Below are positions 1 through 64,000 of a stretch of 64,000 nt of DNA, one piece after another (the stretch's first letter is position 1; each line of letters starts with the position of its first letter). Under the pieces are notes generated by a model. The model was not told the origin of the DNA. It saw only the letters and a program-made list of their open reading frames with translations, and did no database searches. The position numbers were made by a program, and so were the translations under genes. This DNA comes from Ectothiorhodospira lacustris (GTDB lineage Bacteria > Pseudomonadota > Gammaproteobacteria > Ectothiorhodospirales > Ectothiorhodospiraceae), in the NCBI RefSeq assembly GCF_022227845.1, contig NZ_JAJNQN010000002.1:186001-250000 (forward strand), given 5' to 3'.

Positions 1-47
1 ATACTAATTGCGCAGCAGGGATATCAAACGGAACGTCGTGGTAGGAA

Positions 48-75
48 AACTCAAGAGTACCTGTCCCTTACTTTT
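48..75 (+). repeat. Interspersed repeat, copy 1
   Basis: First of four copies of a repeat whose core reads ACTCAAGAGTGCCTGTCCCT; this copy has one change (GTACC for GTGCC) and continues into TTACTTTT. The left part ACTCAAGAGT is itself a small palindrome. It lies directly before the group II intron tail. Similar GGGACAGGCAC-type repeats are, from memory, found near REP-associated (Y1 family) transposases, but no such transposase is in the window. Confidence 0.75.
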
Positions 76-120
76 GCTCCATGGTTACGCCTGAAATCTT
101 CGTATGTTCTCTTCTTATGA

Positions 121-189
121 ACTGCCTAGTGCGGACCCGCATGCTAGGCGGTGTGGGGAGGGCGGGCTAAACACTCGCCCTTACCCGAT
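121..189 (+). mobile_element. 3' end of a group II intron (domains V and VI)
   Basis: The RNA folds as domain V: stem GCCTAG (124-129) with CTAGGC (144-149), upper stem TGCG (130-133) with CGCA (138-141), tetraloop GACC at 134-137 and a two-base bulge at 142-143. It is followed by GGTGTGGGGAGGGCG and a domain VI-like helix (156-164 with 176-186) with an unpaired A at 183, seven bases before the AT at 188-189 expected for the 3' splice site. This matches the usual end of bacterial group II introns. The reverse transcriptase gene would lie to the left, outside the window, or has been lost; a repeat copy at 48-75 may mark a truncation. No exon function is visible after base 189. Confidence 0.75.
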
Positions 190-299
190 TCGCATTTTAT
201 TTATCTTGGAGAAGCACGGAAACGTTACTTTGAATATGACGGTGCTTCTCTCGAATCCTCTGTGGGACTTCCACATCCAGCTTGTGCATTCTTTGAACG

Positions 300-327
300 A
301 ACTCAAGAGTGCCTGTCTCTTAACTTT
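300..327 (+). repeat. Interspersed repeat, copy 2
   Basis: Second copy, with CTGTCTCTTAACTTT in place of CTGTCCCTTACTTT. The stretches between the intron end and this copy (190-299) and from here to 362 contain no gene I can support. Confidence 0.75.
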
Positions 328-362
328 CCCTCTTTCCCTCTTTGGGCGAACACCGGTTCAGA

Positions 363-728
363 TCAGGAGTGCGCATCGCTCACGGAAATCAACATAGAGA
401 TGCCAGTTCCTTCATTCACCCATTCGTTACAACTGGCTGTCAGTTCGCCCTCACCTTTCCTATCGACGTACATACGCGCCCCGTGGACGAATGTATGGAA
501 ATCTTTAACTTTTAGACCATCTTCACACCGTAAGTAGTGCCTGAATCCATCAGTCGGCTGCAGCGCACTAAATGAGAGCATCTTCCAATGATCGAATCCG
601 GGTTCGACCATATTGATTTCAATATCCAGATGGGAGCAGTCCCTTTCAAATTTACTCAAATCAATGGTAGCCAATCTCGCCTCACCGCCATCGATAGTGA
701 CATTTTTGTAGTCGAATTCTTTTATCAA
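363..728 (-). pseudogene. Small gene or gene fragment cut by repeat copy 3
   Basis: A 121-codon reading frame on the minus strand has protein-like composition (for example FDHWKMLSFSALQ and VHGARMYVDRKGEGE), unlike the low-complexity frames around it. Its only start is a TTG that abuts repeat copy 3 at 730-750, with no room for a ribosome binding site. The 5' end has therefore probably been replaced by the repeat and the frame is a remnant. I do not recognise the family. It could instead be a complete short hypothetical gene starting at TTG. Confidence 0.35.
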
Positions 729-729
729 G

Positions 730-750
730 AACTCAAGAGTGCCTGTCCCT
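730..750 (+). repeat. Interspersed repeat, copy 3
   Basis: Exact copy of the core ACTCAAGAGTGCCTGTCCCT, here followed by AGAACTC instead of TTACTTT. The 250 bases from here to copy 4 hold no convincing gene. Confidence 0.8.
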
Positions 751-999
751 AGAACTCACTGTACCGACAACAGCGACGACGATCAGTGGCCTGATAGCCC
801 TCCCCCCTGTTTCAATGGTTTCCTCTCTGCGGTCATGTGCCGAGGATTGTCCTTGGACACTGCTCGTCTGCCGGGGTGGAAATCGACGGGAAATCAGGAC
901 ATAGTAGTGGTTCAGGAGCCGGAAACTGGAGGAAACCCGGGACAGGGGCAGTCGATGTAATGAGTAATCAACCGAAAAACCCACCAAAAAAATCAAGAT

Positions 1000-1036
1000 A
1001 ACTCAAGAGTGCCTGTCCCTTACTTTCTTACTTTCT
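1000..1036 (+). repeat. Interspersed repeat, copy 4
   Basis: Exact copy of the core with the fullest tail (TTACTTTCTTACTTTC). It stands immediately beside the attC-like site at 1048-1123. Confidence 0.8.
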
Positions 1037-1047
1037 TGCCCTTAAGC

Positions 1048-1123
1048 CTTAACGCCCGACACATGCGCCGGTTTGGAGCCGCGAAGCGGCGGAAAAGCGG
1101 TCGCTGTGATGCCGTTTGTTAGC
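1048..1123 (-). repeat. attC: attC-like integron recombination site
   Basis: Read on the minus strand, the element opens with GCTAACAAACGG and ends with GGGCGTTAAGG. Between these it has imperfectly complementary arms (CATCACAGCG against CGCATGTGTCG) and a central CCGCTTCGCGG hairpin. This is the layout of an attC (59-base element): TAAC/GTTA ends, paired inner arms and extrahelical bases. The TAA stop of the gene at 1119-1946 lies inside the opening GCTAAC, which is typical of gene cassettes. No integrase gene is in the window, so this could be a lone cassette or the end of an array. Confidence 0.6.
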
Positions 1124-1946
1124 AACATGGCTCGAAAAGCTCAAAGACCCTACAGTCACTAGAAATGCAGGTTTCCAGTAGCTTTTTTGCGGATGACATT
1201 TTTTCCGGTGAGAAGCACGAAATACCGTTCCTGATAAGATCTCCTTTTGTCAGCATTGCTCGTTTCAATGGAGCAGCAATACAAGCATGATCTGCGTCGA
1301 AGCAAAATATGGGAGTGTCATCATCGTAGTATCTGTCGAGTAATTTGGAGTATAGTGAACGCTCTATCGAGACTTTTGCATTCTGATATTCATCTATGAA
1401 GCCTGGCTCTAGAAAATCGCGTTGCCTATAGTGTATTTGATGTCTCAGCTCCATCAACCATACGTAAACAGGTTTACCCTCTATGGTGTTTGTGGAAAGA
1501 AGGTCGTTCTCACCCACTAAGTCATCAAATATATTAATAACCCCAACATGATCGTTTCGATATCTACTATTACTCCGCTTAAGTGGCGTTTCTCCAGCAC
1601 GAATCTCCCATAAATACTGGGACTGATTCTTTATTAGAGCAAACCCCTTCGCTGCCAGAGATGATCTCAGAAAATAAAACACTGAATAGTAAAATTTCAC
1701 AACAGACCAAGAGTGTCTACCCATTGCAACACTAGCTATACCTTCGCTTAAACTAGCAATACCTTTATAATATAAATCCTCACCATCTTTTAACAATTGA
1801 TCTTTAATGTAGTCTTCATCGCTATGGGAGACCTGATAGCTTTCCAGTTTTGGTCGATAACTATGCCAATTATCAAGATTACTACAGCCAACTGCAGTCT
1901 CAATATATACCTGAACCCGAAATCGATTAAAATTCATATTCATCAT
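1119..1946 (-). CDS. Hypothetical protein paired with a DGQHR-domain protein
   Basis: This 275-residue protein has no family I can name. Its central part is predicted helical, with an aromatic segment (WSVVKFYYSVFYFLRS, about residues 80-95) and a later LMELRHQIHYRQRDF (about 165-180). This is reminiscent of HEPN-like helical folds, but I cannot confirm that. The start ATG lies 20 bases inside the upstream gene, so the two are translationally coupled and probably work together. The stop codon falls inside an attC-like site. Codon and base use are much more AT-rich than in the chromosome to the right, which points to horizontal transfer. Function unknown; regulation or defence is a guess from the partner. 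Confidence 0.7.
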   Translation of the reverse strand: MMNMNFNRFRVQVYIETAVGCSNLDNWHSYRPKLESYQVSHSDEDYIKDQLLKDGEDLYYKGIASLSEGIASVAMGRHSWSVVKFYYSVFYFLRSSLAAKGFALIKNQSQYLWEIRAGETPLKRSNSRYRNDHVGVINIFDDLVGENDLLSTNTIEGKPVYVWLMELRHQIHYRQRDFLEPGFIDEYQNAKVSIERSLYSKLLDRYYDDDTPIFCFDADHACIAAPLKRAMLTKGDLIRNGISCFSPEKMSSAKKLLETCISSDCRVFELFEPCC

Positions 1947-2973
1947 AGCTTGGCAGGGAGTTAATTACACTAGACTCAAGGTATTCTTTAACTTTCTTTC
2001 TGGCTGTTTTTCCGTCTAACCCCTTCATTTCATCCCAAGCAAGCAAGTTGTCATATGGGAGGTCAATAATTTTTTTCATGGTTTCAATTGTAAATGACTT
2101 TCTTTCCGCACATTTCAACATGAGGGTGCCGGTTAAATAATCTACCGCTCCATTGAAACCTGCTGCTTTTAAAAATGGATTCTTAGATTTAGATGTCCAT
2201 AATTTTTCGTGCTGGTAAAAATCCTTCATCACAGAGAAGAAATTTTCAATGACTGTTTTCTGGTGTTTGAAGCTCGGTAAATTTACGGTGTAAAAAACAC
2301 CATCTCTTCCCAAGTGTTGCTTAAAAGAAGAAACGAAAGTTGAAAGCTCTATGCTACCCGACCCTCTAGGAGCACCCGGCAATTTGATGCTTTTATAAAG
2401 AGGAGATTCCGGGTCATCATTTAGCTCCTTTGCAATATCGGTAGCTCTTATAACAACGTGCTCTGCATCATCGATTGCTTCACCAAACAAATCGTAGATC
2501 AAGCTTTTCGGGACGGGCTTTTGCTCAGTGTTAATGTTTAGAAAAATCTTCGCAGCCTGAGGTGTTGTCAAATGCTCTGAGAGCGTAACTATTACCTCCT
2601 GATCGCCAATTCCATCTTCTTCCTTCATTGCTTCTTCTAGCCCAGCCAGCCTATGCTGCCCATCAATAACTTGAGCTCCTGCAGGAACAAGTGGGATTTC
2701 TATGTTCTGCGCCTGTCTTTTGGGCGAAAAATTGTCATCTGTCCAGTTCAAAATAAATGAGTTAAAAAACATGTTTCCGTCGAGAACATAATTTTTTATG
2801 TCTTTTATTCGACGTTTATTTAGTATTCTCTGAACCGCACCTTCTTCATCATCTTTGCCTCTCACTGCAACATAATGTATGTGCAGAAGGTCACGAACCT
2901 TCATTGAGAACGTAAACGCAGGTATTTCCCCGAAAGAAGTCTCAAAATATTCTGTTTTATATGTGTCCTGCAT
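1927..2973 (-). CDS. DGQHR-domain protein (DndB-like)
   Basis: This 348-residue protein carries the diagnostic motif DGQHRLAG at residues 104-111. It is preceded by an RIKDIKNYV segment and a long N-terminal beta-rich region typical of DGQHR (DndB/ParB-like) proteins. Characterised relatives occur in DNA phosphorothioation (dnd) and other DNA-modification or defence loci, where DndB acts as a transcriptional regulator; no dnd sulfurtransferase genes are visible here. GGAG five bases before the ATG supports the start. It overlaps the downstream partner by 20 bases and shares its AT-rich composition. A defence or regulatory role is inferred from the family only. Confidence 0.8.
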   Translation of the reverse strand: MQDTYKTEYFETSFGEIPAFTFSMKVRDLLHIHYVAVRGKDDEEGAVQRILNKRRIKDIKNYVLDGNMFFNSFILNWTDDNFSPKRQAQNIEIPLVPAGAQVIDGQHRLAGLEEAMKEEDGIGDQEVIVTLSEHLTTPQAAKIFLNINTEQKPVPKSLIYDLFGEAIDDAEHVVIRATDIAKELNDDPESPLYKSIKLPGAPRGSGSIELSTFVSSFKQHLGRDGVFYTVNLPSFKHQKTVIENFFSVMKDFYQHEKLWTSKSKNPFLKAAGFNGAVDYLTGTLMLKCAERKSFTIETMKKIIDLPYDNLLAWDEMKGLDGKTARKKVKEYLESSVINSLPSYDEYEF

Positions 2974-3544
2974 ACTTACTCCTTATTTCTTAAATTTTGC
3001 TAACAGCTTTAATGGATAGAATCCGCATTTCTCAGGAAAGGCAGATTCCGCATAGCACACCCCAGTAACCCGCTTCACCTCCAACCAACAACACACCCAT
3101 CTTCCGTCCCGCCCCCACAACCCTCTGATTCAAAAAGCCATCCAGCCCGAAAAGGTACGCCCAACGCAGCCCCCCCAATGATTGAAGGCACCCACGCGGT
3201 CGTGTGCTATACGGATTCTGTATAAGTTGACATGCACGGAATGAGATACAACGTTCGCCGGGCGATACCGACGCATTCCGTTCAACCCTGGAGATGAAAC
3301 ACGGACCCGCCCGGCAAACAGTAAAACGTCGCACTGATGGCAACAGGCCGGCGGCTTCGCGTCCGCGATGAGGAATGTGATCGGGGATTGATCAAGGTGA
3401 GATGCCGCGGCCCTACCCCATTCGGGCCGCACGGGTTCCCTGTACTCCATGACCTTTTCCAATGCATGGTCCTGAAGTCGAGATTAGCCGATTTTGTGAC
3501 GCAATTCCTGTTTCAGGTCAGGTTTATTCTGCAATCAGCGCCAT
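2974..3544. other. Intergenic boundary between accessory patch and chromosome
   Basis: I see no gene here. Close to the DGQHR start, the minus strand has GTTAGCAAAATTT (about 2996-3008), whose GTTAGC resembles an integron crossover point, but no folding arms accompany it. ATCCGCAT and ATTCCGCAT at about 3020-3055 form a short direct repeat. Base composition changes from AT-rich to GC-rich across this stretch, so it probably holds the right-hand junction of the acquired DNA. Confidence 0.5.
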
Positions 3545-4072
3545 TCAATCCACGCCGGACAGGTGGCTCTCCATAGCCAGCCAGTCTTCGATGGCGGTGG
3601 GCCGGGGCGGTGTTTCCGGGGTGAAGCCCAGGGATTTGGCAAAGACCCGTTCCGGGGCCACATGGCCGCCCTTGCAGCGGATCAGTCCCTTCACCAGGCC
3701 GATGGCCACGGTGCGCCCCTGCCGCACGAAGCGTTGTTCCATGTAGAACCACTTGTCGTCCCAGTAGAGCACCCGGGTGCGCAGTTCGAAGCGCTCGAAG
3801 GGCATGAGGGAGCGGCGCCAGCGCATCATGGACGAGGCAATGACCGGCATCCATTTTTCCTGCACCACCAGCCTGCCCATGCCGCTGCGGAACATCAGGT
3901 CCACCCGCCCCAGATCCATCAGCAGCAGAAACCGGGCGTTGTTCATGTGGCGGTTCAGATCCAGGTCGTTGGGCAGTACCCGCATCCGCAGCACCGACTC
4001 GTCCAGGGGACCCAGACGGGGCCGGAAACGCATGGTGATCATCAGCAGAAGCAGCCGGAAGTACAGGTTCAT
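3545..4072 (-). CDS. Acyl-CoA thioesterase-like hotdog protein
   Basis: This 175-residue protein has the hotdog thioesterase signature PNDLDLNRHMNNARF at about residues 34-48, followed by the long helix of the fold. This resembles the 4HBT_2/THEM6-type subfamily, whose members cleave acyl-CoA or related thioesters. CAGGAG nine bases before the ATG fixes the start. The gene is divergent from fadL, and the 149-base gap holds a PsrA-like palindrome that could serve both genes. Together with the beta-oxidation genes to the right, this suggests a role in acyl-CoA turnover. The exact substrate cannot be told. Confidence 0.75.
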   Translation of the reverse strand: MNLYFRLLLLMITMRFRPRLGPLDESVLRMRVLPNDLDLNRHMNNARFLLLMDLGRVDLMFRSGMGRLVVQEKWMPVIASSMMRWRRSLMPFERFELRTRVLYWDDKWFYMEQRFVRQGRTVAIGLVKGLIRCKGGHVAPERVFAKSLGFTPETPPRPTAIEDWLAMESHLSGVD

Positions 4073-4155
4073 CCGTTCGGACTCCTGGGGGTGGGCAATG
4101 CCCCGAGTGTTTCAAACGCTTGAAAGAAAATCAAGGCCTACATAAGCTCATAAGC

Positions 4156-4171
4156 GATCGAACAAACGATC
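4156..4171. promoter_or_regulatory. PsrA-like operator between thioesterase and fadL
   Basis: GATCGAACAAACGATC has perfect five-base arms (GATCG/CGATC) around AACAAA. On the other strand it reads GTTTGTTC, close to the GTTTGTTTG form found before the acyl-CoA ligase. Weakest of the five related sites in this window. Confidence 0.5.
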
Positions 4172-4221
4172 AAATTAGAACGAATAAACCACCATGGATC
4201 CAAGGTTGAGGAGGCGCAATC

Positions 4222-5568
4222 ATGCGCAATGACAGCAGTGATGGACGTTTCACCCGCCGCCGTGCCTGGCAGGCGGCCTTGCCCGGCGCCCTGCTGATGA
4301 GTGCCCTGTCCGGCGGCGCCCAGGGGGCCGCCTTCGCCCTCAAGGAGCAGAGCGCCGCCGCCCTGGGCAATGCCTTTGCGGGGGCCACGGCGGGGGCGGA
4401 GGACATCAGTTACAGTTTTTTCAATCCCGCCGCCCTGGCCTACGGCACCGGGACCGAGATCTCTCTGGTGGGCAGCCTGATCCTGCCGCAGTTCGAATAT
4501 GCCTCGGACAACTCGGCGGCCGGTCTGCCCTACCCCGGTGCCCATCGCAGCAAGAGCGATCAGGGGGCCTTTGTGCCGGCGGCCTTCGTGGCGCGGGATC
4601 TGGGTGAAGGGCTGCGCCTGGGGCTGGGCGTGACGGTGCCCTATGGTCTGGAGACCGATTATGTCCGCCGCTGGGTGGGCCGTTACGATGCCATCAATAC
4701 CGACCTGATCACCGTGGACATCAATCCCACCCTGGCCTGGCGGGTGTCTCCCCGGCTGGCCCTGGGGATCGGTCTATCGGCCCAGTATGCGGATGCCAGC
4801 CTGAGCGGTGCCGTGCCGGGGGCGGGCATCACCCCGGACACCGACGGCAAGATAGAGATAGAGGGGGACGACTGGACCTACGGCTTCAATCTGGGCCTGC
4901 TCTATGAACCCGTGGCGGGCACGCGCCTGGGGCTGGCCTACCGTTCCCGCATCAGCCATGAGCTGTCGGGCCACGCCCGCTATACCCCGGCCGGTCTGGG
5001 ACCGGTCACCGCCGCCCCCCAGAAGGTGGGCGGCACGGCCAAGCTGGAGCTGCCGGAGACCGTCGGTCTCGGTCTGCATCAGGACATCGGGCCTCGCTGG
5101 TCGGTGATGGCGGACGCTACCTGGACCCGCTGGAGCCGCTTCGACGAACTGCGCATCCGGTTTGCGGATGACATCGCCCTGGCCACGGACCCGGTCACCG
5201 GCCTGCCCATCAGCGCCATTTCCGAGAGCGTGGATGAATACAGCTGGCAGGACACCTGGTTCCTGGCCGTGGGCGTCAGCTATCGGGTCAATGAACGCTG
5301 GGCCCTGAGAGGCGGGCTCGCCCATGACGAGAGCCCGGTGAGCACCTGCTGCCGCACCCCGCGCATCCCCGACGATGACCGCACCTGGATGACCGTGGGG
5401 GCTACGTTCCAGCCGTCCGACCGGACCCGCCTGGATCTAGGGTACGCCTACATCCGCCTCCAGGACGCGGACATCGTGCTCAACGAGGAATCGACCCTGC
5501 CCGAGATCCCCGGTGGCTATGAAAGCTCGGTGCAGATCCTCACCGCTTCGTTCAATCATCGTTTCTGA
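4222..5568 (+). CDS. fadL: FadL-type outer-membrane fatty acid transporter
   Basis: This 448-residue beta-barrel protein begins with a signal peptide (positive start, hydrophobic stretch to about residue 36). The mature N-terminus AAFALKEQSAAALGNAFAG, followed by DISYSFFNPAAL, is the hallmark of the FadL/OmpP1/TodX family, which takes up long-chain fatty acids and other hydrophobic compounds across the outer membrane. It ends in a C-terminal aromatic residue (NHRF), as expected for a BAM-assembled barrel. GAGGAGG lies just before the ATG. The PsrA-like site upstream and the nearby fad genes support fatty-acid uptake over aromatic hydrocarbons. Confidence 0.88.
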   Translation: MRNDSSDGRFTRRRAWQAALPGALLMSALSGGAQGAAFALKEQSAAALGNAFAGATAGAEDISYSFFNPAALAYGTGTEISLVGSLILPQFEYASDNSAAGLPYPGAHRSKSDQGAFVPAAFVARDLGEGLRLGLGVTVPYGLETDYVRRWVGRYDAINTDLITVDINPTLAWRVSPRLALGIGLSAQYADASLSGAVPGAGITPDTDGKIEIEGDDWTYGFNLGLLYEPVAGTRLGLAYRSRISHELSGHARYTPAGLGPVTAAPQKVGGTAKLELPETVGLGLHQDIGPRWSVMADATWTRWSRFDELRIRFADDIALATDPVTGLPISAISESVDEYSWQDTWFLAVGVSYRVNERWALRGGLAHDESPVSTCCRTPRIPDDDRTWMTVGATFQPSDRTRLDLGYAYIRLQDADIVLNEESTLPEIPGGYESSVQILTASFNHRF

Positions 5569-5600
5569 TCCGGAGGGGCGGATGCGGGCCGCCATGGGCA

Positions 5601-6515
5601 TCATGCCGTCGGCGGTTCCGCGCGGTCCCGGAGGGTGCGCGCCAGCGCGATGAAGGCCCGCAGATAGTCAATGTCGGCATCGGCTTGCCGGGTACCAAGA
5701 AAGATCTGCTTGGCGATGCCCTGCGCCCCCAGCGGCACCGAGGTCAGGTCAAGCCGCTGGGCATGTTCCTCCACCAGCCAGCGCGGCAGGGCCGCCACGC
5801 CGCGTCCGCCGGCCACCATCTGCAGCATGATGTCGGTGGTCTCGATGGGCTTGTGACGCTTGGGCCGGATGCCCGCCGGCAGGAGGAATCGGGTGTAGAT
5901 GTCGAGCCGGTCGATGGCCACCGGATAGGTGATCAACGTCTCTTCCGCGAGCTGCGCCGGCTCCACGAAGGGGACATGGCAGAGGCGATGCCCCTTGCCG
6001 ACCACGAGCACCTGCTCATAGTCGAACACCGGCTCGAACCGCAGGCCGCGGGTGTAGAGGGGATCGGGCGTGACCAGCAGGTCGATCTCGTGGCCGAACA
6101 ACGCGCCGATGCCGCCGAACTGGAATTCCTGCTTCACGTCCACGTCCACGTCCGGCCAGGCGTCAAGGTAGGGGGCGACCACCTTCAGCAGCCACTGATA
6201 GCAGGGATGGCATTCGATGCCGATGCGCAGGGCGCCGCGCTCCCCCTGGGCGAATTGCCGCAGACGGGCTTCCGCGTGGGCAAATTGGGGCAGCAGGCGA
6301 TGGGCCACCGCCAGCAGATATTCACCCGCCTGGGTCGGCCGCAGACTTCGGCCCTCCCGGTACCAGATGGCCACGCCGAGCTGCGCTTCCAGCTTGCGCA
6401 CCGCATGGCTCAGGGCCGACTGGGTGAGATGCAGGTGCTCGGCGGCGGCGGTCAGGGAGCCGTGCTGATCCACGGCACGGATGATCGCCAGATGGGAACG
6501 GTCCAGGTGTGTCAT
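5601..6515 (-). CDS. metR: LysR-family regulator, MetR-like
   Basis: This 304-residue LysR-type regulator has an N-terminal winged helix ([20 protein letters not shown], about residues 18-37) and a C-terminal effector-binding domain. It is divergent from metE with a 112-base gap containing TGAA/TTCA palindromes, the classical arrangement of metR, whose product activates metE with homocysteine as co-effector. Position and length agree with MetR; the symbol rests on context and overall resemblance rather than on a diagnostic residue. Confidence 0.85.
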
Positions 6516-6529
6516 GGCATCCGCCTCAC

Positions 6530-6575
6530 ATGAATTTCATACATGTTTTGATGAAATAAAACCATTTTTATTCAT
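6530..6575. promoter_or_regulatory. MetR-type binding sites in the metR-metE gap
   Basis: ATGAATTTCAT (6530-6540) is an almost perfect palindrome. From 6551 to 6575 a second inverted repeat pairs ATGAAATAAAA with TTTTTATTCAT. Both resemble the TGAA...TTCA sites to which MetR binds before metE and metR. The gap is too short for a cobalamin riboswitch and none is seen. Confidence 0.5.
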
Positions 6576-6627
6576 GGTAATGGCCGATCAGAATGGTGTC
6601 ATCCATTCACCACTCAGGACAATCGGC

Positions 6628-8919
6628 ATGGCCATCACGCACAACCTCGGCTTTCCCCGCATCGGTGCCAGGCGGGAATTGAAGTTCGCTCTGGAATCTT
6701 ACTGGAAGGGTGAGTCATCCCTGGATGCCCTCAAGGCGGTGGGCGCCCAGCTGCGCGCGCGCCACTGGGAGGACCAGGCAGGTCTGGATCGGGTACCGGT
6801 GGGGGATTTCGCCTTCTATGACCAGATGCTCGACATGAGCTTTACGCTGGGCAACCTGCCCGAGCGCGTACAAGGCTTCGAAGGGGATGCGCTGGACAAC
6901 TATTTCCGTGTCGCCCGCGGGCGCTCGGCGCCCGAAGCGGATGCCCGGGCCCGTTGCGGAGGCGTCGCCGCCGGCGAGATGACCAAGTGGCTCGACACCA
7001 ATTATCACTACATCGTGCCGGAATTCACCGCCGACACGGCTTTCAGGCTTGATGCCTCCCGTCTGCTGGCGCAGCTGGAGGAAGCCAGGGCACAAGGCGT
7101 GAGCGCCAAGCCGGTCATCATCGGTCCGGTGACCTATCTGGCGCTGGGCAAGTCGAAGGATGGGGCCGACCGCCTCGCCCTGCTCGATCGCCTGCTGCCG
7201 GTGTACGGAGAACTGCTGAACACCCTGGCGGCCCATGGGGTCGAGTGGGTGCAGATCGACGAACCCATCCTCGTCACGGAACTGGACGCGCCGTGGCGCC
7301 ATGCCTTCGAGGACGCCTATCACACCCTCAAGAGCGTGCCCGTGAAGCTGCTGCTGGCGACCTATTTCGGCGAACTCCAGGACCAGCGCTATCTGGTCGC
7401 CAACCTGCCCGTGGCCGGCCTGCACATCGACGCCATCAACGGCCGCGATGACGTCATGCCGCTGCTGAACCTGTTGCCTTCCGGCAAGGTGCTGTCGCTG
7501 GGTGTCATCAACGGGCGCAATATCTGGAAGACCGATCTGAACGGGGTGCTGGACTGGCTGGAGCCGATCCACGCGCAGCTCGGCGAGCGCCTGTGGATCG
7601 CGCCGTCCTGCTCCCTGCTGCATGTGCCGGTGGACCTGGACAGCGAGCGCAAGCTGGATGGCGAGATCCAGTCCTGGCTGGCCTTCGCCAGGCAGAAGCT
7701 GGAGGAACTGCGCATCCTGGCGACAGCCCTGAATCAGGGGCGCGAGGCGGTCAGGGCCGAACTGGACGCCAACCGCGCCGCCATCGAGGCGCGCCGACAC
7801 TCTCCCCGGGTGAACAATCCGACCGTGAAGGCGGCCATCGACGGGATCGATGCCGGCATGGGCCGGCGCCTGAGCCCCTATGCCGAGCGTGCTATCCGGC
7901 AGGCGGCGCGGCTCCAGCTGCCGAAGTTCCCCACCACCACCATCGGCTCGTTCCCGCAGACCAGCGAAATCCGGGTGGCGCGGCGGCGTTTCAAGGCGGG
8001 TGAGATCGACGCGGCAGCCTATCAGGAGATCATGCACGGGGAGATCGCGGGCTGTGTGCGCGAGCAGGAGGCGCTTGGGCTGGACGTGCTGGTGCACGGC
8101 GAGGCCGAGCGCAACGATATGGTGGAGTATTTCGGTGAACAGCTCGACGGCTACGCCTTCAGCCAGTTCGGCTGGGTGCAGTCCTACGGCTCCCGCTGCG
8201 TCAAGCCACCCATCCTGTTCGGCGACATCAGCCGCCCGCGGCCGATGACCGTGGACTGGATCAGCCATGCCCAGTCGCTCACTGAAAAACCCATGAAGGG
8301 TATGCTCACCGGCCCGGTGACCATCCTCAACTGGTCCTTTGTGCGCGACGACCAGCCGCGCGCGGTGTCCTGTCGGCAGCTGGCGCTGGCCATCCGCGAG
8401 GAGGTGCTGGACCTGGAAAAGGCCGGCGTGGGCATCATCCAGATCGACGAGGCGGCACTGCGCGAGGGCCTTCCCCTGCGTCGTTCCCAGTGGCAAGACT
8501 ATCTGGACTGGGCGGTGGAATCCTTCCGCATCACCGCCAACGGGGTGGGCGACGAGACCCAGATCCACACCCACATGTGCTACTCGGAGTTCAACGACAT
8601 CATCGAGTCGATCGCCGCCATGGATGCCGACGTGATCACCATCGAGACCTCGCGCTCCGACATGGAACTGCTGGATGCCTTCGACCGTTTCAAGTACCCC
8701 AACGAGATCGGACCCGGCGTCTATGACATCCACTCGCCCAACATCCCGACCGAAGCCCACATGGTCGACCTGATGACCAAGGCCGCGGCGCGGATTCCCG
8801 CCGAACGCCTGTGGGTGAATCCGGATTGCGGCCTCAAGACCCGCCAGTGGGGCGAGGTGATCCCGGCCCTGACCCGGATGGTGGCCGCCGCAAAGACGCT
8901 GCGTGCCGGATATGCATGA
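6628..8919 (+). CDS. metE: Cobalamin-independent methionine synthase MetE
   Basis: This 763-residue enzyme transfers a methyl group from 5-methyltetrahydropteroyl-triglutamate to homocysteine without B12. The start ATG at 6628 gives the family N-terminus [20 protein letters not shown]; the frame stays open further upstream, but that part lies in the regulatory gap. The C-terminal half starts at [12 protein letters not shown] and carries the zinc ligands in HTHMCYSEF and [10 protein letters not shown]. Its length matches the family (about 755-765). It is notable that a strain with a large cobalamin operon also keeps MetE, as many bacteria do when B12 supply varies. Confidence 0.96.
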
Positions 8920-8922
8920 ACA

Positions 8923-8950
8923 GGGTTGCCGGGCCAAGACCCGGCAACCC
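8923..8950. terminator. Hairpin between convergent metE and fadE
   Basis: An 11-base perfect stem (GGGTTGCCGGG with CCCGGCAACCC) has a six-base loop. It stands 4 bases after the metE stop and 18 bases from the fadE stop on the other strand. There is no T-run, so a factor-assisted or bidirectional terminator is likely. Confidence 0.55.
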
Positions 8951-8968
8951 CCAAGACCCGCCACGGGC

Positions 8969-11449
8969 CTATACGGCGGCGGAATCCGCCCTTTCCCGGC
9001 GCCGGCCGGATGAGGCCCTGGCGCCGATCGGGGCAAGGGCCTCCGGCGGCAGGGCATCGGTCAGGACGCACTCGTAGCGCAGGTCTTCATAGACCTGCAG
9101 CCGTTCGGCTTCCTCTTCGTCGAGTAGCCCCCGCTCCCGAGCCTGGGCCAGACGCTCACCGAAGGTCAGGCCTTCCACCTCTCCCCGGGCCACCAGCTTC
9201 TGGAAGCGGTCATACAGCGGCTCCACCTGCTCCAGCATGCGCAGGGCCACCTCCATGCGGCCGACGGCATCCTCCCCATCATCCTCGGCCCAGAAGCCGA
9301 TGCCGGTGAGGCGGTCGCGCACCCCGCCGGTCTGCATCATGGCCTGGGCGATGGACTGGCCATCCTTGTCCCGGGGCGGGTGGTAGGGACGGCCCAGGGG
9401 GAAGACCAGGGCCCGCAGCGCGGCACCCAGCAGGGGGCTGGGGAAGTTGCGGAAGAACTCGTCGAAGGCCAGACCGATCTGGTTGAGGGAGTCATCCAGG
9501 GCCCAGCGCACGAACGGCAACTCTGCCTCCGGGCGACCGGCATCCTCGTGGAACTTGAGCACGGCGGACCCCAGATAGAGGTGACTGAGCACATCCCCTA
9601 GACGGGCGGACAGACGCTCCTTGCGCTTGAGTTCCCCGCCCAGCACCCCCATGGCCACGTCGGAAACAAAGGCCAGGGCCGCACTCATCCGGGTCAGCTG
9701 CCGGTAGTAATCGGCGGTGGGGCCGGACCGGACCGGTGTCTGCGCCCAGCGGGAACCGGTCAGGCCCAGCACCAGGGCCCGCGTCCCCCGGTTGATGGAA
9801 TACCCCATATGGCCGAGCAACAGGCGGTCGAAGGCGGCCAGATCATCATTGCGCACCGCTTCCATCTCCTGGAACACGAAGGGATGGCACCGCACCGCCC
9901 CCTGGCCGAAGATCATCAGGTTGCGGGTGAGGATGTTGGCCCCCTCCACCGTAATCCCCACGGGGATGGCCTGATAGCTGTAACCCAGGTAGTTGCGGGG
10001 TCCGAAGATGATGCCCCGGCCGCCGTGCACGTCCATGGCGTCATTGATGGATCGGCGCATCATTTCCGTCATGTGGTACTTGGCAATGGCGGAGATGACC
10101 GAGGGCTTGATGCCCAGATCGCCGGCGGTGGCGGTGAGCCGCCGGGCCGCCTCCATGCGGTAGGCATAGCCCCCGATGCGGGCCATGGCCTCCTGCACCC
10201 CTTCGAAGCGTCCAATGGGCAGCCGGAACTGGCGCCGGATGCGGGCATAGGCGCCGGTCATGCGGAAACTCATGTGCCCGGCCGCGGTGCCCAGGGCCGG
10301 CAGGGAGATGGCACGGCCCACCGACAGGCATTCCATCAGCATGCGCCAGCCCTTGCCGGCCATCTCGGGGCCGCCGATGATCCACTCCAGGGGGATGAAC
10401 ACGTCCCGCCCTTCCACCGGACCGTTCATGAAGGCCAGCCCCATGGGCAGATGGCGGTCGCCGATGCGGATGCCCGGATGGGCGGCGGGCACCAGGGCAC
10501 AGGTGATGCCGTATTCCCGGGGCGCGCCCAGCAGACCCTCCGGGTCATGAAGACGGAAGGCCAGGCCCACCACCGTGGCCACCGGGGCCAGGGTGATGTA
10601 GCGCTTGGAGAAACTGACCCGCGCCCCCAGGACCTCCCGGCCTTCGTGCATGCCTCGGCAGACCACGCCGAAATCCGGCATGGAGGCGGCATCCGAGCCC
10701 ACGTCGGGGCCGGTGAGGGCAAAGCAGGGGATTTCCCGGCCATCCGCCAGCCGGGGCAACCAGTAATCCTTCTGGGCCTGGGTGCCGTAGTGCAGGATCA
10801 GTTCCCCCGGTCCCAGGGAGTTGGGGACCATCACCGTCACCGCCGTGGAGATGTTGCGGGTGGCGATGCGGGTGACGACGCAGCTCTGGGCGTAGCTGGA
10901 AAACTCCCGGCCACCGTAGGCCTTGGGAATGATCAGGCTGAAGAAGCGCTCCTTGCGGATGTATTCCCACACCTCGGCGGGCAGGTCGCCCTGTTCCCGT
11001 TCGATGCGATCGTTGTCCAGCATCCGGCACAGGTGAGCCACCTGGTGATCCAGAAAGGCCTGTTCCTCCTCGGTGAGTCGGGTCACCGGGATGGACCGCA
11101 GACGCTGCCAGTCCGGGTTGCCCTTGAACAGCTCCCCTTCCCACCAGGTATCACCGGCCTCCAGGGCCTCCCGTTCGGTGGCGCTCATGGGCGGCAGGCT
11201 GCGCTTGAACACCGTGAACAGCCGCCGGCTCAGCAGGCGACGGCGCAACATCGGCAGATTCAGTACCAGGGCCAGGGGCGTCAGCACCGCCAGGGTCAGG
11301 AGCATCCCCCCATCCGGCAGCAAGCCGCCGCCCCACAGTCCCAGCACGTAGAGAAAGACCGCCAGGGTCCAGATCACCAGCGGCGCGCCCTGATAGGCCA
11401 GATACACCCCGCCCAGAACGGCCACGGCCATAGCAATTGCCAGCATCAT
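8969..11449 (-). CDS. fadE: Acyl-CoA dehydrogenase FadE
   Basis: This 826-residue protein is of the long FadE type (E. coli FadE 814), which performs the first FAD-dependent oxidation of beta-oxidation. It starts with two hydrophobic segments (about residues 1-65) expected to anchor it in the inner membrane. The dehydrogenase core follows, with the acyl-CoA/FAD segments FALTGPDVGSDAASMPDFG and HGGRGIIFGPRNYLG, then a long C-terminal extension. AGAGGTGA precedes the ATG. A near-perfect PsrA-type palindrome (11493-11506) stands 43 bases upstream, so it probably has its own fatty-acid-responsive promoter despite following fadA. Confidence 0.92.
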   Translation of the reverse strand: MMLAIAMAVAVLGGVYLAYQGAPLVIWTLAVFLYVLGLWGGGLLPDGGMLLTLAVLTPLALVLNLPMLRRRLLSRRLFTVFKRSLPPMSATEREALEAGDTWWEGELFKGNPDWQRLRSIPVTRLTEEEQAFLDHQVAHLCRMLDNDRIEREQGDLPAEVWEYIRKERFFSLIIPKAYGGREFSSYAQSCVVTRIATRNISTAVTVMVPNSLGPGELILHYGTQAQKDYWLPRLADGREIPCFALTGPDVGSDAASMPDFGVVCRGMHEGREVLGARVSFSKRYITLAPVATVVGLAFRLHDPEGLLGAPREYGITCALVPAAHPGIRIGDRHLPMGLAFMNGPVEGRDVFIPLEWIIGGPEMAGKGWRMLMECLSVGRAISLPALGTAAGHMSFRMTGAYARIRRQFRLPIGRFEGVQEAMARIGGYAYRMEAARRLTATAGDLGIKPSVISAIAKYHMTEMMRRSINDAMDVHGGRGIIFGPRNYLGYSYQAIPVGITVEGANILTRNLMIFGQGAVRCHPFVFQEMEAVRNDDLAAFDRLLLGHMGYSINRGTRALVLGLTGSRWAQTPVRSGPTADYYRQLTRMSAALAFVSDVAMGVLGGELKRKERLSARLGDVLSHLYLGSAVLKFHEDAGRPEAELPFVRWALDDSLNQIGLAFDEFFRNFPSPLLGAALRALVFPLGRPYHPPRDKDGQSIAQAMMQTGGVRDRLTGIGFWAEDDGEDAVGRMEVALRMLEQVEPLYDRFQKLVARGEVEGLTFGERLAQARERGLLDEEEAERLQVYEDLRYECVLTDALPPEALAPIGARASSGRRRERADSAAV

Positions 11450-11492
11450 TTTTGTTCACCTCTTGGTGGCGAGGGCATCTCACCCTCATATA

Positions 11493-11506
11493 CAAACGAT
11501 CGTTTC
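11493..11506. promoter_or_regulatory. PsrA-type operator upstream of fadE
   Basis: CAAACGATCGTTTC is a palindrome matching the Pseudomonas PsrA consensus (G/C)AAAC-N2-4-GTTT(G/C) as I recall it. It is the best-conserved of five such sites. Confidence 0.75.
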
Positions 11507-11549
11507 ATATAGGGTCGCATCAACCCGCGTTTTCCAGGTCCGGGCGCCC

Positions 11550-12743
11550 CTACATGCGCTCGAAGATGCCGGCGGCCCCCATGCCGGTGCCCACGCACAT
11601 GGTCACCATGCCGTAGCGGCCGCCGGTACGGCGCAGGCCATGGGTCAGGGTGGCGGTACGAATGGCGCCGGTGGCCCCCAGGGGATGACCCAGGGCGATG
11701 GCGCCGCCCAGGGGATTGACCCGGGCCGGGTCCAGATCCAGTTCCCGCATCACCGCCAGGCTCTGGGCGGCGAAGGCCTCGTTGAGTTCGATCCAGTCCA
11801 GATCCTGAACGCCCAGACCGGCGCGGCGCAGGGCCATGGGCACCGCCTCCACGGGACCGATGCCCATGATCTCCGCCGGCACCCCGGCCACCGCGTAACC
11901 GGCGAAACGGGACAACGGTTCCAGTCCCAGGGCCTTCACCTGACGCTCGCTCACCAGCAACACGGCACCGGCGCCGTCGCTCATCTGGGAGCTGTTGCCG
12001 GGGGTGACGCTGCCGCCGGCGGAAAACACCGGCTTGAGGCGGGCCAGGGCCTCGGCACTGGTGTCGGGACGCGGCCCCTCGTCGGTGTCCACCCGACGTT
12101 CCTGAACGGCGATACAGTTCCCCTGGGGGTCCGGCGCCGCATGACGCACCGTGACCGGCAGGATTTCCTGTCGGAAGTGCCCGGCATCCATTGCGGCAAC
12201 GGCGCGGGCGTGGCTCTGCAGGGCGAAGGCATCCTGATCCTCCCGGCTCACGCCCCAGCGGACCGCCACCTTCTCGGCGGTCAGGCCCATGCCGTAGGCA
12301 ATGCCCACCTGGCCCTCGTCGTGGAACAGGGAAGGATTGAACTGGGGACGATGCCCCATCATGGGCACCTGGCTCATGGACTCGGTGCCAGCGGCGATCA
12401 TCACCTCGCTCTCCCCCAGGCGGATGCGGTCCGCCGCCAGGGCCACCGCCTGCAGGCCGGAGGCACAGAAACGGTTGACGGTATAGCCGGGCACCCGGTC
12501 CGGCAACCCGGCCAGGAGGGCACCGACCCGGGCCACGTTGAGCCCCTGTGAGCCTTCCGGCATGGCACAGCCCACCACCACGTCGTCGACCAGGGCCGGA
12601 TCCAGGGTGGGACAGGCATCCAGCACGCCGCGGATGACGTGGGCCAGCAGGTCATCCGGGCGGGTGTGACGCAGGCTCCCCCGGGGTGCCTTGCCCACCG
12701 GGGTGCGCAGGGCGGAAACAATGTACACAGCGTTTTCACTCAT
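11550..12743 (-). CDS. fadA: Acetyl-CoA C-acyltransferase (3-ketoacyl-CoA thiolase)
   Basis: This 397-residue thiolase catalyses the last, CoA-dependent cleavage step of beta-oxidation. It shows the nucleophilic cysteine in [11 protein letters not shown] (near residue 90), the conserved ELNEAFAAQ, the active-site histidine in [14 protein letters not shown], and the second cysteine in [11 protein letters not shown] near the C-terminus. The start is the ATG at 12743, which begins the family sequence ([16 protein letters not shown]). It follows the fused dehydrogenase/hydratase gene by 32 bases, and the two enzymes presumably act as a complex. Confidence 0.94.
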
Positions 12744-12775
12744 GATGCATGACTCCTTGCCGTCATCGGTTCGGC

Positions 12776-15187
12776 TCAGTTGCGCAGGGGCTTGCCGGTC
12801 TTGAGCATGTGGGCGATCCGCTGCTGCGTCTGATCGGTGCGCAGCAGCGCCATGAACGAAGTGCGCTCCAGCTGCAACAGCCATTCCTCGCTGACGCTGC
12901 TGCCGCTTTCCACTTCCCCGCCACACAGGGCGGCGGCGGCATGACGGGCGATGGCCAGGTCGTGGGAGGAGATGAAGCCGCCCTCGTGCATGTTCACCAG
13001 CTGGGCCTGCAGATTGGCCAGCCCGGCCTTGCCGATCACCGGGACAGGCACCGGCAAGGGGGGTCGGTAGCCGCTTTCCGCCAGGGCACGGGCCTGCACA
13101 TGGGCCACGTGCAGGAGCTCGTGGGGATTGAGCACCACCGTGTCCGAAGGGCGCAGCAGACCCATCTGCCGGGCCTCCCGGGCACTGCGGGACACCTTGG
13201 CCAGGGCCACGGTTTCGAAGGCGCTACGGATGAAGGGGAACAGGTCCCCGTCGGGGCTGGACTGGGCCGCCCGCCGGGCCAGCTCCTTGCAGCCGCCACC
13301 ACCCGGGATCAGGCCCACCCCGGCCTCCACCAGGCCGATATAACTCTCCATGGCGGCCACCACATGGTCGCAGTGCATGAGGAATTCGCAGCCGCCCCCC
13401 AGGGCCAGACCACGCACCGCGCCCACCACCGGGATGCTGGCATGGCGCAGACGCAGCGTGGCCTCCTGGAAGCGGGCCAGCATGTCTTCCAGGCTGCCAT
13501 AGTCCTTGCGTTCCAGGGCGGCCAGCACCTGCTTGAGGTCCGCCCCCACGCAGAAGAGTTCGCCGGGATGCCACAGCACCAGGGATTGATAGCGCTGTTC
13601 CGCCTCGGTCACGGCCTGCAGCACACCCTCCAGCACGGCGGCCCCCACTGCATGTTGCGGGGTCAGGAAACTGAGGATGCCCACGTCTTCCTGGAGATGC
13701 CACAGACGCACGGCCCCCGTATCCAGGGTCACGTAACGGGCCCGGGACGGGATTTCTCCCAGCACCCGGTCCGGAAACAGCTGGCGCCGGTACACCGGCA
13801 ACGGCGAGCGGGTGACAAAATCCTCCCCGCGGGCGTCCCACGAGGTTTCCGACCGATGGACCTCGGTCACCGCATCCACCCACGCGGGCAGCGGGGTATC
13901 GGTAAGGCTGCGACCGGCCTGAATATCTTCCCGGATCCACCCGGCCACCCGCTCCCAGCCCGCCGCCTGCCAGGTCTCGAACGGCCCGCTTGTCCAGCCG
14001 AAGCCCCAGCGCATGGCCAGATCCACATCCCGGGCGCTGTCGGCGATTTCCGCCAGCCAGCAGGCGGCGTAGTGGAAGACATCCCGCTGGATGGACCACA
14101 GAAAACGGGCCTGAGGGTGTTCGCTGGATCGCAGGGCATCCAGCCGTTCTCCCGGATCCTTCAGGGACAGGATCTCCCGCACTGCCTCGTCCATTACCTG
14201 GCGGGCCTCTCGGTATCCTCCCCGGGACGGATCAAAGACCTGCAGCAGCTTGCCCTGACGGCGATAGACCCCGGCACCGGTCTTCTGGCCCAAAGCCCGC
14301 TGCCCGATCAGCCCGCCGACCCATTCCGGTAGCCGGAGAAAGGGCTGCCAGGGGTCCGTCCGCAGCAGACGGGCCGAACCCTCCACCACATGGGCCAGAG
14401 TGTCCAGACCCACCACATCCGCGGTCCTGAAGGTGGCGGATTTGGGTCGGCCGATGGCCGGGCCGGTGAGGGCGTCCACCACATCCGCCCCCAGGCCCAT
14501 CGCTTCGGCATGGTGGATGGTGGCCACCAGGGAGAAGACGCCGATGCGGTTGGCGATGAAATTGGGGGTATCCCGAGCACGGATCACTCCCTTGCCCAAT
14601 CCGCCCACCAGAAAGGTCTCCAGGGCATCCAGCACCTCGGGATCGGTTTCTCGCCCGGGGATCAGTTCCACCAGGTGCATGTAGCGGGGAGGATTGAAGA
14701 AATGAACGCCGCAGAAGCGGCGGCGCAGGGATTTGGGCAGGACATCGGCCAGGGCATTGATGGACAGCCCCGAGGTGTTGCTGGCCAGCAGGGCATCCTC
14801 GGACAGGAAGGGGATGATGCGACCGTAGAGTTCCCGCTTGAGGTCCATGCGCTCGGCGATGGCCTCGATGATGAAATCGCACTCGGACAGGGCCGACAGA
14901 CCGTTGTCATAGTTAGCGGGACGGATGTGGGCGCCGTCGGCCGGGTCTGCCAGGGGGGCGGGCTGCATCTTGCCCAACCCTTGAATGGCCCGACGGGCAT
15001 GGGCATTGGGATCGCCGCCTGCGGCCGGCAGCTCGAACAGAACCACCGGGATGCCGGCATTGACCAGATGGGCGGCGATCTGCGCCCCCATCACCCCGGC
15101 ACCCAGCACGGCGGCACGCCGGATGAAGGTGGGCGCCGGACGAAAGGGGGCGCCAAGCGCCGCCTGGTGCATCATCACTGAACTCAT
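12776..15187 (-). CDS. 3-hydroxyacyl-CoA dehydrogenase/enoyl-CoA hydratase, FadN type
   Basis: This 803-residue fusion has the NAD-binding dehydrogenase first (AAVLGAGVMGAQIAAHLVNAG, about residues 25-45; FFNPPRYMHLVELIPG; PNFIANRIG) and the crotonase/hydratase part last (LALGGGCEFLMHCD near residue 600; GLIPGGGGCKEL). The order is the reverse of E. coli FadB and the same as Bacillus FadN. The ATG at 15187 is chosen because GGAGGAG lies just before it; an ATG 12 bases earlier is inside that ribosome site. It carries out the hydration and second oxidation of beta-oxidation, and sits between the acyl-CoA ligase and fadA in one operon. Confidence 0.92.
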   Translation of the reverse strand: MSSVMMHQAALGAPFRPAPTFIRRAAVLGAGVMGAQIAAHLVNAGIPVVLFELPAAGGDPNAHARRAIQGLGKMQPAPLADPADGAHIRPANYDNGLSALSECDFIIEAIAERMDLKRELYGRIIPFLSEDALLASNTSGLSINALADVLPKSLRRRFCGVHFFNPPRYMHLVELIPGRETDPEVLDALETFLVGGLGKGVIRARDTPNFIANRIGVFSLVATIHHAEAMGLGADVVDALTGPAIGRPKSATFRTADVVGLDTLAHVVEGSARLLRTDPWQPFLRLPEWVGGLIGQRALGQKTGAGVYRRQGKLLQVFDPSRGGYREARQVMDEAVREILSLKDPGERLDALRSSEHPQARFLWSIQRDVFHYAACWLAEIADSARDVDLAMRWGFGWTSGPFETWQAAGWERVAGWIREDIQAGRSLTDTPLPAWVDAVTEVHRSETSWDARGEDFVTRSPLPVYRRQLFPDRVLGEIPSRARYVTLDTGAVRLWHLQEDVGILSFLTPQHAVGAAVLEGVLQAVTEAEQRYQSLVLWHPGELFCVGADLKQVLAALERKDYGSLEDMLARFQEATLRLRHASIPVVGAVRGLALGGGCEFLMHCDHVVAAMESYIGLVEAGVGLIPGGGGCKELARRAAQSSPDGDLFPFIRSAFETVALAKVSRSAREARQMGLLRPSDTVVLNPHELLHVAHVQARALAESGYRPPLPVPVPVIGKAGLANLQAQLVNMHEGGFISSHDLAIARHAAAALCGGEVESGSSVSEEWLLQLERTSFMALLRTDQTQQRIAHMLKTGKPLRN

Positions 15188-15198
15188 GGACTCCTCCA

Positions 15199-17049
15199 TT
15201 ATCTTGAGTGGGCCTGACGATCGGCCCGGTGGGGGCTTTGGTGCCCGTCATACAGCGCCTCCAGTTCGTCCTGGAAGCATTTGAGGATGTTGTTGCGCTT
15301 GAGCTTGAGGGTGGGGGTGAGCATGGCGTTGTCCACGCTCCAGGGTTCCGGCAGGACCCGCAGACGTCGCACCTGGACGTAGCCCGGGAAGCTGCGCAGC
15401 AGACCACCGATCCGCTCCAGCACCCAGGCTTCCACCTCCGGCGCGGTACTGGCGGCGTCCATGTGACCGGGCAGGCCGTGCTCGGCAGCCACCTCCTGCC
15501 AGATCGCCTCGTTGAGCACCACCAGCGCCACCAGATAGGGGCGCCCCTCGCCCACCACCATCACCTGCTCGAACATCGGGTCGTTGGCGATGGCCATCTC
15601 CACCTCGATGGGCGGCACCTTCTCGCCGTTGGCCAGGACGATGATTTCCTTGATCCGGCCGGTGATGGTGATGCGTCCCTCCGGGTCCAGGCGGGCCTTG
15701 TCACCGGTGCGCAGCCAACCATCCCGGGTCAGGGCCTGACGGTCGGCGGCGGGGTTGTTCCAGTAACCGGCCATGATGTTGGGTCCGCGCACCTGGAGTT
15801 CATCCTGTTCCCCGATCCGTACTTCCACCCCGGGCAGAGGCTTGCCCACAGTGCCCGGGCGGTTATCTTTCAGGGTGTTCACGGCGATGACCGGACTGGA
15901 TTCGGTGAGTCCGTAGCCTTCCAGCACCGGGACGCCCAGGGCCAGAAACAGGCGGGAGATCTCGGGGCTGAGCGGTGCGCCGCCGCTGATGGCCACCCGC
16001 AGGCGCCCTCCCAGGCGGCGGGTGACCTTGCCGGCTACCAGGGCGCTGAGCAGGGGCCAGGACAGTTCCCGCGGGTGCCAGGGAACCAGGCCCTGCCCTC
16101 TCTGGTAGCGGTGCCAGCCCACCGCCGTCGCCTGATGAAACAGCCTGCGCGCCACCGGGGGCTTATCCTTGAGGCCCATCAGGATGCGTCCGTAGACCCG
16201 TTCATAGATGCGCGGTACCGAGACCAGGGCAGTGGGACGGTGATAGGCCAGGTCTTCGGGCAGATCGGGGACCGACCGGGCATAGGCCACCGTGGCACCG
16301 GCCATGACGGGCACGTAGTAGCCGATGGTGCGCTCCAAGGTATGGGAGAGAGGCAGGAAGGACAGGAACAGATCGTCCGGATAGATGGGGATGCGCTGCA
16401 GACCGGCCCAGGCGTTCTCCAGCATGTTCCGGTGGGACAACCTCACGCCCTTGGGGCGCCCCGTGGAGCCGGAGGTATAGACGATGGAGGCCAGGTCATG
16501 GCCATCATCGGCGGGTGTCGGTTCGGCCCTGCCCTCGCCCCCCCGATCCAGCCACTGGCGCAGACTCATGACCCGCCCCCGACTGTCCATGGGACCCGTC
16601 GCCTGGGTCACGATCACCCGCTGCAGCCGCTTGAGGGTCTGCCCACTCTGTTCGATACCGCGCCAGGCCTCCATGTGTTGAAGGATGAGCACGCTGGCGC
16701 CGCTGTCTTCCAGGATGTAGGCCAGGTTGTCGGCCCGGTCGCTGGTGTAGAGAGGGACGACCACCAGTCCCAGGCCCAGGGCCGCCTGATCAAAGGTCAG
16801 CCACTCACCGCTGTTGGGCAGCATGACGGCCACCACGTCCCCGGGCTTGAGGCCTTCCCGGGCCAGGGCCGCCTGCCAACGCCCCACCGCCGCTGCGGTG
16901 GTCGCCCAGCTAAAACCCCGCCAGATGCCCAGGTCGGCATCGAACTGGTGATAGGCGATGGCCTCGGGGGTGCGCCGCACCCGTTCCAGGAACAGCCGGT
17001 GCAAGGTGCCGACCTCCCCCGGGGGGATGTAATCCGTTCGCGTTCCCAT
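15199..17049 (-). CDS. Long-chain acyl-CoA synthetase (AMP-forming)
   Basis: This 616-residue adenylate-forming ligase activates fatty acids with ATP and CoA. It has the P-loop-like SIVYTSGSTGRPKGV, the motif LEGYGLTESSPVIAVN, the GWLRTGDKARLDPEGRI core and the C-terminal lysine region GRIKEIIVLANGEKV. It resembles the longer AMP-binding proteins (FAA1/RV FadD15 type) more than E. coli FadD. The start ATG at 17049 is preceded by GGAGGAAA; longer readings run into the regulatory region. It leads the ligase-fadN-fadA operon, and two PsrA-like palindromes lie upstream. Confidence 0.93.
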   Translation of the reverse strand: MGTRTDYIPPGEVGTLHRLFLERVRRTPEAIAYHQFDADLGIWRGFSWATTAAAVGRWQAALAREGLKPGDVVAVMLPNSGEWLTFDQAALGLGLVVVPLYTSDRADNLAYILEDSGASVLILQHMEAWRGIEQSGQTLKRLQRVIVTQATGPMDSRGRVMSLRQWLDRGGEGRAEPTPADDGHDLASIVYTSGSTGRPKGVRLSHRNMLENAWAGLQRIPIYPDDLFLSFLPLSHTLERTIGYYVPVMAGATVAYARSVPDLPEDLAYHRPTALVSVPRIYERVYGRILMGLKDKPPVARRLFHQATAVGWHRYQRGQGLVPWHPRELSWPLLSALVAGKVTRRLGGRLRVAISGGAPLSPEISRLFLALGVPVLEGYGLTESSPVIAVNTLKDNRPGTVGKPLPGVEVRIGEQDELQVRGPNIMAGYWNNPAADRQALTRDGWLRTGDKARLDPEGRITITGRIKEIIVLANGEKVPPIEVEMAIANDPMFEQVMVVGEGRPYLVALVVLNEAIWQEVAAEHGLPGHMDAASTAPEVEAWVLERIGGLLRSFPGYVQVRRLRVLPEPWSVDNAMLTPTLKLKRNNILKCFQDELEALYDGHQSPHRADRQAHSR

Positions 17050-17161
17050 GGTGTTTCCTCCGATCCTGTCGGGGCTGTCTGTGCAGCCTGAATTCATGAT
17101 TTCCGATGATTTCATTCGGTTCATGATCAGCCACTGAGCTGATGATGCACCGCAAAAGATT

Positions 17162-17174
17162 GAACGTTTGTTTG
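17162..17174. promoter_or_regulatory. PsrA-like operator upstream of the acyl-CoA ligase
   Basis: GAACGTTTGTTTG is an imperfect palindrome with AAC and GTTTG half-sites four bases apart, 113 bases before the ligase start. Confidence 0.55.
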
Positions 17175-17248
17175 AATTTGACTTAAAAAAAATACGCATG
17201 CCGACGCAAACGAGCATTCTGCAGTAGTCGTGCTGCATTGCGTCATTA

Positions 17249-17260
17249 AAACGTTCGTTT
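17249..17260. promoter_or_regulatory. Second PsrA-like operator before the ligase operon
   Basis: AAACGTTCGTTT with flanking A and T bases is nearly a perfect palindrome. It lies in the gap between the regulator stop and the ligase start, about 75 bases from the previous site. Confidence 0.65.
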
Positions 17261-17302
17261 TACGTCTTTTTAAAAAAACGTACTCATTCCATAACCGGCA
17301 CC

Positions 17303-17986
17303 TCAGGCCAAGTCGTGAGGGGCCGTTTCCAGAACATCCCGGGCCTGCGCCAATTCTTCCGGTAACGGTGCCCGCAGGCCTGCGGCCAGAAAAGGCACCA
17401 CCCGACGGATGATCTCTCGTGGCTCTTCCTGTTCCGAATTCCGGCTGGCCGCCAGCAACTGCATCATGTCGTTGCCGGCCATCACGTAGGACATGACGCC
17501 CACCAGGAAATGCAGCCGCCAGTAGAGTTCCGTCTTGGGCAGCTCGGGCAGCACCGTCCGAAAGGCCGGCTTGAAGCGGTTCACCAGCGCCTCGTTGGCA
17601 TGACGCATGTGCTCGTGCAGAAAGCTGGCATGTTCCGTATAGGTGCGTCCCATCAGGCGCACGAAGCGACTGCCACCGCCCCCATCCCGACTCAACTCCA
17701 GGGGCGGGCCGATGAAGGCCTCGATCAAACCCTCCAGGGTCACACGGCCCTGGCGCTCCAGACGATCCAGGCGCCGGATGCGCTCCCGGTTGAGGGGCTC
17801 CAGTCGCCGGGCCAGCACCGCCTTGATGAGCCCTTCCTTGGAGCCGAAGTGATAATTCACCGCCGCCAGATTGACCTCGGCATGGGAGGTGATCTGGCGC
17901 AGGGAGGTCTGTCCAAGGCCGCGTTCGGCAAACAGTTGCTCCGCCGTATCCAGGATACGATCCTTGGTGTCGCTCGCTTCAGCCAT
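17303..17986 (-). CDS. psrA: TetR-family fatty-acid regulator, PsrA-like
   Basis: This 227-residue TetR regulator has the N-terminus RILDTAEQLFAERGLGQTSL and the recognition helix VNLAAVNYHFGSKEGLI, very close to Pseudomonas PsrA, plus a C-terminal ligand domain (ELYWRLHFLVGVMSYVMAG). PsrA represses beta-oxidation genes and is released by long-chain fatty acids. The ATG at 17986 is preferred: GAAAGG precedes it, and a longer reading would place the palindromic operator at 18004-18017 inside the gene. That operator, 17 bases upstream, implies autoregulation. Neighbouring fad genes carry the same palindrome. Confidence 0.87.
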   Translation of the reverse strand: MAEASDTKDRILDTAEQLFAERGLGQTSLRQITSHAEVNLAAVNYHFGSKEGLIKAVLARRLEPLNRERIRRLDRLERQGRVTLEGLIEAFIGPPLELSRDGGGGSRFVRLMGRTYTEHASFLHEHMRHANEALVNRFKPAFRTVLPELPKTELYWRLHFLVGVMSYVMAGNDMMQLLAASRNSEQEEPREIIRRVVPFLAAGLRAPLPEELAQARDVLETAPHDLA

Positions 17987-18003
17987 GATGCCTTTCGGAA
18001 TAG

Positions 18004-18017
18004 TAAACGTACGTTTA
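18004..18017. promoter_or_regulatory. Operator at the psrA-like gene (autoregulatory)
   Basis: TAAACGTACGTTTA is a perfect 14-base palindrome fitting AAAC-N4-GTTT, directly before the regulator's ribosome binding site. Confidence 0.75.
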
Positions 18018-18103
18018 TTTATAACGCACCGGACGGGCAGGTCAAGGAGAATTTGATACAACGCAATTCCAAGCCCCCTCGCCCACGCCGGGCAATGCGT
18101 CTG

Positions 18104-19066
18104 CTAGTAAATGCGGCGCTCTCCATCCGGCCGGGTCTTGAAGAACCGCAACGTCCAAAGATACTGAGCCGGATCCCGGCGGATGAGGGCTTCCAGTGCA
18201 GCATTCATGCGGGCCGCGTCGGCCGCGTCATCCCCGCTGGGAAAACCTTCCAGCGGCGGCGCCATCACCAACTCGTAACAGTCCTCATCGGTGCGGTAGA
18301 AGCCGATCGCGGGTACCACCGGCGCCCCGGTGAGTTTCACCAGACGCCCCAAGGCCGGTACCGTGGCCTTGGGGATGCCGAAAAAGGGGGCGAACACGGC
18401 GTGCTCCCGCCCCAGGTCCTCGTCGCCCAGGTAGTAGAACACCTTGCCCAGGCGAATATGGCGAATGGCCGGGCGCAGGCCCTGGTCCCGGGAAAACATG
18501 GCGGCGCCGTACTGGGATCGGCTGCGGGTGTTGATCCACTCCACCACCGGGTTGGACATGGGCTTGGCAAAGGAGACGCCGCCCACCTCCAGGCTCAGCC
18601 GCAGACCGCCGAAATCCAGCGCCGGGGCATGGGCGGCACAGAGGATCACCGGCCGGCCGGCCTGCTGCATGGCCAGTACCCCGGCCTCGTCCACCAACCG
18701 GATGCGCTCCCGGTGGCGGCGGCGGCTGCCGAACCACAGCAGGGGGTAGTCGACGAAGCATTGACCGGCAATGCGGAAATGCTCCCGCAGCACCTGTTCC
18801 CGGCGGGCGGCGTCCCAGTCGGGGAAGCACAGGCGCAGGTTCACATCGGCAAAGTGCCGACGCTTGCCACCGCTGCGCCAGGCCATCCAGCCCACCAGCC
18901 GGCCCAGCCCCAGGGCCACGGGCCGCGGCAGCCACATGATCACCCACAGCAGACCGACGCCCAGCCAGGTCGGCCAGTAGCGGGGATGGAGCATGAAAGC
19001 GCGGAAGGGGGGCAGGTAGCCCTCGGGGGCCTGATCCCGCCCGGTGGTGTCGGTCAGGTCAGTCAT
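18104..19066 (-). CDS. Lipid A acyltransferase (LpxL/HtrB-like)
   Basis: This 320-residue protein has an N-terminal hydrophobic segment (about residues 30-60), an NLRLCFPDW motif and the catalytic HX4D-type motif in CAAHAPALDFGG (near residue 145). These are characteristic of the LpxL/LpxM late acyltransferases, which add secondary fatty acids to lipid A at the inner membrane. Its ATG overlaps the stop of the upstream TPR gene (ATGA), so the two are coupled. Lauroyl versus other acyl preference cannot be told from sequence. Confidence 0.88.
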   Translation of the reverse strand: MTDLTDTTGRDQAPEGYLPPFRAFMLHPRYWPTWLGVGLLWVIMWLPRPVALGLGRLVGWMAWRSGGKRRHFADVNLRLCFPDWDAARREQVLREHFRIAGQCFVDYPLLWFGSRRRHRERIRLVDEAGVLAMQQAGRPVILCAAHAPALDFGGLRLSLEVGGVSFAKPMSNPVVEWINTRSRSQYGAAMFSRDQGLRPAIRHIRLGKVFYYLGDEDLGREHAVFAPFFGIPKATVPALGRLVKLTGAPVVPAIGFYRTDEDCYELVMAPPLEGFPSGDDAADAARMNAALEALIRRDPAQYLWTLRFFKTRPDGERRIY

Positions 19067-19395
19067 TGATCCGGTCCGGCCAGCTGTTTCTCCGCCCGCT
19101 TGCGGAACACCTTCATCTCCTTGACCGCCTGCAGGTCCCCCTTCTGCTCGGCCACCCGGATACCCTCATCGAAGGCCTCAATGGCGTCATGCAGAGCGCC
19201 ACCCTCTATGAGGGCCCGGCCCAGTAGTTTCCAGGCGGCGGAATACCCGGGGTCATGACCCACGGCGGCCCGCAGATGGATGGCGGCCTCCCCCGGCTGC
19301 CCCTCCGCCAGATGGGCGTTGCCCAGGGTGAAACGCAGCATGGCATTGTCCTGGCCGCCGGCCAGCATGGCTTCAAAACGCTGGATGTTGCTCAT
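19063..19395 (-). CDS. Small TPR protein
   Basis: This 110-residue protein consists of about two to three tetratricopeptide repeats (LRFTLGNAHLAEGQPGEAAI; AAWKLLGRALIEGGALHDAI) with a basic C-terminus. TPR units bind other proteins; no signal peptide or membrane segment is visible. It is coupled by a 4-base overlap to the lipid A acyltransferase, and AGGGAG precedes its start. A scaffolding role beside its neighbour is only an inference. Confidence 0.75.
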   Translation of the reverse strand: MSNIQRFEAMLAGGQDNAMLRFTLGNAHLAEGQPGEAAIHLRAAVGHDPGYSAAWKLLGRALIEGGALHDAIEAFDEGIRVAEQKGDLQAVKEMKVFRKRAEKQLAGPDQ

Positions 19396-19406
19396 GGATG
19401 AACTCC

Positions 19407-20780
19407 CTAGAGGAAGGTCACGCTCACCTGGAACAGGCGCTCGACTTCTTTGACGCGGCGCTTGTCGGTGAGGAACAGGATCACATGGTCTTCCGCCTGG
19501 ATGACCGTATCGCGGTGGGCGATGATGACCTCGTCCCCCCGCACCAAGGCACCGATGGTACAGCCCCGGGGCAGGTTGATCTCCTCCACCATGCGCCCGA
19601 CCACCCTGGAGGTCTTGTTGTCGCCGTGAGCGACCGCCTCGATGGCTTCGGCGGCACCGCGGCGCAGGCTGTGCACCGCCACCACGTCGCCCCGACGCAC
19701 ATGGGTGAGCAGGGCGCCGATGGTCACCTGCTGGGGGGAGATGGCGATGTCGATGATGCCGCTCTGTACCAGCTCCACGTAACTGGGGCGGTTGATCAGG
19801 GACATCACCGTGCGTGCCCCAAGACGCTTGGCCAGCATGGCGGAGAGGATGTTGGCCTCGTCGTCGTTGGTCACCGCCACGTAGACATCGGTGTTTTCAA
19901 TGTTCTCCTCGATCAGCAGCTCCTCGTCGGCGGCATCTCCGCTGAGCACCACCACCTTGTCCAGCACCTCGGCCAGCTCCCGGGCACGGACCGGGTTGTG
20001 CTCGATGAGCTTGACGGAAAAGTGCGGTCCCAGGGCCTGGGCCAGGCGCTTGCCGATGTTGCCGCCGCCGGCAATGATGAGACGCCGGTAAGGCTTGTCC
20101 AGCTTGCGCAGTTCGCTGGTGACGGCACGAATGTTCCGCCGGGCGGCGATGAAGAAGACTTCGTCATCCACCTCGATGACCGTCTGCCCGTCCGGGTAGA
20201 TGGCGGTGTCCTTGCGAAAGATCGCGGCCACCCGGGTCTGTACCCCGGGCATGTGGCTGGCCAGGTGGCGCAGTTCCTTGCCCACCAGAGGGCCGCCATA
20301 GTAGGCCCTTACCGCCACCAGGGAGACCCGGCCATCGGCAAAATCCAGCACCTGCAGGGCGCCGGGATGTTCGATCAGGCGCTGGATGTAGTTGGTGACC
20401 TCTTCCTCGGGGCTGATCAGCACGTCGATGGGCAGGGACTCGGGGGCGAACAGGGCTGGATAGCCCAGATATTCCACCCCGCGGACCCGGGCGATCTTGG
20501 TGGGGGTATGGAACAGGGTGTAGGCCACCTGACAGGCGATCATGTTGGTCTCGTCGGAGTTGGTGACGGCGATGACCATGTCCGCGTCACGGGCGCCGGC
20601 AGCTTCCATCACCTCCGGATGGGAGGCAAAGCCGGTCACCGTGCGCAGGTCCAGGCGGTCCTGCAGGGCACGCAGGATGTCCGGCCGGGTATCGACAATC
20701 GTGATGTCGTTGGCCTCGCTGGACAGGTTGTGGGCCACGGAACTGCCCACCTGCCCTGCTCCAAGAATCAGTATCTTCAT
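19407..20780 (-). CDS. trkA: Trk potassium uptake regulatory protein TrkA
   Basis: This 457-residue cytoplasmic protein has duplicated RCK modules. The first nucleotide-binding fold starts [19 protein letters not shown] and the second [19 protein letters not shown] (about residue 233), each followed by a TrkA-C domain. TrkA binds NAD(H) and gates the TrkH/TrkG potassium channels, which are not in the window. It overlaps the response regulator gene by four bases (ATGA). The rsmB-ntrY-ntrX-trkA order is common in gammaproteobacteria. Confidence 0.95.
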
Positions 20781-22150
20781 TCTCTGGCCTTCTTGGGCTC
20801 AATGCCGAGGGCGCGCAGTTTACGGTATAGGTGCGTACGTTCAAGCCCCACCCGCTCCGCCAGCCGGGTCATGTGGCCGTCCACCTGCTCCATCTGGCGC
20901 AGCAGGTAGTCTCGCTCGAACTGCTCCCGGGCCTCTCGCAGGGGGAGCTCCACGTCCACCGGCGTGGTGTCCCGACAGTCCTGCGCCAGGGGGCCGCGCC
21001 CGGACAGGGCGGCTTCCGCCTCGGTCGCATCGACTTCATCGGTGTTACCCAGGATCAGCAGACGCTGAACCAGGTTGCGCAGCTCGCGAATATTGCCGGG
21101 CCAGGGATAACGGGCCAGGTGGGCGCAGGCGGCATCGCTGAAGTGACGCAGGGGCAGGCCCTCCTCCTGGTGCAGGGCCTCGGCCTGATGGCGCAGCAGT
21201 TCGGGAATGTCCTCCGGATGTTCGCGCAGCGGCGGGACACGCAGGGGCACCACGCTCAGGCGATAGTACAGATCCTCCCGGAAACCACCGGCACGCACCA
21301 GGGCGCGCAGATCCTCGCGGGTGGCGGCCACCACCCGCACGTTGACGGCGATGGGATCACTGCCGCCGACCCGTGTCATGCGGCGGCTTTCCAAGGCGGA
21401 GAGCAGGCGCCCCTGGGTGTGCAGATCCATCTGGGCCACCTCGTCCAGATAGAGGACGCCACCCGCGGCCTGCTCCAGCAGGCCGTAGCGGATACGGTTG
21501 CCCTGCTCCTGGCCGAAGATCTCCACCGCCGCCTCATCGGCATTCATCGCCCCCACCGGCACTTCCACGAAGGGGCGGGCGGCCCGGGCACTGTGGCTGT
21601 GCAGGTAGCGGGCAAAGGTCTGCTTGCCCACGCCCGCCTCACCACTGATGAGCACCCAGGTGTCATGCTGGGCAATGCGCAGGACCTGCTCCCGCAGGGC
21701 CTGCATCACCGCGCTGGAACCCTCCGGGTGGACCACGCGACTGACCCGGCGGCGCAGACCGATATTCTCCCGGGTCAGCCGATCCGCTTCCAGTGCCCGT
21801 TCCACCGTGAGGGTGAGCTTGGCCATGGACAGGGGCTTTTCCAGAAAATCGTAGGCCCCCAGACGGGTGGCTTCCACCGCCGTCTCCACCGAGCCATGGC
21901 CGGACATCATGATCACCGGACTGGGCTGGCCGCCGGCCTCGCTCCACTCCTTGAGCAGGCTGATGCCGTCACCGTCCGGCATCCAGATATCCAGCAGGAT
22001 GAGATCAAAGCGGCGTTGGCGCCGCTGCTCCCGGGCTTCTTCCACGGTGCCGGCCACGGCCACGACGTAGCCTTCATCCTCCAGGATCTCCTGAACCAGG
22101 GTCCGGATATCCGGCTCGTCATCCACTACCAGGATACAGGCTTCGTTCAC
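20777..22150 (-). CDS. ntrX: NtrX-like response regulator without GAFTGA loop
   Basis: This 457-residue protein has a receiver domain (phospho-acceptor Asp in [13 protein letters not shown], about residue 54), an AAA+ domain (Walker [11 protein letters not shown], Walker [10 protein letters not shown]) and a Fis-type helix-turn-helix ([20 protein letters not shown]). The GAFTGA loop that contacts sigma-54 is missing: EIFGQEQG runs straight into [11 protein letters not shown]. As in described NtrX proteins lacking this loop, it may act as a repressor or activator independent of sigma-54. It is coupled to the kinase gene by a 4-base overlap. Confidence 0.9.
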
Positions 22151-24363
22151 ACAACCTCCCTCGCATCACTTGCCGCGGCATGGAGACTGCCGGGTCCGGA
22201 CAGGGGCAGGTGGATAAGGATCCGTGCCCCACCCTCGGTACGGTTTTCCGCCCAGACCATACCGCTGTGTTCTTCGACGATCTTCTTGACGATGGCCAAC
22301 CCCAGACCGGTGCCCCGGGGCTTGCTGGTGACATAGGGTTCGAACAGGCGGGGCATCATGTCCTCGGGCAGGCCGCGCCCATTGTCACACACCAGGATCT
22401 CCACCATGCCGTGGTACTCATCCTGCCGTATCAAGCGTGTCGCCAGCTCCAGCTGTCCCTGAGGCGCTCCCTCCAGGGCCTCCAGGCCGTTCTTGATCAG
22501 GTTGTGCAGCAACTGGCGGACGCGACCGGCGTCGGCCACCAGGGTGGGCAGGTTGTCACACAGGTTCAGGACGAGCTGTACCGAGCTATCCCCGTGCCGA
22601 TACAGTTCCGTCACCTCCCGCACCAGGCGATTCAGATCCAAAGGTACGGGACTCATGGCCGGGGGGCGGGCATAGTCGCTGAAGGCGTTGACCATGGCCT
22701 TCATGGCCTCCACCTGCTGCACGATGGTGTGCGTGGCCCGCCTGAGTACCTGCGCCTCCTCCGGCCCCAGATGGGGATGCAGCTTCTTCTGCAGACGCTC
22801 GGCGGAGAGCTGGATGGGGGTCAGAGGATTCTTGATCTCATGGGCCAGACGGCGGGCCACCTCGGCCCAAGCGGCATCCCGCTGGGCCTGCAACAGGGTG
22901 GTGATATCGTCGAACACCACTACCGGGCCACCCCGCAGACCGCCCCCGTAAGAAAGCCAGACGCCGCGACACATGAGCACCTTGCGGCCACCGGCGCCAA
23001 AGACGGTAAGCTGTTCACTCCATTCGGACTCCCGGTGATTGAAGCGACTGCGCAGGGCCTCGTTGAAGGTTTCCACCACCTTGGAATATTGCCCGATCTC
23101 ATCCAGGGACCGCCCCAGGTGCCGCTCCAGGTCCACTTCCATGATTTGCGCAGCGGCGGCGTTCGCGGTCCTCAGGGTCAGGCGCCGGTCCAGGGTAATG
23201 ACCCCGGACGACAGGTTCTGCAGCACCGTCTCCAGATACATGCGCTGGCTTTCCGCCAGTCGCCGGCTGCGTTCCACCTCGTCCCGGGTGGCGGCCAGGG
23301 TGCCGGTCATGCTGTTGAAGGAACTCACCAGGAAGCCCAACTCGTCATTGCGGGTGACCAACAGCTTCTTGTGATACTCACCCGCCGCCACCGAGCGGGT
23401 TCCTTCCGCCAGTTCCTGGATGGGGGCCACCAGACGCCCGGAAAAATACAGGGCCGCCCAGGTGGCCGTCATCACCGACACCAGCAGTGCCAGGGACAGG
23501 GTGGTGTTGAAGCTCTGCTTCAGGGGAACCCGCAGATAGGCAAACTCCTTATAGTCGGAAAAGGCGTCCTGGACGCTGTCCGCCAGCACGCTCATGCGGG
23601 GGGCCACCGGATAGACCGCCTGCAGGATCCGACCATCCCCGGCGGGGTCCCGGGTCGGGATCTGGGTCACGATCCGGATATGCAGGCCGTTCTCGTAGAT
23701 GGGCTCCAGGGCGGCGTAACTGTTGCCCTGAGAGAGGATCAATAGCACCTCGCCCGCCGGCAGGGTCGGCAGCCGTTGCACCCGCTCACCGCTGGCATAG
23801 GCGATGATGCGGTTGTTGGCCCCGAACAGCACCAGTTCCAGGGCCTCGCTGCCCTCCCGCATGTCCCGCAGGCGCAGGGCCGCCAGGGTCTCGGAGACAT
23901 CCACCAGTTCCCGCGCCAGCAGCTCGGTCTGGCGGGTATGTTGGCGCACCCTCAGGTCAAGGGATGAGCGGGACAATTCCAGGGCATCTTCCAGGGCCTT
24001 TTCCACCCGCACGTCGAACCAGCTGTCGATCCCCTCGTCCAGAAATTTGATGGAAAAGTAATAGACGATGGTGACCGGCAGCAGGGACAGGCCCACAAAC
24101 AGGATCAGCAGCTTGGCGGTGAGCCGGGAACCCGGCTCCCGGCGGATGACCTGCCGGCTCACCCGCAACAGGCGTACGCAGATGGCCAGCGCCATGACGA
24201 TCAGGGCCAGGGAATTGAACAGCAGCATCCAGACATAGAGGCGCTCGAAACGCTCGGAATTCTGTGCGGCATCCCCCATCACCACCAGGGACCCCAGCAG
24301 CAGCACGAACACCACGGCCATGAACAGCAACCCCACGGGGGTTTTTTTCAGCGCAGCGACCAT
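22147..24363 (-). CDS. ntrY: NtrY-like membrane sensor histidine kinase
   Basis: This 738-residue protein has three N-terminal membrane segments, a periplasmic region closed by a further membrane segment (near residue 300), a HAMP linker, a PAS domain, the H-box RLAHEIKNPLTPIQLSAERL (about residue 500) and an ATPase domain (NLIKNGLEAL; DNGRGLPEDM; GTGLGLAIVKKI). It pairs with the adjacent NtrX. The ATG at 24363 is used; a GTG nine bases earlier is also possible. It overlaps the DUF4390 gene. The NtrYX signal is debated (nitrogen, redox or envelope). Confidence 0.92.
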   Translation of the reverse strand: MVAALKKTPVGLLFMAVVFVLLLGSLVVMGDAAQNSERFERLYVWMLLFNSLALIVMALAICVRLLRVSRQVIRREPGSRLTAKLLILFVGLSLLPVTIVYYFSIKFLDEGIDSWFDVRVEKALEDALELSRSSLDLRVRQHTRQTELLARELVDVSETLAALRLRDMREGSEALELVLFGANNRIIAYASGERVQRLPTLPAGEVLLILSQGNSYAALEPIYENGLHIRIVTQIPTRDPAGDGRILQAVYPVAPRMSVLADSVQDAFSDYKEFAYLRVPLKQSFNTTLSLALLVSVMTATWAALYFSGRLVAPIQELAEGTRSVAAGEYHKKLLVTRNDELGFLVSSFNSMTGTLAATRDEVERSRRLAESQRMYLETVLQNLSSGVITLDRRLTLRTANAAAAQIMEVDLERHLGRSLDEIGQYSKVVETFNEALRSRFNHRESEWSEQLTVFGAGGRKVLMCRGVWLSYGGGLRGGPVVVFDDITTLLQAQRDAAWAEVARRLAHEIKNPLTPIQLSAERLQKKLHPHLGPEEAQVLRRATHTIVQQVEAMKAMVNAFSDYARPPAMSPVPLDLNRLVREVTELYRHGDSSVQLVLNLCDNLPTLVADAGRVRQLLHNLIKNGLEALEGAPQGQLELATRLIRQDEYHGMVEILVCDNGRGLPEDMMPRLFEPYVTSKPRGTGLGLAIVKKIVEEHSGMVWAENRTEGGARILIHLPLSGPGSLHAAASDAREVV

Positions 24364-24929
24364 GAGTACCACTCACTCACCGGGCTCCATTCCCGGGAAA
24401 CGTACCCCCGCACACGCAGCGGCAGCGGCAGGTCTTCCGCTTTCAGGCGGGCGCGTAACCGGATGGCATAGTCCCGGTCATCATCAAGCAGGGAGGCGTC
24501 CAGCAGCGGCAGCTCCTGCAGGTCTCCCAGGGTGCTCATGGCCGACTCCAGGCGGTAGAAGGCCCGCTGGACACCGGTATTGAGGTGGGTGACGATGTAG
24601 AGGCGGCTGAGGGCGTGATACTCCACCCGATAACGCTGCACCAGTTCGGCGACTGTGGCATCCCACATCCAGTCGCGGCTGCGGTTGATCTCTATCTGGA
24701 CTTCGAAGGTCAGCTTGACGCCGTTGTGAAGCGCCTCGTTGAGATTGCGGGTCAGCCGGTAATCGATATCGGCATTGAGCAGATAGATCCCGCTGACCAG
24801 TTCGGTCGCGGCCCAACGCACCTTGAGGGGAGGGTTTCCGGACGCCCCCAGCAGCCCCGGCCAAGCCAGCAGCCAGGCCAGCAGCAGGACCAGGGACGAT
24901 GCCCGGAACTGGCAGGATACAGCGCTCAA
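24348..24929 (-). CDS. DUF4390 secreted protein
   Basis: This 193-residue protein has a hydrophobic signal segment (SSLVLLLAWLLAWPGLLGAS) followed by a beta-rich domain (GIYLLNADIDYRLTRNLNEA) and a C-terminal REWSPVSEWYSWSL, features of DUF4390. It starts at a TTG that overlaps the rsmB stop (TTGA) and ends inside the ntrY start region. The gene is conserved between rsmB and ntrY in many proteobacteria, which suggests it belongs to the NtrY signalling path in the periplasm. Function unknown. Confidence 0.8.
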   Translation of the reverse strand: MSAVSCQFRASSLVLLLAWLLAWPGLLGASGNPPLKVRWAATELVSGIYLLNADIDYRLTRNLNEALHNGVKLTFEVQIEINRSRDWMWDATVAELVQRYRVEYHALSRLYIVTHLNTGVQRAFYRLESAMSTLGDLQELPLLDASLLDDDRDYAIRLRARLKAEDLPLPLRVRGYVSREWSPVSEWYSWSLR

Positions 24930-26227
24930 ATGCGGCTCAGTCGGGCATAAAAGAACCCATCCATTCCCTGCTCGCCGGCTCGCAGCTGGCGCCCGACCTC
25001 CGCGTTCAAGCCCCAGGAGGCCTCGATGGGCCGTTCCCGAGCCCCGGACTCTTCCGCCAGAAAAGGGGCGACCGTCATGACATTTTCCTCCGGCATCAGA
25101 GAACAGGTCACGTAAAGAAGCATACCCCCGGGGGCCAGCAGGGGCCAGAGCGCCCGCAGCAAACGGGCCTGCTGCGTCTGCAATGCCTGGATGTCCTCCT
25201 CCCGGCGCAGGTGCTTGATATCCGGGTGACGACGGATCACCCCGGTGGCGGAACAGGGGGCATCCAGCAGGATGCGGTCATAGCCGGGACCCTGGTGCCA
25301 CTGTTCGGGCGCCCCCGCATCGGCGGCGATCAGGTGGGCATCAAAGCCCCCGCGCCGCAGGTTCTCGCGCACCCGCTCCAGACGGGCGGGGTCCGCGTCC
25401 ACGGCGGTGAGATCCAGATCACCTCCGGCCTGCTCCAACAGGTGCAAGGTCTTGCCGCCCGGCGCGGCGCAGGCATCCAGCACCCGCATGCCCGGGGTAC
25501 ATTCCAGCAGCGGCGCCGAGAGCTGGGCAGCGGCATCCTGGACCGAGACCAGCCCTTGATCAAAACCCGGCAAGCGATCCACCGCGACAGGCTGCTCCAG
25601 GGTGAGCGCGGTTTCCACCCAGGGGTGGGGCTGTGCCGCCAAGCCCTGATCCGCCAGCGACCGGCGATAATCATCACGGCCGATGCGGGCCAGGTTGACA
25701 CGAAGGGTCATCGGAGGATGGGCATTGAGGGCCTGACAGAGGGTCTCGGCGTCCTCCCCATAGGTCGAGGCCAGGCGACGGTAGAGCCAGTCCGGCAGGG
25801 CATGACGCACGGCGGGGTCATGATCCACGGAGCGGGCGATCTCATCGGCCTCCCGCTGGGCACGCCGCAGGACCCCGTTGATCAGCCCCACCGCCCATTT
25901 CTTGCGCAACCGGCGCCCCAGATCGGCCGTCTGCTGGATGGCCGCATAGTCCGGGGTGTTCATGTACAGCAGCTCGAACAGGCCCATGGCCAGGGCGCAG
26001 GCCACATCCTGATCCCGTCCCCGCAGGGGCTTGTCCATCCACTGGGCCAGCATGGCCTCAAGGCGGCGGTGCCAGCGCAGGGTGCCGTAGCTCAGGGCCT
26101 GCACCAGCCCCCGGTCGCGGGCACTGACCTGGTCAAGGCGGGTCGGCAGGGCCTCGGACAGGGAGCCGCCCTCCTGCAGGACGCGCAGGATAACGCTGAG
26201 GGCGGCTTCACGGGCGGACAGGGACAT
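24926..26227 (-). CDS. rsmB: 16S rRNA m5C967 methyltransferase RsmB
   Basis: This 433-residue protein has an N-terminal NusB-like RNA-binding part (SAREAALSVILRVLQEGGSL) and a Rossmann SAM domain (GMRVLDACAAPGGKTLHLLE; DRILLDAPCSATGVIRRHPD) with the two catalytic cysteines typical of RNA m5C methyltransferases (DAPCSATG and YVTCSLMPEE). ATG 26227 is preceded by CCGGAG and gives the normal family length (E. coli 429). It lies downstream of fmt in the def-fmt-rsmB group. Confidence 0.94.
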   Translation of the reverse strand: MSLSAREAALSVILRVLQEGGSLSEALPTRLDQVSARDRGLVQALSYGTLRWHRRLEAMLAQWMDKPLRGRDQDVACALAMGLFELLYMNTPDYAAIQQTADLGRRLRKKWAVGLINGVLRRAQREADEIARSVDHDPAVRHALPDWLYRRLASTYGEDAETLCQALNAHPPMTLRVNLARIGRDDYRRSLADQGLAAQPHPWVETALTLEQPVAVDRLPGFDQGLVSVQDAAAQLSAPLLECTPGMRVLDACAAPGGKTLHLLEQAGGDLDLTAVDADPARLERVRENLRRGGFDAHLIAADAGAPEQWHQGPGYDRILLDAPCSATGVIRRHPDIKHLRREEDIQALQTQQARLLRALWPLLAPGGMLLYVTCSLMPEENVMTVAPFLAEESGARERPIEASWGLNAEVGRQLRAGEQGMDGFFYARLSRI

Positions 26228-26324
26228 GCATGACTCCGGTGGTATTGCGGCAGAATGCCCCCTGGGGGGGAATAGGTCGATCAATGCTTGATTTTCGGGC
26301 AAAAACTCACTGGATGCAGGCAGA

Positions 26325-27284
26325 TCAGGAACCGCCCGTATCCTGCCCCAGGCACGTCCCCAGCAGCGACCGTGCATTCAGAAATGCCGCTGCTGCCAGG
26401 GGCTTGCCGCCGGGCAACTGCAAGCAGGTGATGCGCAGGATCCCCTCGCCGGTGGCGACGTCGATCCCTTCCGGTCCCTCGGCCACCACGGTACCCGGCA
26501 GCACATCGACGGCCGCCGCCGGCAGGACCCGGGACATCCACAATCGCAACGGTTGCCCCTGATACAGGGTCTGGGCCACCGGCCAGGGGTTGAAGGCGCG
26601 GATGCAGCGGTCCAGCGCCGCCGCCGGCCGCGACCAGTCCAACAGGGCTTCCGCCTTGTCCAGTTTGCGGGCGTAGGTGGCCTGGGACTCATCCTGAGGT
26701 TCGGGCCTGATCCGGCCGGCCGCCAGGTCATCCAGACTCGGCAGCAGCAATTTTGCCCCCATCACCGCCAACTGATCATGCAGGGTCTGAGCGGTATCAG
26801 CAGGCGTGATGGGGCATTCGCCCTTGCGTAGCATGTCGCCGGTATCCAGGCCGGCCGCCATCTGCATGAGGGTGACGCCGGTTCGTTCATCCCCCTCCGC
26901 CAGGGCCCGCTGGATGGGGGCCGCGCCCCGCCAGCGGGGCAGCAGGGAGGCGTGGATGTTGACGCAGCCCAGGCGGGGGATGTCCAGCACCGACTGGGGC
27001 AGGATGAGGCCATAGGCCGCCACCACCATGAGATCCGGCCGATAGCCGCGCAGCCGTTCCTGGACCGGTTCGGGCCGCAGGCGCTCGGGCTGCTCCACGG
27101 GAACGCCGTGGGCCAGGGCCACCTGTTTCACCGGACTGGGCGTCAGCTTGCGGCCGCGCCCCGCCGGACGGTCCGGCTGGGTATAGACCGCAACGATGTC
27201 ATGGGGAGAAGCAATCAGTGCCTCAAGGGCCGGCACCGCGAAATGCGGGGTGCCGGCGTAGATGATGCGCAGAGGACCGGGCAA
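26325..27284 (-). CDS. fmt: Methionyl-tRNA formyltransferase
   Basis: This 319-residue protein formylates initiator methionyl-tRNA. It has RIIYAGTPHFAVPALEAL at the start, the formyl-tetrahydrofolate site NIHASLLPRWRGAAPIQRAL, and a C-terminal OB-like tRNA domain. The start appears to be TTG (27284) with AAGG eight bases upstream; no ATG fits the conserved N-terminus. It sits 51 bases after def. Confidence 0.95.
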   Translation of the reverse strand: MPGPLRIIYAGTPHFAVPALEALIASPHDIVAVYTQPDRPAGRGRKLTPSPVKQVALAHGVPVEQPERLRPEPVQERLRGYRPDLMVVAAYGLILPQSVLDIPRLGCVNIHASLLPRWRGAAPIQRALAEGDERTGVTLMQMAAGLDTGDMLRKGECPITPADTAQTLHDQLAVMGAKLLLPSLDDLAAGRIRPEPQDESQATYARKLDKAEALLDWSRPAAALDRCIRAFNPWPVAQTLYQGQPLRLWMSRVLPAAAVDVLPGTVVAEGPEGIDVATGEGILRITCLQLPGGKPLAAAAFLNARSLLGTCLGQDTGGS

Positions 27285-27335
27285 TGGAGAACCTTGTGGA
27301 TAAGCGTTGAACAGGCGTAGGACGGAGCGACCGAG

Positions 27336-27899
27336 TCAGACCGCTTCCCGGTGGCGGGAGGCAGTGCCGGTGGAGCCGGTCAGGCGGCCCTGTTTCTCCA
27401 GCTTCTTTTTGATGCGGCCCCGCTTCAGGGATGAGATGTGATCCACGAACAGCTTGCCGTCCAGATGGTCGATCTCATGCTGGATGCAGACCGCCAGCAG
27501 GCCGCCCGCCTCCAGTTCGAAGGGCTTGCCGTCGCGATTCAAGGCCCGCACCCGCACCCGCTGGGCACGCCGCACCGGCTCGTAGAAGCCGGGGACGGAC
27601 AGGCAGCCTTCCTCGGTCTCCACGTCTCCCTCGCGGCCGACGATCTCCGGATTGATCAGGCAGATGGGGTGCAGGCCCTGGCCGGACCGCTCATCGGAGC
27701 CCTCCTCGGCCACGTCCATCACCACCACCCGGTGCAGCACCCCCACCTGGGTCGCGGCCAGGCCGATGCCCGAGGCGTGGTACATGGTCTCGAACATGTC
27801 GTCCACCAACTTGCGGATGGTGTCATCCACCACCTTGACGGTTTCGGCCTGACGACGCAGCCGGGGATCGGGAAAATGCAAGATTTCTAGCAGGGCCAT
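27336..27899 (-). CDS. def: Peptide deformylase
   Basis: This 187-residue metalloenzyme removes the N-terminal formyl group from new proteins. All three family motifs are present: [10 protein letters not shown] (about residue 45), EEGCLSVPG with the metal-binding cysteine (about residue 95), and QHEIDHLDG with the two histidines and catalytic glutamate (about residue 139). The C-terminus is slightly longer and basic. First gene of the def-fmt-rsmB group, divergent from the LysM gene. Confidence 0.96.
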
Positions 27900-28089
27900 G
27901 ACCGCTCATCCGCTAAAGTGGGTGTATGTGTGCAGGCTCAAAATCATTTCTGCTACAGTTGGGATCATATTAGATCATTGCCGTACAGGTCGGGTTCTTT
28001 ACTCCAGCCATGGGGCTTCCATGGGCTGTCTTCGGGGCAGTGCCACGGAAGGGTCCGGAACAATGATGCCTTAGTGACGAGGGGAAACC

Positions 28090-29223
28090 ATGTCCGCTCC
28101 CAATCCGCGGCGTATCGGGCGCCGCCTGTCCGCCGTAACGCTTATTCTAGCGTTCCTGGCCTCAGGATGCGCCACCACGCCACCGGAGCCGGAACCATTG
28201 CCGCCGGTACCGGCGGCGGCGGCACCCGCCCCTGCGCCGCCTCCGGCGGAAGTCCGCATCCGCCCCACCGCACCGGAACGCTACGTGGTCCAGCGAGGCG
28301 ACACCCTGTGGGACATCTCCAACCGGTTCCTGCGCGACCCCTGGTTCTGGCCCGAGATCTGGGTCAGCAACCCGCAGATCGCCAACCCTCACCTGATCTA
28401 TCCCGGTGACATCATCACCCTGTACTACGTGGACGGCCGCCCCCATCTCACCGTGGATGGAGGACCGCGGGTCCGGCCCACCCTGCGTCTCTCGCCCCAG
28501 GTCAGGGCTGAGCCCCTGCCGCCCTCCATGGATGTTCCGATCCAGGCCCTGCAGCAATTCCTGATTCGTCCCAGAGTTGTGACAAAGGAGCAGTTGGAAG
28601 ATTCCGCCTATCTGATGGCCGCCCGCGATGAACGCCTGGTATTCGGTGCCCATGATCGCCTCTACGCCCGCCGTCTGCAGGGAGAACCCCTCGGCCGACG
28701 TTTTGACGTGTTCCGGGCCGGCGGTGAACTCAGGGACCCGAAGACCCGGGAACTGCTGGGCTACGAGGCCATCCCCGTCGGCGAGGCCGAACTGGTTCGG
28801 GGAGGCGATCCGGCCACGGTACTGCTTGTACGCAGCGATCGCGAGGCCCTGATCGGGGATCGCCTGCTGCATCAGGAGGCCGAGGAGCAGAACTTCCTCT
28901 TCACCCCTTCCGCACCGCCCAGGGAGGCGGAAGGCCAGATCATCTCCCTGTTCGACGCCATCAGTCAGATCGCCCGTTTTCAGGTGGCGGTCATCAACCT
29001 GGGGGAACGGGAAGGCATTGAGCGTGGCCATGTCTTTGCCACCTACCAGTCCGGCCGGGTCGTCCGTGACCGCCTGGCAGGACGTCTGGGTGAGCAGGTC
29101 ACCCTGCCCGATGAACGGGTCGGCCTGGTCATGGTGTTCCGTACCTTCGAGAAGGTGAGCTACGCCCTGGTGATGGAGTCCACCCATCCCATCGAGAGAG
29201 GCTTCACCGTCAAGCGCCCCTGA
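28090..29223 (+). CDS. LysM-domain lipoprotein
   Basis: This 377-residue protein has a lipoprotein signal (lipobox LASGC at about residues 23-27), a proline-alanine-rich spacer (about 29-55) and one LysM peptidoglycan-binding domain (YVVQRGDTLWDISNRFL; NPHLIYPGDIITLYY). A larger C-terminal region follows, of the type commonly found in the gene next to dprA in proteobacteria. GAGGGG precedes the ATG. It is probably anchored in the envelope and bound to the cell wall; its precise role is unknown. Confidence 0.88.
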   Translation: MSAPNPRRIGRRLSAVTLILAFLASGCATTPPEPEPLPPVPAAAAPAPAPPPAEVRIRPTAPERYVVQRGDTLWDISNRFLRDPWFWPEIWVSNPQIANPHLIYPGDIITLYYVDGRPHLTVDGGPRVRPTLRLSPQVRAEPLPPSMDVPIQALQQFLIRPRVVTKEQLEDSAYLMAARDERLVFGAHDRLYARRLQGEPLGRRFDVFRAGGELRDPKTRELLGYEAIPVGEAELVRGGDPATVLLVRSDREALIGDRLLHQEAEEQNFLFTPSAPPREAEGQIISLFDAISQIARFQVAVINLGEREGIERGHVFATYQSGRVVRDRLAGRLGEQVTLPDERVGLVMVFRTFEKVSYALVMESTHPIERGFTVKRP

Positions 29224-29251
29224 GCGGGGCACAGGGACAGGGCTACGACAT

Positions 29252-30373
29252 ATGGATTCGTCCGCGCTGACCGCCTGGCTCCACCTCCTGCACGCACCGG
29301 GGGTGGGGCCCGCCACCTTCATGCGCCTGCTGCAGCAGCATGCCACGCCCCAGGGTGTGCTGGCAGCCGGTCCGTCCGCCGGGCGCCCGGCGGGCCTGTC
29401 GGCGACGGCCATCACCTTTCTCCAGGAAGAAACACCACCGGGGGTTCAAGCGGATCTGGATTGGGCCGGCCGGGAGGGACATCACATCCTGACCCTGGCG
29501 GACCCCCGCTATCCGGTCCGCCTGAAGGACATCCCGGGACCACCCCCGGTCCTGTACGTGGTGGGGGATCCCCAGGTGCTGTCCTGGCCCATGCTGGCAG
29601 TGGTGGGCAGCCGCCACCCCACACCCGGCGGCCGTGAAACCGCCACCGCCTTCAGTGCTCACCTGGCCCGCCGCGGGCTGGTGATCGCCAGCGGCCTGGC
29701 CAAAGGCATCGATGCCGCCGCCCATGAAGGCGCTCTGGCGGCCCATGGCCTGACCGTCGCGGTGACGGGCACCGGCCCTGACCGGATCTATCCCGCCGCC
29801 CACCGCAACCTGGGGCATCGCATCGTGGCCGAAGGGGCCATGGTGACGGAACTCCCCACCGGCACCCCGGCCACACCGCAGAACTTCCCCCGGCGCAACC
29901 GTATCCTGGCGGGCCTGGCGGTGGGGACCCTGGTGGTGGAGGCGGCCACCCGCAGCGGCTCCCTGATCACCGCCCGGCTGGCGGCGGAACAGGGGCGGGA
30001 GGTGTTTGCCATCCCCGGCTCCATCCATAACCCTCTGGCCCGGGGCTGTCATCGCCTGATCCGCGAGGGCGCCAAACTGGTGGAGACGGCGGATGATATC
30101 CTTGAAGAGTTGGGGGAGCTTCTGCCGCCCTGCTCTCCGGCCCCGGCAACGGATCCCCCATCGGCCGTCGCCGCGACGGCGCCGGATGGGGACCACACCC
30201 GGCTGCTCGAAGCCATGGGGCATGACCCGGTGGCGGTGGATCAGCTCGTGGCCCGCACCAGATTGACCGTGAGTGCGGTTTCCTCCATGCTGCTGCTCAT
30301 GGAGTTGCGCGGCCAGGTGGCCTCCTTGTCCGGTGGTCGTTACGTCCGCCTGCTGTCGGAAAGCGGAAAATGA
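29252..30373 (+). CDS. dprA: DNA-processing protein DprA
   Basis: This 373-residue protein has an N-terminal helical domain, the Rossmann-like DprA core (AVVGSRHPTPGG; VIASGLAKGIDAAAHEGAL; FPRRNRILAGLAVGTLVVEA) and a C-terminal winged-helix domain (about residues 305-370). DprA binds incoming single-stranded DNA during transformation and loads RecA. It lies 28 bases after the LysM gene and overlaps smg by four bases. Confidence 0.95.
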   Translation: MDSSALTAWLHLLHAPGVGPATFMRLLQQHATPQGVLAAGPSAGRPAGLSATAITFLQEETPPGVQADLDWAGREGHHILTLADPRYPVRLKDIPGPPPVLYVVGDPQVLSWPMLAVVGSRHPTPGGRETATAFSAHLARRGLVIASGLAKGIDAAAHEGALAAHGLTVAVTGTGPDRIYPAAHRNLGHRIVAEGAMVTELPTGTPATPQNFPRRNRILAGLAVGTLVVEAATRSGSLITARLAAEQGREVFAIPGSIHNPLARGCHRLIREGAKLVETADDILEELGELLPPCSPAPATDPPSAVAATAPDGDHTRLLEAMGHDPVAVDQLVARTRLTVSAVSSMLLLMELRGQVASLSGGRYVRLLSESGK

Positions 30374-30840
30374 AAGAAAACGTACTTGATGTCCTGATGT
30401 ATTTATTTGAAAACTATATTGATGACGATACCGAGCTTGAGCCGGATCGTGAGCAGCTTCAGGACCTTCTGCTGGATGCCGGTTTCCCGGTGGCCGAGAT
30501 CCACAAGGCCTTCGACTGGCTGGAAAACCTGGCCGGCCAGGATTCCCCGCAGACGGTGCATGCCGGCTCGGCACTGCGTCTCTACACAGAGGCCGAGATG
30601 AACCGCATGGATGCAGAAAGCCGTGGCTTTCTGCTGTTTCTGGAACAAAACGGTGTCCTTAGCCCCGCCACCCGCGAGGTGGTCATCAACCGGATCATGG
30701 ATCTGGATGCCGAAGACATCAGCCTGGAAGAAATCAAATGGATCACGCTCATGGTGCTGTTCAATCAGCCCGGGCAGGAAGCCGCCTATACCTGGCTGGA
30801 GAACATGATGTTCGACAGCCCGCCGGAGTATCTGCACTGA
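30370..30840 (+). CDS. smg: Smg family protein (DUF494)
   Basis: This 156-residue acidic protein matches Smg throughout: ENVLDVLMYLFENYI at the start and EEIKWITLMVLFNQPGQE near the end. It is regularly found between dprA and topA in gammaproteobacteria, as here. The ATG overlaps the dprA stop (ATGA). Biochemical function is not established. Confidence 0.92.
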   Translation: MKENVLDVLMYLFENYIDDDTELEPDREQLQDLLLDAGFPVAEIHKAFDWLENLAGQDSPQTVHAGSALRLYTEAEMNRMDAESRGFLLFLEQNGVLSPATREVVINRIMDLDAEDISLEEIKWITLMVLFNQPGQEAAYTWLENMMFDSPPEYLH

Positions 30841-30871
30841 AACCCCACAAAGAACAACAGGTAGCCAGGAC

Positions 30872-33376
30872 ATGAGCAAGAACCTGGTCATCGTCGAGTC
30901 TCCCGCCAAGGCCAAGACCATCAAGAAGTACCTCGGTAGCGATTTCGAGGTACTGGCCTCCTATGGCCACGTGCGCGACCTGGTGCCCAAAGAGGGCGCC
31001 GTGGACCCGGACCACGACTTCCGCATGCACTACCAGGTGATCGACCGCAACGAGAAACATGTGGAGAGCATCGCCCGCGCCCTGAAGAAGGCCGATCGTC
31101 TGATCCTGGCCACCGACCCGGACCGGGAAGGCGAGGCCATCTCCTGGCATCTCCATGAACTGCTGCAGGAGCGGGGGCTGCTGGACAACAAGACCACCGA
31201 GCGGGTGGTCTTCCATGAGATCACCCAGCGGGCGGTACGCGACGCCATCGAACATCCCCGCGAACTGTCCAACGACCTGATCAACGCCCAGCAGGCGCGC
31301 CGCGCCCTGGACTATCTGGTGGGCTTCAACCTCTCGCCGCTTTTGTGGAAGAAGATCAAGCGCGGCCTGTCCGCCGGCCGGGTACAGAGCCCCGCCCTGC
31401 GCATGATCGTGGAGCGGGAAGAAGAGATCGAACGCTTCGTCACCCGGGAATACTGGACCTTGGACGCCCTGGCGGCCAAGGACGACAGCCCGTTCACCGC
31501 CCGCCTGCAGATCTATGCCGGCCGCAAGCTGGAACAGTTCGACATCAACAACGCGGCCGACGCGGACCAGACCCGCCGGACCCTGCTGGCCACCGCCCAA
31601 GGCCGTCTGCGGGTGGCCAGGGTGGAAAAGAAGCAACGCCGCCGCAACCCGGCACCGCCGTTTACCACCTCCACCCTGCAGCAGGAGGCGGTGCGCAAAC
31701 TGGGCTTCTCCGCCAGCCGCGCCATGCGCGTGGCCCAGCAGCTCTACGAGGGCATCGACCTGGGCTCCGGCCCCGTGGGCCTGATCACCTACATGCGTAC
31801 CGACTCCTTCACCCTGGCCAAGGAGGCCGTGGAGGAGATCCGCACCCTGATCGCCCGGCGCTACGGCAAGGACAAAGTCCCCGATGGCCCGCGCCAATAC
31901 AAGACCAAGTCCAAGAACGCCCAGGAGGCCCACGAGGCCATCCGCCCCACCTCGGTGCTGCATCTGCCCGATGAGGTGAAAGCCCATCTGACCACCGACC
32001 AGTTCAAGCTCTATGACCTGATCTGGAAACGCACCGTGGCCTGCCAGATGATCCACGCCACCCTGGACACGGTGGCCGCCGATCTTGAAGCAGGCAGTCC
32101 CGAGCATGTCTTTCGTGCCACCGGTTCCTCCGTGCGCGACCCCGGCTTCATGGCCGTCTACCGGGAAGACCAGGACGACGCCCCGGTGGAAAGCGATGAA
32201 CGTTTGCTGCCGGAACTCAAGGAAGGCGAACAGGTGACCCTGAACGACGTGCAGGCGGATCAGCACTTCACCGAACCACCGCCCCGCTACTCGGAAGCCA
32301 GCCTGGTGAAAGCCCTGGAAGAGCACGGCATCGGCCGTCCCTCCACCTATGCCTCCATCATCAGCACCCTGTTGCAACGGGAATACGCGGAACTGTTGAA
32401 CCGGCGCTTCGTGCCCACGGACATCGGCCGCATCGTCAACACCTTCCTGACCCAGCACTTCACCCAGTATGTGGACTACGACTTCACCGCCCGGCTGGAA
32501 GATGAACTGGACGAGATCTCCCGGGGTGAGAAGGACTGGATTCCGGTGATGGAAGGCTTCTGGAGCCGCTTCCATGAACAGGTGAAGGAAAAGGATGCCT
32601 CGGTGACCCGCGAAGAGGCGGTGCAGGCCCGGGAGATCGGCACCGATCCCCAATCCGGGCGCCCTGTCTCGGTGCGTATGGGACGCTATGGACCCTTCGT
32701 GCAGATCGGCACCAAGGAAGATGAGGAAAAACCCCGCTTCGCCGGCCTGCGTCCCGGCCAGAAGATGGACAGCATCACCCTGGACGAGGCGCTGGCCCTG
32801 TTCCAGCTGCCCCGGGAGTTGGGGGAAACCCCGGAAGGGGAACCGGTGAGCGTGAACATCGGCCGCTTCGGACCCTACGTGAAGTTCGGCAGCCGCTATG
32901 CCTCCCTCAAGAAGGAGGATGACCCCTATACCATCGAACTGCCCCGCGCCCTGGAGTTGGTGGCGGAGAAGAAGGAGATCGATGCCAACCGTTTCATCCA
33001 GGTGTTCGAGGAAGCCGGCATCCAGGTCCTCAATGGCCGCTACGGACCCTACATCACCGACGGCAGCAAGAATGCCCGCATTCCCAAGGACGCAGACCCC
33101 AAGGCCCTGACCCTGGAGCAGTGCCGCACCCTGCTGGCGGCCGCCCCGGAAAAGAAGGGCCGGGGCACCAAGAAGGCTGCGCCGAAGAAGAAGGCCGCGA
33201 CCACCAAGCCGGCGACAACCGACAAGGCCACGGGCACGAAAAAAGCCGCAGCCGGCAAGCCCAGGACGACCAAAGCGGCCTCCGGGAGCACGACCCGTTC
33301 CCGCAAGACTGCCGCGACCAAGGCCACGGATCAGGACAAGCCCGCCGCCGAAGGCGGTGTCGGCAGTTCCCACTGA
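30872..33376 (+). CDS. topA: DNA topoisomerase I with basic tail
   Basis: This 834-residue type IA enzyme relaxes negative supercoils. It opens with the TOPRIM domain (LVIVESPAKAKTIKKYLG; ATDPDREGEAISWHL). SAGRVQSPALRMIVEREEEI lies in the core, and the active-site tyrosine is in GLITYMRTDS (about residue 308). C-terminal topoisomerase repeats (GRYGPFVQIG, GRFGPYVKFG, NGRYGPYITDG) replace the four-cysteine zinc fingers of E. coli TopA; none of those is seen. The last 75 residues are Lys/Ala/Thr-rich, like histone H1 tails, and probably bind DNA. Confidence 0.96.
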   Translation: MSKNLVIVESPAKAKTIKKYLGSDFEVLASYGHVRDLVPKEGAVDPDHDFRMHYQVIDRNEKHVESIARALKKADRLILATDPDREGEAISWHLHELLQERGLLDNKTTERVVFHEITQRAVRDAIEHPRELSNDLINAQQARRALDYLVGFNLSPLLWKKIKRGLSAGRVQSPALRMIVEREEEIERFVTREYWTLDALAAKDDSPFTARLQIYAGRKLEQFDINNAADADQTRRTLLATAQGRLRVARVEKKQRRRNPAPPFTTSTLQQEAVRKLGFSASRAMRVAQQLYEGIDLGSGPVGLITYMRTDSFTLAKEAVEEIRTLIARRYGKDKVPDGPRQYKTKSKNAQEAHEAIRPTSVLHLPDEVKAHLTTDQFKLYDLIWKRTVACQMIHATLDTVAADLEAGSPEHVFRATGSSVRDPGFMAVYREDQDDAPVESDERLLPELKEGEQVTLNDVQADQHFTEPPPRYSEASLVKALEEHGIGRPSTYASIISTLLQREYAELLNRRFVPTDIGRIVNTFLTQHFTQYVDYDFTARLEDELDEISRGEKDWIPVMEGFWSRFHEQVKEKDASVTREEAVQAREIGTDPQSGRPVSVRMGRYGPFVQIGTKEDEEKPRFAGLRPGQKMDSITLDEALALFQLPRELGETPEGEPVSVNIGRFGPYVKFGSRYASLKKEDDPYTIELPRALELVAEKKEIDANRFIQVFEEAGIQVLNGRYGPYITDGSKNARIPKDADPKALTLEQCRTLLAAAPEKKGRGTKKAAPKKKAATTKPATTDKATGTKKAAAGKPRTTKAASGSTTRSRKTAATKATDQDKPAAEGGVGSSH

Positions 33377-33387
33377 TGTCCTGATCC

Positions 33388-34873
<1,486 letters not shown>

Positions 34874-34903
34874 GGCGGGAGTCCAAAGTCATCACCCGGC
34901 ACT

Positions 34904-35006
34904 GGATTCCCGCTTTCGCGGGAATGACGGAACGACGGAACGACGGAATGCCAGAATGACGGAATAACGGGATGAAGGGATGAAGGGATGAAGGGAATGA
35001 CGGATT
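34904..35006. repeat. REP-like palindrome followed by an 8-bp tandem array
   Basis: GGATTCCCGC-TTT-GCGGGAATGACGG at 34904-34930 is a copy of the palindrome found again at 54.8-55.05 kb. From 34926 it runs into about ten head-to-tail 8-base units that drift from GACGGAAC through GACGGAAT to GAAGGGAT and back to GACGGATT (one unit has 9 bases). It occupies the gap between hemF and spoVR, where the two genes converge. Confidence 0.8.
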
Positions 35007-35030
35007 CAGGGCATCCTTACCAGGCCTGCT

Positions 35031-36566
35031 TCAGTCCGTGGCCGGTGCCACCTCGGGAAACTCATTGAGCACCTTGTCCGTGCGCGGATCCACTTCATAG
35101 AGCTTCACCCCATACCCCCACAGGGTGGCCAGATGCCGCAGTACCTGGCGGGCATCGGACTCTTCCAGCAGGCGGCCATCCACGGCGCGATGCTCCAGGA
35201 TCAGCCGCCGATCTCCGGACAGGTCCACGTCCACCACCTGGATGTCCGGCTCATGGCGGGCCAGGTCATACTGGCCCGACAGGGCCCGGCGCACGTCCCG
35301 ATAACCCCCGTCGTCGTGGATGGCCTCCACCATCAGATTCGCCTCGTCCGCGTCGTCCCGTACCGAAAACAGACGCATGTCCCGCATCACCTTCGGGCCC
35401 AGGAACTGAAGGATGAAGCTCTCGTCCCGGTACTCGGCCCAGGCCTGCTTCCAGGTGCTCAGGAAGTCCCCGTTACCGGCGATGTCCGGGAACCAGCGCC
35501 GGTCTTCCTCGGTGGGGTTCAGGCACATCCGCTTCAGATCCTGCAGGATGTTGAAGCCCAGGGCATAGGGGTTGATGCCCGAAAACCGGGGATCATCGTA
35601 CTCCGGCTGGAACACCACATTGGTATGGTGGTGCAGAAACTCCATGAAGGCCCCGTCAGTCAGCCGTCCGGTCTCGTGCAGGCGGGTCATGAGGTGATAG
35701 TGCACTGACGTGGCACAGCCCTCGTTCATCACCTTGGTCTGCTTCTGGGGGTAGAAGTACTGGGACACCACCCGCACGATGCGCAGGATCTCCCGCTGCC
35801 AGTGGTGCAGCCGGGGGGCGCGCTTTTCCAGGAAATAGAGCAGGTTCTCCTCCGGCAGTCTCAGGGCCTCCCGGCGTTTATCCAGCGCCTGCACCTGGGG
35901 TGCCGGCTGGTCGGGACGCTGGGGCAGGGTGCGCCACAGATCGCTGAAGGTCTGTTCTTCGTAGCGGCGGCGCTCCTTCTTCCGCTGCATCTCCTGATGC
36001 AGGTTCAGGGGCTGGCGGCGGGGATAACGGTGTACCCCGTGGGTCATCAGGGCATGGGCGGCATCCAGCACCCGCTCCACCTCCCGCTGGCCGTAACGCT
36101 CCTCGCACTCGGACACATAGGCCTTGGCAAAATCCAGATAGTCCAGGATGCCTTCCGCGTCGGTCCAGGAACGGAACAGGTGGTTGTTCTTGAAAAAGTG
36201 GCTGTGACCGAAGGCGGCGTGGGCCATGACCAGGGTCTGCATGGTCATGGTGTTCTCTTCCATGATGTAGCACAGACAGGGATTGGAGTTGATGACGATC
36301 TCGTAGGCCAGGCCGGTCATGCCTTTGCGGTAGTACATCTCGTCGCGGGCGAAGTGCTTGCCGAAGGACCAGTGGCGATAGAACAGGGGCATGCCCATGG
36401 AGGAATAGGCATCCAGCATCTGTTCCGAACTGATGACCTCTACCTGGCTGGGATAGGGGTCGAGACCCATCTCGTCGATGGCCACGCGCTCGATGGCATC
36501 GAAGGCCTTCTTGATGAGCGGATAGTCCCAGTCGGCGCCGGTGTAGAGGGGGGTGTCTGCGTTCAT
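35031..36566 (-). CDS. SpoVR family protein
   Basis: This 511-residue protein belongs to the SpoVR/YcgB family (MGLDPYPSQVEVISSEQMLD; MPLFYRHWSFGKHF; CLCYIMEENTMTMQTLVMAHA; FFKNNHLF). It is the third gene of the prkA-yeaH-spoVR module, widespread in proteobacteria and linked to starvation and stress adaptation, although its molecular function is unknown. ATG 36566 is used because AGGAGG lies nine bases before it; an ATG nine bases upstream touches that site. The yeaH stop overlaps the ribosome site, so the genes are coupled. Confidence 0.93.
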   Translation of the reverse strand: MNADTPLYTGADWDYPLIKKAFDAIERVAIDEMGLDPYPSQVEVISSEQMLDAYSSMGMPLFYRHWSFGKHFARDEMYYRKGMTGLAYEIVINSNPCLCYIMEENTMTMQTLVMAHAAFGHSHFFKNNHLFRSWTDAEGILDYLDFAKAYVSECEERYGQREVERVLDAAHALMTHGVHRYPRRQPLNLHQEMQRKKERRRYEEQTFSDLWRTLPQRPDQPAPQVQALDKRREALRLPEENLLYFLEKRAPRLHHWQREILRIVRVVSQYFYPQKQTKVMNEGCATSVHYHLMTRLHETGRLTDGAFMEFLHHHTNVVFQPEYDDPRFSGINPYALGFNILQDLKRMCLNPTEEDRRWFPDIAGNGDFLSTWKQAWAEYRDESFILQFLGPKVMRDMRLFSVRDDADEANLMVEAIHDDGGYRDVRRALSGQYDLARHEPDIQVVDVDLSGDRRLILEHRAVDGRLLEESDARQVLRHLATLWGYGVKLYEVDPRTDKVLNEFPEVAPATD

Positions 36567-36579
36567 GGGGCTCATCCTC

Positions 36580-37863
36580 CTAGCGCCGCAATTCCACTGG
36601 GGTGAACAGATCCCGGAACACGGGGAAGATGTCCGCCCGGGACTTCACCTTGCGCATGGCCAGGGGTCGGCCGGCCTTCACCAGCCGCTCATAGACCTGC
36701 CACAGGTCCGTGGTCATCTCCCAGCCCCGCTCTTCGGCCACCTCGATGTAGGCAAAGTATCGACACACCGGCAGGATCAACGACTCCATCATCTCCACCA
36801 CTGCCGGGTTGTCCGCCGGCGTGTTGTCGCCGTCCGAGGCCTGGGCGGCATAGATGTTCCAGTCCGTCGGGTCATAACGCTCCCGCAACACCCGCTCCAT
36901 CTCCTCCAGGGCCGGGGAGACCAGGGTGCCGCCGGTCTCCCGGGAATAGAAGAAGGTGTCCTCGTCCACTTCCTGGGCGATGTGGGTGTGGCGGATGAAG
37001 ACAATGTCCACATGCTGGTAGCGGCGCTGCAGGAACAGGTACAGCAGCATGAAAAAGCGCTTGGCCAGGTCCTTCATGTCCTCGGTCATGGAGCCGGAGA
37101 CATCCATGAGGCAGAACATCACCGCCTGGGAAATGGGCTTGGGCACCGGGTCGAAGCGGTTGTAGCGCAGGTCGATGGGGTCGATATAGGGGATCCGCTT
37201 GGCACGGACGATCTGCTCCTCCCGCAGCTTGATCAACGCCCGCAAACGCTCCGGGTCTTTGCCGGAGCGCTCCAGGCGGTCGATCTCCTCGTCCAGGACC
37301 CGGGTCTCCTCCCGCCGGGGGCGCTTGAGGGCCAGGCGCCGGGACAGGGAGTTGCGCATGGTGCGGGCAAGATTGAGGTTGGAGGGGGAGCCGGAGACGG
37401 AATAGCCGGCCCGTTGCAGGCCCTGGTGTTCCACCTTGGTGAGCTGGGTGCGGACCAGGTCGGGCAGTTCCAGGTTCTCGAAGAACAGATCCAGGAACTC
37501 ATCCCGGCTGACGGTGAACTGGAAGACATCCTCCCCTTCGCCCTGGGGACTGCCGCCGCGACCGCCCTGCCCTTGCCCACCCTCGGGACGGGCGATGGCG
37601 TCTCCGGCCACGTACTGCTTGTTGCCGGGCACCACGTGGCGGCGCAACCCCTTGCCGCTGCCCTTGCGGAAGCCGGGCTCCTGCAACCCATCGGCCGGGA
37701 TGCTGATCTCCTCGCCCCCCTGCCCGATGTCCGCCACCTTGCGCCGGGCCGAGACATCCCGTACCGCGTCCAGGATCTGACGCCGGGCACGGCCGATGAA
37801 ACGCTGGCGATTGGCCAGACTCTTGTCCTTCGGATTGAGACGCCGGTCGACGATATTGACCAC
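36580..37863 (-). CDS. yeaH: YeaH/YhbH family protein (DUF444)
   Basis: This 427-residue protein has a von Willebrand A-like fold with the metal-site signature MFCLMDVSGSMTED at about residues 248-261, after an N-terminal basic and Gly-rich region (about 75-130). It starts with GTG (37863) behind GAGGAGGGG. In E. coli, YeaH works with the kinase YeaG in the response to nitrogen starvation; the kinase gene lies 27 bases upstream. Confidence 0.93.
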   Translation of the reverse strand: MVNIVDRRLNPKDKSLANRQRFIGRARRQILDAVRDVSARRKVADIGQGGEEISIPADGLQEPGFRKGSGKGLRRHVVPGNKQYVAGDAIARPEGGQGQGGRGGSPQGEGEDVFQFTVSRDEFLDLFFENLELPDLVRTQLTKVEHQGLQRAGYSVSGSPSNLNLARTMRNSLSRRLALKRPRREETRVLDEEIDRLERSGKDPERLRALIKLREEQIVRAKRIPYIDPIDLRYNRFDPVPKPISQAVMFCLMDVSGSMTEDMKDLAKRFFMLLYLFLQRRYQHVDIVFIRHTHIAQEVDEDTFFYSRETGGTLVSPALEEMERVLRERYDPTDWNIYAAQASDGDNTPADNPAVVEMMESLILPVCRYFAYIEVAEERGWEMTTDLWQVYERLVKAGRPLAMRKVKSRADIFPVFRDLFTPVELRR

Positions 37864-37890
37864 AGTGCCCCTCCTCGTGCAGCCGGGCCG

Positions 37891-39837
37891 TCAGCCCGCC
37901 TGTTTGACCCGCATGTACCATTCCACCAGACGGCGCACCTGCCGCTCGGTGTACCCCCGCTCCACCATGCGCAAGACGAACTCGGTGTGCTTGCGCTCCA
38001 TGTCGGAATCCGTCTTGGCACCGAAGCTGATCACGGGCAGCAGGTCTTCCACCTGACTGAACATGCGCTTCTCGATCACCTCCCGGATCTTCTCGTACGA
38101 GGTCCATGAGGGCATCTTCCCCCCCTGACTCGCCTGGGCCCGCAGGGCGAACTTGACCACCTCGTTGCGGAAGTCCTTGGGATTGGCGATGCCCGCCGCC
38201 TTCTCGATCTTGCTCAGTTCCTGGTTCAGGGCCTGGCGGTCCAGCAGCTGACCGGTGTCCGGGTCCTTGAAGTCATGGTCCTCGATCCAGGCGTCGGCAT
38301 AGGAGACATAGCGCTCGAAAAGGTTCTGGCCGAAGTCGCTGTAGGACTCCAGATAGGCCTTTTGGATCTCGTGGCCGATGAAGTCGGCATAACGGGGCGC
38401 CAACTCCGCCTTGATGTACTCCAGGTAGCGCCGCTCCGTGTCCTCCGGGAACTGCTGGCGGCGGATCGACTGCTCCAGCATGTAGAGCAGGTGCACCGGA
38501 TCGGCGGCCACCTCCCGGGTGTCGTAGTTGAAGGTCTCGGACAGCACCTTGAAGGCAAAGCGGGTGGAGACCCCGTCCATGCCCTCGTCCACCCCGGCCA
38601 CGTCCCGGTACTCCTGCATGGACTTGGCCTTGGGATCGGTGTCCTTGAGGCTCTCGCCGTTGTAGACGCGCATCTTGGAGAACAGGTTGGAATTCTCGTG
38701 TTCCCGCAGGCGGGTGAGGATGGAGAACCTGGCCAGGATGTCCAGGGTGGCCGGGGCGCAGGGGGCATCCGCCAGTTCGCTGGACTGGATCAGCTTCTCG
38801 TAGATCTTCTCCTCCTCCGTGACCCGCAGGCAGTAGGGCACCTTGACCACGGAGATGCGGTCGATGAAGGCTTCGTTGTTCTTGTTGTTCTTGAAGCTCT
38901 GCCATTCCGATTCGTTGGAATGGGCCATGATGATCCCCTGATAGGGGATGGCGCCGATGTTCTCCGTGCCCACGTAGTTGCCTTCCTGGGTGGCGGTGAG
39001 CAGCGGATGGAGCATCTTGATGGGGGCCTTGAACATCTCCACGAACTCCAGCATCCCCTGGTTGGCCCGGTTGAGACCGCCGGAATAGCTGTAGGCATCG
39101 GTATCGTTCTGGCTATAGAGCTCCAACTTGCGGATGTCCACCTTGCCCACCAGGGAAGATATGTCCTGGTTGTTCTCGTCCCCGGGCTCGGTCTTGGAGA
39201 CGGCAATCTGGCGCAGGCGGGAGGGATAGAGGCGCACCACGGAGAAGCGGGCGATGTCGCCGCCGAACTCGTCCAAGCGCTTCACCGCCCAGGGAGAGAT
39301 GAGGCCGTTGAGCCGACGCCGGGGGATGTTGAACCGCTGCTCCAGGGTCTCGCCCATGACGGTGGGGTCAAACAACCCCAGGGGACTCTCGAACACCGGC
39401 GAGATCTCGTCACCGGCCTTGAGCACATAGATGGGATGCTTCTCCATCAGGGCCTTGAGGCGCTCGGACAAGGACGACTTGCCGCCCCCCACGGGGCCGA
39501 GCAGGTAGAGGATCTGCTTGCGCTCCTCCAGCCCCTGAGCCGCATAGCGGAAAAAGCCCACGATGCGCTCAATGGTCTCTTCCATCCCGTAGAAATCCTC
39601 GAAGGCGGGATAGATCTTGATGGTGCGGTTGAGAAAGATGCGCCCCAGCCGTTCATCCTTGGCGGTGTCCAGGACCCTGGGCTCGCCGATGGCGGCCACC
39701 AGCCGCTCGGCGGCACTGGCATAGCGCATCGGGTCATCGGGGCATCCTTCCAGGTATTCTCCCAGGGACATCTCCGTCTCCTGGCGTTTCTGGTATGCGC
39801 GTGCGTACTGCGCAATCAAGGCTTCAGCCGAATCCAT
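37891..39837 (-). CDS. prkA: Serine protein kinase PrkA (YeaG)
   Basis: This 648-residue protein has an N-terminal AAA+ domain (Walker A LLGPVGGGKSSLSERLK near residue 110; FVEMFKAPIKMLHPLLTATQ) and a C-terminal PrkA kinase-like domain. Orthologues phosphorylate or associate with proteins under stress or starvation. The start is ATG 39837 with GAGGGGG eight bases upstream; a GTG nine bases earlier overlaps that site. First gene of the prkA-yeaH-spoVR operon. Confidence 0.95.
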   Translation of the reverse strand: MDSAEALIAQYARAYQKRQETEMSLGEYLEGCPDDPMRYASAAERLVAAIGEPRVLDTAKDERLGRIFLNRTIKIYPAFEDFYGMEETIERIVGFFRYAAQGLEERKQILYLLGPVGGGKSSLSERLKALMEKHPIYVLKAGDEISPVFESPLGLFDPTVMGETLEQRFNIPRRRLNGLISPWAVKRLDEFGGDIARFSVVRLYPSRLRQIAVSKTEPGDENNQDISSLVGKVDIRKLELYSQNDTDAYSYSGGLNRANQGMLEFVEMFKAPIKMLHPLLTATQEGNYVGTENIGAIPYQGIIMAHSNESEWQSFKNNKNNEAFIDRISVVKVPYCLRVTEEEKIYEKLIQSSELADAPCAPATLDILARFSILTRLREHENSNLFSKMRVYNGESLKDTDPKAKSMQEYRDVAGVDEGMDGVSTRFAFKVLSETFNYDTREVAADPVHLLYMLEQSIRRQQFPEDTERRYLEYIKAELAPRYADFIGHEIQKAYLESYSDFGQNLFERYVSYADAWIEDHDFKDPDTGQLLDRQALNQELSKIEKAAGIANPKDFRNEVVKFALRAQASQGGKMPSWTSYEKIREVIEKRMFSQVEDLLPVISFGAKTDSDMERKHTEFVLRMVERGYTERQVRRLVEWYMRVKQAG

Positions 39838-40031
39838 CGCAATCACCCCCTCGTTATGGAGTCAGATGACACTGCGTTGACCTATGCAAGATAGGGACCA
39901 CAGCCGAACGTCTGTCGCACTCAACCCACCAGGCCGCCCCCTGGGTATGGGACCCGGCCTACCGGCAACCTGAACGGGAAGGTGGATGGGCTGCCCGGGT
40001 ACTTTTTAAACCTGACCCGTGGGCTGTCTTT

Positions 40032-40082
40032 CCGGTTGGACGCCGACCGGCCCGCACAGTTCCTGTGCAAGGTCGGCTTTTT
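40032..40082 (+). terminator. Terminator with competing upstream stem (possible attenuator)
   Basis: GCCGACC (40042-40048) pairs with GGTCGGC (40071-40077) around an inner GCACAG/CTGTGC hairpin, followed by TTTTTG: a strong intrinsic terminator. Just before it, CCGGTTGG (40032-40039) can pair with CCGACCGG (40043-40050), which would disrupt the terminator stem. Terminator plus anti-terminator 130 bases before the next gene suggests attenuation or a riboswitch platform; it may instead end a small RNA. Confidence 0.6.
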
Positions 40083-40213
40083 GCCACAGGATCGGGCGCC
40101 CGCTCTGCATGAAGCATAGTACAGTCATCGGACTTTCCCCGAACCCGCGCCGGCTTGACAACCGGCCGGCAATCCCCAAACCTGCCCTCCCGCGCAGGCC
40201 CCCGGAGGAGATC

Positions 40214-40552
40214 ATGGAGCCCAAAGACAGCACCGAAAACGAGGCCTACAAGGGCTTCACCAACAGCGCCTGCCCGTTCATGCCCTGCCACCGGGGCATC
40301 ACCCGGGAATTCAACTGCCTGTTCTGTTACTGCCCCCTGATTGCCTACGAATGTCCCGGGCCTTACAAGATCTTTACCGATCCACGGGGCATGCGGCGCA
40401 AGGACTGCAGCGACTGCACCCTGCCTCACGACGGTTACCGTCAGTCCTGGCACTTCATCCAGAAATGGCTGGAACGCCCGGTGCTGTGGGACGGCCATGA
40501 GCAGACCCGGTACAAGGTGGCCCGGCCCGAAGACGCCCAGCCGGATCCGTGA
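40214..40552 (+). CDS. Cysteine-rich small-domain protein
   Basis: This 112-residue protein is packed with metal-ligand spacing: CPFMPCHRG, FNCLFCYCP, YECPGPY and KDCSDCTLPHDG, nine cysteines within the first 75 residues. This is the cysteine-rich small domain (PF04071 as I recall), a probable metal-binding unit often found in or fused to cobalamin-biosynthesis genes. GGAGGAG precedes the ATG. The long leader contains a terminator/anti-terminator structure, so expression is probably conditional. A role in metal or cobalamin metabolism is plausible but not shown. Confidence 0.8.
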   Translation: MEPKDSTENEAYKGFTNSACPFMPCHRGITREFNCLFCYCPLIAYECPGPYKIFTDPRGMRRKDCSDCTLPHDGYRQSWHFIQKWLERPVLWDGHEQTRYKVARPEDAQPDP

Positions 40553-40652
40553 ATACTCGCCCCTGCCCGCGTAGCAACCGCTCCTCCCGGTAGATCTCTC
40601 GGCTATCGGCTACGACCGCACTGCACCGACAAATTTGGCTAGACTGCCTTCT

Positions 40653-43600
40653 ATGGCAGCCGAGAAGCAGATGCGTCGCTGGACCCTCCGCCGCGCCATG
40701 GTGGTGGCGGCGATCACAATGAGTCTTGGCCTGCTGCTGAGCGGGATCATCGTCCAGCAAGCCGACCTGACACTTCGCCGGCAACTGCTGGAACAGGCCG
40801 GACTGCTTGCCCATTCCCTGGATCCCGCGCAGATCAGACTGCTGAGCGGGCATCCCACCGACATCGAACTGGAGGCCTATCGGGCCATTCAGGCTCGTCT
40901 CAATCAGGCACGTGACACCTACCCGCACTTTTCCTACCTGTACCTGATGGGGCGCAATCCCGCCGGCGAAATCATCTATCTGGTGGATCTGCAGTCCGCC
41001 CCCTGGGAGGATGACCTGGAACTGCCCCCTGGGTCGGTATTCGAAGAGGCATCGCCTGAGCTGATGGGCGTCTTTGACCACGGGCAACCCTTCGTGGAAG
41101 GGCCGATTCCCGATGAGTGGGGTATCTGGGTCAGCGCCATCGTGCCCATCCTTGACCCGAACAGTGGGAATATTTCAGCCATTCTGGGCATCGACGTGGA
41201 GGCCGGTACCTGGCGTCTGGAAATCGCCAGCCGGGTAGCCCTACCCTTGGGCCTGTTCTGGAGCCTGGTCATCGGGCTTGCAGCCGCCCTCCTTTCCACC
41301 TACCGAGTCAAGACCTCGCCCAGCCCCATCATGGTTCGGCTGATGATCCCTCTGACCCTGATGCTCATACTGCTGGTCGGCGGCTTCAGCGGCACCATGG
41401 TCCGGCTGCAGGCGGAGCAGATACGGGCCGCCGGCCGCCAGGCCTACGCGGAAGTCCTGAAGGATATCCGCCGTCAACTGGGCGAGCAGGACCGCATACT
41501 GGACGCCGCTGCCGGCCTGATCACGTGGGACCCCCGCCTGGTGCAGGCCCTAAACCATCCGGATCATCCAACGGCCATCCCGCCCCTGGCATCTCTGCTG
41601 GAACAGTTCATGGCGCAATATCAGCTGCAGCATATTGCCTTGCTGACGACACAAGGCGATTGCCTGCTCTGCATACCCGAAAGGCCGCCCGACTTTCGCG
41701 AACTGGCGGGGTACCCCCCTGACGCGTCACCGATACCCACTCGGCTTGTCCAAGACTCTTCAGGCCATCTGCTGACACACAAGCGCTACCCGGCCCCGGG
41801 TCCACAGGGCGACCCTATAGGCCGGCTTGAACTGAGCCAGGCCATCACACCCATTCTCGCCGACAGACACCGGCGACCGGATATCGAACTGACCTTGATC
41901 ATGTCTGTTCCCGCGCCAGATGGGGAACTGATGCCGGCCATTACCCGTCACCAGGTGCTCTATCTTTCAGACCCCATGCTGGAGGAAACCCTTACCCCCT
42001 TCTTCGACGCCCCCCCACTGCACGAAATCGCAAACATACGCGTGCGGGGGCAGGACTGGCAGATTCTGGCGGCCCCGCTCCAGGATGCCGGAGGATATCG
42101 GGTCGGAGTCCTGATGCTGCTGCATGATATTTCCGGTTTCCAGGCTTCCCACGAGAGACTGCTCAACATCGCCATGGCCGCGGCCATGACGCTGCTGGCG
42201 GGCCTGTTCGGATTTCTCTTCGTGCTGCTGCGACGGACCGATGCGGGCATGCGTGAGCAGCAGCGGGAACTGCGGGACAGCGAGCAGCGGTTTCGCAGCT
42301 TCTTTGACAAGAATAGTGCCGTCATGCTGCTCATCAATCCTCATGACGGGCGCATCGTGGATGCCAACCCCGCCGCCGCCCTGTTCTACGGCCACGAACC
42401 GGCAACGCTGCGCGCAATGACCATATTCCAGATCAACAGCCTGCAGAAGGCCGAAATCAGACAGGCCATGCGGCAGACCCTGCAACAATCCCGCAGGGAA
42501 TTTCAATTCCGGCACCACCTGCATGACGGCAGTATCCGTCATGTTGATGTCTACTCCACGCCATTGGCCATTGACGGACAGACCCTGCTGTTTTCGATCA
42601 TCCACGATACCACCTCTCGTCATCAGGCCCAGCAGGCTCTGGTGCAGGCCAAAGAGGCCGCCCTCATGGCCAGCCAGGCCAAAAGCGACTTTCTGGCCAA
42701 TATCAGCCATGAGATACGCACGCCGATGAACGGCATCATCGGCATGGCGGAATTGCTCAAGGACACCCCCATGGAACCGCGGCAGGCTGGTTACACCCAG
42801 GCACTGCTGTCCAGTGCACAAGCCCTGATGGATCTGATCAACGACATTCTGGATTTCTCCAGGATCGAGGGTGGTAAGCTGGAACTGGAAGAGATCCCTT
42901 TCCTTCTCCCGGAACTGCTGGACAGCGTGACCGGCACTCTGACCCCGACGGCCCATGCCCGAGGCCTCACCCTGCAGTGCTGTCTCGCACCGGAGGTGCC
43001 GACACAGCTGGTGGGGGATCCGACCCGACTTCGCCAGATCCTGTTCAACCTCACTGGAAATGCCGTCAAGTTCACTCACGAAGGGTCGGTGCGGATTACC
43101 GTACACAAGCACGGGCACAAGCAACGGCAGGGACGAATACTGCTGCGATTCGAGGTTCAAGATACCGGGATCGGCATACCGGCGGACAAGCTGGACCTGC
43201 TGTTCCAGAAATTCACCCAGGTGGACACCTCCACTACCCGACGCTACGGCGGCAGCGGCCTGGGTCTGGCCATCTGCCGTCAGTTGGTGGAACTCATGGG
43301 AGGGAATATCACCGTCGAGAGCCTGGAGGGGCAAGGCTCCAACTTCATGTTCACGGTACCACTCAAGCTCCAGGCCATCGAATCATCCCGGCATGCCCCC
43401 GCTTCGGCGGACGCCGTGAAGATGGCTGAGACCGGCACCCCGTCCGTTCGTATCGACACCGGCATGCGGGTGCCCGATGACAATCCCGTGAATCTACAAG
43501 TAGCTACCGACATCCTGCGCAAGCCGGGCCTGGAAGCCGACACCGCCTGCAACGGCCGGGATGCGCCGGCGGCGCGGCGGGGGAGTCATTCGAGAAAAAC

Positions 43601-44540
43601 GGCCGTGCGCACCCTGATCGCCGAAGACGACCTGACTTCCCGCACCCTGCTGGCCTCACTGCTGGAAAAAGCGGGGCATGAGGTGATCAAAACCCGGGAT
43701 GGGATGGCGGCATGGCGGGTCATGCAAGCACCCGATGCCCCCCGACTGGCGATCCTCGACTGGACGATGCCGGAAATGGACGGCGTCGAAGTGGTCCGCA
43801 GGATTCGCGCCATGGATACCGAGCTGCCCACCTACATCATCATGCTGACCTGCCGGGACACCAAGGCCGACCTGATCCACGCCCTGGACAGCGGTGCCGA
43901 CGATTATCTCGTCAAGCCCTTCGATGCCGGTGAGCTGCGGGCCAGGATGGACGTGGGCATACGGATCATCCAGCTGCAGGACGCCCTGCTGCAGAGCCGT
44001 GAAGACATGGCCTACCAGGCCACCCATGATCCCCTCACCGGCCTGCCCAATCGCCGGGCCATTCTGGAACACCTGGAGCGGGAGCGGGAGCGCTGCGCGC
44101 GCAATGGAGAAACCCTCGCCATCGGCATGTGTGATGTGGACCGCTTCAAGATCATCAACGATACCTATGGCCATCAGACCGGCGATGAGGTCCTGTGCGG
44201 CATTTCCCATCTGCTACGGGAAAGTGTGCGATCCTACGATGCCGTGGGTCGCCTGGGGGGCGAGGAATTCCTGATCGTCACCGCCATGCCGACCGGTGCC
44301 GACCCCTGGCCGCTGTTCGACAAGCTGCGCCTGCAACTGTGCCGGACCCCGATCGTGACCCGGGCCGGCGCTCTGCCCGTCACCCTCAGCATCGGCGTCT
44401 GTACCATCAACGGGGGCGGCAACCTGGATGAACTGCTGGCCAAGGCGGATGAAGCCCTTTACGAAGCCAAGAGCCAGGGACGCAACCGTACCGTCTGCAA
44501 GGGCCGCCCCCGGGAGAACCTGGATGATACAAGCCCTTGA
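40653..44540 (+). CDS. Hybrid sensor kinase with receiver and GGDEF output
   Basis: This protein has about 1295 residues. It has an N-terminal membrane segment (about 15-35), a sensor region, two further membrane segments (about 190-250), a second sensor region, a membrane segment near 510-526, and a PAS domain (about 545-655). Then follow a HisKA H-box ([17 protein letters not shown], about 685), an ATPase domain ([18 protein letters not shown]), a receiver (Asp in [13 protein letters not shown], about 1036) and a GGDEF domain with motif GGEEF (about 1202). An RxxD inhibitory site (RSYD) lies five residues before it, so it should be an active, feedback-inhibited diguanylate cyclase. No strong ribosome site is seen; ATG 40671, behind GAGAAG, is an alternative start. 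Confidence 0.88.
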
Positions 44541-44557
44541 CGCAGCGCATGTCAGGC

Positions 44558-44599
44558 TGTCCATCAAGGTTGACAGTGCTAAAAATGCACGGGTACGAT
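44558..44599 (+). promoter_or_regulatory. bchE promoter overlapped by a CrtJ/PpsR-type box
   Basis: TGTCCATCAAGGTTGACA (44558-44575) fits TGT-N12-ACA exactly, the recognition sequence of the photosynthesis repressor CrtJ/PpsR. Its right half is TTGACA (44570-44575), a consensus -35 hexamer, and TACGAT follows after 18 bases (44594-44599) as a -10 element. A repressor bound here would block the -35. The bchE start lies 91 bases further on. Confidence 0.65.
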
Positions 44600-44690
44600 C
44601 AGGCATTCCGGGGAACTTAGGAACGCCCCGCCTGTCTTCTTCATCCGCGGCGAAACCCGGGGGTGATAAATCCTTTCGCGGGAGCAACGT

Positions 44691-46400
44691 ATGCGAATCC
44701 TCTTCGTCCATCCCAATTACCACTCCGGGGGCGCCGAAATCGCCGGCAAGTGGTCCCCCGCCTGGGTGGCCTATCTGGCCGGCTACCTGAAGTCCCATGG
44801 CTACACCGAGTATGTCTTCGTCGATGCCATGACCGACGATACCCCGGACGAGGATCTGCGCAAGATCTTCGCCGAGGCCCAGCCCGACATCATTGCCTGT
44901 ACCGCCGTCACCCCCGCCATCTACAAGGCCGAGCAGACCCTCAAGATCGCCAAGGAGGCCTGCCCCAACGCGGTGACCCTGCTGGGCGGCATCCACGCCA
45001 CCTTCATGTTCCAGCAGGTGCTCACCGAGGCCCCCTGGATCGACGCCATCGTGCGTGGTGAAGGCGAGGCCGTGGTGCTGGACGTGGTCCGCGCGGTGGA
45101 CGAAGGCCGCTGGGAATCGGGCCGTCAGGACATCCGGGGCATCGCCTACATCGAGGACGACAAGGTGGTCGCCACCCCCGCCGCGCCCACCATTCGCGAC
45201 GTGGACTCCATCATCCCCGACTGGGGCGTGCTGGATTGGAAAAAATACATCTACATCCCCATGGGCGTACCGGTGGCCACCCCCAACATGGCCCGCGGTT
45301 GCCCCTTCACCTGCAGCTTCTGCTCCCAGTGGAAGTTCTGGCGTGACTACCGGGTGCGCGATCCCAAGAAGGTGGTGGACGAGATCGAGATCCTGGTCAA
45401 GGAACACGGCGTCGGCTTCTTCATCCTCGCCGACGAGGAGCCCACCATCAACAAGGCCAAGTTTGTGGAGTTCTGTCAGGAACTCATCGACCGCGACCTG
45501 GGCGTGCTCTGGGGCATCAACACCCGCGTGACCGACGTCATGCGCGACGAAGACCTGCTGCCCTTCTACCGCAAGGCGGGCCTGGTCCATATCTCCCTGG
45601 GCACCGAAGCGGCGGCACAGCTCAACCTGGACATGTTCGTCAAGGAAACCACCGTGGCCCAGAACAAGCGGGCCATCGAACTGCTGCGCAATGCCGGCAT
45701 CGTCACCGAGGCCCAGTTCATCGTCGGCCTGGAAAACGAGACCGCCGAGACCCTGGAAGAAACCTTCCAGCTGTGCATGGACTGGAACCCGGACATGGCC
45801 AACTGGGCCATGTTCACCCCCTGGCCCTTCTCCGACCTGTACACGGAGATGAAGGACAAGGTGGAGATCTTCGACTTCGAGAAGTACAACTTCGTGACCC
45901 CCATCATGAAGCCCAAGGCCATGACCCGCGGCGAACTGCTGGATCGGGTCATGCACAACTACCGCCGCTTCTACATGAAGAAGGCCTTCCTGGGCTATCC
46001 GTGGGAAAGAAACCCGCTGCGCCGCAAGTACCTGCTGGGCTGCCTCAAGGCGTTCCTCAAGAGTGCCTTCGAGCGCCGTTTCTACGACCTGGGCAAGGCC
46101 GGTTACTGGGGTCCCCAGTCCAGAAAGACCGTGAACTGGAACTTCGACACTTCACGTACCCTGGTGAAACCCGAGCCGCAGCTTGAGGAACAGGTCATCA
46201 AGTGGAAGAGCGCACCGCCCCGCAAGCGGGCCGGTGCCAAGGGCGCCGCCCTCAAGGCCTGCGGTGGCGGCGACGAGCAGCTGCCGGAGAACACCTCCAG
46301 TACCGCCCAGCAGGTGAAGATCTGCGGCGGCGGGGACCAGCAGCTGCCCGAGAGCATGGATGACGCCAAGATCAAGGAGAAGATCAAGGAAAACGCCTGA
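44691..46400 (+). CDS. bchE: Anaerobic Mg-protoporphyrin IX monomethyl ester cyclase BchE
   Basis: This 569-residue radical-SAM enzyme forms the fifth ring of bacteriochlorophyll without O2 and needs a cobalamin cofactor. An N-terminal B12-binding-like domain ([29 protein letters not shown]) is followed by the radical-SAM core with CPFTCSFC (cysteines near 204, 208 and 211). The last 50 residues are unusual: the motif [20 protein letters not shown] occurs twice, about 20 residues apart, in a Lys/Ala-rich tail. Preceded by a CrtJ-type promoter and followed by a hairpin and cobQ. Confidence 0.93.
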
Positions 46401-46437
46401 GGCGCCGTTTAACGACAGCCAGGGCCGTCATTGACGC

Positions 46438-46461
46438 AAGGGCACCTTTCGGGGTGCCCTT
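46438..46461 (+). terminator. Hairpin after bchE
   Basis: AAGGGCACC pairs with GGTGCCCTT around a short loop, 38 bases after the bchE stop. It is followed by CGTCGTTTC rather than a clean T-run, so termination may be partial with read-through into cobQ. Confidence 0.6.
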
Positions 46462-46549
46462 CGTCGTTTCAGGGCATCGCCTTGCCCAAGCCAAATGCCT
46501 GCCTGTATCTTGACCCATTGCCTTTACCGTCACTGCCCAGGTATCCCCC

Positions 46550-48115
46550 GTGATCGAAGATCCCACCGCCCCCATCGATTTCCCCGCCATGCCCGATGCC
46601 GGTCCCCGCAAGGCCCGGGCGCTGATGATCCAGGGCACCAGCTCCGACGTGGGCAAGAGCCTGCTGGTGGCCGGCCTGTGCCGGGCCTATACCCGCCGGG
46701 GCCTGAATGTGCGGCCCTTCAAGGCCCAGAACATGAGCAACAACGCCGCCGTCACCCGGGACAGCGACCTGCCGCCGGGGCCTGACGGACAGATCCCCCG
46801 CGGAGAGATCGGCCGCGCCCAGGCCCTGCAGGCCCGGGCCTGCGGCGTGGAGCCCTCCATCCACATGAATCCGGTACTGCTCAAGCCCCAGACCCTGATC
46901 GGCTCCCAGGTGGTGCTGCGGGGGCGGGTGCTGGGCAACTGCCGGGCCAAGGTCTACCACAAGATGAAGCCCCAACTGCTGCCGGCGGTGATGGACAGTT
47001 TCCACCGCACCGCCGCCCAGGCGGATCTGGTGTTGGTGGAAGGGGCCGGCAGCGGCGCCGAGGTGTACCTGCGCAAGTCCGACATCACCAACATGAAGCT
47101 GGCGCAGCTGGCCGATCTGCCGGTGGTGATCCTGGGAGACATCGACCGGGGCGGCGCCCTGGCCGCCATCGTCGGCACCCATGCCCTGCTCAACGAATCC
47201 GAGCAGGCCCGGGTGGTGGGCTACATCATCAACAAGTTCCGGGGCGACCTCTCCCTGTTCGAGCCCGCCTGCGAACTGATGACCGAGCGCACCGGCTGGC
47301 CCTCGCTGGGGGTGCTGCGCTGGTTCGAGGGAGCCACCCGCCTGCCGGCGGAAGACTCCCTGGCCCTGGAACGCCCCGCCGACGGGGAGGGGCGGGGTCT
47401 CAACATCGCCGTCCCCCAGCTCTCCCGGGTGGCCAACTTCGACGACTTGGACCCGCTGGCGGCGGAACCCGGGGTGAGCGTGCGCTGGGTGAAGCCGGGC
47501 AATCCCATCCCCCGGGATACCGACGTGATCATCCTGCCCGGCTCCAAGGCCACCCGCGCCGACCTGGAGGTACTGCGACGGGAAGGCTGGGACATCGACA
47601 TCCTCTCCCACGCGCGCCAGGGCGGCCGGGTGGTGGGCCTGTGCGCCGGCTTCCAGATGCTGGGCAGGGTGGTGCGGGACCCCCGGGGCATCGAGGGTGA
47701 ACCGGGAGAAACCCCCGGGCTGGGCCTGCTGGACGTGGAAACGGAGATCGGCGCCGAGAAAAAGCTCATTGAACTGGACGCCCGGGACACCCTGAGCGGT
47801 TGCCGGGTCACCGGTTACGAGATGCACATGGGGCGTACCCACGGCCCCGGTCTGGAACGGCCCTGGCTGATGCTGGACGACGGCACCGGCAGCCCACGCC
47901 CGGAAGGCGCGGTGTCCACCGACGGCCGGGTCACCGGCGGCTATGTCCACGGCATCTTCGGGGATGACGGCTTCCGTGCCGCCTGGCTGTCACGGGTGGG
48001 CGCCCAGGCCTCCGCCCTGGATTACGAGGCGCGGGTGGAAGCGGCCCTGGAGGCACTGGCGGATCACTGCGAGGAGAACCTGGACCTGGATGCCCTGCTG
48101 GCCCTGGCCGGATAA
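46550..48115 (+). CDS. cobQ: Cobyric acid synthase, copy 1
   Basis: This 521-residue glutamine-dependent amidase adds four amide groups (b, d, e, g) to adenosylcobyrinate a,c-diamide. It has the ATP-binding GTSSDVGKSLLVAGL (about 29-43), the family motif GDIDRGG (196-202), and a C-terminal class I glutaminase domain with the nucleophile in VVGLCAGFQMLG (about 365) and a histidine in GGYVHGIFG. The start is a GTG (46550); ATG 46589 is an alternative. All canonical motifs are intact, unlike the second copy 2.1 kb downstream, which suggests this one is the housekeeping enzyme. Confidence 0.94.
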   Translation: MIEDPTAPIDFPAMPDAGPRKARALMIQGTSSDVGKSLLVAGLCRAYTRRGLNVRPFKAQNMSNNAAVTRDSDLPPGPDGQIPRGEIGRAQALQARACGVEPSIHMNPVLLKPQTLIGSQVVLRGRVLGNCRAKVYHKMKPQLLPAVMDSFHRTAAQADLVLVEGAGSGAEVYLRKSDITNMKLAQLADLPVVILGDIDRGGALAAIVGTHALLNESEQARVVGYIINKFRGDLSLFEPACELMTERTGWPSLGVLRWFEGATRLPAEDSLALERPADGEGRGLNIAVPQLSRVANFDDLDPLAAEPGVSVRWVKPGNPIPRDTDVIILPGSKATRADLEVLRREGWDIDILSHARQGGRVVGLCAGFQMLGRVVRDPRGIEGEPGETPGLGLLDVETEIGAEKKLIELDARDTLSGCRVTGYEMHMGRTHGPGLERPWLMLDDGTGSPRPEGAVSTDGRVTGGYVHGIFGDDGFRAAWLSRVGAQASALDYEARVEAALEALADHCEENLDLDALLALAG

Positions 48116-48124
48116 AATCCGGGA

Positions 48125-50068
48125 TCAAGCCCCTGGCGCGCTCAGATCCGGGGCATATACCCGGACCCGATCGGCGCCACCCTGCTTGGCGTGGTACATG
48201 GCGATGTCGGCATGCTGCGCCAGCTCCCGGCTGTCCCCGCCATGCTCGGGATAAAAGGCGATGCCGATGCTGGTGGAGACACTCAGCTCCAGCCCGTTGA
48301 TGTGGAACGGTTCCTGGAGGGACTGCCGGATGTTTTCCGCCACCATCAGGGCATGCTCCATCTGCCGGATCTCCGGCAGCATGACGATGAACTCGTCGCC
48401 GCCGATACGGGCCACCATGTCGGCTTCACGCACGGAGGACACCAGACGGCGCGCCACCTGCTGCAGCACCAGATCGCCGACGGCATGGCCATGGGTGTCA
48501 TTGATCGGCTTGAACTTATCCAGATCGAGGAACATCAGGGCCAGCATCCTGCCCACGTCCCGTGCCCTGCCCATGGCCTGGTCCAGGTGACTGAACAGCA
48601 AGGCCCGGTTGGGCAGGGCGGTGAGCCCATCATGATGGGCCATGTGCATGATCCTGACCTCGTCCTGCTTGCGCACAGTGATATCGTGGGCGATACCCAG
48701 CATGCCGATGATGGTCCCGTCCTTGTCAAACAGGGGAGAGGCATTGGTGACATGCCAGCGCCAGTCGGCGGCACCGGCACCATACCGTACCCGATATTCC
48801 TGCCCGCTCTGCTTGCTTCGGGTGGCCAGCAGCCGCTCCAGAAAGGCCTGACAGGCAGGCAGGTCGTCGGGATGCACGATGGCCGAGAAATGGCCGCCCA
48901 GGAAATCTTCCGGCTCCTGTGCCAGGAGCTCGCGGATGTTGGGTGAAAGGTACTGGAAAATACCATCCAGATTCAGGGTATAGATGACGTCGTTGGCGTC
49001 CTCGACGAAGGTCCGGAATTTCTCCTCGTTGATGCGCAGTTGTGTCTCGGCGGCCTTGCGCCGGGTGATGTCGTTCCAGGTTACATGCAGCAGCGGTCGT
49101 TCCTCATACTGAATGGCCGTCAGCATGAGCAGGGCGTCGAAGGGCTGCCCATCTCCACGCAGACATTGCCATTCGCATTCATGCCCGCCCAGGGTCAGGG
49201 TCTGACGTCGCATGTCCCTGGCGTGGTCGATGGACGGACGGCCATCGGGTTGCGTCGGCGACGTGAAATCGGTCAGCGGTCGACCGATGAGCTGCTCGGG
49301 TTGCTGCAGGTGAAACAACGCCAGAGCCGCCGGATTGGCCGCGGTGAAAAAACCGGCCTGATCCATCAGGGTCAGCGGCTGACGGGATTCCTCGAACAGG
49401 ATGCGAAAGCGACGCTCACTGGCGGCAAGGATCTGCCCCGTGCGTTCGTGAGTCATCACGATCACGCCGAGGGCCAGCAGGATCATGGCCAGCAACCCCG
49501 CCTGAAAGGTCAGCACTTGCAAGGCGTTGGCCTGCAGGATGCTTGTCATCCTGTCCATGCTCCCCAGGCCCGCCATGATCGCCCGGATGCCGAGCAGAAC
49601 CAGGAGTACCGCCAGGCCGATGACGATGATGACCTGTCCGCGCCCCGGTGTATCGTGACGATTGCGCAGCACCATGAACAGGATCACGACCGTCTGACAC
49701 GACAGGAGTATGGCCACCAGGATGACTCGGCCCGGAAGGTTGTCCAGCAGGGACAAAAGCCCCATCAGCATGATGGGCAGCGGAACCCAAAGGATCCAGC
49801 GGGGCAATGGTCGCTGATAGAATCGTTGAAACCCCTCGCCAACCAGGGCCAGCCAGGCGGCCACCATCACGTTGGATGCCACCAGCAGGAGGGGGTGACC
49901 GGCATGGGCATGCCAGATGAAGCCCAGGTAGGCACCGGCATTGACCAGCGCCGCCAGGGACCAAGGTCCCATGGCGGCGTGTCCGGGCCGATCGGCCATG
50001 GACACCATGGCCACCGCCAGCAGAATGTTGGTCAGTGCAATGATCAGGAATAGTGTCGGGATGTCCAT
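48125..50068 (-). CDS. Membrane PAS-PAS-GGDEF diguanylate cyclase
   Basis: This 647-residue protein has about six to seven N-terminal membrane helices (residues 1-205), two PAS domains (about 215-335 and 345-465, joined by TRRKAAETQLRINEEKFRTF) and a C-terminal GGDEF domain with the intact motif GGDEF (556-560) and an RxxD site (READ) five residues before it. It should make c-di-GMP under control of a membrane or PAS-bound signal. No EAL domain. It lies on the opposite strand between the two cobQ copies. Confidence 0.9.
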   Translation of the reverse strand: MDIPTLFLIIALTNILLAVAMVSMADRPGHAAMGPWSLAALVNAGAYLGFIWHAHAGHPLLLVASNVMVAAWLALVGEGFQRFYQRPLPRWILWVPLPIMLMGLLSLLDNLPGRVILVAILLSCQTVVILFMVLRNRHDTPGRGQVIIVIGLAVLLVLLGIRAIMAGLGSMDRMTSILQANALQVLTFQAGLLAMILLALGVIVMTHERTGQILAASERRFRILFEESRQPLTLMDQAGFFTAANPAALALFHLQQPEQLIGRPLTDFTSPTQPDGRPSIDHARDMRRQTLTLGGHECEWQCLRGDGQPFDALLMLTAIQYEERPLLHVTWNDITRRKAAETQLRINEEKFRTFVEDANDVIYTLNLDGIFQYLSPNIRELLAQEPEDFLGGHFSAIVHPDDLPACQAFLERLLATRSKQSGQEYRVRYGAGAADWRWHVTNASPLFDKDGTIIGMLGIAHDITVRKQDEVRIMHMAHHDGLTALPNRALLFSHLDQAMGRARDVGRMLALMFLDLDKFKPINDTHGHAVGDLVLQQVARRLVSSVREADMVARIGGDEFIVMLPEIRQMEHALMVAENIRQSLQEPFHINGLELSVSTSIGIAFYPEHGGDSRELAQHADIAMYHAKQGGADRVRVYAPDLSAPGA

Positions 50069-50268
50069 GTCAGCTTTCCAAGGCCGTGACCCGAGCGATC
50101 ATCGGTACCTGATGATTGAAAACTCAAATGCCCTGCAGCGGCGATACTGCGGCAACCGATCGATAAAGGCAAAAGCGCACTTCATCACACGGCGCCCGTT
50201 TGGGTACCATCAGGTATCATCAAACTCCGGATGCTCCGGCCATCACTGACGGACAATCAATCCAGCGG

Positions 50269-51825
50269 ATGCCAAAAATCCATTTTTCTCCCTGCGGCGA
50301 CAGCCCGGCCCGCGCCCGCATCCTCATGATCCAGGGCACCAGCGCCGACGTGGGCAAGAGCCTGCTGGTGGCGGGCCTGTGCCGGGCCTACACCCGCCGG
50401 GGCCTGACCGTGCGGCCCTTCAAGGCCCAGAACATGAGCAACAACGCCGCCGTCACCATCGATGCGGACGCCCCGCCGGACCCGGGCGGCGGCCCCGCCC
50501 GAGGGGAGATCGGCCGTGCCCAGGCCCTGCAGGCCCTGGCCTGCGGCGCCCCTTGCTCGGTGCACATGAATCCGGTCCTGCTCAAACCCCAGAGCGATCT
50601 GACCAGTCAGGTGGTGCTGCGCGGCCATGTGCTCGGGAACTGGGCCGCCGCGGACTACCAGGACCTCAAGCCCGGCCTCATGCCCGCCGTCCTCGACAGC
50701 CTGCAACGTCTGGCCGCCGAGGCGGACTTGGTGCTGGTGGAAGGGGCCGGCAGCGGCGCCGAACGCTATCTGCGCGCCCGGGACATCACCAACATGGGGC
50801 TGGCGGAAGCGGCGGATATCCCCGTGGCCCTGCTGGGGGAGGACGCCCGGGGCGGCATGACCGCCTCGGTGCTGGGGGCACACCTGCTGTGGACCGCCTC
50901 GGAACGGGGCCGGGTGAGCGGCTACATCGTCAATCGCTTCCGTGGCGACCCGCGGATTTTCGATCCCGCCCGCGAGGACATGACCGGGGCTACCGGCTGG
51001 CCCTGCCTGGGCCTGGTACGCTGGTTCGACGGCGCCGCCCGGCTGGCCCAGGAGGATTCCCTGGCCCTGGAGCAGCGCCATGCCCGCCCGGGGCCGGGTC
51101 TGCTGATCGCCGTGCCCCGGCTGTCCCGCATCGCCAACTTCGACGACCTGGACCCGCTGGCGGCAGAGCCGGGGGTGAACCTACGCTGGGTCAACCCCGG
51201 CGAGCCCATCCCCCGGGCCGCGGACGTGATCCTGCTGCCCGGCTCCAAGGCCACCCGCACCGACCTGGGGATGCTGCGGCGGGAGGGCTGGGACATCGAC
51301 ATCCTGGCCCACGTGCGCCAGGGGGGCGGCGTGGTGGGGCTGTGCGCCGGCTACCAGATGCTGGGCAGGGTGGTGCGGGACCCCCAGGGTCTGGAAGGTC
51401 CGCCCGGCGACACGCCGGGCCTGGGGCTGCTGGATCTGGAGACCACCATCACCCGGGACAAGCGCCTGCTGGACCTGGATCGGCTGGACCGGCGCAGCGG
51501 CCAGCGGGTGCAGGGCTACGAGATGCACATGGGACGCACCACGGGGCCGGGACTGGCCCGACCCTGGCTCATGCTGGATGAGGGGCCGGAGGGGGCGGAG
51601 TCCGCCGATGGCCGGGTCATGGGGGCCTATGTGCATGGCCTCTTTGCCGGGGACGGATTCCGCAGCCACTGGCTCAAGCGCATGGGGGGCGCGGCCGGCG
51701 ACCTGCACTACGCCCGACAGACCCAGGCCACCCTGGACGCCTTGGCGGCGCAGCTGGAGGAGGACCTGAACCTGGATCAACTCTGGAACATCAGCCGCCC
51801 CATGGGCGCACCACCCCCGCCATGA
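50269..51825 (+). CDS. cobQ: Cobyric acid synthase paralogue, copy 2
   Basis: This protein of about 518 residues is very similar to copy 1 (GTSADVGKSLLVAGL; FKAQNMSNNAAVT; VEGAGSGAE; glutaminase nucleophile in VVGLCAGYQMLG). The conserved GDIDRGG is replaced by GEDARGG (about residues 189-195), and the following segment differs (MTASVLGAHLLW). The start at ATG 50269 lacks a strong ribosome site; the frame is open further upstream. It is coupled to the TcuA-like gene by an ATGA overlap. It may have a changed substrate or amidation pattern, or simply be a drifting duplicate. Confidence 0.88.
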   Translation: MPKIHFSPCGDSPARARILMIQGTSADVGKSLLVAGLCRAYTRRGLTVRPFKAQNMSNNAAVTIDADAPPDPGGGPARGEIGRAQALQALACGAPCSVHMNPVLLKPQSDLTSQVVLRGHVLGNWAAADYQDLKPGLMPAVLDSLQRLAAEADLVLVEGAGSGAERYLRARDITNMGLAEAADIPVALLGEDARGGMTASVLGAHLLWTASERGRVSGYIVNRFRGDPRIFDPAREDMTGATGWPCLGLVRWFDGAARLAQEDSLALEQRHARPGPGLLIAVPRLSRIANFDDLDPLAAEPGVNLRWVNPGEPIPRAADVILLPGSKATRTDLGMLRREGWDIDILAHVRQGGGVVGLCAGYQMLGRVVRDPQGLEGPPGDTPGLGLLDLETTITRDKRLLDLDRLDRRSGQRVQGYEMHMGRTTGPGLARPWLMLDEGPEGAESADGRVMGAYVHGLFAGDGFRSHWLKRMGGAAGDLHYARQTQATLDALAAQLEEDLNLDQLWNISRPMGAPPPP

Positions 51826-53216
51826 ACGACGTCCTGGTCATCGGTGGCGGCATCGCCGCCTTCTGTGCCGCCCTCGCCGCCCGCCGGGCCGGTGCCTCGG
51901 TGCAACTGGTGGACAGCGCCCCCCGTCACCTGCGAGGGGGCAACGCCCGTCACTCCCGCAACTTGCGCCTGGTCCACGACACGCCCTCTCCCCTGTTCCC
52001 GGGTCGTTATACCGCGGCGGAGTTTCTCACCGACCTGCGCCGGGTCAGCGGCGGCCACATGGATGAAGACCTTGCCCGCCTGATGGCGGAACGCTCCCGG
52101 GAACTGCCCGACTGGCTGCAGGCCCAGGGGGTGGGATTCCAGCCCACCAGTGGCGGCATGATCCCCTGGTCCTGCAAGACCGCCTTTTTCCTGGGCGGCG
52201 GCAAGGCCATGATCAACGCCCTCGGCCGCACCGCCGAGGACCTGGGTGTGGAAATCCTGCATGACACGGAAGTGCTGGATGTGCAGCTCCAGGCCGCCGA
52301 TACCCATCACCTCCCGGCCCGCCGAGGACATGAATCACTGACCCTGTCGGCCCGCACCGTGGTGATCTGCAGCGGCGGCTATCAGGCCAACCCCGCGGCC
52401 CTGTCCCGCACCTGGGGCGAGTCGGCCGCCGGTTTCCTGGTCCGGGGTACGCCCCATGTCCGGGGTGAGATCCTGCTGTCCCTGTTGGCACAGGGTGCCC
52501 TGCCCGCCGGTGTCCCCGGGGCCTGTCATCTGGTGGCGGTGAATGCCATGGCCCCCGCCGCCGACGGCGGTATCGTCACCCGGGTGGACGGCATGCCCTG
52601 GGGCCTGGTGGTGGATCGGGACGGACGCCGTTTTCAGGATGAAGGGGCGGAGATCACCCCGCGCCGCTATTCCTTCTGGGGCCGCCGGGTGGCCCGGCTG
52701 CCCGGTGCCAGGGCTCACCTGATCCTGGACACGGCGGGACTGCGCCGGGCCCCGCCCGCCATCTATCCCACCCGCCGGGCGGATACCCTGGAGGGGCTGG
52801 CCCGGGCACTGGACCTGAACCCGGATATCCTGCGGGAGACGGTCGACCGCTACCATGGCGCCCTGCGGCCCGATGGCCCGGAGGACGGCCATACCGAGGG
52901 CCTGGACCCACCCAAGACGCGCTGCGCCCTGCCCCTGAACACCCCGCCCTTCCATGCCTGGACCATGGCCCCCGGCATCACCTTCACCTGCCACGGCCTG
53001 AAGGTGGATACCCGGGCCCGTATCCTGATGGCCGATGGCGAACCCTGCGATGGCCTGTATGCGGCGGGCATGATCATGGCGCCCAGCATCCTGGGCACCG
53101 GCTATGTGGCCGGCGCCGCCCTGACTGTGGGTGCCGTGTTTGGCCGCATCGCCGGGAAGGAAGCCGCCCACCGGGTCCTGAAACTGCACCCCGAGGCAGA
53201 AAAGTGTCTGAATTGA
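51822..53216 (+). CDS. TcuA-like flavoprotein, probable CobZ N-terminal half
   Basis: This 464-residue FAD-dependent oxidoreductase has the dinucleotide fold DVLVIGGGIAAFCAALAARR, the fumarate-reductase-like region TSGGMIPW and DRDGRRFQDEGAE, and a C-terminal FAD-closing segment (GTGYVAGAALTVGAVFGR). It is closest to tricarballylate dehydrogenase TcuA. In Rhodobacter capsulatus a TcuA-TcuB-like fusion, CobZ, oxidises precorrin-3A to precorrin-3B in place of CobG. Placement inside a cob operon, coupled to cobQ and to the TcuB-like gene, supports the CobZ role over tricarballylate use. Confidence 0.8.
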   Translation: MNDVLVIGGGIAAFCAALAARRAGASVQLVDSAPRHLRGGNARHSRNLRLVHDTPSPLFPGRYTAAEFLTDLRRVSGGHMDEDLARLMAERSRELPDWLQAQGVGFQPTSGGMIPWSCKTAFFLGGGKAMINALGRTAEDLGVEILHDTEVLDVQLQAADTHHLPARRGHESLTLSARTVVICSGGYQANPAALSRTWGESAAGFLVRGTPHVRGEILLSLLAQGALPAGVPGACHLVAVNAMAPAADGGIVTRVDGMPWGLVVDRDGRRFQDEGAEITPRRYSFWGRRVARLPGARAHLILDTAGLRRAPPAIYPTRRADTLEGLARALDLNPDILRETVDRYHGALRPDGPEDGHTEGLDPPKTRCALPLNTPPFHAWTMAPGITFTCHGLKVDTRARILMADGEPCDGLYAAGMIMAPSILGTGYVAGAALTVGAVFGRIAGKEAAHRVLKLHPEAEKCLN

Positions 53217-54355
53217 GCCCCCCGGATTCTTCCGCAAGTCTCGCCGAGGCCCGCCGGGTGATGAACCTGTGCAACGTCTGCAGCTACTGCACCGGCTACT
53301 GCGCCGTGTTCCACGCCTCGGAACAGCGCCCGGACCTCACCCGGGACGACCTGCATTACCTGGCCAACCTGTGCCACAACTGCCGGGCCTGCTGGTATGC
53401 CTGCCAGTATGCCCCGCCCCACGAATTCGCCATCAACGTGCCCGCCACCCTGGCCCGGGTTCGCCACGACAGCTATCGCCGTTACACCTGGCCCAGCGCC
53501 TTCGCCGCCCTGCTGGCCCGCAGCGGTCCGGCCACCCTCATGGTGAGCCTGGTCGCCACCCTGCTGATCCCGCTGCTCACGTTGATACTGGTACCCTGGG
53601 ACACCCTGTTTGCCGTACACCGGGAGGCTGGGGCCTTCTATCAGGTGATCCCCTGGGGGGTGATGACCACCGTGGCCCTGGTCACCCTGGGCACATCGGT
53701 GCTGGCCCTGGGGATCGGGGTAGCCCGTTTCCGGCGGGACATCGGCCGGGGCGCACCACCGGCCTCATCCTGGTGGCGGGCGCTGCCCCGGGCGGCGGCG
53801 GACCTGCTCACCCTGCGCAATCTGGACGGCGGGGGGGGCGGCTGCAATGACGTGGACGGGCGCTTTACCCAATGGCGACGGGGCTTTCACCATGCCCTGT
53901 TCTACGGCTTCCTGCTGTGCCTGGCCGCCACCACGGTGGCGGCCGGCTATCATCACCTTCTCGCCTGGGAGGCACCCTACCCCGTTTTTAGCCTACCGGT
54001 GTTGCTGGGCACGCTGGGCGGTATGGGCATGATGGTGGGAGCGGCCGGGCTGGTGTGGGTGAAACGGCGAGGGGATCCGGCGCCCACGGCGGCGGAAACC
54101 CTGCCGGCGGACTACGCCCTGCTGGGCCTGCTGTTCGCGGTGGCCGCCACCGGCCTGATGCTGCTGGCCCTGCGGGAGACCGCGACCATGGGTCTGTTGC
54201 TGGCCCTGCACCTGGGTACGGTACTGGGCTTCTTCCTGCTGGTGCCCTACAGCAAGTTCGTGCACGGAGCCTACCGGGGGGCGGCACTGCTGCGCCGTGC
54301 CATGGAGCAACACCACGGACCCGGAACCGCGGGTAAAGAAACGGATAAGGAATAA
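53204..54355 (+). CDS. TcuB-like Fe-S/heme membrane protein, probable CobZ C-terminal half
   Basis: This 383-residue protein begins with two cysteine clusters for [4Fe-4S] centres (CNVCSYCTGYC about residues 23-33; CHNCRACWYACQYAPP about 62-77). About six membrane helices follow, with histidines suited to heme binding (HHALFYGF; GYHHLL). This is the TcuB architecture and that of the C-terminal half of CobZ. It starts with GTG 13 bases inside the TcuA-like gene, so the two are translated together and likely form one complex that passes electrons from the flavin to the membrane. Confidence 0.82.
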   Translation: MSELSPPDSSASLAEARRVMNLCNVCSYCTGYCAVFHASEQRPDLTRDDLHYLANLCHNCRACWYACQYAPPHEFAINVPATLARVRHDSYRRYTWPSAFAALLARSGPATLMVSLVATLLIPLLTLILVPWDTLFAVHREAGAFYQVIPWGVMTTVALVTLGTSVLALGIGVARFRRDIGRGAPPASSWWRALPRAAADLLTLRNLDGGGGGCNDVDGRFTQWRRGFHHALFYGFLLCLAATTVAAGYHHLLAWEAPYPVFSLPVLLGTLGGMGMMVGAAGLVWVKRRGDPAPTAAETLPADYALLGLLFAVAATGLMLLALRETATMGLLLALHLGTVLGFFLLVPYSKFVHGAYRGAALLRRAMEQHHGPGTAGKETDKE

Positions 54356-54377
54356 GTACTCACATGCCGTTCGATAC

Positions 54378-54722
54378 CTATGACGGCCGCCACACCTCGT
54401 AGCCGCAACTCCAGCAATGGTGCAAAGCTTCGCGGCCGGCACCCTCAGCCCGTTCCCGCAGCCGCCCCTTGACCGCGTACAGTCCCCGCAGGGTGCAACG
54501 GGGGCATTTCAGGGCATCCCCCTCCTGCTCCAGGGTCTCGGAACTTGCGCCGGCCTTGTCTTCGATGACGGCTTCACCGACCATGTCCGCCGACAGGCGG
54601 TTCAGATCGTCCCTGAGGGCGACGATGAGAGCATTGGCCTCGGGATTGCCGTCACCGACGGCGACCTGCAATTCATCCAGACGACGCTGCAGGGCGGAGA
54701 GGCGGTTGCGGATATCGCTCAT
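54378..54722 (-). CDS. Zinc-ribbon hypothetical protein
   Basis: This 114-residue protein has an N-terminal coiled-coil-like helix (IRNRLSALQRRLDELQVAV) and a C-terminal zinc ribbon made of CPRC (near residue 74) and CWSC (near residue 104). AGGAG precedes the ATG. It is convergent with the TcuB-like gene and lies downstream of cobA, separated by REP-like palindromes. I do not recognise a function; the fold suggests binding to protein or nucleic acid. Confidence 0.7.
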   Translation of the reverse strand: MSDIRNRLSALQRRLDELQVAVGDGNPEANALIVALRDDLNRLSADMVGEAVIEDKAGASSETLEQEGDALKCPRCTLRGLYAVKGRLRERAEGAGREALHHCWSCGYEVWRPS

Positions 54723-54828
54723 GGGATCTCCTGGATGCGTTGGGCCGGCACTGATTGTTGAACGGCGGCATGCCGTGGGCAAGCCTTTCCTTGTCGGGGC
54801 TCAGATTTAATCCTTGTCCGGACACCGC

Positions 54829-55052
54829 CCTGGATTCCCGCTTACGCGGGAATGACGGATTCCCATTGACGGTTGACTCTCCTGCGAAAGCCCTCTGCCG
54901 TCACTCTCGAGAAAACCCACTGCCGTCACTCCCGCGAAAGCGGGAGCCCAGAATCTTGATCCCACCGGATTCCCGCTTGCGCGGGAATGACGGCATCGGC
55001 GACGTGCTTATGCCCATCAAGGCCCCTGGATTCCAGGGTGCGCGGGAATGAC
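54829..55052. repeat. Cluster of REP-like palindromes
   Basis: At least three clear copies of a GGATTCCCGC...GCGGGAATGACGG palindrome lie here: about 54831-54858, 54923-54955 (inverted) and 54964-54993. Degenerate ones occur at 54898-54920 and 55024-55052. The 350-base gap between the zinc-ribbon gene and cobA contains no gene; these elements fill most of it. Confidence 0.85.
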
Positions 55053-55072
55053 AATGGCTTCCCGCCGGGAAC

Positions 55073-55939
55073 TCACGCCCGATCGGAGGCGGTTTCCACC
55101 GCCTGGGTCACCACCTGCCGCAGGGTGTGATGACAGCGGACGATTTCGCCCAGCACCACGATGGCCGGCGCCTCCAGCCCCTCGCGGCGGATGGTCTCCA
55201 GCAACTCGCCCTTGGTGGTGATCACCACCCGCTCCTCCAGGGTGGTGGCGGAGGCGACCACCGCCGCCGGGAGCGTGTCGGCCATCCCGCCCTGCCCCAA
55301 ACCGTCCAGGATGAAGGGCAGGTTGCGCAGGGACATGTACAGGATTACCGGCTGATTCAGGCGCCCCACCAGGGTCCAATCGATGCCGTCCGGCGTGGGC
55401 CGACTGCCGGCACCATGGCCGGTGGCCAGGAACAGGGCTTGGTTGACTCCGCGGCAGGTGGCCGGGATGCCCACGGCGCTCAGCCCCGCCAGCCCCGAGG
55501 TCAGCCCCGGGATGACCCGATGGGGGATGCCCTGGGCCACCAGTTCGGCCACCTCCTCGCCGCCACGACCGAAGATGAAGGGATCCCCGCCCTTGAGCCT
55601 CACCACCCGGAAGCCCCGCCGAGCCTGATCCACCAGGGTGGCGGTGATGTCGTCCTGATGGGTGGAGGGCCTGCCGCCACGCTTACCGGCAAAGATGCGC
55701 ACCGCATCCGGACGGGCCAGGGCCAGGGTGCGGGGATCGATGAGGGCGTCATGCACCAGCACGTCCGCCTGCAACAGGGCCGACAGGGCGTGCAGGGTCA
55801 GCAGCCCGGGATCACCGGGGCCGGCCCCGACGATCCACACCTCCCCCTGCCGCAGCCGGGGCATGCCGGGCAGCAGGGCCCCCAGGGTGTCCAGGGCGGC
55901 CTCCGGGGACAGGGGGCGAGCGGGTGAGACTTCGTTCAT
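55073..55939 (-). CDS. cobA: Uroporphyrinogen-III C-methyltransferase
   Basis: This protein of about 288 residues makes precorrin-2, the first committed step to B12 and siroheme. It has the SUMT motifs VWIVGAGPGDPGLLTL, VLVHDALID, RLKGGDPFIFGRGGEE and the conserved IPGLTSGLAGLSAVGIP. It stands alone, without the CysG oxidase/chelatase part. ATG 55939 has GGAG seven bases upstream; a GTG at 55966 overlapping the cobM stop is the alternative. Last gene of cobL-cobM-cobA. Confidence 0.93.
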   Translation of the reverse strand: MNEVSPARPLSPEAALDTLGALLPGMPRLRQGEVWIVGAGPGDPGLLTLHALSALLQADVLVHDALIDPRTLALARPDAVRIFAGKRGGRPSTHQDDITATLVDQARRGFRVVRLKGGDPFIFGRGGEEVAELVAQGIPHRVIPGLTSGLAGLSAVGIPATCRGVNQALFLATGHGAGSRPTPDGIDWTLVGRLNQPVILYMSLRNLPFILDGLGQGGMADTLPAAVVASATTLEERVVITTKGELLETIRREGLEAPAIVVLGEIVRCHHTLRQVVTQAVETASDRA

Positions 55940-55962
55940 CAGAATGCTCCGGGGCTGTCCGC

Positions 55963-56727
55963 TCACGACCCGTAACCGGGGCGATAACGGCGGACATAGT
56001 CCGTGTTGTACAGGGCACTTTCGCGAAAATCCTCACTGCCCAGGGCCGGCCCCACCAGAATCAGGGCGGTACGCTCGATGGGATCGGACCGGTGCATGGC
56101 CACGATGCCGGACAGGGTTCCCCGCAGCACCGTCTGATCCGGCCAGCTGGCACGGGCGACGATGGCCACCGGGCAGTCCTCGCCGTAGTGCGGCATCAGG
56201 GCCGCCACCACGTCCTCCAAACGGTGGATGGCCAGATGGATGGCCAGGGTGGCACCGGTGCGGGCGAAGTTTTCCAGGGTCTCGCCGGGCGGCATGGCGG
56301 AGGCACGGCCAGACATGCGCGTGATCACCAGACTTTGGGCCACTTCCGGCACCGTCAGTTCCCGCCCCAGCACGGCGGCGGCGGCGGCAAAGGCAGGCAC
56401 GCCGGGAGTGAGGGTGTAGGGAATGCCCCGTCGATCCAGACGGCGCATCTGCTCGGCCACGGCGCTGTAGACGGACAGATCGCCGGAATGCAGGCGGGCC
56501 ACGTCCTCCCCGGCCTCGTGGGCACGGACGTATTCCGCCTCAATGGCATCCAGATCCATCGGTGCCGTGTCCACCAGCCGCGCCCCGGGTGGGCAGTGTT
56601 CCAGCAGCTCCGCCGGCACGATGGAGCCGGCGTAGAGACACACGGGACAACGGGCCAGCAGGCGCGCGCCCCGCAGGGTGATCAGATCCGCCGCGCCGGG
56701 ACCGGCGCCGATGAAGTGTACGGTCAT
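55963..56727 (-). CDS. cobM: Precorrin-4 C11-methyltransferase
   Basis: This protein of about 254 residues methylates C11 of the corrin ring. It has the family pattern [45 protein letters not shown] and [15 protein letters not shown] 56727 is preceded by AGAGGA; a TTG three bases upstream is less likely. It follows cobL after 3 bases. The sequence alone does not separate CobM from the anaerobic counterpart CbiF. Confidence 0.93.
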
Positions 56728-56730
56728 CAA

Positions 56731-57981
56731 TCAGTTCCTCTTTTCCACCGCCCATTGCACCACGGGCATGGCAGGACGAAAACCGTGCAGGCTGCCGACG
56801 GGTTCCAGACGTTCCACCGATAGACGAGTCAGGGTGCCGCCGTAACGCTGCCAGGCCCGCTGGATGACCTGCTCCGTCTCCAGCACCACCACGTTCGCCA
56901 CCAGGCGCCCCCCGGGGGCCAGTGCGGCCCAGCACTGGTCGATGACGGCCTCGTCGCGGGCACCGCCGCCGATGAAGATCGCATCCGGCCGGGGCAGATC
57001 CTTCAGCACCTCGGGGGCACGACCGACACGCACCTCCAGCCGGGGGACACCCAGGGCGACGGCATTGCGGGCCGCGCGGGCGGCCCGCTCCGGATGGCTG
57101 TCCACGGCAATGGCACGGGTGCCGGCGTGGGCCAGCAGCCATTCGATGCCGATGGAACCGGAACCCGCCCCCACGTCCCAGAGCAGTGCGCCGGCGTGGG
57201 GGCGCAGACTGGACAGGGTGACGGCGCGGATCTCCCGCTTGGTGATCTGACCATCGTGTTCGAACCACTCATCCGGCAGCCCCGGGGCCAGGGGGATGAT
57301 GGGGGCATCCGCCGCCGCCAGTACCTCCAGTGCCAGCAGGTTCAGGGGCTGGACGTCCTGGAGATCGAAATCCCGCGCCGTGACATGACGCCGGCGTTCC
57401 CGTGGACCACCCAGGGCCTCCAACAAGGTCACGGCGGACTCACCGAAACCCCACCGGGTCAGGGCTTGGCAGATCTGCCCCGGCGAGTCCTGGTCGGCGG
57501 TGAGCACGAACAGGCGTGCCCCCGGCTGCAGGGCCGGCCGCAGGGTCTCCAGGGGACGGCCGGTGAGGGACACCACCGTACAGTCCTGCTGGGCCCAGCC
57601 CAGGCGGGCGGCGGCCAAGGACACGCTGGAGGGGTGAGGCAGGCAGCACATCTCCCGCGCCGGTAGATGCCGCAGCAGGGTGGTGCCCACACCGAAGAAA
57701 AAGGGATCACCGGAAGCCAGCACCACCACCGGCAGTCCTCGCCGGGCGAGGATCCGGGGCAGGGTGTCGGACAGGGGCGAGGCCCAGGACAGTGCCTCTC
57801 CCCGGATCAGGGGTGCGGCCAGGGTCAGATGACGTGTGCCGCCGACCACCAGGACGGCCGCCCCGACCAGCGCGCGGGCAGCGGGGCTCATGGCCTCGAC
57901 GCCCTCCTCTCCCAGACCTATGATGCTCAACCAGGGACCAGGGGGATCGCCGGCCGGCTGATGGACGTGTTCACCGGTCAT
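56731..57981 (-). CDS. cobL: Precorrin-6Y C5,15-methyltransferase (CbiE-CbiT fusion)
   Basis: This 416-residue protein fuses a CbiE-like tetrapyrrole methylase (LSIIGLGEEGVEAMSP; VLASGDPFFFGVGTTLL) to a CbiT-like SAM methyltransferase (LLWDVGAGSGSIGIEWLLAH; AIFIGGGARDEAVIDQC). Together they methylate C5 and C15 and decarboxylate the C12 side chain. The linker contains DEWFEHDGQITKREIRAV, typical of the CbiT start. First gene of the cobLMA unit, divergent from cobK. Confidence 0.95.
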   Translation of the reverse strand: MTGEHVHQPAGDPPGPWLSIIGLGEEGVEAMSPAARALVGAAVLVVGGTRHLTLAAPLIRGEALSWASPLSDTLPRILARRGLPVVVLASGDPFFFGVGTTLLRHLPAREMCCLPHPSSVSLAAARLGWAQQDCTVVSLTGRPLETLRPALQPGARLFVLTADQDSPGQICQALTRWGFGESAVTLLEALGGPRERRRHVTARDFDLQDVQPLNLLALEVLAAADAPIIPLAPGLPDEWFEHDGQITKREIRAVTLSSLRPHAGALLWDVGAGSGSIGIEWLLAHAGTRAIAVDSHPERAARAARNAVALGVPRLEVRVGRAPEVLKDLPRPDAIFIGGGARDEAVIDQCWAALAPGGRLVANVVVLETEQVIQRAWQRYGGTLTRLSVERLEPVGSLHGFRPAMPVVQWAVEKRN

Positions 57982-58067
57982 TGCAATCCCTGCCCCGGCA
58001 ACATCCCGCGCCCTGCTCCGCCGGCCAAGGGGCTGGGCCTATCCATCCGTTCTGTCTGAAACGATCC

Positions 58068-58847
58068 ATGACTCACATGCCCCTGCACATCCTGATCCTC
58101 GGCGGTACCGGAGAAGCCATGCAACTGGCCCGGGCCCTGGAAGGTGATGCACGCTTTGCCCCCACCTACTCGGTGGCCGGGCGCACGCAAAATCCCCGCC
58201 TGCCGGACCTGCCCTGCCGCAGCGGCGGCTTCGGGGGCCCCGACGGGCTGGCCGACTACCTGGGCAGGGAGGCCATCGAGGTACTGGTGGATGCCACCCA
58301 CCCCTTTGCCGACCGCATGTCCACCCACGCCGTCGTGGCCGCGGCACGGACAGGCGTCGCCCTGCTGGCCCTGCGGCGCCCGGCCTGGATGCCCGGCCCG
58401 GAGGATCACTGGCACGGCGTGCCGGACATGGTCGCTGCGGTGCAGGCCCTGGGTACCCGGCCCCGGCGGGTATTTCTTACCATCGGGCAACTGGAACTGG
58501 CCCCCTTTTGCGAGGCGCCCCGGCACCGTTACATCATCCGCAGCGTGGATCTGCCCGCGGTGCGTCCACCGGACTGCCTGTGCATCACTGACCGCGGCCC
58601 CTTCCGGCTGGAAGATGAACTGCGCCTGCTGCAACAGCACCGTATCGACGCCCTGGTGACCAAGAACTCCGGCGGCGAGGCCACCTACGCCAAGCTGGAG
58701 GCGGCACGCCGGTGCGGCGTGGAAGTGATCATGGTGGAACGCCCATGGGTCCCGCCGGCCCCCGCCGAGGTGCCGGACCCGGAGGCTGCCCTGAGCTGGC
58801 TGGGCGCGCACTACGTCCGTTCCCGACCCACGCTACGGGGTGTGTAG
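58068..58847 (+). CDS. cobK: Precorrin-6A reductase CobK/CbiJ
   Basis: This 259-residue NADPH-dependent reductase shows LHILILGGTGEAMQLARAL, VDATHPFADRMS and TKNSGGEATYAKLEAA, all characteristic of the family. The start is ATG 58068 (58077 also possible), giving the normal length. It is the only gene of the ring-building group on the plus strand, standing between cobL and cobJ. Its last 37 bases overlap the end of cobJ tail to tail, so both C-termini share the same DNA. Confidence 0.9.
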   Translation: MTHMPLHILILGGTGEAMQLARALEGDARFAPTYSVAGRTQNPRLPDLPCRSGGFGGPDGLADYLGREAIEVLVDATHPFADRMSTHAVVAAARTGVALLALRRPAWMPGPEDHWHGVPDMVAAVQALGTRPRRVFLTIGQLELAPFCEAPRHRYIIRSVDLPAVRPPDCLCITDRGPFRLEDELRLLQQHRIDALVTKNSGGEATYAKLEAARRCGVEVIMVERPWVPPAPAEVPDPEAALSWLGAHYVRSRPTLRGV

Positions 58848-59575
58848 ATCCAGGGATCCCGGCCCGTGCGGGGGATCAGCCGGGTCTCGGCGTTGCCGAC
58901 GATCACCAGGGTGCGCATGTCCGCCTGATCCGGTCTGGCCTGCGCCAGCGTGGTCACTTCCACCTGCTCTTCCGGACGACTCACGGCTCGGGCAAAGATC
59001 ACTGGCACATGCCCGGGCAGGTGGCGACGCAGCAGCGCCAGGGCCTCGCCCAGCTGCCAGGGTCGCGCCTTGGAAATGGGGTTGTAGAAGGCCATGGCAA
59101 AACCACCCCGGGCGGCACATTCCAGGCGATGCAGGATGACGGTCCAGGGCTTGAGGTTGTCCGACAGGGACATGACGCAGAAATCATTCCCGAACGGCGC
59201 CCCCAACCGGGCACCGGCAGCCAGTACCGCGGACACCCCCGGATGAACCGTCACCTCCAGATCACGCCAGCCGGGTTCACCATGATCCATGGCCTCGAAT
59301 ACCGCGGCCGCCATGCCGAACACGCCGCCGTCGCCGGATGAGACCACGGCCACCCGCGCACCCTCGGCGGCCAACTGCAGGGCCAAGCGGGCGCGCATGA
59401 TTTCCTCGCGATTGTCCGAGGCGTGGATCCGCTGGCCGCCCTCGGCGGCCACCCGCTCCACATAGGGGACATAGCCCACCAGGTCCGTGGCCTGGGCCAG
59501 GGCGTGAGCGGCGCGAGGGCAACGCAGGTCCTCGGCGCCGGGGCCAAGCCCGATGACATCCACACGACCGCTCAT
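58811..59575 (-). CDS. cobJ: Precorrin-3B C17-methyltransferase
   Basis: This 254-residue protein catalyses C17 methylation and ring contraction. It has VDVIGLGPGAEDLRCPRAAH, VGYVPYVERV, VVSSGDGGVFGMAA, HPGVSAVLAAGARLGAPFG and MAFYNPISKAR. It is a stand-alone CobJ/CbiH without a fused CbiG domain. The ATG at 59575 overlaps the cobI stop (ATGA). The last 12 residues lie in DNA shared with cobK on the other strand. Confidence 0.94.
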   Translation of the reverse strand: MSGRVDVIGLGPGAEDLRCPRAAHALAQATDLVGYVPYVERVAAEGGQRIHASDNREEIMRARLALQLAAEGARVAVVSSGDGGVFGMAAAVFEAMDHGEPGWRDLEVTVHPGVSAVLAAGARLGAPFGNDFCVMSLSDNLKPWTVILHRLECAARGGFAMAFYNPISKARPWQLGEALALLRRHLPGHVPVIFARAVSRPEEQVEVTTLAQARPDQADMRTLVIVGNAETRLIPRTGRDPWIYTPRSVGRERT

Positions 59576-60306
59576 CGAACCCCCTGTCTGCCGGGTACCA
59601 GCACGATGGTGAAATAGGGAGCGGGCTGGTCTTCCGGGCACTCGGCAAGGCGCGCCACGCGTGCGCCTTCCATGGTCCCCCGCTCCACCAGCATGGCCCG
59701 CTCCAGTAGACCGGCCCGGGCCAGGGCGGCGCGGATACGGGGAAGATTACGGCCCACCTTCATGAAGACGGCAGCATCGGTACGACCCAGGTGAGACACC
59801 ATGGCATCCTCCGAAAGGGTGCCGGGAATCACCGTGAGTACGTCATCGCCATGGGTGATGGGGGTGTCGGCCTGGGTCCAGCATCCGCTCATGCCGCTGA
59901 TGCCCGGAACCACCTGCGCCGGGAAGCGATGGGACAGGCGATCATGCAGGTACATGTAAGAACCATAGAGGAAGGGATCACCCTCGCAGATCACCGCCAC
60001 ATCCCGCCCGCCCATCAGGCATTGAGCCACCTCTGCCGCCGCCTGGTCGTAAAAGTCGCTCATGTCCCGGGCATAACGGGGATCATGGATGGAGACCTCG
60101 GTGGTGAAAGGGTACTCCAGTCTCAGGATCTGCTGCTCCGGGCGCAGGTGGGGGCCAGCGATCCCCAGGGCTTGGCCGGTGCGACCCTGTTTGGCAAAGG
60201 TGGCCACCACCGGCGCCGCCTGCAGCAGACGCAGGGCCTTGAGGGTGATGAGCTCCGGGTCACCGGGACCCAAGCCGATGCCGAACAAGGTGCCGGAACC
60301 ACTCAT
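59572..60306 (-). CDS. cobI: Precorrin-2 C20-methyltransferase
   Basis: This 244-residue enzyme has [37 protein letters not shown] and [20 protein letters not shown], the signatures of CobI/CbiL. It converts precorrin-2 (or its cobalt form) to the C20-methylated product. It is coupled by 4-base overlaps to cobH upstream and cobJ downstream, making a tight cobHIJ operon. Confidence 0.94.
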
Positions 60307-60935
60307 TCCTGCTCACTCGCCAGGGCATTGACGGCCGCCACGGTCATGGCGCTGCCACCCAAACGACCGTGGACGATCACGGATTCCAGACCCGGATACC
60401 CGGCCAGGGCTTCCTTGGACTCGGCGGCGCCCACGAAACCCACCGCCATGCCGATCACCAGGGCCGGCCGAGGCGCCCCCGCATCGATCAGCTCCAGCAG
60501 GTGAAACAGGGCGGTCGGCGCATTACCGATGGCCACCACGGCTCCGTCGAGCCGCTCACCCCACAGGTCCAGGGCCGCAGCGGAGCGGGTATTGCCGATC
60601 CGCCGCGCCAGTTCGGGGACACGGGGGTCATCCAGAGTGCAGATGATCTCGTTGTCCGCCGGCAACCGGGCGCGGGTAATGCCGTGGGCCACCATCTTGG
60701 CATCACAAAGAATGGGCTTGCCCGCCAGCAGGGCCGCCCTTCCCGCCTTGGCGGCATCGGACGTGAAGACCACCTGGGGCGCCAGTTCCACCATGCCGCA
60801 AGCATGAATCATGCGCACCACCACCCGGGCCTCGTCGGCACTGAAACCGTCCAGACGGGCCTCGCCGCGGATGGTGGCGAAGGATTTACGATAGATGGCC
60901 GCGCCATCCTTGATGTAGTCGTAGGTATGGGACAT
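60303..60935 (-). CDS. cobH: Precorrin-8X methylmutase
   Basis: This 210-residue enzyme moves the C11 methyl group to C12, giving hydrogenobyrinic (or cobyrinic) acid. It has [13 protein letters not shown] with the catalytic histidine near residue 43, [19 protein letters not shown] and [17 protein letters not shown] 60935 gives the conserved N-terminus [14 protein letters not shown]. First gene of cobHIJ; its promoter must lie in the 233-base gap shared with the divergent B12-sensor gene. No cobalamin riboswitch is seen there. Confidence 0.94.
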
Positions 60936-61060
60936 GGATCGAGTGTACTGCGTGAAGGGCAATGCCGGGGCGACCGGAGCGGGTGGGTAAGCTTAGCGGG
61001 TCGGGGTCCACGGGGCAATGCCCGGCTTGCCCGACACCGGCCATCGGCGGCGCCGGCTTT

Positions 61061-61091
61061 TTGAAGCCCGCGCATGCAAGCGCACTATAAT
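61061..61091 (+). promoter_or_regulatory. Promoter of the B12-sensor/cyclase unit
   Basis: A consensus TATAAT (61086-61091) is preceded by TTGAAG (61061-61066) at 19 bases, a little long but acceptable. It predicts a leader of about 70 bases before the ATG at 61169. Confidence 0.5.
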
Positions 61092-61168
61092 CAGGCATAC
61101 GATCCTGTCGCCCCCGATCCCGTCAACACTGACCAAGGCATGATCTTCAGGCCCGGAAAACCCTCACC

Positions 61169-62296
61169 ATGCCGACCACTCCAGCCATGCCGCCGATACC
61201 ATGCTCACAGGTTCCCAAAGGCACCGCGGACCGTTATCGGCGTCACAGGAACCGCATCGCCAGCCTGGTTTCACGCACGATGGCCATGCATCCCCGACAT
61301 GATGAATTCAGCGGCGGGCACGGCGTGCGTTTGCTGGAATGCAATCATCGCAATCACGCGGCCTTCATGGCCGAGGTGCTGACGGCCAATGACTTTCAGC
61401 TGCTGGCGGAGACCCTGCCCTGGGTGTATGCCGCCTACCATCACCAGGGCGTGCATTTTGACTATTTTCCCGCCCAGTTCGAAGCCTGGACGCAGGCCAT
61501 TCGCCTCACGCTCAGCGAAGACGATGCGGAACATCTCCTGCCCGTGTACCGCTGGATGGCCGACATTCATCCCGCGACCATCAAGGCCGCCCTGTCTCAT
61601 CAGGCACGCAGGCTCCACGTCCCCGACCGGTACCGGGAGGAATACACCTACATCACTGCCAACCTGCTCCAGGGAAATTACCCGGATATCATCCGCCGTT
61701 GCAGAGAACTGCTGAGCCGCGGCATGTCCTACGGCGACATCCTGCAGGAACTGTTCTATCCCGCCATGGTGGATGTCGGGGCACGATGGGAAGACGGTGA
61801 GATTTCAGTGTCCATGGAGCACCAGACCACCGCCATGGCCTACGGCATCCTGTCTTCCCTTTACCATGATCTACCCTTTCCCGACATCCATCGCGGACAC
61901 GCCCTGGTCAGCCCCGTTTCAAATGAGTTTCACGAAATGGGCGCCTGGATGCTGGCAACCAGCCTGGAACTGGATGGGTGGGACATCACCTTGCTGGGCG
62001 GCGATACACCCCGGGAACATCTGATCACGACGGCGGTGCAGCAACGCCCCAGATTTGTGGCCCTCTCGGTGACCCTGATCAGCAACATCCATGAAGCCCG
62101 ATGTACCATCGAATACCTGCGGCAGGCCCTTGGACATGGCAGCACCACCCGCATCCTGATCGGTGGGCAGGCATTTCTCATGGCCCCCCGCCTGGCCGCA
62201 TCCGTGGGGGCGGATGCTCTCCTGGAAAGTTGTGATGCGGCGGTCCGATGGGCACGAACCCTGGAGGCGGAAACCGATGAACCCACCAGTACTTGA
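61169..62296 (+). CDS. Cobalamin-binding light-sensor-like protein (CarH-type B12 domain)
   Basis: This 375-residue soluble protein has three parts. Residues about 50-160 form an unknown helical domain (FQLLAETLPWVYAAYHHQGV). Residues about 165-235 are a four-helix B12 cap with W207, nine residues, then E217-H218: the W-x9-EH signature of the CarH/LitR photoreceptors. Residues about 243-365 are a Rossmann B12-binding domain with EFHEMG (253-258) for the axial histidine and LLGGDTPREHL. No MerR or other DNA-binding domain is present, so the output is probably through the overlapping GGDEF partner. It could alternatively be an AerR-like antirepressor or a corrinoid carrier. Confidence 0.82.
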   Translation: MPTTPAMPPIPCSQVPKGTADRYRRHRNRIASLVSRTMAMHPRHDEFSGGHGVRLLECNHRNHAAFMAEVLTANDFQLLAETLPWVYAAYHHQGVHFDYFPAQFEAWTQAIRLTLSEDDAEHLLPVYRWMADIHPATIKAALSHQARRLHVPDRYREEYTYITANLLQGNYPDIIRRCRELLSRGMSYGDILQELFYPAMVDVGARWEDGEISVSMEHQTTAMAYGILSSLYHDLPFPDIHRGHALVSPVSNEFHEMGAWMLATSLELDGWDITLLGGDTPREHLITTAVQQRPRFVALSVTLISNIHEARCTIEYLRQALGHGSTTRILIGGQAFLMAPRLAASVGADALLESCDAAVRWARTLEAETDEPTST

Positions 62297-63281
62297 CCCC
62301 ACCCTGCAGCCTGAACTGGCCCGAGCACTTCACAGCTATGTCATGGAATCCGGTCGCCTGGTGGTAGTGGAAGTGGACAGTGACGGCCGAATCAGGGATG
62401 CCAATGTCACGTTCCGCTCCCGCTTTGCCGGGTTTGCGGATGTGCGCGGCGAATCCCTGTCCCGGTTCCTGGCCAGCGGCGACGAGATCCCCGACATCGA
62501 ACCGGGACTTGCCCACCGCACTGCCATCGCCCGGATATTCAATACCGTCATGGGGGGAGAAAACTACCTGTTCCATGCCTATCCGCTCAACGCCCACACA
62601 CTACTGATCGGGGAGCCAGCCAAGACGGAAGACAGCGACGTGATCGGCCGCATGGGCAGCCTGGCGCTGGAAATGTCCCGCCTGGTCAGGGATCTTCGCA
62701 AGGCCAATCACGACCTGGCCATGGCCAACGAGCTGAATCAGCAACTGGCCCGCACCGACGCGCTGACGCACCTGGCCAATCGCCGGTATTTCATGGAGCG
62801 CCTTCAACAGGGCGTGGTCCAGGCTCAGAGTCGCCAGCATGCCCTGTCCATCCTGATGATGGACCTGGATCATTTCAAGCAGATCAACGACAGTTTCGGT
62901 CATTCCACCGGTGATGCGGTGCTGGCCGCCTTTGCGGAGCTGCTGCGCGCGCTGGTCAGGATTTCAGACCTGCCCGGGCGACTGGGGGGAGAGGAATTCG
63001 GACTTTACATGTTTGACGCCCATCGCCACGTAGCCGCGGCGGTGGCAGAACGCATCCGGGCAAGTACTTGGGAGCTTCGTCCCAGCGGGCTGGACCATCG
63101 GCTCGGTGTCAGTATCGGTATCGCCATGCTTGAGCCCGAAGAAGATGCGGAGGCACTGATGAGACGGGCCGATGCCGCGCTTTATCAAGCCAAGAATCAG
63201 GGCCGTAATCGGATCGTCATCGCAGGACCGGGGGCGGAGCAGGCGGCCGGCCGGGAAGAGAATGCATCAGGGAAGGAGTGA
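62277..63281 (+). CDS. PAS-GGDEF diguanylate cyclase paired with the B12 sensor
   Basis: This 334-residue protein has an N-terminal PAS-like domain (about 18-115; VVVEVDSDGRIRDANVTFR), a helical linker (about 125-160) and a GGDEF domain with GGEEF at 237-241 and an RxxD inhibitory site (RISD, 228-231) at the correct five-residue spacing. It should make c-di-GMP with product inhibition. The ATG lies 20 bases inside the cobalamin-binding gene behind GGAGG, so the two are coupled and probably form one sensory unit. No membrane segments. It ends 228 bases before the antenna genes, which run towards it. Confidence 0.9.
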   Translation: MNPPVLDPTLQPELARALHSYVMESGRLVVVEVDSDGRIRDANVTFRSRFAGFADVRGESLSRFLASGDEIPDIEPGLAHRTAIARIFNTVMGGENYLFHAYPLNAHTLLIGEPAKTEDSDVIGRMGSLALEMSRLVRDLRKANHDLAMANELNQQLARTDALTHLANRRYFMERLQQGVVQAQSRQHALSILMMDLDHFKQINDSFGHSTGDAVLAAFAELLRALVRISDLPGRLGGEEFGLYMFDAHRHVAAAVAERIRASTWELRPSGLDHRLGVSIGIAMLEPEEDAEALMRRADAALYQAKNQGRNRIVIAGPGAEQAAGREENASGKE

Positions 63282-63382
63282 CATGACCGACCGCACAGAC
63301 CGCGGACGATAAAAATGTTCAGGAAGGGGGTTGCAATACCCGAGAGAATTGGTCAGTATTAGATCCAGACTCCCAAACGGAA

Positions 63383-63470
63383 GGTGGAGGAGCCTGGCGG
63401 TTCTCCGAATGATTGGCCTCTGCAAAAGTCACAATCATTCGTCGATCGAACCGACAGGTACTCCTCCACC
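63383..63470. repeat. Long nested inverted repeat after the antenna genes
   Basis: Three nested complementary pairs line up: GGTGGAGGAG (63383-63392) with CTCCTCCACC (63461-63470), CGGTTC (63398-63403) with GAACCG (63448-63453), and CGAATGATTG (63406-63415) with CAATCATTCG (63432-63441). Together they form an 88-base hairpin with a 16-base loop and small bulges. A second hairpin (CTGCACT/AGTGCAG, 63470-63486) follows. It lies between convergent genes. It may stabilise the antenna mRNA, terminate both transcripts, or be a MITE-like insertion. Confidence 0.75.
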
Positions 63471-63508
63471 TGCACTGCTAGTGCAGTACCGCTACTGCAA
63501 AGACCTTC

Positions 63509-63649
63509 TTAGTAGAAGGGTCTCCACATGAACACCAGGAAGTGAGCGGCGGCAGCCAGAACCATGAACACCGTGAAGGTGGTCTTGAACTGCTCGTGGA
63601 ATTCCTTGGCTTGTTCTTCGGTCAGACCGGAGATGCTGTTGTCATTCAT
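63509..63649 (-). CDS. Light-harvesting complex beta polypeptide
   Basis: This 46-residue membrane polypeptide is too short for most gene finders. It begins SGLTEEQAKEFHEQF after a short polar start and has one membrane helix with the bacteriochlorophyll-binding histidine in AAAAHFLVFMWRPFY, the hallmark of antenna beta chains. GAGAGGAC precedes the ATG. It lies 14 bases after the alpha gene in the same transcript. Sequence alone does not settle LH1 (puf) versus LH2 (puc); the alpha partner suggests the peripheral LH2 type. Confidence 0.9.
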   Translation of the reverse strand: MNDNSISGLTEEQAKEFHEQFKTTFTVFMVLAAAAHFLVFMWRPFY

Positions 63650-63663
63650 GATCTAGTCCTCTC

Positions 63664-63864
63664 TTACTCGGAAGCTTCGACGGCGCTGGCGTCAAAGGTC
63701 AGCGGGTTGTAGCTGTCGTTGGCGTACACGAAGGCGTGGACAGCCAGGGCAACGACCAGAACAGCCATCAGAATGGGCATCAGCCAGGTGCCGGGATTGA
63801 CCACCAGCCACAGCTTCCAGTCGTCTTTGGGGTTGCTGGGCTTGCTTGCTCTGTATTCGCTCAT
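63664..63864 (-). CDS. Light-harvesting complex alpha polypeptide
   Basis: This 66-residue antenna alpha chain has a charged N-terminus, then KLWLVVNPGTWLMP and one membrane helix with the bacteriochlorophyll-ligating histidine in VVALAVHAFVYA. The C-terminal tail is longer than usual (NDSYNPLTFDASAVEASE). The NP-x-T-W-L start resembles LH2 (puc) alpha chains more than LH1. AGAGGG precedes the ATG. It comes before the beta gene, opposite to the usual beta-alpha order. Confidence 0.9.
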   Translation of the reverse strand: MSEYRASKPSNPKDDWKLWLVVNPGTWLMPILMAVLVVALAVHAFVYANDSYNPLTFDASAVEASE

Positions 63865-64000
63865 TGATATTACCCTCTTGGTTTAAGCACGGATCCCTCT
63901 CGAGATCCGAACGTTCTTGCAAACATCAACTTCCGATGCAGCCCCGTCACGGTTCAGGGCCGGAAACCGGATCCTTGAAACCAACCGTAAGACTCGCTCT
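63865..64000 (-). other. Antenna operon leader, incomplete
   Basis: This is the untranslated region or promoter area upstream of the alpha gene. CGGATC and GATCCG (63890-63909) can form a six-base stem just before the ribosome site. No TGT-N12-ACA box is seen; the promoter probably lies beyond the window edge. Confidence 0.4.

Follow-up and report, generated by a model that had tools for sequence, protein, structure and literature searches.

The window analysed here is a 64,000-nt stretch of the Ectothiorhodospira lacustris genome (contig NZ_JAJNQN010000002.1, positions 186,001 to 250,000), towards the end of which two overlapping forward-strand genes encode a candidate B12 photosensor and a diguanylate cyclase. 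The features of the locus, in window coordinates, are as follows.

61169..62296 (+): globin-B12 photosensor candidate, 375 aa; ORF with PF02607 and PF02310; best PDB relatives are photocobilins (8j2w/8j2x/8j2y)
61211..61594 (+): predicted N-terminal globin, photoglobin/phycobiliprotein-like, residues ~15-142; AlphaFold, Foldseek and profile match
61658..61861 (+): B12 helical cap, residues 164-231; PF02607
61787-61789 (Trp codon) and 61817-61822 (Glu-His codons) (+): G204-A-R-W207-E208 ... E217-H218 in the helical cap
61898..62218 (+): B12 Rossmann domain, residues 244-350; PF02310
61931-61933 (+): putative lower axial ligand H255 in the Rossmann domain; invariant in 21/21
62277..62296 (+): 20-nt overlap of sensor and cyclase genes, from the sequence
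62277..63281 (+): PAS-GGDEF diguanylate cyclase, 334 aa, ATG at 62277 and stop at 63281; PF00990, E 2.1e-46
62313..62612 (+): PAS-like domain, residues ~13-112; weak PF08448 match, E 0.0056, below cut-off
62673..62708 (+): core of the PAS-GGDEF linker helix, MSRLVRDLRKAN, residues 133-144; block conservation 0.89, proposed docking site
62751..63212 (+): GGDEF domain, residues 159-312; PF00990
62958-62969 (+): RxxD; motif check
62985-62999 (+): GGEEF; motif check

Both ORFs are intact. A previous sequence-only reading had described the first as a cobalamin-binding protein carrying W207-x9-E217-H218 and, in its Rossmann domain, 253-EFHEMG-258, overlapped by the second; residues, domains (Pfam; PF02607 E 2.5e-11, PF02310 E 1.6e-15) and overlap are all as it gave them. 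A GGAGG ribosome-binding-like site lies just 5' of the cyclase ATG, and in most relatives the two genes overlap by 4 nt; promoter and terminator scans gave results at chance level. In the cyclase, RISD precedes GGEEF, so that both the GG[D/E]EF active site and the RxxD inhibitory site are present, as previously described; the PAS call is weaker, drawing on the sub-threshold Pfam match plus alignment.

The sequence-only reading also noted that the sensor has no DNA-binding domain, and Pfam indeed finds no helix-turn-helix, but it overlooked a globin-fold domain within the ~145 residues that precede the B12 domains. A Pfam scan matched no family in this N-terminal region. Its AlphaFold model (pLDDT 91.7) has seven helices, and in Foldseek the highest TM-scores are reached with allophycocyanins (TMq 0.70 for 7sc7_AA) and with smURFP, which binds biliverdin (TMt 0.73 for 6fzn). 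All Foldseek E-values are 0.03 or higher (none < 0.001), and the top 50 matches are globins and phycobiliproteins; the predicted globin fold is thus called from the consistency of the matches, not from their E-values. Comparison with the photoglobin-like domains of other globin-B12 family proteins gave a profile-profile probability of 90%, and some of these proteins match the Phycobilisome Pfam model weakly. When the profile was built from just the 11 closest globin domains, no match was obtained in the PDB; the relationship emerged only from the wider family profile, profile-profile comparison and the structure model. Rather than a bare CarH module, the sensor is a standalone photocobilin-like protein that combines globin and B12 domains.

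The B12 domains were compared across 22 sensor family members, 21 of which are long enough for the Rossmann-domain sites to be counted. W207, E208, E217 and H218 are invariant (22/22), as is H255 (21/21), and E253 is kept in most. By alignment, all the adenosyl and cobalamin contacts named for CarH (W207, E217, H218, H255) are conserved, and because these residues are invariant, adenosylcobalamin (AdoCbl) is the likely ligand of the sensor. The family also carries the photocobilin B12 motifs (W-x9/10-EH, E/DxH). The published signature of light-responsive B12 proteins (SignatureFinder) consists of GxxW, EH, GxxH and GxxxP (PMC11796333). GxxW, EH and GxxxP are found in the E. lacustris sensor; in place of GxxH it has N252-E-F-H255, and across the family the first position of this element is N in 18/21 members and G in 1/21. 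The published survey may have missed the sensor family for this reason.

The 'full CarH-type signature' attributed to the sensor by the sequence-only reading does not hold up, because of this altered element and because the residue after the Trp differs. CarH/LitR proteins (TtCarH, 5C8D) share the W-x9-EH cap and the His lower ligand, but they have a MerR-type DNA-binding domain where the E. lacustris sensor has a globin N-terminus, and the likely output of the sensor is a cyclase. In TtCarH the Trp is followed by H132, which is the second His in the bis-His complex of the light state; at this position SasPcob has Gln, AbDPcob has Tyr, and the sensor family has Glu (E208) throughout. The CarH model NF052513 scores 55 bits against a 400-bit cut-off. 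A corrinoid methyl-carrier of a methyltransferase system is an extremely improbable identity: the sensor matches the NCBIfam MtgC model, but at 59.6 bits against a cut-off of 370 bits, on which scores an MtgC/MtbC identity was rejected. Moreover, the gene beside the sensor encodes a cyclase rather than a methyltransferase, and the protein carries a predicted globin domain and the adenosyl-contact motif.

The closest sequence relatives in the PDB are the photocobilins SasPcob and AbDPcob (62 bits each; CarH, 41 bits), and photocobilins are also the top PDB relatives by fold. The wider family profile, which includes other photoglobin-type members, scores up to 169 bits against photocobilins in the PDB. 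SasPcob (PDB 8J2W/8J2X) resembles the E. lacustris sensor in being a standalone globin plus B12 protein with an invariant Trp between the two chromophore sites; it differs in its reversed domain order and in Asp270, with tight biliverdin binding. We know of no cognate cyclase for SasPcob. AbDPcob from Acidimicrobiaceae (sensor PDB 8J2Y) is a B12-globin-GGDEF fusion in which light raises cyclase turnover more than 10-fold, and the isolated AbDGC is activated in trans by separate photocobilin domains (PMC10979010). The statement in the sequence-only reading that no B12-photoreceptor/diguanylate-cyclase pair had been characterised is therefore superseded. AbDPcob shares with the E. lacustris pair the W/EH and ExH-type motifs, a GGDEF output and a residue other than His after the Trp. 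It is a single polypeptide with B12 before globin, whereas E. lacustris has two genes, globin before B12, and a cyclase with a separate PAS domain and a distinctive linker. An arrangement with the B12 domain C-terminal has also been reported among photocobilins (PMC10979010).

In SasPcob, Trp296 touches both corrin and biliverdin, and Asp270 is the main biliverdin contact. Sequence alignments map these residues to W85 and N59 of the sensor; W85 is invariant in the family, whereas the Asp270-equivalent position is N, T, S or E, and D in 0/22 members. C58 was considered as a bilin-attachment Cys and ruled out, as it is not conserved in the family. Heme oxygenase of the PF01126 type was found in 0/9 Ectothiorhodospiraceae genomes tested, E. 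lacustris and other pair-holding Ectothiorhodospira included, and PHY-domain phytochromes are absent from the four Ectothiorhodospira tested. Any bilin function of the globin has probably been lost or altered, and the sensor is likely to be B12-only or to use another ligand. A complete two-chromophore photocobilin, with biliverdin on the globin extending the response to red light, is accordingly a highly unlikely alternative, even though the best TM-scores of the globin include biliverdin-bound smURFP, the Trp296 equivalent is kept, and three Chromatiaceae-type pair holders have heme oxygenase. AbDPcob likewise has a non-Asp residue (His) at the biliverdin contact, is still recognised as a photocobilin and binds some biliverdin. 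The Allochromatium heme oxygenase gene lies ~2 kb or less from a PHY-domain gene, which can account for its presence.

The sensor-cyclase pair is a real unit. Adjacent, intact pairs occur in 21 genomes of purple sulfur bacteria: six Ectothiorhodospira, 13 members of the Allochromatium family, one further Ectothiorhodospiraceae genome, in which the gene order is reversed, and one gammaproteobacterial MAG. Because W207, E217, H218 and H255 are invariant and the genes are adjacent in all 21 genomes, motif and pairing are more than chance. Two further genomes carry a truncated sensor, and there the cyclase is missing or fragmented. Sensor and cyclase divergence are correlated (Spearman 0.93, 0/2000 permutations), as co-inheritance predicts. 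Among 58 relatives, a cyclase ortholog (E<1e-50) was found in exactly the six Ectothiorhodospira with a close sensor and was absent from the four congeners that lack one. Of 369 genomes drawn evenly across the class, only that of E. lacustris was positive in a search; within the Allochromatium family, 20/146 genomes were.

The pair follows phototrophy, since all 23 holders have reaction-centre genes (PF00124), compared with 5/20 sampled non-holders from the Allochromatium family (within that family, 15/15 vs 5/20; Fisher p ~5e-6, a value that ignores phylogeny). This restriction fits a role in light sensing; it also fits a role in bacteriochlorophyll or B12 metabolism.

Among 12-residue blocks of the cyclase, conservation peaks at the linker helix MSRLVRDLRKAN (0.89), ahead of the GGDEF active-site block (0.85). 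A loose form of the linker motif occurs in 19/19 paired cyclases and in the divergent L007 cyclase, and in 0/13 of the other GGDEF proteins listed from the relatives' loci. From this pattern we infer that the PAS-GGDEF linker helix is a candidate docking site for the sensor; conservation of the linker could alternatively reflect cyclase dimerisation. A precedent is AppA, which contacts PpsR through a B12-type domain that binds the helix between two of the PAS domains of this partner (PMC9144470). AppA/AerR with PpsR/CrtJ (4HH3; PMC9144470) resemble the E. lacustris pair in combining a separate B12-type protein with a PAS partner, with contact on a PAS linker helix (by analogy in E. lacustris), but they lack a photocobilin globin and their partner is a transcription factor. 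The sensor falls outside the AerR/PpaA/AppA-SCHIC group, its partner being a PAS-GGDEF protein and not a PpsR/CrtJ-type repressor. A separate AerR-like B12 protein that lacks the W-x9-EH set is encoded elsewhere in the E. lacustris genome (G000:C23; L066:871-1902, +). The PAS-linker of the cyclase also resembles those of kinases beside other B12/globin genes, which is a hint only, as coiled-coil linkers look alike. That the two genes are merely co-transcribed, with the cyclase controlled by its own PAS-like domain and making no contact with the B12 protein, is quite unlikely: adjacency is kept while flanking genes change, sensor and cyclase decay in parallel, the linker conservation is specific to paired cyclases, and trans-activation is published for the related AbDPcob.

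The flanking genes carry less weight than was initially proposed. The pair does lie between a cob operon and antenna genes in the window, as the sequence-only reading described, but only E. shaposhnikovii shares this arrangement; none of the other holders has cob or antenna genes within the 8-10 kb examined. Because the linkage to cob or antenna (puc) genes is not conserved, the argument from neighbourhood was dropped, and these genes were rejected as functional partners. In other Ectothiorhodospira, siaABCD-like genes lie near the pair (at L024, L025 and L036, a cluster of SpoIIE phosphatase, DUF6272, SiaC and a GGDEF protein ~1.5-6 kb upstream), and in Allochromatium the pair is beside lapB, pyrF and a sugar-nucleotide transferase gene.

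Corrinoid or redox sensing has been proposed for some AerR/AppA-type regulators. That the sensor likewise responds to redox state or the supply of corrinoids, and not to light, and informs the cyclase of B12 status is unlikely here, although several observations suit this reading. The window encodes BchE (TIGR02026; 44691-46400, +; ~9 kb from the cob genes), the anaerobic B12-dependent bacteriochlorophyll cyclase, so that B12 status has a bearing on the synthesis of bacteriochlorophyll; restriction to phototrophs would follow equally; and the cob operon adjoins the pair in E. lacustris and E. shaposhnikovii. On the other hand, the adenosyl-packing W-x9-EH set is invariant and would not be needed by a pure corrin sensor, the cob linkage is not conserved, and an Rfam scan of window positions 50000-64000 gave no match, for example to a cobalamin riboswitch. 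With regard to ligand supply, AdoCbl is probably present in E. lacustris, because its genome scores above the cut-off for the AdoCbl-dependent ribonucleotide reductase TIGR02504, as do 6/7 holders in all. Cobalamin adenosyltransferases of the PF02572 and PF01923 types were found in none of six holder genomes (G000, G003, G006, G009, L022, L023); given the cob genes in the window and TIGR02504, a new type of adenosyltransferase is possible.

The best reading of the pair, held with moderate confidence, is a split photocobilin-type switch that places c-di-GMP under light control. AdoCbl would sit between the helical cap and the Rossmann domain of the sensor, with W207 and E217/H218 holding its adenosyl group, which in darkness would stabilise a particular conformation or oligomer. 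On exposure to green or blue light the Co-C bond would break, the adenosyl group would leave and the cap helix would move. The light state would probably be aquo/hydroxo cobalamin, as in photocobilins, rather than the bis-His form of CarH, because E208 replaces H132. The globin would pack on the corrin edge via W85, with tight biliverdin binding probably lost. The co-translated cyclase would receive the signal in trans, probably through docking of the sensor on its PAS-GGDEF helix, as AppA docks on PpsR, and in phototrophic purple sulfur bacteria light would thereby change c-di-GMP, whatever the direction of the effect.

A B12 photoreceptor/diguanylate cyclase system, including action in trans, is already known from AbDPcob. 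What is new here is that sensor and cyclase are two translationally coupled genes, that by alignment the biliverdin-binding Asp is missing from every family member and the GxxH element has been lost, that PF01126 heme oxygenase is not detected in pair-holding Ectothiorhodospira, and that the paired cyclases have in common a distinctive PAS-GGDEF linker helix of high conservation, a likely docking site. The E. lacustris locus is probably a split, phototroph-restricted photocobilin-diguanylate cyclase pair that is bilin-poor. If this is correct, a B12 photoreceptor acting on a separate cyclase would constitute a two-component module for green light whose parts are naturally separable; it would allow a direct test of how B12 photochemistry passes between proteins, a question that also applies to standalone photocobilins, and would connect light with the control of lifestyle by c-di-GMP in purple sulfur bacteria. 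It also raises the question of the role of the photocobilin globin in organisms in which heme oxygenase is not detected.

More tentatively, and with somewhat less than even confidence, purple sulfur bacteria may use a dedicated two-protein B12 light switch: a globin-B12 sensor, free of bilin or carrying a different ligand, would dock on the specific PAS-GGDEF helix of its co-translated cyclase, and related globin/B12 modules would be wired likewise to histidine kinases and GGDEF-EAL proteins.

Several related modules were observed. E. lacustris encodes a second globin-B12 protein (G000:C44; L035:11141-12274, -; 377 aa) with a weak Phycobilisome Pfam match, divergent from a gene for a PAS-PAS-GGDEF-EAL protein (L035:12424-14568, +); a similar arrangement occurs at L039 (G002). 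Three overlapping genes at L070:5497-7873 (-) encode a B12 protein with W-x9-EH, a histidine kinase and a standalone globin, an arrangement that resembles a split photocobilin connected to a kinase. At L056:602-3355 (+), a B12 protein, in which ER replaces EH in the motif, a standalone globin and a PAS-GGDEF protein are encoded by three consecutive genes, and at L067:3275-5626 (-) and L068:5273-7642 (+) fusion proteins combine a globin of the sensor type with several PAS domains and a histidine kinase. Together, these arrangements, from the same bacterial families as the pair, support the view that globin and B12 domains are exchangeable sensor parts for PAS-linked outputs. A globin-B12 protein is also encoded beside a histidine kinase (L034:9445-10548, -) in G029, a relative that has no reaction-centre genes; related modules are thus not confined to phototrophs.
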